From Terriglobales bacterium (GTDB taxonomy: Bacteria; Acidobacteriota; Terriglobia; Terriglobales; Acidobacteriaceae): a stretch of DNA of 32,459 bases. Numbering within the stretch: the first letter of the stretch is position 1; every line of letters starts with the position of its first letter. Shown here one piece after another: positions 1-32,459 of the stretch. The notes under the pieces were generated by a model, which had not been told where the DNA came from, made no database searches, and worked only from the letters and a program-made list of their open reading frames with translations. Location of the stretch: contig JAMXLI010000031.1 of NCBI GenBank assembly GCA_024281115.1, positions 1 through 32,459 on the forward strand, read 5' to 3'. Made by a program: the position numbers and the translations under genes.

Positions 1-2
1 GC

Positions 3-968
<966 letters not shown>

Positions 969-978
969 TCCGCTATCG

Positions 979-995
979 CGGCGCCAAAAGCGCCG
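979..995. terminator. Possible hairpin after clpB
   Basis: CGGCGC pairs with GCGCCG across a five-base CAAAA loop, 11 bp after the clpB stop and ahead of the convergent membrane-protein gene. There is no T-run, so intrinsic termination is only a guess. It could serve either strand. Confidence 0.35.
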
Positions 996-1069
996 GCGGA
1001 CCAGATCAGGCACGCTCGCGGCTATCGGGGGCGCTGCTGAAGCGCGGTTTAAACCTGCAAGCCTGGCAT

Positions 1070-1492
1070 TCACCTTACGAATGCGGAGCGCGTCTCCGGC
1101 TGCGTAAGATAGAACCAGGCCGCAGTGCCTCCAACGACCTTGAGGCCTTCGCGGAGCAACGTCCAGAAACGGAAGTCAATCACCGCGCTCGAAACTGCTG
1201 GCACGGCGCCCATCATGAGCGCCGCTGCCAGCCCGCAGGTCAGGCGCCGGGCCCAGTTCCGCTGACCCAGCAAGCCGATGCCCGCGGCCGAGGACGCCAG
1301 CGCAGCAGCCACGAAGATGACGGGACCGCGCAATTCCAATCCCTCCAGTAAATAAGCACCCCAGGCCAGGGGCGCGCGTCCGGCGGCACTCAGCGCCGCA
1401 AGTGCAAACAGGTACGCGGACGCAAGCAGCAACGCGAGTGCAGCCGTGGTAACACCGGCCGGCCGCGGTCGCGCGTTCCCTTCTGGAATCAT
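1070..1492 (-). CDS. Small integral membrane protein, function unknown
   Basis: I do not recognise the family. The 140-residue product is very hydrophobic, with about four membrane helices (near residues 15-36, 52-72, 85-104 and a weaker one near 115-131) and short charged loops. A tail ending RSAFVR follows the last helix. The start ATG overlaps the stop of the DinB-fold gene upstream as ATGA, so it is almost certainly the last gene of a three-gene operon (FMN reductase, DinB protein, this gene) and translationally coupled. The overall shape resembles small DoxX/DUF-type membrane proteins, but no diagnostic motif is visible. The function cannot be inferred beyond a likely link with thiol/redox or stress detoxification suggested by the operon. 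Confidence 0.7.
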   Translation of the reverse strand: MIPEGNARPRPAGVTTAALALLLASAYLFALAALSAAGRAPLAWGAYLLEGLELRGPVIFVAAALASSAAGIGLLGQRNWARRLTCGLAAALMMGAVPAVSSAVIDFRFWTLLREGLKVVGGTAAWFYLTQPETRSAFVR

Positions 1493-1962
1493 TTCTCGAA
1501 CGTGCCTTGCCGTACGGCATGGATGAAGTCGGTGTACACCGGCTCGTCGCCTGCCGCCCGCATCTCGGATGCGATCTGCCCGCGGTGATACGCGGAGTGC
1601 ATCACCACGTGCATGAGAATGTCACCCGCCGTGCTGGAAAATTGCTGATCGGAGGTGTTGACGTACGTCACCGTCCTGTCCAGGCCCTCGTCGTCGAGAC
1701 CGCGGAAGATCCCCGACCAGGCGCCGCGCAAAGCTTCCGCCTGCCGGGCGGATTCAGCCAACTCCCACTCGGGCCAGACGGCGACGGGCTGCGGCTGTGC
1801 CAGTATGCGGCTGCGCCACACCCATTCCGTGGCGACGATGTGGGCCAGCAGCCGGCGCACCCGCTCTGTGGGATAGCGGGCAGACGCGAGCGCGCTCGCG
1901 ACCTCGAGGTTGGCCCAATCGTCGTAACGAAACAGACGCTGCAGGTGCGCAAGGTGGGTCAT
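1489..1962 (-). CDS. DinB-family metal-binding four-helix protein
   Basis: This 157-residue protein has the DinB/YfiT four-helix-bundle fold. Family members bind one divalent metal through three histidines, and some act as thiol-dependent S-transferases or hydrolases. Here the likely ligands are H41 (in LLAHI), H122 and H126 (in MHSAYHRGQIA), which is the usual spacing. The N-terminus (LQRLFRYDDWANLEVASAL) matches the typical first helix with a conserved W and N. Length is normal. Both ends overlap neighbours by 4 bp (ATGA junctions), which places it in the middle of a coupled operon with an FMN reductase before and a membrane protein after. The substrate cannot be told from sequence. The family call is firm and the reaction is unknown. 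Confidence 0.88.
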   Translation of the reverse strand: MTHLAHLQRLFRYDDWANLEVASALASARYPTERVRRLLAHIVATEWVWRSRILAQPQPVAVWPEWELAESARQAEALRGAWSGIFRGLDDEGLDRTVTYVNTSDQQFSSTAGDILMHVVMHSAYHRGQIASEMRAAGDEPVYTDFIHAVRQGTFEK

Positions 1963-2576
1963 TGCGCGTGCACATCGGCGGAAGCCACGGCGATTCCCTG
2001 CCGCATCAGCCGTTCCAGGGTAACTCCCGGGCAGACCGCATGGTGCAGATAGTTCATCAGGTTGGTGGCAACCGTGCGGATCAGCTTATCGACGTTAGGA
2101 TCCAGAATGTGGCCTTGCGCGTCGAACACCTTCTGCACATTGGCTACCGACACCGGCAGGGGAAGCACGATGCCGCCCACATGAGCGCAGATGCTGCGCA
2201 ATTGCTCCAGCGACTTGATGGCGCCGATGGAGCCGGCGGCCACACCCAGCAAAGCGATTGGCTTGCCGTTGAGCACCGAGGGAAACCCAAGATTCTCGAT
2301 CACCAGTTTGATCACGCTGGAGATGCTGCCGTGGTATTCGGGCGTGGCCAGCACTACCCCGGTAGCTTCACGAACTTGTTCCTGCAGCTTGCGCGTAACG
2401 GCTGAGTTGGGGTCGGCGCCGGGCAGAGGCAGGTTCAGCTCTCCCGGGTTCACCACCTCGACCCTGGCACCCTCCTTCTTCAGTTCGTCTACCACCAGCG
2501 CGGAGGCCATGCTGGTGTAGTTGTTCGGACGAGCGCTGCCGTTGATCACCACGATGCGAATGCCGGAAGACGTCAT
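1959..2576 (-). CDS. NAD(P)H-dependent FMN reductase / flavodoxin-like oxidoreductase
   Basis: A 205-residue flavodoxin-fold reductase of the FMN_red family (SsuE/ChrR/YieF relatives), which uses NAD(P)H to reduce FMN, quinones or other acceptors in the cytosol. The N-terminal strand and phosphate loop are clear (IRIVVINGSARPNNYTS, residues 6-22). The flavin-contact segment TPEYHGSISSVIK (about residues 78-90) corresponds to the family's PEYN(G/H)S motif, followed by LNGKPIALLGVAAGSIGA. It is the first gene of a minus-strand operon and has a good ribosome site (AAGGAG about 9 bases before the ATG). The C-terminal extension of about 35 residues (YLHHAVCPGVTLERLM) is longer than in SsuE. The physiological substrate is unknown. 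Confidence 0.88.
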   Translation of the reverse strand: MTSSGIRIVVINGSARPNNYTSMASALVVDELKKEGARVEVVNPGELNLPLPGADPNSAVTRKLQEQVREATGVVLATPEYHGSISSVIKLVIENLGFPSVLNGKPIALLGVAAGSIGAIKSLEQLRSICAHVGGIVLPLPVSVANVQKVFDAQGHILDPNVDKLIRTVATNLMNYLHHAVCPGVTLERLMRQGIAVASADVHAQ

Positions 2577-2765
2577 GCAGTTGATCTCCTTGGAGAAAGA
2601 GCCGGCGGGCTGTGCGCCCAGCCAGGGCCGCAGTAGAACAACCGGTTAGATTCCATGCTGGGTCGCCGGATTCAAGCCACGGAACCGGCCAGCGGCATAG
2701 CTGGCCAGGCGCCAGTTGCCAACCCCTGCAGAGCCAGCCGCGTCTGATGATTCGGGAGAATTGCC

Positions 2766-3017
2766 ATGCCAACGAAAAGCAGATCGTCGCGCAGCCGGTC
2801 GTCGCGCAGCTCGTCGTCGCACCGCTCCAGTTCGCGGAAGAAGTCCGGCGGCCGCAAGTATGGGAAGAAAGCGCAGGAGGAAGTACGTACCGAGATGCAC
2901 CACATGAAATCGGGCAAGCATCCGGTGAAAAACCGCAAACAGGCGATCGCGATTGGCCTGTCGAAGGCGCGGCGGAAAGGCGCCAAGGTGCCGCGCAAGA
3001 GCTCGCGGTCGAAATAA
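2766..3017 (+). CDS. Small Ser/Arg/Lys-rich basic protein with a DUF6496-like C-terminus
   Basis: An 83-residue, extremely basic protein. Residues 3-25 are almost purely Ser and Arg with some Lys and His. The second half contains EMHHMKSGKHPVKNRKQAIA and then GLSKARRKGAKVP, a pattern I associate with small DUF6496-type proteins (KQAIAIGLSKARRAG is the recognisable core). A GGGAG ribosome site sits 6 bases before the ATG. The gene stands alone between divergent and convergent neighbours. The composition suggests nucleic-acid binding or nucleoid association, but that is inference from charge only. Overlapping frames of similar length on both strands are ruled out by their unstructured composition and poorer start sites. 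Confidence 0.75.
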   Translation: MPTKSRSSRSRSSRSSSSHRSSSRKKSGGRKYGKKAQEEVRTEMHHMKSGKHPVKNRKQAIAIGLSKARRKGAKVPRKSSRSK

Positions 3018-3080
3018 AACGCTGCCCGAAGCGGCGAACTGCTAGAGGTTGCTGTCGCGAGGCAAGGCGGGAGTCCCGCT

Positions 3081-3749
3081 TTATCCCCGCTCGAAGGCGT
3101 GCTTCTGGTCCAGGGCCTCCAGGGCGCGCTTCATCTCGCCTTCAATCTCCTCCGATTGCTGCAGCAGCGCCGGTGTAGCCGCGGCATGTTCGCCATCGAT
3201 CGCGAACAGGTGCGTCATCGTGCCGGCCGCGGCCAGCACGCGCTGCGCGTCTGATTCCAGGTAGAGCAGGTCCACCGGGTCGGTGAGCCAGCACTTCCCC
3301 GCTGCCAGGCGCTCGTGCCAGAAGACCTTGCGGCGCAAGAACCGGGCCAATTCCTCCTCGCCGGCGTGGCCGAAACTCCACTTGTTGCGTTTGAAATCGT
3401 AGTGCCGGCTGGAGAACGCAATGGGCAGTAGCTTGGGCGATTTCAGGAACTCGAGCTGCCGCGTGTCGGCTTCTTTGCGCAGAGCATTAATGACCGGCCC
3501 CTCGGTGTCGCCGGGTTCCAGCGAGAGCAGCACCTCGCGGACGGTCTGCGTCAGGTTCACCGCCACCGGCGCGTGCAATCCATCCGTGGCTTCCACGCGG
3601 ATATCGCCGTGCAGCACAAAGAAGTCCGCACCCGAGGTGGAGCGATGAAAAGGCCATTTGAGCTCGAAGGAAAGCGGCAGGCCGGCGAGCGTGACATAGA
3701 GTTTGCGGGGCGGGCTGATCATAGGAGCGTCGAGGGAGCGCACGTGCAT
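3081..3749 (-). CDS. Conserved-looking protein of unknown function, 222 residues
   Basis: I do not recognise this protein. It is soluble, without a signal peptide or membrane segment. The N-terminal half looks like beta strands (KLYVTLAGLPLSFELKWPF, FFVLHGDIRVEA). The C-terminal half is helical and charged, ending in a likely coiled coil (EEIEGEMKRALEALDQKHA). A central stretch SRHYDFKRNKWSFGHAGEEE is rich in aromatic and charged residues and may be functional. Codon use matches the neighbours. The start at 3749 follows a TTAAAA-like stretch. A second ATG in frame at 3722 (MISPPRKLYVT) is an equally plausible start. It is transcribed alone, convergent with the small basic protein. Confidence 0.65.
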   Translation of the reverse strand: MHVRSLDAPMISPPRKLYVTLAGLPLSFELKWPFHRSTSGADFFVLHGDIRVEATDGLHAPVAVNLTQTVREVLLSLEPGDTEGPVINALRKEADTRQLEFLKSPKLLPIAFSSRHYDFKRNKWSFGHAGEEELARFLRRKVFWHERLAAGKCWLTDPVDLLYLESDAQRVLAAAGTMTHLFAIDGEHAAATPALLQQSEEIEGEMKRALEALDQKHAFERG

Positions 3750-4219
3750 TTTAATGGGCCAAGGCGACGGACGGAAGCCGCGCGCATCCTGGGGACCGGG
3801 GCCCGCGGTTGGAGAGGGCGCGCGCCCTGGCGGTACGTCCCACTTTCCAGCCGGCGCAAGCCGCTTGCGCTCGCGCCAGACCGCGTGACGGCCAAGACCT
3901 GGCCAGGCTCTCCCACATGTAACAAGTTAGATTCGCTGCGGTGGCCGCTGCACTCCCGGCCAGGCGCGGGGCTGCTTTTACCACTCGTTACATCTTCGGT
4001 TCAGCTCGCGTCAGCCGCCCTCCCGAGTCTAGCGATGGACAAAGTATCCCACTATCGCGATAGCCGATTGATCAACCGGGGCAGTTTGAGTGCCGCGGAG
4101 GCGCAATTTCAGCCAGCGGATCCCATTGATTACTCTCCAGGTACCGCCCGCGCCGCAGCCACGAGGCCAGGTTCGGCTTCCCACTTCCAGAGCGCCGCGG
4201 CTGTGCTTTAATCGGCGCC
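3750..4219. other. Long non-coding stretch before rsmG
   Basis: These 470 bases between the 222-residue protein and rsmG hold no frame with convincing codon use. I see no tRNA or repeat. Two small points stand out. One is a perfect 12-bp palindrome, CTATCGCGATAG at 4052-4063. The other is an inverted pair, ATGTAAC (3917-3923) and GTTACAT (3987-3993), separated by 63 bases. Promoters for both flanking genes must lie here. Confidence 0.5.
4207..4212 (+). promoter_or_regulatory. Possible -10 element (TTTAAT) close to the rsmG start
   Basis: TTTAAT ends 7 bases before the GTG start codon. A transcript started from it would begin at or next to the GTG, with no room for a ribosome site, and no Shine-Dalgarno sequence is visible. 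The matching -35 (CTTCCA, 4184-4189) is poor. Confidence 0.3.
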
Positions 4220-4924
4220 GTGCAGGAGCGCCGCATCGCCGAATTGCTGCAGCCGTTTTTGCGCGGCGCTTCCCTTCCCGGCGCGGCCCTGACCCAGTTT
4301 GCTGTTTACCTGGAGCTGCTGCAGCGCTGGAACGCCCGCATCAACCTGACGGCGGTGCGCTCCGCGGAACATATCGTATCACGACATTTCGGCGAATCTC
4401 TGTTTTTGGCTACCCGCCTCTTCCCCTCCCCGCACGCCGGCCCCGCGACCTCGCTCCCTCGGTTGCGCCAGGCGCTGGACCTCGGCTCGGGCGCCGGCTT
4501 CCCCGGCCTGCCACTGAAAATCTACTGCCCGCCGCTCGCCCTGACGCTGGTGGAGGCCAACCAGAAGAAAGCTATATTTCTCCGCGAAGCGGTCCGACGG
4601 CTCGATCTGCGCGGCGCCGACGTTTATGCCGGCCGTGCTGAGCAGTTGGCGCCAACACCGGCTGCGCCGACAGCTCTGGCGCCCGCCGCGGCCGATCTGG
4701 TCACGCTGCGGGCCGTGGAACGTTTTGAGGACTCGGTAAGCACGGCAGCGCGCCTGGTCGCACCCGGCGGACTCCTGGCCCTGTTGATCGGCGAACGTCA
4801 GGCCTCGGGCCTGGCGCTTCGGTGGCCGCGCTTCGCCTGGTCTGAGCCGGAGCGTATTCCAGAGTCGCGTGAGCGGGTAATCGCAATCGGCAAGAATCAG
4901 GAGAGGGAAGAATCAGCCTTGTAA
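4220..4924 (+). CDS. rsmG: 16S rRNA (guanine-N7) methyltransferase RsmG (GidB)
   Basis: RsmG methylates N7 of G527 (E. coli numbering) of 16S rRNA using SAM. Loss of the enzyme gives low-level streptomycin resistance in several bacteria. Family marks seen are WNARINLTAV (residues 37-46), the RHFGESLFL segment (55-63), the SAM-binding loop LDLGSGAGFPGLPLK (86-100), the acidic strand end LVEANQKKAIFL, and the later motif LVTLRAVERF. At 234 residues it is slightly longer than E. coli RsmG owing to a short Pro/Ala-rich insertion near residues 69-80 and another near 140-152. The start is GTG. It precedes parA-parB, the gene order often found near replication origins, although mnmG is not present here. 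Confidence 0.93.
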   Translation: MQERRIAELLQPFLRGASLPGAALTQFAVYLELLQRWNARINLTAVRSAEHIVSRHFGESLFLATRLFPSPHAGPATSLPRLRQALDLGSGAGFPGLPLKIYCPPLALTLVEANQKKAIFLREAVRRLDLRGADVYAGRAEQLAPTPAAPTALAPAAADLVTLRAVERFEDSVSTAARLVAPGGLLALLIGERQASGLALRWPRFAWSEPERIPESRERVIAIGKNQEREESAL

Positions 4925-5059
4925 CAAGTGGGAGATGGGAGGCCGATTCAATGCCTGCAGGACGTTGCTAGCACCAAATTGATCGCCATGTCCGGCTTGA
5001 GTGGGCAAATCCGACAAGCCGGTTTTCGATAGGCCATATTGCAACAGGGAAGCGGGCGA

Positions 5060-5075
5060 TGTTCCACGTGGAACC
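5060..5075. promoter_or_regulatory. parS site 1
   Basis: GTTCCACGTGGAAC is a perfect 14-bp palindrome (5061-5074), flanked T...C. It differs from the Bacillus-type GTTTCACGTGAAAC only at one symmetric position and is the form known from Pseudomonas-type parS. ParB encoded about 1.6 kb downstream is the expected ligand. Confidence 0.9.
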
Positions 5076-5230
5076 TTGGTTCGCGCGATAGCGCCGATTT
5101 ACCACGTCGAAGACGCGAGGATCGCGAACCGCAGTACGAGGTACGCTGAAGGCCGCGTCGAGTGCCTGCGGCATCTCAGAGAGGGTTTCTCTACCGAGTG
5201 CGCAATCACAGGAGCTACACGTCCGCGAAA

Positions 5231-5246
5231 AGTTCCACGTGGAACA
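5231..5246. promoter_or_regulatory. parS site 2
   Basis: A second perfect GTTCCACGTGGAAC palindrome (5232-5245), flanked A...A, identical to site 1. Two copies just upstream of parA support the ParAB assignment and suggest a ParB-nucleation region that could also dampen parA transcription. Confidence 0.9.
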
Positions 5247-5344
5247 TTTGCGATTAACAGCTCCGGCACGCAAGCCACAAGCGGGTTCGCCGCAGTTTCT
5301 GACCGGTTTTCATCGGCATTCTGAATTTGCACAGCGATTCGCAA

Positions 5345-5374
5345 TTGCAACCCCCATCCTGGGTTCGCTAATCT
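5345..5374 (+). promoter_or_regulatory. Candidate parA promoter
   Basis: TTGCAA (5345-5350) and TAATCT (5369-5374) are separated by 18 bases. Transcription would begin near 5381, giving a leader of about 27 bases. No clear ribosome site precedes the parA ATG. Confidence 0.35.
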
Positions 5375-5407
5375 CAGCCTCAGCTCAGCGATTTTTCCTC
5401 ACAATTC

Positions 5408-6583
5408 ATGGGACGCGTCATCGCGGTTGCCAACCAAAAGGGTGGCGTAGGGAAGACCACTACGTCCATCAACCTGGCATCGTCTTTCGCCGCTGCCGAG
5501 ATCAACACGCTGCTGGTGGATTGCGATCCGCAATCCAATGCTTCGAGCGGGCTGGGCTTCGCCAAGGACCCGGAACGCCTCAGCACCTACGATCTGCTGA
5601 TGGGTGCGGCCAGCGCGGAAGAGTGCCTGCAAAAACCCGACCTGGAGCAGCTCTGGGTCATTCCCGCGCACAAGAACCTGATCGGGGCCAACCTGGAGCT
5701 GGTAGGAGCCGACAACCGGGAATTCCGGCTGCGCACTGCGCTTGAGCCCCTGCGCGAGCGTTTTCCTTTTATCGTGCTCGATTGTCCCCCCGCGCTTGAC
5801 CTTCTGACCCTGAACGCGCTGGTAGCCGCCGACGCGGTCCTCATACCCATGCAGGCGGAGTATTTTGCGCTCGAGGGCGTGAGCGAACTGCTCGATACCG
5901 TGGAGCGTATCCGGCAGAGCTTCAATCCTGCGCTCGAGATCGAGGGTGTCGTGCTCACCATGTTCGACGAGCGCACCAACCTGGCGCAGCAGGTGGCGGC
6001 GGAGCTGAAGAAGTATTTCGGCGAGAAGCTCTGCGCCACCTCCATTCCGCGCAATATCCGGGTTGCCGAGGCGCCCAGTCACGGCAAGCCCGTGCTGCAG
6101 TACGACGTGCGTTCGCGCGGCGCAGAAAGCTACATCCGGCTCGCCAAGGAACTGATGGAAATCGAGGTGCGGCGGCGCGGCGAGAGGGCAGACGCTGACG
6201 AGGGAAGCGTTGTGCCGGACCACGCGGCCACTGACCTGACTGCGGGCGACGCTGGACCAGAACTCACGCCCGAGCCTGCGATGGGCATAGAGCCGCCGGA
6301 CGAGCCAGCCGTGGTGGAGGAAGCACCTTCGGCAGGCGATCTCTCCGGCGCCGTGCGCGAGCAAGAGCCCGCTGCAGAGGCGGGTGCCGAGCCGGCCGCA
6401 GCGGTGGCCGACGCTCACCCAATTACCGCCACCTTGGTCCCCCAAGCTCGGACGCCTTTATGTGGCCAGCCTCCGGTCCAGCCCGGCGCGCCCGCCGCAT
6501 CGGCCCCGCACCCGATGGCGTCCGATTACGACGACCTGCTGGTGTGCGAGATGAACCAGGAAAGTAACCCCATCGCGGTCTGA
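5408..6583 (+). CDS. parA: Chromosome-partitioning ATPase ParA (Soj) with a long C-terminal tail
   Basis: ParA binds DNA as an ATP dimer and is released by ParB, moving parS-bound origins apart. The deviant Walker A motif is intact (KGGVGKTT, residues 11-18, with signature K11). Walker A' follows (LLVDCDPQSNAS, 35-46), then Walker B (FIVLDCPP, 121-128). The ATPase core ends near residue 255, which is the normal Soj size. A further 136 residues follow, rich in Ala, Pro and Glu, without predicted fold, and ending in an acidic peptide (SDYDDLLVCEMNQE, 372-385). Family members usually lack such a tail. The gene sits 57 bases ahead of parB and below two parS sites. The tail uses the same base composition as the core, so there is no sign of recent fusion. 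Confidence 0.94.
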   Translation: MGRVIAVANQKGGVGKTTTSINLASSFAAAEINTLLVDCDPQSNASSGLGFAKDPERLSTYDLLMGAASAEECLQKPDLEQLWVIPAHKNLIGANLELVGADNREFRLRTALEPLRERFPFIVLDCPPALDLLTLNALVAADAVLIPMQAEYFALEGVSELLDTVERIRQSFNPALEIEGVVLTMFDERTNLAQQVAAELKKYFGEKLCATSIPRNIRVAEAPSHGKPVLQYDVRSRGAESYIRLAKELMEIEVRRRGERADADEGSVVPDHAATDLTAGDAGPELTPEPAMGIEPPDEPAVVEEAPSAGDLSGAVREQEPAAEAGAEPAAAVADAHPITATLVPQARTPLCGQPPVQPGAPAASAPHPMASDYDDLLVCEMNQESNPIAV

Positions 6584-6640
6584 GTTTCGCCCCGGATGGG
6601 CCATAACAATGGGTAACTTATTGGTTAACAGGGGAGGAGC

Positions 6641-7591
6641 ATGACAATCACGCCTACGACACCGGCGGCACCGGCTGCGGAAAAACGCAAGGCGCTGGGC
6701 AGGGGACTGGAATCGCTGCTACCGGGAGGTGCGCGGCCCTTGGTGAGTCCGCCACCCCGGACGGTTGCGCCCCTTCCGCCGCCGGATCCCGCGCCGGCCG
6801 CCAGCGGGGAAGGGTTGCGCGAGCTGGCCATCGCCGCCATCGATCGCAACCCCTACCAGACGCGGCAGCGCCTGGACGAAGCCGCGCTGGAGGAACTGGC
6901 GGCCTCCATCCGCGCCTCCGGGGTGGTGCAACCTATCGTGGTGCGACCTATCGCAGGGGGCCGCTTCCAGCTCATCGCCGGGCAGCGCCGCTGGGAAGCG
7001 TCGCAGCGGGCGGGGAAGAGCACGGTGCCGGCGCTGGTGCGCCAGGTCTCCGACCAGCAGGCAATGGAGATGACCATCGTCGAGAACCTGCAGCGGCGCG
7101 ACCTGGCCACCATGGAACAGGCGCGCGCCTTCGAGCGCCTGGGCCGCGACTTCGGCATGACCCAGGAGCAGATGGCGCAGCGCACCGGTATTGACCGCAC
7201 AACCGTCTCCAATTTCGTCCGCTTGCTGAAGCTGCCGGTGGAGGTGCAGGCGCTGGTCGAAGAAGACAAACTCAGCTTTGGACACGCCAAGGTGCTGCTC
7301 TCGCTGCCCACTGCTGAGATCCAGGTGAAGGTCGCGCACAAGGTGGTGGAGAACGAACTCAGCGTGCGCGCGCTGGAAGAGCTGATCTTCGCCATGGAGC
7401 ATCCGGCGGACAAACCCGCCAGGACGCAGGTCCTCGATCCTAATGTGCGCGATGCGCAGATGGAGTTGGAGCGCTCACTGGGCGTGCGGGTGCAGATCAA
7501 GGACCGCAACGGCAGGGGCAAGATCCTGATCGAGTACAAGTCTCTGGAGGATTTCGACCGCGTGGTGGCGGCGCTCGGCGGCAAGAACTGA
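6641..7591 (+). CDS. parB: Chromosome-partitioning protein ParB (Spo0J)
   Basis: ParB is the CTP-dependent DNA clamp that loads at parS and spreads. All parts are present in 316 residues. The N-terminal ParA-stimulating peptide contains RKALGRGLESLLP (16-28). A Pro-rich linker leads to the CTPase domain with RNPYQTR (69-75), the C-motif GQRRWEA (114-120) and ENLQRRDL (148-155). The helix-turn-helix is MTQEQMAQRTGIDRTTVSNF (173-192), and a C-terminal dimerisation domain ends the protein. The usual GERR of the C-motif reads GQRR here. The start is fixed by a strong GGGGAGGAG ribosome site immediately before the ATG. Two matching parS sites lie upstream of parA, so the system appears complete and chromosomal. 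Confidence 0.95.
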   Translation: MTITPTTPAAPAAEKRKALGRGLESLLPGGARPLVSPPPRTVAPLPPPDPAPAASGEGLRELAIAAIDRNPYQTRQRLDEAALEELAASIRASGVVQPIVVRPIAGGRFQLIAGQRRWEASQRAGKSTVPALVRQVSDQQAMEMTIVENLQRRDLATMEQARAFERLGRDFGMTQEQMAQRTGIDRTTVSNFVRLLKLPVEVQALVEEDKLSFGHAKVLLSLPTAEIQVKVAHKVVENELSVRALEELIFAMEHPADKPARTQVLDPNVRDAQMELERSLGVRVQIKDRNGRGKILIEYKSLEDFDRVVAALGGKN

Positions 7592-7622
7592 AAGACCGCG
7601 GGAAGGCGCTGCCGCCCCTGTT

Positions 7623-8498
7623 TTATTCAGCTATTCGTGCGCAGCGGCTGGAGCTTTCCTTGTTGCTGGCGATGCTCTCGCAGAACTGACGCCGCGCGGC
7701 CAGCGCGGGCGCTGGCGTTGCGAGTTGCAACGGCACGAACTGGTTCTCGGACTTGGGTGGGGTTTCGCGGCATTTTTCTTCACGGCAGAGATACCGGCCG
7801 GTGAGATAGCCGACGGTCATGCCCACCCAGGCATCGGAAGGCCAGTGCGCTCGGGCCAGGATGCGCAGCACCGTGGTGGCGCCCGCGCCCCCGTAGCCCG
7901 CCCACGGCCAGAAGGTTCCGGGATACTCGCTGGCCACCGTCGTCGCCCACGCAAAGCTGGTGGCAGCGTGCCCGGAGGGGAAGGAATTGTTACCCGCGCG
8001 AAAGAAATCGCCCTGGCTGCCAAATGAATCCGGCCGCTGCCGGCGGAAGGCGTACTTCATAACCCCCACCGATGCCAGACTCATTCCCATCGCCTCCCAC
8101 TCCCGCACCGCATTGTTGCGCACGTGGAGGTCGCGATTGTGACATCCCACCAGGTACTTGATGGTGGAGGTGCCCAGCGCCGTTCCGATGAGCAGATTCG
8201 AAGCCACATTGCTGGCGTGACGATCGGCGTGTTCCACGTCGATGCGGTTGCTCAGGTTGGTATCGTAGGTGAGCAGGGCCGCGGTAACTCCGGCCCATCC
8301 CAAAAGGATCGCGGCGCTCTTGGGCGTCAGGTGCGCTAACCGCGCCGGCGACTTTGCGATGGCCAGCCCGTAGCCCCCCAGGTCGCGCACCGCCTGGCGG
8401 GGAACTCCGAAATCCAGGCAACGCGACGGTTGATCCTGGGCGAGCATACTTCCGGAAATGGCGCACATTACGACCACGACCCAGCAATTTCGGATCAC
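7623..8498 (-). CDS. Exported PAP2-family phosphatase
   Basis: A 291-residue type-2 phosphatidic acid phosphatase relative, acting on lipid phosphates or isoprenyl diphosphates at the membrane. The three signature motifs are intact: KYAFRRQRP (148-156), PSGHA (174-178) and RILARAHWPSD (212-222), giving catalytic H177, H218 and D222. An N-terminal hydrophobic segment (residues 4-20, ending SMLAQ) looks like a cleavable signal peptide. Hydrophobic stretches near 62-76, 103-118 and around the motifs could be membrane helices, fewer than in classic six-helix PAP2 enzymes. The start is GTG with a GGGGGAG ribosome site 8 bases upstream. It is convergent with parB and alone in its transcript. The substrate is not predictable; undecaprenyl diphosphate recycling is one possibility. 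Confidence 0.85.
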   Translation of the reverse strand: MIRNCWVVVVMCAISGSMLAQDQPSRCLDFGVPRQAVRDLGGYGLAIAKSPARLAHLTPKSAAILLGWAGVTAALLTYDTNLSNRIDVEHADRHASNVASNLLIGTALGTSTIKYLVGCHNRDLHVRNNAVREWEAMGMSLASVGVMKYAFRRQRPDSFGSQGDFFRAGNNSFPSGHAATSFAWATTVASEYPGTFWPWAGYGGAGATTVLRILARAHWPSDAWVGMTVGYLTGRYLCREEKCRETPPKSENQFVPLQLATPAPALAARRQFCESIASNKESSSRCARIAE

Positions 8499-8670
8499 GA
8501 ACTCGCTCCCCCACTCTTGAAGTCAGCCCCGAATCGGCATCAACTTGGATGGCCGGGAAGTGCCGCGGGATGACCGGGAAAGGGAAGAAGTTCCATGTTC
8601 TCCGGGCCGTAGGCTGGCCTTAAGTGCCGGGCCGACGCCTACAAGGCGTGGCGGAGCCGCAGCGCGCCGC

Positions 8671-9201
8671 TCACTGGGGAGGCGGTGGAGGCGGCGAAAT
8701 TTGATGGTCGTGCAGGGAATCGGCCTCCGGCTTTTTCGGCTTTCCGCAAGACATACCGCCCTCGCCGCAGCACGACATTCCGCCCTTGCCCTCCTTCATT
8801 CCGGAACAGCAATCGTCGTTCGACGCCATCATGCCAGCGCCGTGCTCGGCTTTGCCGCCCTTCATCTCGCCGCAACAGGACATGGCATGTCCGCCGGCCC
8901 CGTGGCTCGACATCATATTCACCATGCCCTCCAGATGCGCCACCATCTTCTCCCATAGCTGGGTGTTGAGTTGGGCCTGGCGCTTGGCGGATGAGTCCTT
9001 GATGGTGGCGGCATTGGCCTTCATGTCGTTGAGGGTGGCGCGCATCTGCTCCACCTGTGCCTTCATCTCCTGCATGTGCTGGTCGGGCGTGGGGTGCATG
9101 GAGGCGTCGTGGTGCATCGGGGACGCCGGCGGGGCGGCAGTTTGTGCCGCCATCCCTCCCATCAGCAGAATCAAAGAGAAACCGAGGGCTGCGAGTTTCA
9201 T
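8671..9201 (-). CDS. Exported Cys/Met/His-rich protein, possible metal-binding
   Basis: I do not recognise a named family. The start is set by AGGAGG lying 6 bases before the ATG at 9201; a longer frame to 9270 has no ribosome site and would cross the palindromic operator. The 176-residue product has a clear signal peptide (MKLAALGFSLILLMGGMAA). Next come a His/Met segment (PMHHDASMHPTPDQHMQEM, 28-46), a helical stretch (about 45-98), and a Gly-rich tail with three Cys-Cys pairs (109-110, 131-132, 144-145) plus C152, mixed with Met and His. The protein ends in a run of prolines. The composition suggests binding of soft metals such as copper in the periplasm, but this is inference. It diverges from hslV. 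Confidence 0.8.
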   Translation of the reverse strand: MKLAALGFSLILLMGGMAAQTAAPPASPMHHDASMHPTPDQHMQEMKAQVEQMRATLNDMKANAATIKDSSAKRQAQLNTQLWEKMVAHLEGMVNMMSSHGAGGHAMSCCGEMKGGKAEHGAGMMASNDDCCSGMKEGKGGMSCCGEGGMSCGKPKKPEADSLHDHQISPPPPPPQ

Positions 9202-9228
9202 TTGTGGCCTCCTGTGGTGCCGCGTTTC

Positions 9229-9234
9229 ACGATA
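9229..9234 (-). promoter_or_regulatory. Possible -10 element of the Cys-rich gene
   Basis: On the minus strand this reads TATCGT. A start about 7 bases below it (near 9222) would put the centre of the CRP-type palindrome at about -41.5, the usual class II activator position. The alignment is suggestive only. Confidence 0.3.
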
Positions 9235-9254
9235 GGGGGTGAGCGCACCAGCGT

Positions 9255-9272
9255 CTGTGATGCGCGTCACAG
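9255..9272. promoter_or_regulatory. CRP/FNR-family operator (perfect palindrome)
   Basis: CTGTGA and TCACAG form a perfect inverted repeat around TGCGCG, that is TGTGA-N6-TCACA, the classical CRP half-site arrangement. It lies in the 137-base gap between the divergent Cys-rich gene and hslV. The regulator is not encoded in this window. Confidence 0.65.
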
Positions 9273-9274
9273 CG

Positions 9275-9308
9275 TTCCGCCGTGGCCCTGGGGCGGCGGA
9301 CGGCGGAA
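9275..9308. repeat. Inverted repeat TTCCGCCG / CGGCGGAA upstream of hslV
   Basis: Arms at 9275-9282 and 9301-9308 match perfectly with an 18-base spacer. The pair lies directly beside the CRP-type palindrome and overlaps where the hslV -35 should be. It could be a second operator or chance in GC-rich DNA. Confidence 0.35.
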
Positions 9309-9319
9309 AACCGCGCTGC

Positions 9320-9325
9320 TATAAT
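9320..9325 (+). promoter_or_regulatory. -10 element of hslV (TATAAT)
   Basis: A consensus TATAAT lies 13 bases before the hslV ATG. The matching -35 region (CGGACG) is poor, which fits an activator-dependent promoter. The predicted start (near 9332) would leave a leader of about 7 bases and exclude the GAGG at 9327-9330 as ribosome site. Confidence 0.5.
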
Positions 9326-9338
9326 CGAGGATTATCTC

Positions 9339-9881
9339 ATGCGAAAGTCGCGCTTAGTGCGGTCTACGACAGTGTTGTGTGTCCGGCGGGATGGACACGT
9401 GGTCATGGCCGGGGACGGCCAGGTCACGCTCGGCGAAGGCGTCATCAAGCACAGCGCGCGCAAGATCCGCCGGCTTTACCAGGATAAGATCCTGGCGGGC
9501 TTTGCCGGGTCCACCGCCGACGCATTCTCCCTGTTCAGCCGCTTTGAGTCCAAATTGGAGCAGTACCATGGCAATATCGGACGGGCGGCGGTGGAACTGG
9601 CCAAGGATTGGCGCACCGACAAGTTCCTGCGTCACCTGGAGGCGTTGCTGCTGGTCTCCGACCAGAACCAGACATTTCTCCTGAGCGGGCAAGGCGATGT
9701 CATCGAGCCTGACGGCGGGATCGCGGCTATTGGCAGCGGCGGCCCCTATGCCCAGGCGGCGGCCCAGGCGCTGGCGCGACACACCCAGTTGCCGGCGCGA
9801 CAAATTGCCGAAGAGGCGATGAAGATCGCGGGACAAATGTGCATCTACACCAACGACAAATTCACCATTGAGGAGCTTTAG
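9339..9881 (+). CDS. hslV: ATP-dependent protease subunit HslV (ClpQ)
   Basis: HslV is the proteasome-like threonine peptidase ring that works with the HslU ATPase. The body is clear: [23 protein letters not shown], then [48 protein letters not shown] and the C-terminal [13 protein letters not shown]. Catalytic Thr should be T10 of the 180-residue product from the ATG at 9339, so nine residues (MRKSRLVRS) must be removed, against only Met in E. coli. A longer in-frame extension to 9282 overlaps the promoter and is unlikely. hslU starts 51 bases after the stop, so the two form an operon. The upstream CRP-type palindrome may control it. Confidence 0.94.
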
Positions 9882-9932
9882 CCGCCGCGCCGCCGGGGTC
9901 ACCCGCCGGCCGGAGCTGGTCCAGGTTTGAGT

Positions 9933-11323
<1,391 letters not shown>

Positions 11324-11336
<13 letters not shown>

Positions 11337-12397
11337 GAAAGCTGCGGGCGGGCACGGTCAGAACGGCGGGGCGATTCCCGCTGCCCGTGCGCCGTTTCGC
11401 GCGGCAGCATCAGGCGCGCCGTCATAAGAAGCGCAACCGTGACGCAGGCGACCAGAGTGAGCCAAAGACGGTAGCGCGAGACCTCCGCCGGCACGTTCCC
11501 ATAGAGCAATTGCCAGGCGCCCGCGGCGGCTATGGTAAAGGCGCATACCAGCGCCATCCCTTTTCCCCACGCATCGCTGGCTCGCGCGGAGACGCTGGAG
11601 GACCGCTTCTGGCAGGATCGCCCCGCAAAAAATCCGATCGCCGCAAACCACGACAGCGCCACTGCCAGAGGGATATCGTAAAAGCTGCCGCTGTAGTAGT
11701 GGTTTTGGTCGATGGCGGTGCTGGCCACGTAAGAGGCCAGCGAATACAGCAGGGCAGCTCCAAAATAATGGGCGTAAAGCACGCTCCAGGGGCCCTCGCT
11801 GCGCAACCAGCACATCGCGGCGAGCAGCAGGACAGAGGCGTTGGCAGCCCCGTACACCAGGTTGAACGTGGAGTTATAGGCCGCTTCGTTGGGAACGACG
11901 TACTGCCAGGCCATCACATAATTGGCGTAGAGATAGCAGAAGCAGACGACCAGCAGCGCTGCGTCCACCAGGTCGCGTCCCAGGCTGCGCCCGCCGCTAC
12001 GAAAATGGGGCACCAGGCTGAAGGCGATGATCAGGGGAAGGGCGTGCAGGAACAGAATAATGTCGCCCCAGAACGGGTTAGGCACATCCTGGTGCAGCGC
12101 CACTTCATACAGCGTCCACAGCACCTGCATCAGAAGCCAGAGGCTAAAGCCCACCGCAAGCAACGACCAGAAAGCATTTTCCCGGCCGCGTCCCGTCACC
12201 TGGTTGGGCAGGGTCGAAAGATAGCAGCCAAACAGCAACGCGCACTGCGTGAGATCGCTGATGGTAGCCAGCGTGTTTCCTTTGGGAAGCAGCACCGTAG
12301 CCAGAAAATCGACCGCGAGCAGCGCGCCGCCCAGCATCAGCCACCAACTGGAGCGAAGAAACTTCTCCTTGGGAACGGATTGGGCTTTCGAAGACAC
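11324..12397 (-). CDS. Multi-pass membrane protein, sensor-like N-terminus without output domain
   Basis: This is a hydrophobic protein of about 357 residues with around nine membrane helices in regular spacing. Short loops contain conserved-looking aromatics ([37 protein letters not shown]). The pattern resembles the membrane sensor halves that precede histidine kinase or GGDEF domains in acidobacterial proteins, but here the chain stops about 30 residues after the last helix ([19 protein letters not shown]) with no output domain. I chose the GTG at 12397 because GGGGA lies about 6 bases upstream; a TTG at 12451 gives 18 more residues. Its end overlaps hslU by 13 bp. Function unknown. Confidence 0.7.
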
Positions 12398-12642
12398 GGA
12401 TTTTCCCCGGCAACTTTCCTGCCTGTTCCCACATGCTAGCGCTGGTTGCAAGGGATTTCAGGTGACCCAAGTGCGGGCGTTTTGGTAACCATCCCGAGCC
12501 CTGGGATCCGCGATTTTGCGGCTTACGACAGCAGTGCTAGCCTCGTCGTGCCGGGGGAGGGCCCGATACCGGCCGTTTTCCCGTAACCCAGGCCGCGACT
12601 GGCTTGCCAGCTCGCCCCAGCGAAGCTCCTCAGGAGAATGGA

Positions 12643-12978
12643 ATGCTGTTCCGGAAGCCAATTTTGCTGCTCACCTGCCTGGCGCTGGCTGCGTGGGGCG
12701 CTCAGGTCCGGATGCCGAATCCGCCGCCTCCCCTGCAACGAATGGGCGGAATGCCCGGCTCTAGGGCCAGCCGTGATGCGGAACTGGCGCGCTCGGCGCA
12801 GCGCCGGCACGAGCTTATCCGCGCCGACGCGGACCAAGTGCTGCAGATCGCTGCCGCGCTGCAAGCGGAACTGGCGAAAACACCCGCGGGCACGGTTTCC
12901 GCCGAGTCCTTGAAGCGTTCCGAGCAACTGGAAAAGCTGGCCAAACGGCTGAAGAAAGAATTACGCGGCGAGATGTGA
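12643..12978 (+). CDS. Small exported helical protein, unknown function
   Basis: A 111-residue protein with a typical signal peptide (LFRKPILLLTCLALAAWGAQ, residues 2-21), a Pro/Met-rich linker (RMPNPPPPLQRMGGMPG), and a charged helical body (ARSAQRRHELIRADADQVLQ, then AAALQAELAK and SLKRSEQLEKLAKRLKKELRG) likely to form a coiled coil. The start is fixed by AGGAG six bases upstream of the ATG. A longer in-frame TTG start at 12604 and an out-of-frame ATG at 12638 are both less likely. I know no named family. The style is that of small periplasmic helical proteins common in Acidobacteriota. It stands alone, convergent with the TonB-fusion gene. Confidence 0.72.
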   Translation: MLFRKPILLLTCLALAAWGAQVRMPNPPPPLQRMGGMPGSRASRDAELARSAQRRHELIRADADQVLQIAAALQAELAKTPAGTVSAESLKRSEQLEKLAKRLKKELRGEM

Positions 12979-13018
12979 CTGGCGGCGCCACGAAATCAAA
13001 CGGGCGCCGCATCTCGCC
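12967..13018. terminator. Large two-part hairpin between convergent genes
   Basis: Outer arms GGCGAGAT (12967-12974) and ATCTCGCC (13011-13018) pair perfectly. Inner arms GCGGCGCC (12982-12989) and GGCGCCGC (13003-13010) also pair, with a 7-base bulge on the left and a 13-base loop. It overlaps the stop of the small exported protein and lies ahead of the convergent TonB gene's end. There is no T-run; it may act as a bidirectional terminator or RNA 3'-end protector. Confidence 0.5.
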
Positions 13019-13039
13019 TCACCGCCCCACGCACTTCTC

Positions 13040-14776
13040 TTACATCTTGAAGACGACGGTGATCTCGGTCTGCACTTCCACCGGCTGCCCGTTCAGCAGG
13101 TAGGGCTTGTACTTCCATTGCCAGACGGCATCCATTGCGCTCTTGGCGAGCAGCGGATGCCCGCCCAGCAGTGCCAGGCCGTGCACCGCGCCATCCTTGC
13201 CAATAATGGCGCGCAAGCGCACCGCGCCGGTGACGTGGGAGTCACGCGCCAGAGAGGGGTAGGCGGGCTTCACCTGACGTATCAATAGACCCTGCGATAC
13301 CCCTTCCGACACTTTGACCCGCTGCGCGGGGACGGGCGCGGGCATTGCCGACGGTACTGCCGCGACTACGTGGCCGAGGTTGGGAGCCGAGCCGGGCTCG
13401 ACCACTCCCGTGGGCGGGGCAACGGCTTCTTCCTCCTGCGGCGCCGGCTGCTTCACCGCGCCGGGCATGCGGATCGCAGCTTGCTCGGCCTCTACGACCG
13501 GCTCAGCTTCGGCGCTCTTGGTCGAGGCTTTCTCATGACCCGACTTTTTGTTGCCCGGCGACGAACTCTCCGAAGCCGGCGAGGACACAGCCGCAGCCTT
13601 TCCCGGATGGGAGGCGTTTACTGCTGATTCCTGAGCTGACCCTGCCGTTGACTGAGGAGCCGATGCCGCCACTGCCGGTTGCGGTGCCGAAACCTCCGGC
13701 TGCACCTGGGCGCTGGAGTGGTGCCGCATGCGCGAAAAACTGAATGCCAGTACTCCGGCGATCAGCACGACAATTCCTACTGCCACGGCCAGCCGCCGGT
13801 TGGGCCCGACAGCGGGACTGGCGGAATCCAGCAGCGTGGAGCGGAATTCAGGTTCCGCGGGCGCATCGGGCGCGAGCGGCTGCACGGCGGGCGCCTCGGC
13901 TTGCGCAGCCTGCGGCGCAGCCACAACCGGCGAATTCACAGGCGCAATCCGGGTGGACGATGGCGCGCCGGCAGCTGCTTTCGAAACCGGCGGCAGCAAC
14001 GCTGTTCGCGGTGTGGGTGCCGGCTCCGGATCGCGCGGCCCAGAGGAAGCGTGCTTGATTTCCGGCTGAGGCTGCGGCTCAGGGCGCGACACGGCCGGAG
14101 CCTCGCGCGCCGGCGCCGCTGCGGCCGCGCTGCCGTGCGCAGCGGTCGCATGCGCGCTGGGTCCAGGGACAGCTTCTTCTTTCTTAGCCATCAACTCGGT
14201 GGGCTGAGGCAGGGAGGGCGACAAAATGGGGGCCGGCGTCGGATCGTCACCCAGGGCTTCCAGCGCATCCAGGGCATCGTCGCTCCACGTGGAGGCGGAC
14301 GCATGCGGGGTGGCTACTTGCTCCTGCGGCTTGGGAGGAGCCATCATCGCGCCGGACGCACTGGCCAAGACCGAAGGCGCGGGCGAAGTGGGCTTCGCAC
14401 TCCCGGCCTGGTTCTTCATCACCAGGTTTTTGGCCACACGCAGCGTGCTCTCTGCCTGCTTGGCCTGAATCGGCTTGTTAACAACAAAATTCTCGTTCAG
14501 CTTGCCGGGGTGCACTTTGGCGTTCTCGCCCATCACGGCCACGGTCAGCGCACCTTTGTTGCGCGATGCCATGCGGGCGCTCTGCAACACCCAGGCGGCG
14601 CCCTGCTGGTCGTCGCAGTCCACGAACACGAGGTCAAAGTGATGGTCCATCAGCCGCTTGGCCGCGGCAAAAGGCTCGGAGCAGTGCTCGACGGTGATTT
14701 CCAGGCTGTGCAGAACCGCCGACAAGGCGGGCATGAGATCGGAATCTTTGGAGAGCAGCAAAGCGTTGAGGGGCAT
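13040..14776 (-). CDS. TonB-family protein with an N-terminal receiver-like domain
   Basis: This is a 578-residue fusion. Residues 1-118 look like a response-regulator receiver: strand LNALLLSKDSD, then FDLVFVDCDD with D53 at the phospho-acceptor place, ALTVAVMG, and FVVNKP with K101 at the conserved lysine. The N-terminal acidic pair is weak (SKDSD). A roughly 200-residue Ala/Pro-rich linker follows, then one membrane helix (328-347), a second Ala/Ser/Pro-rich periplasmic linker, and a TonB C-terminal domain (488-578) with QVKPAYPSLARDSHVTGAV and the family-typical VWQWKYKPYLLNGQPV. TonB proteins pass proton-motive energy to outer-membrane receptors and normally have only a short cytosolic end. 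No exbB/exbD is nearby. Whether the head is phosphorylated is unknown. Confidence 0.85.
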   Translation of the reverse strand: MPLNALLLSKDSDLMPALSAVLHSLEITVEHCSEPFAAAKRLMDHHFDLVFVDCDDQQGAAWVLQSARMASRNKGALTVAVMGENAKVHPGKLNENFVVNKPIQAKQAESTLRVAKNLVMKNQAGSAKPTSPAPSVLASASGAMMAPPKPQEQVATPHASASTWSDDALDALEALGDDPTPAPILSPSLPQPTELMAKKEEAVPGPSAHATAAHGSAAAAAPAREAPAVSRPEPQPQPEIKHASSGPRDPEPAPTPRTALLPPVSKAAAGAPSSTRIAPVNSPVVAAPQAAQAEAPAVQPLAPDAPAEPEFRSTLLDSASPAVGPNRRLAVAVGIVVLIAGVLAFSFSRMRHHSSAQVQPEVSAPQPAVAASAPQSTAGSAQESAVNASHPGKAAAVSSPASESSSPGNKKSGHEKASTKSAEAEPVVEAEQAAIRMPGAVKQPAPQEEEAVAPPTGVVEPGSAPNLGHVVAAVPSAMPAPVPAQRVKVSEGVSQGLLIRQVKPAYPSLARDSHVTGAVRLRAIIGKDGAVHGLALLGGHPLLAKSAMDAVWQWKYKPYLLNGQPVEVQTEITVVFKM

Positions 14777-14782
14777 AGAAAA

Positions 14783-14811
14783 ATGTTAGGAAGGCATCAT
14801 GGCGGGCACAA
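14783..14811 (-). promoter_or_regulatory. Candidate promoter of the TonB-fusion gene
   Basis: On the minus strand TTGTGC (14811-14806), 17 bases, TAACAT (14788-14783). Only six bases separate the -10 from the ATG, so the transcript may begin at the start codon. No ribosome site is visible. Confidence 0.45.
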
Positions 14812-15050
14812 GTTACGTGGGTAATGACGACGGCTTACGAAGGGCGGGTGGGACGGCGCTTGCTAAGGACGGAACCCGGGCGGCGGCGAGCGTCGCATGC
14901 CTCCCGCCGCATTTCTCCTCCCTGGTATCCCGTTTGCGTCGGCTTGATTGAGCTAAGCTGGGGATGCTGGTCACCACACGGATGGAGCGCCGCCTGCCGC
15001 GCGCCACGCCTGTGGTAGGCTGAGGCGGCTTGTACCCGTACCCGGAAACA

Positions 15051-16160
15051 ATGCGGGCCGTCGCCGGTTTGTCGTTCCTGCTCGTTCTGGCGGCCTGCGG
15101 CACTCCCGGCGCCCCGCAAGCGCCTTCTCTCAATCTTCCTACACCGGTGCAGGACCTGCGCGCAGCGCGGAAGGGGGACAAGGTTTATCTCAGCTGGACA
15201 GTTCCGCGCCAGAACACCGACAAGACCAATGTGCGCCGCATGGGCGACACCCGGGTATGTCGCAGCGAATTGGCGCTGCCGAAACAATGCGCCGAGGTGG
15301 GACGAGTTCCCACGGCGCGCCTGCTGGAGGCGGTGCCCGCCGCGGCGGACCGCGACGAGCAAAAGCCAACGCCGGTTCACGCCAGCTACGAAGACACTCT
15401 GCCCGGCCAGCTGACGAAGCGGTCACCGCTGGCCCAGATGACCTACGTCGTGGAAACGCTGAACCGCCGAGGCCGGAGCGCGGGCCTGTCCAACGCCGCG
15501 CGCGTCCCGCTGGCCCCCACGATTCCGCCGCCGCGGGAAGTAAAAGCGGAGGTCACTGCGGCTGGCGTGCAGCTGGCGTGGACGGGGGAGATTCCGCCCG
15601 CGTCCGATCACCTTACGTACCGTTATCGCGTCTACCGGCAGGAACAGGGCCCGCCTCGGAACAAGAAGTTGACGGCAAATCCGCAACTGGTGGTGGCGGA
15701 GTTGCCCGTAACAGAAAATGCCCAGTTCGTGGACAAAACCATCGAGTGGGAAAAGCCGTACCTCTATCATGTGACTGCAGTCACGATGGCGCAACCGCCC
15801 GCGGGGGCGCTCCTGGTCGTCGAAGGCGACGATTCACGGGCAGTGCGAGTCTTCACGCGCGATGTTTTTCCGCCCGCTCCCCCGGCCGGAGTGCAGGCGG
15901 TGTATTCGGGAGTGGGGCAGCTGCCGTTTGTGGACGTGACCTGGGTTCCAAGCCCGGAAGCGGACCTTGCCGGCTATAACGTTTATCGTCGGGAGGCGGG
16001 CGGGACGCCAGTACGGATGAACGTGCAACTGCTGCAGTCACCGTCCTTTCGCGATGCCAACCTGGCGTCGGGCAGGACGTATCTTTATTCGGTTTCAGCA
16101 GTGGATCTGCGCGGCAACGAGAGCGCGCGGTCGGCGGAAACAGCCGAGCAGGTGCCGTAA
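15051..16160 (+). CDS. Lipoprotein with fibronectin type III repeats
   Basis: A 369-residue predicted lipoprotein. The signal peptide ends in a lipobox (LVLAAC, Cys16) followed by GTPG. After it come about three beta-sandwich modules of fibronectin type III style: residues about 25-140 (PVQDLRAARKGDKVYLSWTV), about 150-265 (PREVKAEVTAAGVQLAWTG ... YRYRVYRQ ... YLYHVTAV), and about 270-369 (PAGVQAVYSG ... FVDVTWVPSPEADLAGYNVY ... YLYSVSAVDLRGNES). The ATG at 15051 is preferred to the TTG at 15030 because it gives a standard signal peptide. FN3 modules serve binding, not catalysis. The FAH-family gene starts 18 bases later, so the two are likely cotranscribed. The function is unknown. Confidence 0.8.
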   Translation: MRAVAGLSFLLVLAACGTPGAPQAPSLNLPTPVQDLRAARKGDKVYLSWTVPRQNTDKTNVRRMGDTRVCRSELALPKQCAEVGRVPTARLLEAVPAAADRDEQKPTPVHASYEDTLPGQLTKRSPLAQMTYVVETLNRRGRSAGLSNAARVPLAPTIPPPREVKAEVTAAGVQLAWTGEIPPASDHLTYRYRVYRQEQGPPRNKKLTANPQLVVAELPVTENAQFVDKTIEWEKPYLYHVTAVTMAQPPAGALLVVEGDDSRAVRVFTRDVFPPAPPAGVQAVYSGVGQLPFVDVTWVPSPEADLAGYNVYRREAGGTPVRMNVQLLQSPSFRDANLASGRTYLYSVSAVDLRGNESARSAETAEQVP

Positions 16161-16178
16161 AGCAGGCGCGAGCACACT

Positions 16179-16988
16179 ATGAAATATTGCCGGTTTCTTC
16201 ACGACGGGGAAGCGCGTTACGGACTGGTGGAAGGCCAGGGCGAGGAGCAGCGCATCACGCGCCTGCTGCTGGCGTCGCCGCACCTGGCGGGCGGCGACCT
16301 CGAGGAACTGCCCTCGCGCAAGCTGCCACCCCTCCGCCTGGCAGAAGCCTCCCTGTTCGCTCCCGTGGAGCCGACCAAGATCGTGTGCGTGGGACGCAAT
16401 TACCGCGAGCATGCGGCCGAACTGGGCAACGAGGTCCCGTCCGAGCCGCTCATCTTCCTCAAGCCCACCTCGGCGCTGGTGGGGACGGGGGCGGAGGTGC
16501 GGCGTCCTCCGATTTCCCAGCGGGTGGATTACGAGGGCGAAATGGGAGTGGTAATTGGCCGCGCCTGCCGCCACCTCAACCCGGCCGAGGATGTGCGGCC
16601 ATTTATCCTGGGCTACACCTGCGTCAACGATGTCACCGCCCGGGATCTGCAGAACAAAGACGGCCAGTGGACCCGCGCCAAGGGCTTCGACACTTTCTGT
16701 CCCGTGGGCCCACTGGTCAGCGACGAAGTCGATCCCTGGTCCGGAATCAGCGTGCAGACGCGGGTGAATGGAGAACTGCGCCAGGATGGCAACACCCGGA
16801 ATTTTATTTTTCCGCTGGAAGTCGTTCTGCGCCACATTACGCAGTTCATGACTTTATTTCCCGGAGACCTGATCGCGACCGGCACGCCTAAAGGGGTGGG
16901 CCCCGTGGTGGCCGGAGATGTGATGGAGGTCACGGTGGCCGGCGTGGGCGCCCTGCGCAACCAGGTGGTGGACGAACCGGCGCATTAG
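16179..16988 (+). CDS. Fumarylacetoacetate hydrolase-family protein
   Basis: A 269-residue FAH-superfamily enzyme (2-hydroxyhepta-2,4-diene-1,7-dioate isomerase / acylpyruvate hydrolase type). These cleave or isomerise keto-acid intermediates with a divalent metal. Signs are [13 protein letters not shown] (72-84), the metal set E120 and E122 in [11 protein letters not shown] with D151 in [11 protein letters not shown], the lid stretch [11 protein letters not shown] (168-178) and the C-terminal [16 protein letters not shown] (233-248). The N-terminal 60 residues match the variable domain of the FahA_N / DUF2437 type. It follows the FN3 lipoprotein after 18 bases. No other aromatic-degradation gene is present, so a general housekeeping role such as oxaloacetate or acylpyruvate hydrolysis is as likely as catabolism. 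Confidence 0.9.
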
Positions 16989-17090
16989 TTGCCGGATGTA
17001 CTCTCCGCTTCGCTCTGAAGTAACTGGGCCTGCGCCCCGCTCCTTGCTACACTACGCGCAACGCTTTTCCTTCGAGGTCTGCGTTCGGCC

Positions 17091-17495
17091 GTGAGTGCGA
17101 TTCCGATTCCGCTCCACTTCTATCCTGTTCTGCTGGTCGGATTAGCCGTGGGCACCGCCTTGGCATTCTTGTTCCGCCGGCACAAGAAGACTCCCGAAGA
17201 AATCGAGAAGGAGCGGCGCGATTTGCTCAGCAAGATCGGCCGCATCACCGATGGAACTGTCGTGGACGTGCAGGAAGTGAATGCCAATGGGCACGGGGAA
17301 TCGCAGTTCATCGTCTTTCAATATGACGTTGCCGGGGTCTCGTACGAAGCCTCGCAGGATGTGACCTATCTGCGGCCGCAAATCAACCTGCACTCCTGCC
17401 GCCTCGGAGTGCCGACATCGGTCAAGTACGACCCGCACAATCCCGGCAACTCTATCGTCGCCTCGGAGTCGTGGATGGGGCTGCGCCGCGACTAG
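17091..17495 (+). CDS. DUF3592-type membrane-anchored protein
   Basis: A 134-residue protein with one N-terminal membrane helix (about residues 9-28, FYPVLLVGLAVGTALAFLF). A basic/charged stretch follows (HKKTPEEIEKERRDLLSKIG), then a small beta domain (GTVVDVQEVNANGHGESQFI, VFQYDVAGVSYEAS, GVPTSVKYDPHNPGNSIVA) that resembles DUF3592, where the phrase V.YDP.NP is typical. The start is GTG at 17091. A TGCTACACT extended -10 lies at 17045-17053 with a leader of about 31 bases. The function of the domain is not known. It is a single gene between the FAH enzyme and the thiol-reduction cluster and reads in the same direction as both. Confidence 0.75.
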   Translation: MSAIPIPLHFYPVLLVGLAVGTALAFLFRRHKKTPEEIEKERRDLLSKIGRITDGTVVDVQEVNANGHGESQFIVFQYDVAGVSYEASQDVTYLRPQINLHSCRLGVPTSVKYDPHNPGNSIVASESWMGLRRD

Positions 17496-17536
17496 AAGCG
17501 GCGTCGCTTTCGCCTTCAATCCCCGAAACTGACCGC

Positions 17537-17559
17537 CCGGGGGCGATGTTTGCCCCTGG
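17537..17559. terminator. Hairpin after the DUF3592 gene
   Basis: CCGGGGGC pairs with GCCCCTGG (one G-U) over a seven-base loop, 41 bases after the stop. No T-run follows, so a terminator role is tentative. Confidence 0.35.
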
Positions 17560-17618
17560 CGAGCGTCACTAAGCTGTCTACGCAAGTGCCGGGCATGGGG
17601 CCCCCGGGCCGCGCACGG

Positions 17619-17624
17619 TACAAT
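17619..17624 (+). promoter_or_regulatory. -10 element (TACAAT) close to the ccdA-like start
   Basis: TACAAT ends 10 bases before the ATG with an A-rich stretch between. The predicted transcript would have a leader of only a few bases. No good -35 is visible. Confidence 0.4.
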
Positions 17625-17634
17625 AAAAAAGCTG

Positions 17635-18357
17635 ATGTCCACTCTTCCGCTTCCCATTGCGGCGTTCGTGGCCGGGTTGCTCTCGTTCCTGTCGCCCTGC
17701 GTGCTGCCGCTCGTTCCCGGGTACGTGTCGCTGATTTCCGGCGCGACCGTGGAGGAGTTGCAGGCGAACAGCACCCGCCTGCTGCCGCGCGTCATGGCCA
17801 GCTCGCTGATGTTCATCCTCGGCTTCAGCGTGGTGTTCATCGCCCTAGGGGCAGTGGCCACCGAGGTCGGGCAGGTGCTGGCGCGCTACAAGTCGCTGCT
17901 GGCGCAAGTTGCCGGCGTCGTCATCATCCTTTTTGGCCTGCACCTCACCGGGTTGCTGAAAATTCGCGCGCTGTATGCCGACAAGCGCATGCACAGCGTC
18001 AAAGGCGGCAGCACGCCCTGGGGCGCTTTCGTGGTCGGCTTTGCCTTCGCCTTTGGCTGGACGCCCTGCGTAGGGCCCATCCTGGCAGTCATCCTGTCGC
18101 TGGCGGCGACCCAGGATTCTGTGGTCAAAGGCGTTCTGCTGCTGGCGGTGTACTCGCTGGGGTTGGCGGTGCCGTTCCTGCTGACTTCGATTGGCATTGA
18201 GCGCTTCTTGAACTTCTACGGCCGCTTCCGCCGCCACTTGCACGCGGTAGAGGTGGCCAGCGGCGTGTTGCTGATTGTGCTGGGCGGGTTGCTGGTGCTG
18301 AACCGCTTCACCATCATCTCCGGCTACCTGTCGTTCCTCAACCGGTTCGCGCTGTAA
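17635..18357 (+). CDS. ccdA: CcdA/DsbD-type transmembrane thiol-electron carrier
   Basis: A 240-residue six-helix protein of the CcdA family, equal to the membrane (beta) part of DsbD. It moves electrons from cytosolic thioredoxin to periplasmic thiol proteins through two membrane cysteines. These are C22 in LSFLSPCVLPLVPGY and C145 in FGWTPCVGPIL, both in the standard motifs. Length fits CcdA, with no fused alpha or gamma domain. It is followed 38 bases later by a TlpA-like thioredoxin and then a DsbD alpha-like protein, so the three DsbD modules are present as separate adjacent genes. Likely clients are cytochrome c apoproteins or other exported thiol proteins, but no cytochrome c assembly gene is in view. 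Confidence 0.92.
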   Translation: MSTLPLPIAAFVAGLLSFLSPCVLPLVPGYVSLISGATVEELQANSTRLLPRVMASSLMFILGFSVVFIALGAVATEVGQVLARYKSLLAQVAGVVIILFGLHLTGLLKIRALYADKRMHSVKGGSTPWGAFVVGFAFAFGWTPCVGPILAVILSLAATQDSVVKGVLLLAVYSLGLAVPFLLTSIGIERFLNFYGRFRRHLHAVEVASGVLLIVLGGLLVLNRFTIISGYLSFLNRFAL

Positions 18358-18395
18358 GCGCCCCGGCAGGAGTATTTTCGGCGAAGGACGAACCT

Positions 18396-18998
18396 GTGAA
18401 ACGCAATGTGACAGTCCTCATCCTGGTGATTGCCGCCATCGCCATCATGCTCATCGTGGGCCAAAGGTTCGCTCGTGTGCCCAAGTCCGCCGATAACGGG
18501 CTGGGAGGCGGCCCCATCGTCGGCAAGGCCGCCCCCGACTTCGCTCTGGAGTCGCTGGAGGGCAAGACGGTGCGCCTCTCCGATTTCCGCGGCAAAGCCG
18601 TGTTGCTCAATTTCTGGGCCACCTGGTGCGAGCCTTGCAAGATCGAGATGCCCTGGTTCGCGGAGATGCAGCGGCAATACGGGCCGCAAGGCCTGCAGAT
18701 TATCGGTATCGCGATGGACGATTCCGACAAGGACACCATCGCCAAGTTCGCCAAGGACCTGGGCGTGAACTATCCCGTCTTGCTGGGCAAGGAGGGTGTC
18801 GGCGATCGTTACGGCGGAGTGCCTTATCTGCCCAATTCCTTCTACATTGACCGCGCCGGAACCGTGGTGGAACATGTGGCCGGACTCAAAGATCGCGCCG
18901 AGATTGACGGATTCATCCAGAAAGCTTTGAGCCATGCGCCACCCCAACAACAACAGCAGAAAGCGGAGGCGGGAGGGGCGGCGGCGGCCACCCGTTGA
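18396..18998 (+). CDS. Membrane-anchored TlpA-family thioredoxin
   Basis: A 200-residue exported thiol-disulfide oxidoreductase. An N-terminal membrane anchor (residues 5-22) is followed by an AhpC/TlpA-type thioredoxin domain (about 40-185) with APDFALESLEGKTVRLSDFR, the active site WATWCEPCK (C78, C81) and GVPYLPNSFYIDRAG, where the cis-Pro region is slightly longer than the usual GVPTTFLID. The tail after residue 185 is Gln/Ala-rich and low-complexity. A GAAGGA-type ribosome site precedes the GTG start. It probably receives electrons from the CcdA-like protein directly upstream and so fills the place of DsbD gamma or CcmG. The stop lies a few bases before the next gene. Confidence 0.92.
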   Translation: MKRNVTVLILVIAAIAIMLIVGQRFARVPKSADNGLGGGPIVGKAAPDFALESLEGKTVRLSDFRGKAVLLNFWATWCEPCKIEMPWFAEMQRQYGPQGLQIIGIAMDDSDKDTIAKFAKDLGVNYPVLLGKEGVGDRYGGVPYLPNSFYIDRAGTVVEHVAGLKDRAEIDGFIQKALSHAPPQQQQQKAEAGGAAAATR

Positions 18999-19003
18999 AA
19001 TCC

Positions 19004-19552
19004 ATGCGCGCGAGCGGCATAGCGGCGGCCATTCTGCTGAGTTTCGGGATGGGTTGGGCCCAGCAGCCCGACTCTATTCTGCCGAATACATCCTGGGTAG
19101 AACAGGTTGGCCACCCCACGGTGAGCGTGACCCGCGGCAAAGCTCAGGCCATCGAACTCGATTTCCGCGTCAAACCTGGCTATCACGTCAACTCCAACCA
19201 GCCGCATTCCGAATTCCTGATTCCCACCACCCTCAAGCTGGACCCGCCCACGGATATGCTGATCGCTAAGATCACCTATCCTGCCGGGGAAGACCGCAGT
19301 TTCCCATTCGATCCGGGCAGTAAGCTCAACGTCTATACCGGGGATTTTGTTCTGCGGCCGGTGGTACGGCCGCTGGCAACGGTGCGGCCCGGCCCCTACA
19401 AGATTCGGGGCGAACTGCGTTACCAGGCTTGCGACGACCGCGCCTGTTATCCCCCGAAGACGATGCCTGTCAGTTTCGAGGTACAGGTCAAGAAGGCCCC
19501 GCCCTCAGCGGGCCGGCGTAATCCCAGGCAGAGTCCGCACGTGCACCAGTAA
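19004..19552 (+). CDS. DsbD alpha-like (DsbD N-terminal domain) periplasmic protein
   Basis: A 182-residue exported protein consisting of one DsbD_N domain, the immunoglobulin-like module that passes electrons from DsbD to periplasmic partners. A signal peptide (1-19, RASGIAAAILLSFGMGWA) precedes the domain. The key piece is YQACDDRACYPPKTMPVSF (140-158), with C143 and C148 at the positions of the catalytic pair in DsbD alpha. A phrase typical for the family also occurs (FRVKPGYHVNSNQP). The ATG at 19004 is preferred; a TTG at 18995 overlaps the tlpA stop. As last gene of ccdA-tlpA-dsbD-alpha it completes a DsbD split in three. The tail (APPSAGRRNPRQSPHVHQ) is likely unstructured. Confidence 0.85.
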   Translation: MRASGIAAAILLSFGMGWAQQPDSILPNTSWVEQVGHPTVSVTRGKAQAIELDFRVKPGYHVNSNQPHSEFLIPTTLKLDPPTDMLIAKITYPAGEDRSFPFDPGSKLNVYTGDFVLRPVVRPLATVRPGPYKIRGELRYQACDDRACYPPKTMPVSFEVQVKKAPPSAGRRNPRQSPHVHQ

Positions 19553-19648
19553 ACCATCGCACCCGGCTGCAGGGGGCGCACAAACCGTTCGGAACACGCA
19601 ACTTACTGCTTTCATCATCCCTTCACGCAGCTCTGATATCTAATATCC

Positions 19649-20533
19649 ATGACGGACCTACTTCATTCCCCCCGGCAGTTTGCCGGGAAGCAGTACCTGT
19701 TCGCCAGCGACTTCGACAAGACCCTCAGCTTCAACGATTCGGGTTACGTGCTGAGTGAGCTGCTCGGAATCCCCCTGGAGGAATTCGAGCGCAAAGCCAC
19801 CGGCATGGCCAACCTGAACCTGGTGCAGCAAGGGGGCGAGCTTACGTACCTTTTGTTGCATGATCCGGAATTTCACTCGCGCGTTCGCCGCGACCACCTG
19901 TACGAGGCTGGGCGGCGCATCCGTCTGAAGAAAGACATTGATCTGCTGTACGAGTGGCTGTACAGCGGCATTGACGGCCACCAGTTCGATTTCTACGTGA
20001 TCTCGGCGGCCCCGGTGGAGGTGATCCGCGCGGCTCTGGAAGGCGTTATCCCGTCCGACCATATCTTCGGAACGGAGTTCCGCTACCACGCGAGCGGCGA
20101 GATCGACACCATCACGCAAGGCGTGGCGGGATACGGCAAGGTGGCTGTGCTCGACCGCCTGCAGGCGGAGCTGAAGATTGCAGCCAACCGTATCGTGTAT
20201 GTGGGCGACGGCAGCTCCGACATCCACGTCATGCTGCACGTGAACCAGCGCGACGGCTTCACCATCGCTGTCTCCGAGGCGCGGCACATAGCCCAGATTG
20301 CCAAGCGCACCGTCCTGAGTTCCAGCGCGCTGGCCGTGCTGGTCCCCATCCTGGAGGAAATCGCGGGCTGGGACAGGAGCAGGATTCGCGCCCTGTTCGA
20401 GGACCGGGGCCTTCTCATCCAGGAATGGGAGAAGGTGCAGACCGACTGGCTCACCTTCAGCAACGGCCGAGCGGGTGAACGGGCGGGCAAGGCTGAAAGC
20501 GAGTCCACGGCAGTTGCCTCAAGCTCGCGGTAG
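19649..20533 (+). CDS. HAD-superfamily phosphatase (phosphoserine phosphatase-like)
   Basis: A 294-residue HAD hydrolase of subclass IB, related to phosphoserine phosphatase and MtnX-type enzymes. All four motifs are seen. Motif I is ASDFDKTLS (nucleophile D21, acid D23) and motif II is FYVISAAP. The lysine of motif III is probably in GYGKVAVL. Motif IV is [12 protein letters not shown]. The cap between motifs I and II is helical (about residues 35-105). The last 30 residues are a Ser/Ala/Glu-rich tail. No partner genes of serine or methionine salvage are adjacent, so the substrate is open. TAATAT/TATCTA sequences lie only a few bases before the ATG, and no ribosome site is visible. Downstream lies an array of hairpins. 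Confidence 0.85.
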
Positions 20534-20549
20534 GGATTGCTGACGTCGC

Positions 20550-20742
20550 AACCGGGGCTGAAGCCCCGGTTCTGTTTGGTGGGCGAACGCGGCGCTAAAG
20601 CGCCGCTCTTCCCCCAAAAGCGGCCTTGACGACGAACGCAAGCGCCGCTCTTTCACCGGAACCAGACTGCAGGTCCGGAGCGGGGAAGAGCGGGCCTTCA
20701 GGCCCGCGTTCCGGGGGCAGCAGAATGGGGGCCTTCAGGCCC
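20550..20742. repeat. Cluster of short hairpins with variable stems and a shared core
   Basis: Four near-perfect hairpins stand in a row. At 20550-20571 the arms are AACCGGGGCT/AGCCCCGGTT around GA. At 20589-20606 they are GCGGCGCT/AGCGCCGC around AA. At 20690-20707 they are GCGGGCCT/AGGCCCGC around TC, and at 20729-20742 GGGCCT/AGGCCC around TC. The stems differ in sequence yet stay complementary, and the core CT-NN-AG is constant. A 13-bp direct repeat (AAGCGCCGCTCTT, 20598-20610 and 20640-20652) accompanies them. This looks like a REP/BIME-like family placed between convergent genes. Confidence 0.75.
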
Positions 20743-20745
20743 TGC

Positions 20746-20777
20746 AAAAAAAGGGCAGCGCGTCTGCGCAGCCCTTT
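20746..20777 (-). terminator. Intrinsic terminator of ftsH
   Basis: Read on the minus strand: AAAGGGC, a T-T mismatch, GCGC, loop AGAC, GCGC, GCCC, then seven T. It lies 21 bases after the ftsH stop and is the only textbook Rho-independent terminator I see in the window. Confidence 0.85.
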
Positions 20778-20797
20778 GTGCCGGAAGTTAATCCCGA

Positions 20798-22696
<1,899 letters not shown>

Positions 22697-22703
22697 GGAA
22701 AAA

Positions 22704-22709
22704 CTCCTC
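22704..22709 (-). promoter_or_regulatory. Ribosome-binding site fixing the ftsH start
   Basis: GAGGAG on the minus strand, seven bases before GTG at 22696. It decides against the upstream start at 22744. Confidence 0.75.
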
Positions 22710-22752
22710 GTAAAAGCCCGAAAACGGCGGCGCCTACCGCTCACCGGAATCC

Positions 22753-22772
22753 GCCCGGCATACTGGCCGGGC
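22753..22772. other. Hairpin in the ftsH leader
   Basis: GCCCGGC (22753-22759) pairs with GCCGGGC (22766-22772) over a six-base loop, about 57 bases before the ftsH GTG. It may be an attenuator-like structure or the end of the upstream transcript. No T-run is present. Confidence 0.35.
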
Positions 22773-22855
22773 TTGTGTGCTCAACGAATTAGATGCCCAA
22801 GGCGCGTTTTGGATAGGCGAAAACGCCGAAGGTGCCACAGCCTGTTGGGTGACTT

Positions 22856-22861
22856 ATTGTA
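22856..22861 (-). promoter_or_regulatory. Possible -10 element for ftsH (TACAAT)
   Basis: TACAAT on the minus strand inside the hpt-ftsH gap. Transcription from it would give a leader of about 150 bases that holds the GCCCGGC hairpin. The -35 is weak. Confidence 0.35.
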
Positions 22862-22900
22862 CCCCGATTTGCCACAGCCGGCCGGGGGAGTCTCCCTAAC

Positions 22901-23452
22901 TTAAGTACCTTCTTCCTCCGGCGCGCCCGATCCCAGGTAAGGCAAATTGCGCCCCATTTGCGGCGAACCCAGCCCGTACCCCACCAGAAACTTTTCATCG
23001 ACCAAAAACCCGAAATAGTCGGGCTGCAACGCCACACGCCGGGCGGCCTGACGATCCAGAAACGTAGCCAGCTTCACCGAGGCGGCGCCGCGCGCCAACA
23101 TGCCGCTCACCAGGAAATCGGTGGTCACACCAGAGTGCAGGATTCCCTCCACCAGGAGTACGTGGTGACCGCGGACCTCGATTTCCGGGCTGAAGAAAAT
23201 TTCCTTGGTGGTGGCCCGCCCGGTCTGCCGGTCACGATACAGGGGCTTGATGAACTCGCACAGCAGCGGCAAATCCAGGGAGCGAATCAGATCGGCGAAG
23301 AAAACAAAGCTGTTTTCCAGAACGGCGAGCACATGCAAGGTTCGGCCGCGGTAATCCTCGGTGATTTGTCGGCCGAGTTCCTGCACGCGCTTATCGATTT
23401 GGGCGGCAGTAATCAGAGGCACAGGCACTGCCGGCTGCGGTGTAGCTTTCAA
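22901..23452 (-). CDS. hpt: Hypoxanthine phosphoribosyltransferase-like protein with altered active site
   Basis: The fold and length (183 residues) are those of HPRT, which makes IMP/GMP from PRPP. Segments such as ITAAQIDKRVQELGRQI, FFADLIRSLDLP, VLLVEGILHSGVT, KFLVGYGL and GRNLPYLG align well with HprT of Firmicutes. But most active-site places differ: the PPi-loop LKG is LEN (E46, N47), the flexible-loop SSYG is PLYR, and the PRPP motif VEDIIDSG is VEGILHSG (Asp to G103, catalytic Asp to H106). The purine-contact Lys in LLDKP is Arg134, and the metal Asp after GYGL is Gly162. Only the Arg before NLPY is kept (R168). It is therefore probably not an active HPRT. The start used is a TTG with GGAGAG upstream; a TTG at 23503 would add 17 residues. 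The position between tilS and ftsH is the classical hpt place. Confidence 0.8.
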   Translation of the reverse strand: MKATPQPAVPVPLITAAQIDKRVQELGRQITEDYRGRTLHVLAVLENSFVFFADLIRSLDLPLLCEFIKPLYRDRQTGRATTKEIFFSPEIEVRGHHVLLVEGILHSGVTTDFLVSGMLARGAASVKLATFLDRQAARRVALQPDYFGFLVDEKFLVGYGLGSPQMGRNLPYLGSGAPEEEGT

Positions 23453-23515
23453 TAGGCTCTCCAGGGCAGGCAGCCTGAGCCACAAGCCGCCAGCCGGGCG
23501 CAACGCGTCCTGCGG

Positions 23516-24916
23516 CTATTGTCGCTGAGCGGCAGGGTCATGCAAAGGTATCTCTTGGATGCAAACCGCGTGGGTTTCCTGAAGGGAGGGCCGCAGGTGT
23601 TCCGGAACGGGAAAACCGCGGATCCAGACAATCTCGTCACCATTGGCAATGACCGGCCATGCCCGGCGCTGATCCACCGGAACATGCTGTTCCTGCAGAA
23701 GTTCCTTCACCTTGCGCGGGGCGCGAGTGTGGGCCGGCCAGAAACGATCTCCCGGCCGCCAGTTGCGCAGCGTGAGCGGGGAAGATAACACCTTGGTGCT
23801 GAGCAGGGCACCGGGATGGGTGCCATTCAACGCGACAACCTCAACCTTGAAACTCACGCCGATTTCCGGAGCGGCGGCCCGCCCCGGAGCGGGCAGGCTG
23901 TATTCGTAATCCGGTACGGGGCCGTGCGGCGAGGGACGAAAATGGATGGCGTCATCCCGGCGGAGCGCCTGCCAGCCGCGGGGCAGCACGACCGTTTTTT
24001 CGCGCTCCGGCCCTTCCGCCGCCGCGAGAATTTCGTGCACCTCGGCGAATTCGAGGCTCAGGCCGTGGGCCTCGGCCGCGCTGCGGACAACACGCCGCTG
24101 CAGCGCCAGCGGAAGCTTGCGCAGGAAGTTCACGGAAATGGGTTGCTGGTGAACGACGATGCCGCGGACCTGGGCCGTCCAATACTCTTCCTCCGCGCGC
24201 GCAACCTCGGCGAGTTCGGCCAGCCGCTCGACCGCGGCAGGGTTGAAGTTGCGCTCGAGCTGGGGAACGAGCGCGTGGCGCACCAGATTGCGCCGGTGCT
24301 GCAAGTCCAGGTTGGTGGCATCCTCCCGCCATTGTTGGCCGATGCTCTGCAGGTACTCCCGCAGTTCGGCGCGGCGAATACCCAGCAGCGGCCGCAGAAT
24401 CGCCAGCTCGGCGGCGGCATTGTGGCTTTCCACAGCGACTCGAGGGTAGATGCCGGCCAGGCCGCGCGTTCCGGCTCCGCGCAGCAGTTTGAGCAGCACC
24501 GTCTCGGCCTGGTCGTCGAGGGTGTGCGCGGTGACCACTTTGTCGAGACGCCCTTCTGCCATCAGGTTCGCGAAACAGCCATAACGAAGCGCTCGCCCCG
24601 CGGCTTCCAAGCTGATGCCTTCCCGGTTGGAAACGCCCGGAGCGTCTCCGGAGGCGAAATGCGCCTCCAGTTGGTGCTGCCGAGCCAAGCCCGTCACAAA
24701 CTGCTGGTCGGCATCCGCTTCAGCGCCACGGATCTGGTGGTGGAAGTGCAGCACCGAGAGAACCAGGCCCAGTTCATCCCGCAGCTCGATCAGCAGGCGC
24801 AAGAGCGCAACCGAATCGGCGCCGCCCGAAACCGCCACCCCGGCCCGGTCTCCGGGCGCCAGCAGCCGGTGAGCGCGGATATGGGAAGCGAGGCGTTGGG
24901 CAAGGCGATGCACCAT
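23516..24916 (-). CDS. tilS: tRNA(Ile)-lysidine synthase TilS
   Basis: TilS converts C34 of the CAU-anticodon isoleucine tRNA to lysidine with ATP and lysine, an essential step for reading AUA. The N-terminal PP-loop is clear: AVSGGADSVALLRLL (28-42), followed by VLHFHHQIRGAEAD and the substrate loop with VVTAHTLDDQAETVLLKLLRGAGTRGLAGI, which is the family's strongest signature. The C-terminal substrate-binding domain includes LRNWRPGDRFWPAHTRAPRKVKELLQEQHVP. At 466 residues it has the long two-domain form. It lies 18 bases after the GT87 gene, and the hpt-like gene follows it closely, so these probably share a transcript. Confidence 0.95.
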   Translation of the reverse strand: MVHRLAQRLASHIRAHRLLAPGDRAGVAVSGGADSVALLRLLIELRDELGLVLSVLHFHHQIRGAEADADQQFVTGLARQHQLEAHFASGDAPGVSNREGISLEAAGRALRYGCFANLMAEGRLDKVVTAHTLDDQAETVLLKLLRGAGTRGLAGIYPRVAVESHNAAAELAILRPLLGIRRAELREYLQSIGQQWREDATNLDLQHRRNLVRHALVPQLERNFNPAAVERLAELAEVARAEEEYWTAQVRGIVVHQQPISVNFLRKLPLALQRRVVRSAAEAHGLSLEFAEVHEILAAAEGPEREKTVVLPRGWQALRRDDAIHFRPSPHGPVPDYEYSLPAPGRAAAPEIGVSFKVEVVALNGTHPGALLSTKVLSSPLTLRNWRPGDRFWPAHTRAPRKVKELLQEQHVPVDQRRAWPVIANGDEIVWIRGFPVPEHLRPSLQETHAVCIQEIPLHDPAAQRQ

Positions 24917-24934
24917 TTCATCCTACTCCGCCCA

Positions 24935-26239
24935 CTAGGCGATAAGGCGGCTTGCCGGCCCGCCAGGAGTGCCGTCGAGTGTGGCCTCTGGCTGGAGCAG
25001 TCTGATTGCAAGAACGGACACCAGCGCGAGATACCAGGGCAGCCACTGTATGGGCAGGAACCCGTTGCCTAATTGCAGTATGCCGGCGAAGGCCACGGCC
25101 GGCTCCAACGCAAGCAGCACGCCTACATAGTGAATAGCTCGCGTCCGGAGGGGCGGCCCGCTCCGGAATTTCGACCACAACGCCACGCCCGCCGGCAGCG
25201 CACACACCACGTCGTGCATGTAGAGATGCGGGCACGCCAATACTCCGAGCACGATGGCGACCGCAAAGCGAGCCCAGAAGGCATCGCGGGAACGGCAGAG
25301 CCAAAGCGCAGCCAGCACGCTGACAACCGCGAGCGCTGCCGCGATACGCTGCGCGAGTGGACTTTGGTGGGCGCGGAAGAGCGTTACCAGGGCGCCAAGC
25401 CAATTCTGCATAACAGTGGGGTAGGACAACGCGAGAGCGCGGCCTAACTGCGGGTACTCCTTGAGGAACCTTAGGTAGGGAGCCAGCCAAGCACCCGCCA
25501 AAACCCAGGATGAAACCATCAGGGCGGAGGCGGCGAGAAGGAATCGAGTGCAAGCTTTCCAGTATCCCGCTGCCACCAGCGCCAAGAAGGGAAGCGCGAT
25601 CAGTTGCGGCTTCACAAGTCCCAGAGCAAGCCAGAGCCCCGCCCGCGCAGTCCGCCCGGTGTGCAAAGCGATGATGGCCTCGGTCAAGCCGGCGGCGACC
25701 GGCAGCGACAGTTGACCTTGCCAGATGGTGAGCAAGAGCGGCGGCGAGGCCAGCACGGTGATTAAAGTCGCTGCCCATTCCTGCCGCGACGACGCAAAAT
25801 GCGATGCCAACCGCACTGCCATCCATAGTGCGAGCAAGATGTTCACCGCCATCCAGGCAAAGTACGCCGTCGCGTAAGAGAGGCAGCCGAGCGGCCTCAA
25901 GAGCAAGGCGACATAGGCGGGAAACACAAAGGGAACCAGGGCAGAACGGCTGAGCGGGGCGAGCGCAGCATCCATCAGGGCGCGCTGCACGGCAACGTCG
26001 TAAAGGTGTTTCACCTGCCCGGCACACGCCGCCGAGGCCCCGATGAACGGGCCCAGAAAATCGCGCCGCGAGATTTCCGCCATCAGGTCGGGCAATCCGA
26101 AAAGGTGGCGTATCCAGAGCGCGATCAGGGTGACCAGGAACGCACTATAAGCGGCGATGGTGATGCCCAGCCCTCGCCGGCGCATCGCCTTGGGTCCCAC
26201 CCCGGCGCGCGAGGGCCCTGGATGTTGATCGCTGGGCAC
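24935..26239 (-). CDS. GT87-family (DUF2029) polyprenol-dependent mannosyltransferase-like membrane protein
   Basis: A 434-residue protein with about ten membrane helices, of the DUF2029/GT87 group that includes mycobacterial PimE. Family members transfer sugars from polyprenyl phosphate in the outer leaflet of the inner membrane. Typical pieces are FVFPAYVALLLRPLGCLSY in the first third, SPPLLLTIWQGQLSLPVA, LALGLVKPQLIALPFLALVA (the most diagnostic), and CPHLYMHDVVCALPAG. An acidic loop after helix 1 (LPDLMAEISRRDFLGPFIG) would hold the usual catalytic Asp, but I cannot fix it. The start may be the GTG at 26239, which has TACACT 13 bases before it, or ATG at 26185 (MRRRGLGITIAAYS). It heads the tilS-hpt-ftsH strand. 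The sugar and acceptor are unknown. Confidence 0.82.
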   Translation of the reverse strand: MPSDQHPGPSRAGVGPKAMRRRGLGITIAAYSAFLVTLIALWIRHLFGLPDLMAEISRRDFLGPFIGASAACAGQVKHLYDVAVQRALMDAALAPLSRSALVPFVFPAYVALLLRPLGCLSYATAYFAWMAVNILLALWMAVRLASHFASSRQEWAATLITVLASPPLLLTIWQGQLSLPVAAGLTEAIIALHTGRTARAGLWLALGLVKPQLIALPFLALVAAGYWKACTRFLLAASALMVSSWVLAGAWLAPYLRFLKEYPQLGRALALSYPTVMQNWLGALVTLFRAHQSPLAQRIAAALAVVSVLAALWLCRSRDAFWARFAVAIVLGVLACPHLYMHDVVCALPAGVALWSKFRSGPPLRTRAIHYVGVLLALEPAVAFAGILQLGNGFLPIQWLPWYLALVSVLAIRLLQPEATLDGTPGGPASRLIA

Positions 26240-26348
26240 GGCAGCGCCGTGCAGTGTAGCCCAGTGTCAGCACCCCCGGGAACATTCAACCCAGCCCGGC
26301 CTTTTTCAATCGCAGCATGGCCACGCGAGGGCCGTGGCCCGGGCGTGA

Positions 26349-26354
26349 TATTCT
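26349..26354 (+). promoter_or_regulatory. Extended -10 element of the M20 peptidase gene
   Basis: TGATATTCT, an extended -10 (TATTCT at 26349-26354), lies 27 bases before the ATG and is followed by AAGG as ribosome site. The -35 is weak. Confidence 0.35.
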
Positions 26355-26381
26355 TCGCAGCCTGCAATCAAGGTATTCGCA

Positions 26382-27761
26382 ATGAAATTGCCTCGCCTGA
26401 CGCTGCTTTTGGCCCTTCCGCTGGTCGCCGCCGCGCAAAACCAACTGCCGGACATGCGCCAGGAAACCATCAAGTTTCTTTCTGAGCTGGTGCGGATTGA
26501 TACCAGCAACCCACCCGGCAACGAGACCCGGGCGGCGCAGTACATCAAGCAGGTGCTGGCGAGCGAGGGCATCGACTCGCAAATTTTTGAGTCGGCGCCC
26601 GGGCGCGGCAACCTGGTCGCGCGCCTGAAAGGAAGCGGCGCCAAGAAGCCCCTGTTGCTGATGGGGCATCTGGACGTGGTCGGAGTTGAACGCAGCCGCT
26701 GGACCGTGGACCCGTTCGCCGCGCTGGTGCGCGACGGCTTCCTGTACGGGCGGGGATCGGTGGACGACAAGAGCATGGACGCGGCCAACCTGGCCGTGTT
26801 CCTGCGGCTGAAGCGCGAACGCGCAGCGCTCGATCGGGACGTCATCCTGCTGGCCGAGGCCGGAGAGGAGGGCACGTCGCAGTACGGCGTCGACTACATG
26901 GTGGCGCAGCACTGGGACGCGATTGCCTGCGAGTTCGCGTTGAACGAAGGCGGCACGTCGTTGATCGGGAATGACGGGCACGTGAGGTACACGGCCATTG
27001 AGACCACAGAGAAGGTGCCGCGCACCATGAAACTGGTGGCGCACGGAACCAGCGGCCACGGCTCCATGCCGCGGCTGGACAATGCCATCGTGCACCTGGG
27101 CGCCGCGGTGGAGAAGATCGGCTCGACGCAGCAGCCCATGCGATTGAACGAGACCACGCGGACTTTTTTCGAGCGGCTGGCCGCGATCAGCCCGCCCGAA
27201 GAAGCCCGCCTGTACACCCACCTGGACGATCCCCAGGTGCAGGCCGAGCTGCAGCGCAGCAACATCCTGTACAACTCCATGCTGCGCACATCGGTAGTGC
27301 CTACCATCATCAAGGGCGGCTTCCGTGAGAACGTGATCCCGGCCGAGGCGGAGGCGGAGCTGGACGTGCGCGCCCTGCCCGACGAGGACATCGCGGCCCT
27401 GATGACGCGGCTGCGGACGTTAATCAACGACCCGGCGGTCACGGTGGAGCGCGATCAGCACGGGCCGGAGCGGCCCGCGAACCCGGCTTCCAGCCTGCAC
27501 AGCGAGATGTTCGCAGCGCTGGAGCACGCGCAGAAGCGGGTTTTTCCCTCGGCCATCACGCTGCCGCTGATGCAGACGGGCGCGACCGATGCCGCGCAAT
27601 TACGCGCCAAGGGAGTGCAGGCGTATGGCATCGAGGTACCGTTTGCCGACGAGGAGTTGCACCGCATGCACGGGAACGATGAGCGCGTCTCCGTGCAGGC
27701 AATGGGGGAATTCGCGGAGTATCTCTACGATGCGGTGAAAGAGGTAGCAGGAAAGAAGTAA
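26382..27761 (+). CDS. Exported M20-family metallopeptidase
   Basis: A 459-residue dizinc peptidase of clan MH (M20/M25/M40: carboxypeptidase, dipeptidase or deacylase type). A signal peptide (1-18, KLPRLTLLLALPLVAAA) suggests a periplasmic or secreted enzyme. Metal ligands and catalytic residues are H96 and D98 (GHLDVV), D128 in GRGSVDDK, the acidic pair E162-E163 (AEAGEEG), and the late His in LHRMHGNDERV. N188-E189-G190-G191 is also typical of long M20 dipeptidase-like members. The central lid domain contains AHGTSGHGSMPRLDNAI. It is a single gene, divergent from the GT87 block and convergent with thrS. The true substrate is unknown; peptide scavenging is the likely role. Confidence 0.92.
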   Translation: MKLPRLTLLLALPLVAAAQNQLPDMRQETIKFLSELVRIDTSNPPGNETRAAQYIKQVLASEGIDSQIFESAPGRGNLVARLKGSGAKKPLLLMGHLDVVGVERSRWTVDPFAALVRDGFLYGRGSVDDKSMDAANLAVFLRLKRERAALDRDVILLAEAGEEGTSQYGVDYMVAQHWDAIACEFALNEGGTSLIGNDGHVRYTAIETTEKVPRTMKLVAHGTSGHGSMPRLDNAIVHLGAAVEKIGSTQQPMRLNETTRTFFERLAAISPPEEARLYTHLDDPQVQAELQRSNILYNSMLRTSVVPTIIKGGFRENVIPAEAEAELDVRALPDEDIAALMTRLRTLINDPAVTVERDQHGPERPANPASSLHSEMFAALEHAQKRVFPSAITLPLMQTGATDAAQLRAKGVQAYGIEVPFADEELHRMHGNDERVSVQAMGEFAEYLYDAVKEVAGKK

Positions 27762-27797
27762 CCGGGACGGGGAAGGCGCAGGATAAATGCGGGGCAT

Positions 27798-27822
27798 CCC
27801 GCGGCGAAACGGCCGCCGCGGG
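27798..27822. terminator. Hairpin between M20 gene and thrS
   Basis: CCCGCGGCG (27798-27806) pairs perfectly with CGCCGCGGG (27814-27822) over a seven-base loop, in the gap between two convergent stops. There is no T-run; it may serve both strands. Confidence 0.5.
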
Positions 27823-27827
27823 CGGCG

Positions 27828-29780
27828 CTACTCCAGCGTGGTCTTCTTCTCCGCGATCAGGCGCTGCACGCGGGCAACAAAATCGGCAACCGGGACCGAG
27901 CCTTCCGCCTGCTCCCGGCCGCGCGCCCGCACGTTGACCTGACCTGATTCCTGCTCCTTGTCCCCAACCACCAGCAGGAACGGCACCTTCTGCAGGGCGT
28001 GCTCGCGGATCTTGGCATTCATTTTTTCATTGCGGGTATCGACCTCCACGCGCACGCCGGCGGCACGCAGCTGCCCGCCCACGCTTTCCGCGTAGGAGTG
28101 ATGGCGCTCGCTGATGGGGATCACCACCACCTGCACCGGCGAGAGCCAAACGGGAAACGCGCCCGCGTAGTGCTCGATCAGCACGCCAAAGAAGCGCTCG
28201 ATCGAGCCAAACAGGGCGCGGTGCACCATCAGCGGCTGCTTGCGCTGGCCGTCTTCCGCCACGTACTCCAGGCCAAAGCGCGCCGGCAGGTTGAAATCGA
28301 ACTGGACGGTGGAAAGCTGCCAGGGGCGGCCAATCGCGTCCACCAGCTTGACGTCAATTTTGGGGCCGTAGAAGACAGCCTCGCCCGGCATGGTCTTGTA
28401 GGTCATGTTACGGCGCTGCAGGGCTTTCTCCAGCGAGCCGATGGCGAGGTGCCAGTTCTCGTCGCTGCCCGCCCACGCGTAGCGGTCTTTTTCGTCCCAC
28501 ACGGAAAGTTCGGCGTGGTACTCGCGGAAGCCGAAAGCGTCCAGCACGGCCACGGCAAAGTCGAGGCAGGCGTCAATCTCGCCCTCGATCTGCTGCGGGG
28601 TGCAGAAAATGTGCGCGTCGTCCTGGGTAAAACCGCGCACGCGCAAGAGGCCGTGCATCACGCCGGAACGCTCGTAGCGGTACACCGTGCCCAACTCGCC
28701 CAGCCGGATGGGCAACTCGCGGTAGGAGCGGAGCTGGTCGCGGTAAATGAGGATGTGCCCGGGGCAGTTCATGGGCTTGACGCGGTACATGGCGTCGTCC
28801 AGCTCCATGGGAGTAAACATGTTCTGCGCGTAGAAACCTTCGTGCCCGCTGGTCTTCCACAAGTCCACCCGCATGATGTGCGGCGTGTACACCAGCGAAT
28901 AGCCGCGCTTCAGGTACTCGTCGCGCATCCAGTCTTCCATCGCCTTGCGGATGATGCCGCCCTTGGGGTGCCAGAAAATCAGTCCCGGCCCGGCCAGCTC
29001 CTGGATGGAAAACAGGTCGAGTTGCTTGCCCAGCACGCGGTGGTCGCGCTTCTTGGCCTCCTCCAGGCGGTGGAGGTAGTCGTCCAGCTCTTTCCTGGAG
29101 AAAAACGCAGTGCCGTAGATGCGCTGCAGCTGGGGATTCTTCTCGTCGCCCAGCCAGTACGCGCCCGAGAGGTTGGTGAGCTTGAATGCCTTGATCTTGC
29201 CGGTGGAGGGCAGGTGCGGGCCGCGGCAGAAATCCAGGAACTTGCCGGTGCGGTAGATGGAGATCTTTTCATCGGGGCGGGTGAATTGCTCGATGAAGTG
29301 GCACTTCATGAAGTCGCCTTCCGCCTGGAAGCGCTCCAGCCCCTGGTCGCGCGGCAGGAACTCGCGGGCGTAGGGAAGGTCCTGCTGCGCCAGCTCCTGC
29401 ATCTTCTTTTCGATCTTCTCCAGGTCCTCGGGCGTGAAAGGCGTGGGGCGATAGAAGTCGTAGAAGAAGCCGCTTTCGGTGGCGGGGCCGTGGCCGAGCT
29501 TGGTTTCGGGGAAGAGCTCGAGGACGGCGGCGGCCAGCAGGTGGGCGGAAGAGTGGCGATAGACCTCGAGGGCCTCGGGATCTTTCTCGGTGAGGATCTT
29601 GAGGTCGGTGTCTTTGTCGAGCGGCCGGGTGAGATCAATCAGGTCGCCATTGGATTTGGCCACCAGGGCGGCGCCGGCCAGGCGCGGGTTGATGCCTTTG
29701 GCGACCTCAAGCGCAGTCGTGCCCTTGGGCTTTTCCTGCACGCTGCCGTCGGGCAGCTTGATCTTGATGGTGTCGGGCAT
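27828..29780 (-). CDS. thrS: Threonyl-tRNA synthetase
   Basis: ThrRS charges tRNA(Thr) and removes mis-attached serine. Domains in order are a TGS domain (1-62, IKIKLPDGSVQEKPKGTTALEVA), an editing domain with HSSAHLLAAAV (76-86) and CRGPHLPSTGKIKAFKL (185-201), the class II catalytic core, and the anticodon-binding domain (about 550-650). The core has Zn ligands C339 (KPMNCPGHI) and H390 (GFTQDDAHIF), the third being the His in MVHRALFGSIERF. The length of 650 residues is normal. The ATG at 29780 gives the standard N-terminus; a GTG at 29810 would add 10 residues. No T-box leader is visible upstream. It is divergent from the kinase gene. Confidence 0.96.
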   Translation of the reverse strand: MPDTIKIKLPDGSVQEKPKGTTALEVAKGINPRLAGAALVAKSNGDLIDLTRPLDKDTDLKILTEKDPEALEVYRHSSAHLLAAAVLELFPETKLGHGPATESGFFYDFYRPTPFTPEDLEKIEKKMQELAQQDLPYAREFLPRDQGLERFQAEGDFMKCHFIEQFTRPDEKISIYRTGKFLDFCRGPHLPSTGKIKAFKLTNLSGAYWLGDEKNPQLQRIYGTAFFSRKELDDYLHRLEEAKKRDHRVLGKQLDLFSIQELAGPGLIFWHPKGGIIRKAMEDWMRDEYLKRGYSLVYTPHIMRVDLWKTSGHEGFYAQNMFTPMELDDAMYRVKPMNCPGHILIYRDQLRSYRELPIRLGELGTVYRYERSGVMHGLLRVRGFTQDDAHIFCTPQQIEGEIDACLDFAVAVLDAFGFREYHAELSVWDEKDRYAWAGSDENWHLAIGSLEKALQRRNMTYKTMPGEAVFYGPKIDVKLVDAIGRPWQLSTVQFDFNLPARFGLEYVAEDGQRKQPLMVHRALFGSIERFFGVLIEHYAGAFPVWLSPVQVVVIPISERHHSYAESVGGQLRAAGVRVEVDTRNEKMNAKIREHALQKVPFLLVVGDKEQESGQVNVRARGREQAEGSVPVADFVARVQRLIAEKKTTLE

Positions 29781-29965
29781 GTTCAGGCGCGTCCCCGAGA
29801 GTCGAGGCACAGCATCGCAATGTTCCGCGGTAAATCGAGTTTAGCGGAGCGGCAGGTAGGCGGGCAAACCGCGGGGGATATGCAGCAAAAGATGTAGCGT
29901 TCGGTCATTGCGAACCGGAGTGAATTGCACGCGCGCAGCGTTAATTCGCGGCGGACCGCGTTCCG

Positions 29966-29994
29966 TTGACTTGAGTAAAGGCCAAACCTAACAT
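29966..29994 (+). promoter_or_regulatory. Strong promoter of the kinase-propeller gene
   Basis: TTGACT (29966-29971), 17 bases, TAACAT (29989-29994). This is the best sigma-70-type match in the window. The predicted transcript start (about 30001) leaves only about six bases before the GTG codon, and no ribosome site exists there. Confidence 0.6.
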
Positions 29995-30006
29995 GGGTCG
30001 GCCACC

Positions 30007-32459
30007 GTGATTGGGCAGACCATCTCGCACTATTACGTCCTGGAACAACTGGGCGGAGGGGGGATGGGAGTGGTGTACAAGGCGCGCGACACTCGCCTTA
30101 ACCGCTTTGTGGCACTGAAATTTCTTCCCCCCCAGTTCTCCCAGGACCCCCAGGCGCTGGAGCGCTTCCGCCTGGAAGCTCGGGCGGCTTCAGCCCTCAA
30201 TCACCCTAACATCTGCACGATTTATGACATTGGCGAGCAGGACGGCCAGGCCTTCCTGGTCATGGAATTCTTGGACGGCGAAACTCTGAAGCACGTGATC
30301 GCGCATGGTCCTCTGGAACTGACAACGCTGATCGACATCGCCATCGAGGTCGCCGATGCGCTGGATTGCGCACACAAGCAGGCCATCATTCACCGCGACA
30401 TCAAGCCGGCGAATATTTTTATCACTCGCCTCGGCCACGCCAAGATCCTGGATTTCGGCCTGGCGAAGATCATGGCGAACGCGGCAGAACTGGTGGGCGC
30501 CCGAGACACCCTGAACACAATTGCCATCGAGCAGACCCATCTCACCCATCCCGGAGCCGCTGTCGGAACTGTTGCCTACATGTCGCCTGAGCAGGTGCGC
30601 GGCAAGACGCTGGACGCGCGCACGGATGTTTTCTCGTTCGGGATCGTCCTCTACGAAATGGCGACCGGCAGAATACCGTTTCCCGGCGACACCTCCGGGG
30701 TCATTTTTGATGGCATCCTGAACCGCGTTCCGGTGGCACCCATCACGCTCAACCCTGATCTGCCCACCAAGCTGGAAGAGATCATCAACAAGGCATTGGA
30801 GAAGGACGGCTCATTGCGGTACCAGCATGCCTCGGAATTGCGCTCCGATTTGCAGCGGCTGAAGCGCGACTTCACCTCCGGGGTGCCAAGCGCCCACCGG
30901 TCTACAGGCCAGACCCGCTCGGGCACACTGCAGCCAAGAGCCGCGCATCGGCGAAGCCGCTGGTCAGTTGCTGCACTGGCCATCGGCGCATCGCTCCTGC
31001 TGGCGATTGCGTATGGATTTCCTGCACTCTCGCGCTGGCACTCGCGTCCGTGGCCATTTCAGGGCTACACAATCCAGCGGGTCACCAACGACGGACATTC
31101 CATTCAGGCCTCAATCTCGCCCGACGGCCGTTACATCCTGAGCATCGTCGAAGACAAGGGAAAACGTGGCCTCTACCTGCGCCACATTCCGACGAACAGT
31201 GTTACGCAAGTCGTTACCACCGCCGGAAATTACTATCGGGATCCGGCGTTCTCGCCCGATGGAAACTACCTTTACTTCCTGATGGCCGACAATGAGAGCA
31301 GCGAGAGCCGTAGCCTTTTGCGGGTGCCCGTGCTCGGCGGGGCGACCCAGACCGTCGTTCGCAACGCCGACATCGGCGTGACTTTCTCCCCCGACAGCAG
31401 GCGGCTGGCCTACATTCGTTGGAACAGTCCCCAACCCGGCAACTCTTATGTTTTCGTCGCCGATGCCGACGGGAAAAATGAGAAGTTGCTCACTTTCGGG
31501 AAATTGGAGCAGGAGATGTATCCGCCCTGGCAGAGGCTTGCCTGGTCGCCCGACGGCAAAACAATCGCTCTCACCAGCAATCCTCTGCCTGATCCGACAC
31601 GCAGCAGAATACTTCTGATAGATGCCGCATCCGGAAAATTGAGCATTTTGGGCAGTTCGGCTGACCGGCTCCTTATCGATGTCCAGTGGGCGCCGGATGG
31701 CAGCGGACTGTACGTCATCTTCTCCGAGCGCAGCGCCGGCTTCGACCGCTGGCAAATTGGGTTCTTGGCATTTCCTGGGGGCGAATTTCATGCCCTGACC
31801 CGGGATGCGAACGCCTATCAAGGGTTAGGTCTCTCTGCTGACGGGCAAACGATCGTGACCGCGCAGCGGAAGATTTTCCGGAGTTTTTTCCTGGTACCGA
31901 CATCGGGTGCGCTGCGCCAGGCGCTGACTCCGGTATGGCAAACCGAGGCGGTTTTCGCCAATGCGGCGTTGGCAGGACCTAATGCACTGCTTATCGCGGG
32001 GCCAGGCAAGCTTATGCAGACCAGCCTGGACGGGCAGCGAACGTCTGATCTGCTGAAGGAGCCCACCTCCTACTTTCTTCGTCCCGTAGTGTGCTGGGAA
32101 AGCAGTGACAGGTCGAAACCGAGGTACATCGTCTTCGAATGGTTCGGGCACGAGGGAGACAGCAACATCTCTCGAATCTGGCGAACCAATGCGGACGGCT
32201 CGAATCCAACACAACTCTCTTCCGGCAACGCGGATTCCGGCGCGGTCTGCTCGCCGGACGGAAAACGCGTCTTCTACACTGATGTCCAGACCGGGTTAAT
32301 CATGGAAGTGCCTGCTGAAGGTGGCAAGCCGGAGGTGGTGAAAGGCAGCACGGTCCCGAACACGCACCTTGCCATCCGGCTGGGCGGGGTTTCGCCAGAC
32401 AACCGTATGCTCGCGGCGGTGGTGACGGCCAACCAAGCCGGTCCCGAGGGCGACATTCG
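30007..32459 (+). CDS. Membrane Ser/Thr protein kinase with PD40/TolB-like propeller (3' end outside window)
   Basis: The frame is open from GTG at 30007 to the right edge (817 codons), so the protein is truncated here only by the window. The Hanks-type kinase domain (about 8-290) is complete: glycine loop GGGGMG (16-21), K38 in VALKFLP, HRDIKPAN (129-136), DFG (149-151), and YMSPEQ (191-196). One membrane helix (about 319-341) follows. The outer part is a beta propeller with repeated S-P-D phrases at about residues 371, 416, 461, 514, 562, 749 and 796 and degenerate ones between (LSADGQ at 609), typical of PD40/TolB-like blades. This is a common acidobacterial architecture: cytosolic kinase, periplasmic sensor. 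The activation segment has an insertion of about 20 residues between DFG and YMSPE. No other start fits because the next ATG lies inside the glycine loop. Confidence 0.92.
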   Translation, partial: MIGQTISHYYVLEQLGGGGMGVVYKARDTRLNRFVALKFLPPQFSQDPQALERFRLEARAASALNHPNICTIYDIGEQDGQAFLVMEFLDGETLKHVIAHGPLELTTLIDIAIEVADALDCAHKQAIIHRDIKPANIFITRLGHAKILDFGLAKIMANAAELVGARDTLNTIAIEQTHLTHPGAAVGTVAYMSPEQVRGKTLDARTDVFSFGIVLYEMATGRIPFPGDTSGVIFDGILNRVPVAPITLNPDLPTKLEEIINKALEKDGSLRYQHASELRSDLQRLKRDFTSGVPSAHRSTGQTRSGTLQPRAAHRRSRWSVAALAIGASLLLAIAYGFPALSRWHSRPWPFQGYTIQRVTNDGHSIQASISPDGRYILSIVEDKGKRGLYLRHIPTNSVTQVVTTAGNYYRDPAFSPDGNYLYFLMADNESSESRSLLRVPVLGGATQTVVRNADIGVTFSPDSRRLAYIRWNSPQPGNSYVFVADADGKNEKLLTFGKLEQEMYPPWQRLAWSPDGKTIALTSNPLPDPTRSRILLIDAASGKLSILGSSADRLLIDVQWAPDGSGLYVIFSERSAGFDRWQIGFLAFPGGEFHALTRDANAYQGLGLSADGQTIVTAQRKIFRSFFLVPTSGALRQALTPVWQTEAVFANAALAGPNALLIAGPGKLMQTSLDGQRTSDLLKEPTSYFLRPVVCWESSDRSKPRYIVFEWFGHEGDSNISRIWRTNADGSNPTQLSSGNADSGAVCSPDGKRVFYTDVQTGLIMEVPAEGGKPEVVKGSTVPNTHLAIRLGGVSPDNRMLAAVVTANQAGPEGDI

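Follow-up and report, generated by a model that had tools for sequence, protein, structure and literature searches.

A probable HPRT-fold pseudoenzyme encoded between tilS and ftsH in Terriglobia

The tilS–ftsH intergenic gene and its product

A protein of the hypoxanthine phosphoribosyltransferase (HPRT) fold that is probably non-catalytic, and that has probably kept the ability to bind a purine nucleotide, is encoded between tilS and ftsH in the window analysed here, the whole 32,459-nt stretch of contig JAMXLI010000031.1 (assembly GCA_024281115.1, Terriglobales bacterium). Eroded orthologues occupy the same position throughout the sampled Terriglobia (Acidobacteriota), in many families, and this pattern suggests that the gene has retained a second role, kept by selection across this class of soil bacteria. 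The favoured role, with a probability of about 0.42, is that of a non-catalytic partner of TilS, possibly gated by nucleotide.

The features of the locus are listed in Table 1. The open frame spans positions 22901..23503 of the minus strand, and its TTG start (23450-23452) is preceded four bases upstream by GGAGAG; 63 bases separate the end of tilS from the gene start. As judged by its ribosome-binding site, ftsH likely starts with the GTG at 22696 and not at 22744, 48 bases inside the longest ORF. An earlier note, made from the DNA sequence of the window, had described an intact frame whose product aligns with HprT over its whole length, and both statements are confirmed. The frame is open; the TIGR01203 profile matches the window protein with 126.3 bits, under the curated cut-off of 150 bits, and the Pfam Pribosyltran profile with 71.3 bits; and the T. 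thermophilus HPRT 3acb aligns with it end to end (E=2.9e-33), HPRTs being the top matches in a search of the PDB. The AlphaFold model of the protein (mean pLDDT 84.8; its C-terminal hood is weak) matches HPRT structures at a Z of about 22 over 153-168 aligned residues, so that the HPRT fold is confirmed for the whole chain. An ORF fusing TilS to HPRT was looked for, and none was found.

Table 1. Features of the tilS–ftsH locus in the window
Feature	Position	Strand	Basis or remark
Putative HPRT-fold pseudoenzyme gene, 183 aa	22901..23452	(-)	TTG start and SD GGAGAG, frame open
tilS, upstream neighbour; PP-loop and TilS_C domains	23516..24916	(-)	domain matches
ftsH, downstream neighbour	20798..22696	(-)	likely GTG start 22694-22696, GAGGAG before it
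ATCSAAW-spacer-GCATCTAA element in ftsH leader, ECF-sigma-like promoter (putative)	22789..22814	(-)	conservation
Loop I LKG to LEN, residues 45-47, PPi-binding loop	23312..23320	(-)	alignment
Flexible loop II SSYG to PLYR, residues 70-73	23234..23245	(-)	alignment
Cys65	23258..23260	(-)	invariant in the pseudoenzymes of the window's family
PRPP loop III VEGILHSGVT, residues 101-110	23123..23152	(-)	alignment
Purine-binding Lys to Arg134	23051..23053	(-)	alignment
Metal-binding Asp to Gly162 (GYGLD to GYGLG)	22967..22969	(-)	alignment
Arg168 (B. subtilis Arg165), kept	22949..22951	(-)	alignment

Remodelling of the active site

The five changes by which the earlier note had set this protein apart from the enzyme (LEN, PLYR, VEGILHSG, Arg134 and GYGLG) are all present. 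The VEDIIDSG motif of HPRT reads VEGILHSG in the window protein (residues 101-108), so that within PRPP loop III Glu102 is kept, the following Asp is replaced by Gly103 and the catalytic Asp by His106, and Ser107, Gly108 and Thr110 of the phosphate loop are kept. Roles of pocket residues were taken from a study of B. subtilis and B. anthracis HPRT with ppGpp (PMC6783271), whose residue numbers are used where given, Asp159 being placed by alignment. In that numbering Glu99, Gly105, Thr107, Phe152, Leu158 and Arg165 are kept, and Asp100 is replaced by Gly, Asp103 by His, Lys131 by Arg and Asp159 by Gly.

Across the window's GTDB family, for which 96 distinct sequences were compared, Gly, Ala or Val but never Asp stands at position 100, position 103 is His in 79, Gln in 9, Glu in 6, and Met and Lys in one each, again never Asp, the Asp159 position is Gly in 93, Ser in 2 and Ala in 1, and loop I carries Glu or Asp followed by Asn or Asp. 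A substitute Asp at a neighbouring position, which the earlier note had named as evidence against its reading, is not seen in this family. In the comparison set of 73 distinct HPRTs from other loci of Acidobacteriota genomes, Glu99, Asp100, Asp103 and Asp159 are each present in all 73. The same set of changes recurs in 96 distinct orthologues and every one of these canonical copies keeps the acidic residues, which puts the changes far beyond chance. Cys65 is found in 100% of the window's family and 93% of the other Terriglobia, and in 1% of canonical copies.

The residues said to define the enzyme are all altered here, but the exchange of the purine-binding Lys for Arg is not diagnostic, since 8 of the 73 intact copies also have Arg; Lys is still present in many eroded ones. 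Loss of the catalytic Asp holds for all 96 family members, but not for every relative, as this Asp is retained in 5 of 29 sequences from other Terriglobia and in nearly all eroded copies of other classes. Outside the family, position 106 holds Gln, Asp, Glu, Asn, His or Tyr. What eroded copies have most generally lost is loop I and the second acidic residue. Five eroded tilS-linked copies (L138, L157, L159, L160 and L316) have lost both of these and keep the catalytic Asp; they may be intermediate stages of erosion.

In HPRTs, the metal-binding and catalytic acids together with loop I are needed for phosphoribosyl transfer. The loss of these elements should abolish this reaction, and the kept phosphate turn, hydrophobic cleft and Arg are what would hold a purine nucleotide monophosphate. 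The same residues underlie the main rival to a TilS partner, namely a stand-alone sensor that binds a nucleotide monophosphate in place of PRPP-Mg and signals to a target other than TilS, a reading that we consider rather unlikely. Gly105, Thr107 and Arg165 are present in 96 of 96 family sequences and the hydrophobic cleft residues Leu/Ile/Val101, Phe/Tyr152 and Leu158 are nearly invariant, with the ligands of metal and pyrophosphate gone, and regulators of the phosphoribosyltransferase (PRT) fold such as PurR and PyrR, in which this fold serves regulation instead of, or besides, catalysis, provide a parallel. Unlike the window protein, PurR carries a DNA-binding domain, and matches of the PyrR profile to the window protein are weak. 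The exchange of Lys for Glu in loop I should also make the pocket less favourable to pyrophosphate and to the 3′-diphosphate of ppGpp, given the pocket roles in PMC6783271. A sensor of this kind would, however, leave the synteny with tilS unexplained, and the retained residues could serve folding alone. Less probable still is a phosphoribosyltransferase that is weak or has an altered specificity, or another enzyme using the remodelled pocket with Glu46, Glu102 and His106. Glu46 (94 of 96) and Glu102 (92 of 96) are conserved in the family, and the fold tolerates loss of the invariant Asp, as T. cruzi HPRT mutants at this residue with a solved structure show; but position 106 varies among His, Gln, Glu, Met and Lys in the family, unlike a catalytic residue, and the protein has also lost loop I and both other acidic ligands.

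A second, canonical HPRT

A canonical HPRT is encoded on another contig of the same genome (200 bits), as the search for a second hpt called for in the earlier note revealed. In a tree built without the columns of the catalytic motifs, 33 copies encoded elsewhere form one clade (100/99) with all tilS-linked copies outside it, and 31 of 34 eroded Terriglobia rows group together at 96/87. Two HPRT lineages therefore coexist, with erosion confined to the tilS-linked one, and the tree places the window gene in this tilS–ftsH-linked lineage and not in that of the genome's predicted working HPRT. The features of a pseudoenzyme paralogue, namely lost catalytic residues, purifying selection (see below) and a paralogue lineage with an intact active site, are found together in the putative pseudoenzyme of the window. 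Human PRTFDC1, an HPRT paralogue with an altered catalytic site that exists beside a working HPRT, is similar in this respect, and its structure (2jbh) is among the PDB matches of the window protein; it has fewer replacements, is eukaryotic and, unlike the window protein, has no link to tilS or ftsH.

Copies were counted in 50 genomes. Outside Terriglobia, 16 of 16 sampled genomes in which the tilS-linked copy is the sole, motif-intact HPRT have it intact, and wherever a sampled genome has a second canonical HPRT this copy is eroded; a second HPRT was not found in G333 and G343, two genomes outside Terriglobia with an eroded copy. Fisher tests of this association gave p of about 1e-6 over all rows and 2e-4 outside Terriglobia, values that ignore kinship and overstate the association because of shared ancestry. 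On the tree, erosion takes as few as 2 state changes, and of the 7 independent pairs 6 carry no information. With so few independent contrasts, the association between an eroded copy and a second HPRT is suggestive rather than proven. G346, which has two tilS–ftsH-like contigs, was left out; each contig carries a tilS- or ftsH-linked HPRT (L264 and L265), one intact and one eroded, possibly as a result of contamination.

Many carriers of the eroded gene also have a canonical HPRT, and the eroded protein could be an inactive partner tuning this enzyme through mixed oligomers, a prozyme of the kind for which trypanosomes provide a precedent (PMC8836349). A prozyme is very unlikely here, because a canonical HPRT was not detected by two different searches in at least 10 Terriglobia genomes with the eroded copy, one of which (G041) is 98% complete. 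Yeast and Trypanosoma brucei have a second APRT, a purine phosphoribosyltransferase duplicate reported to lack the relevant activity (PMC8836349), which differs from the window protein in belonging to the APRT family, in being eukaryotic and in lacking the tilS–ftsH neighbourhood. Pseudoenzyme-like duplicates of HPRT and APRT are thus known from eukaryotes. For bacteria, searches of an open-licence library for HPRT pseudoenzymes or for the tilS–HPRT–ftsH gene order returned no paper on the window's family, and none describing an HPRT pseudoenzyme that a whole class has fixed at tilS–ftsH.

Distribution and selection

The survey covered the phylum Acidobacteriota. Within Terriglobia, tilS and ftsH flank the eroded gene, with few exceptions, in almost all loci on a long enough contig, and loci from named genomes include Terriglobales, Acidobacteriaceae, Ca. 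Sulfotelmatobacter and Ca. Korobacter MAGs. An initial set of 25 genomes from the window's family, its own genome among them, included 14 with an eroded orthologue, and in each of these 14 carriers the canonical copy was matched as a second HPRT. In other classes the position between tilS and ftsH holds intact or differently eroded HPRTs, with the eroded motif types LNS/VGSVIDTG, LED/VGGILDTG, MKS/LDDIVDTG, LRG/VSTVLDTG and LKQ/VYGVMGTG. In many Terriglobia tilS and ftsH have remained side by side with the gene missing between them, several genera having lost it, and it is therefore dispensable for both neighbours.

In 491 pairs whose dS lies between 0.1 and 1.2, the median dN/dS of the window gene is 0.16 and no pair exceeds 0.42, so that the gene is under purifying selection and conserved like a functional gene. 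In the measurable subset of the same pairs, ftsH has a median of 0.10 and tilS one of 0.21, the latter lowered by a few zero values from saturated dS. For the carriers, these data exclude that the gene is simply decaying towards loss, as its absence from several genera might suggest, frames being intact in almost all copies and the motif positions conserved class-wide. The earlier note had argued for selection on a non-catalytic role, and had held that lack of conservation of the altered residues in relatives would speak against it; the alignment that it had proposed, of homologues between tilS and ftsH, shows the altered motif recurring throughout the class, and the argument is well supported by this recurrence together with purifying selection, the canonical paralogue in the same genome and the persistence of the eroded gene in genomes without another HPRT.

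Relationship to TilS and FtsH

A TilS partner is the favoured reading because a retained role should concern the neighbouring genes and because TilS and HprT provide a precedent in B. subtilis, the only one that was found. According to a review (PMC8152036, citing Lin 2014), the TilS-HprT complex activates ftsH in that organism. The same three neighbours are found in B. subtilis, with hprT between tilS and ftsH, but its HprT is a working enzyme, whereas the window protein lacks the catalytic residues and its complex with TilS is a predicted one. The window protein is a full-length chain with the same fold as bacterial HprT/Hpt in general (TIGR01203) and shares with it the phosphate loop, the purine cleft, Arg165 and the tilS–ftsH neighbourhood seen in Bacillus; it differs in its sub-cut-off score and in the loss of loop I, the second acidic residue, the catalytic Asp and the metal-binding Asp.

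In the proposed course of events a second HPRT would have taken over salvage, leaving catalysis by the tilS-linked copy free to erode, and another role of the tilS-linked protein would have stayed under selection. On the model of the B. subtilis complex, this role is most likely to assist TilS as its non-catalytic partner. Such a partner may be gated by a purine nucleotide bound in its altered pocket, and may act on TilS activity, on ftsH expression or on both. The proposed link to TilS and ftsH draws on the tight synteny, on the Bacillus precedent and on correlated divergence: the partial correlation between the window protein and tilS given ftsH is 0.51-0.52 (permutation p 0.0005 in the wider set), that between the window protein and ftsH given tilS is 0.38-0.59, and that between tilS and ftsH given the window protein is 0.22, below both others. 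These correlations cover the three genes of the locus without an unrelated control gene and are for that reason weak evidence. Against a role in TilS or ftsH function, tilS and ftsH persist without the window gene in sister genera, and, against control of ftsH, a promoter-like element of its own precedes ftsH both with and without the window gene. It is possible, though doubtful, that the tilS-linked HPRT had an ancestral second function in common with Firmicutes, as a partner of TilS, in the control of ftsH or in both, and that Acidobacteriota, perhaps more than once, stripped it of catalysis to leave a purine-nucleotide-gated regulator of TilS. If so, the window protein would be a natural separation-of-function form of the tilS-linked HPRT.

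These observations bear on the placement of hprT between tilS and ftsH in distantly related bacteria and on how general the reported moonlighting of TilS–HprT may be. With a stripped HPRT and a separate working one, the non-enzymatic role can be deleted, mutated or assayed with purine salvage undisturbed. The label "hypoxanthine phosphoribosyltransferase" is probably wrong for the tilS-linked gene in Terriglobia.

The ftsH leader element and variation at the locus

The 8-mer GCATCTAA precedes ftsH in 80 of 92 loci of the window's family, against a shuffled maximum of 5, and in most of those loci (leaders of L013-L135) an ATCSAAW box lies upstream of it at a fixed spacing. The composite ATCSAAW-GCATCTAA has one strict match in the window's own genome, at this ftsH leader. 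GC[AG]TCTAA sites with a GAACC-like upstream box precede ftsH in several genomes without an HPRT-like gene. The 8-mer was considered as an operator or leader-RNA site for the window protein and rejected, as related sites occur where the gene is absent; for the same reason an ECF-type promoter is the simpler reading, and the element reads best as such a promoter, which would let ftsH be transcribed separately. The leader of ftsH in several genomes without an HPRT-like gene carries the variant GCGTCTAA with the GAACC-like box.

The TilS_C domain is missing from TilS in several genera that have no HPRT-like gene (ORFs of about 330-430 aa; L181-L183, L186, L187, L190, L191, L216, L223 and others). 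Most carriers have a full-length TilS, the exceptions being L022 and L027, which have the gene and a short TilS; loss of TilS_C was rejected as a correlate of gene loss on account of these two loci and of confounding by ancestry. At L047, L048 and L073 the HPRT-like gene adjoins tilS, with no ftsH in the fetched downstream flank, and at L056, L062, L064 and L066 the HPRT-like gene and ftsH lie about 580-600 bases apart, compared with the usual 100-200.
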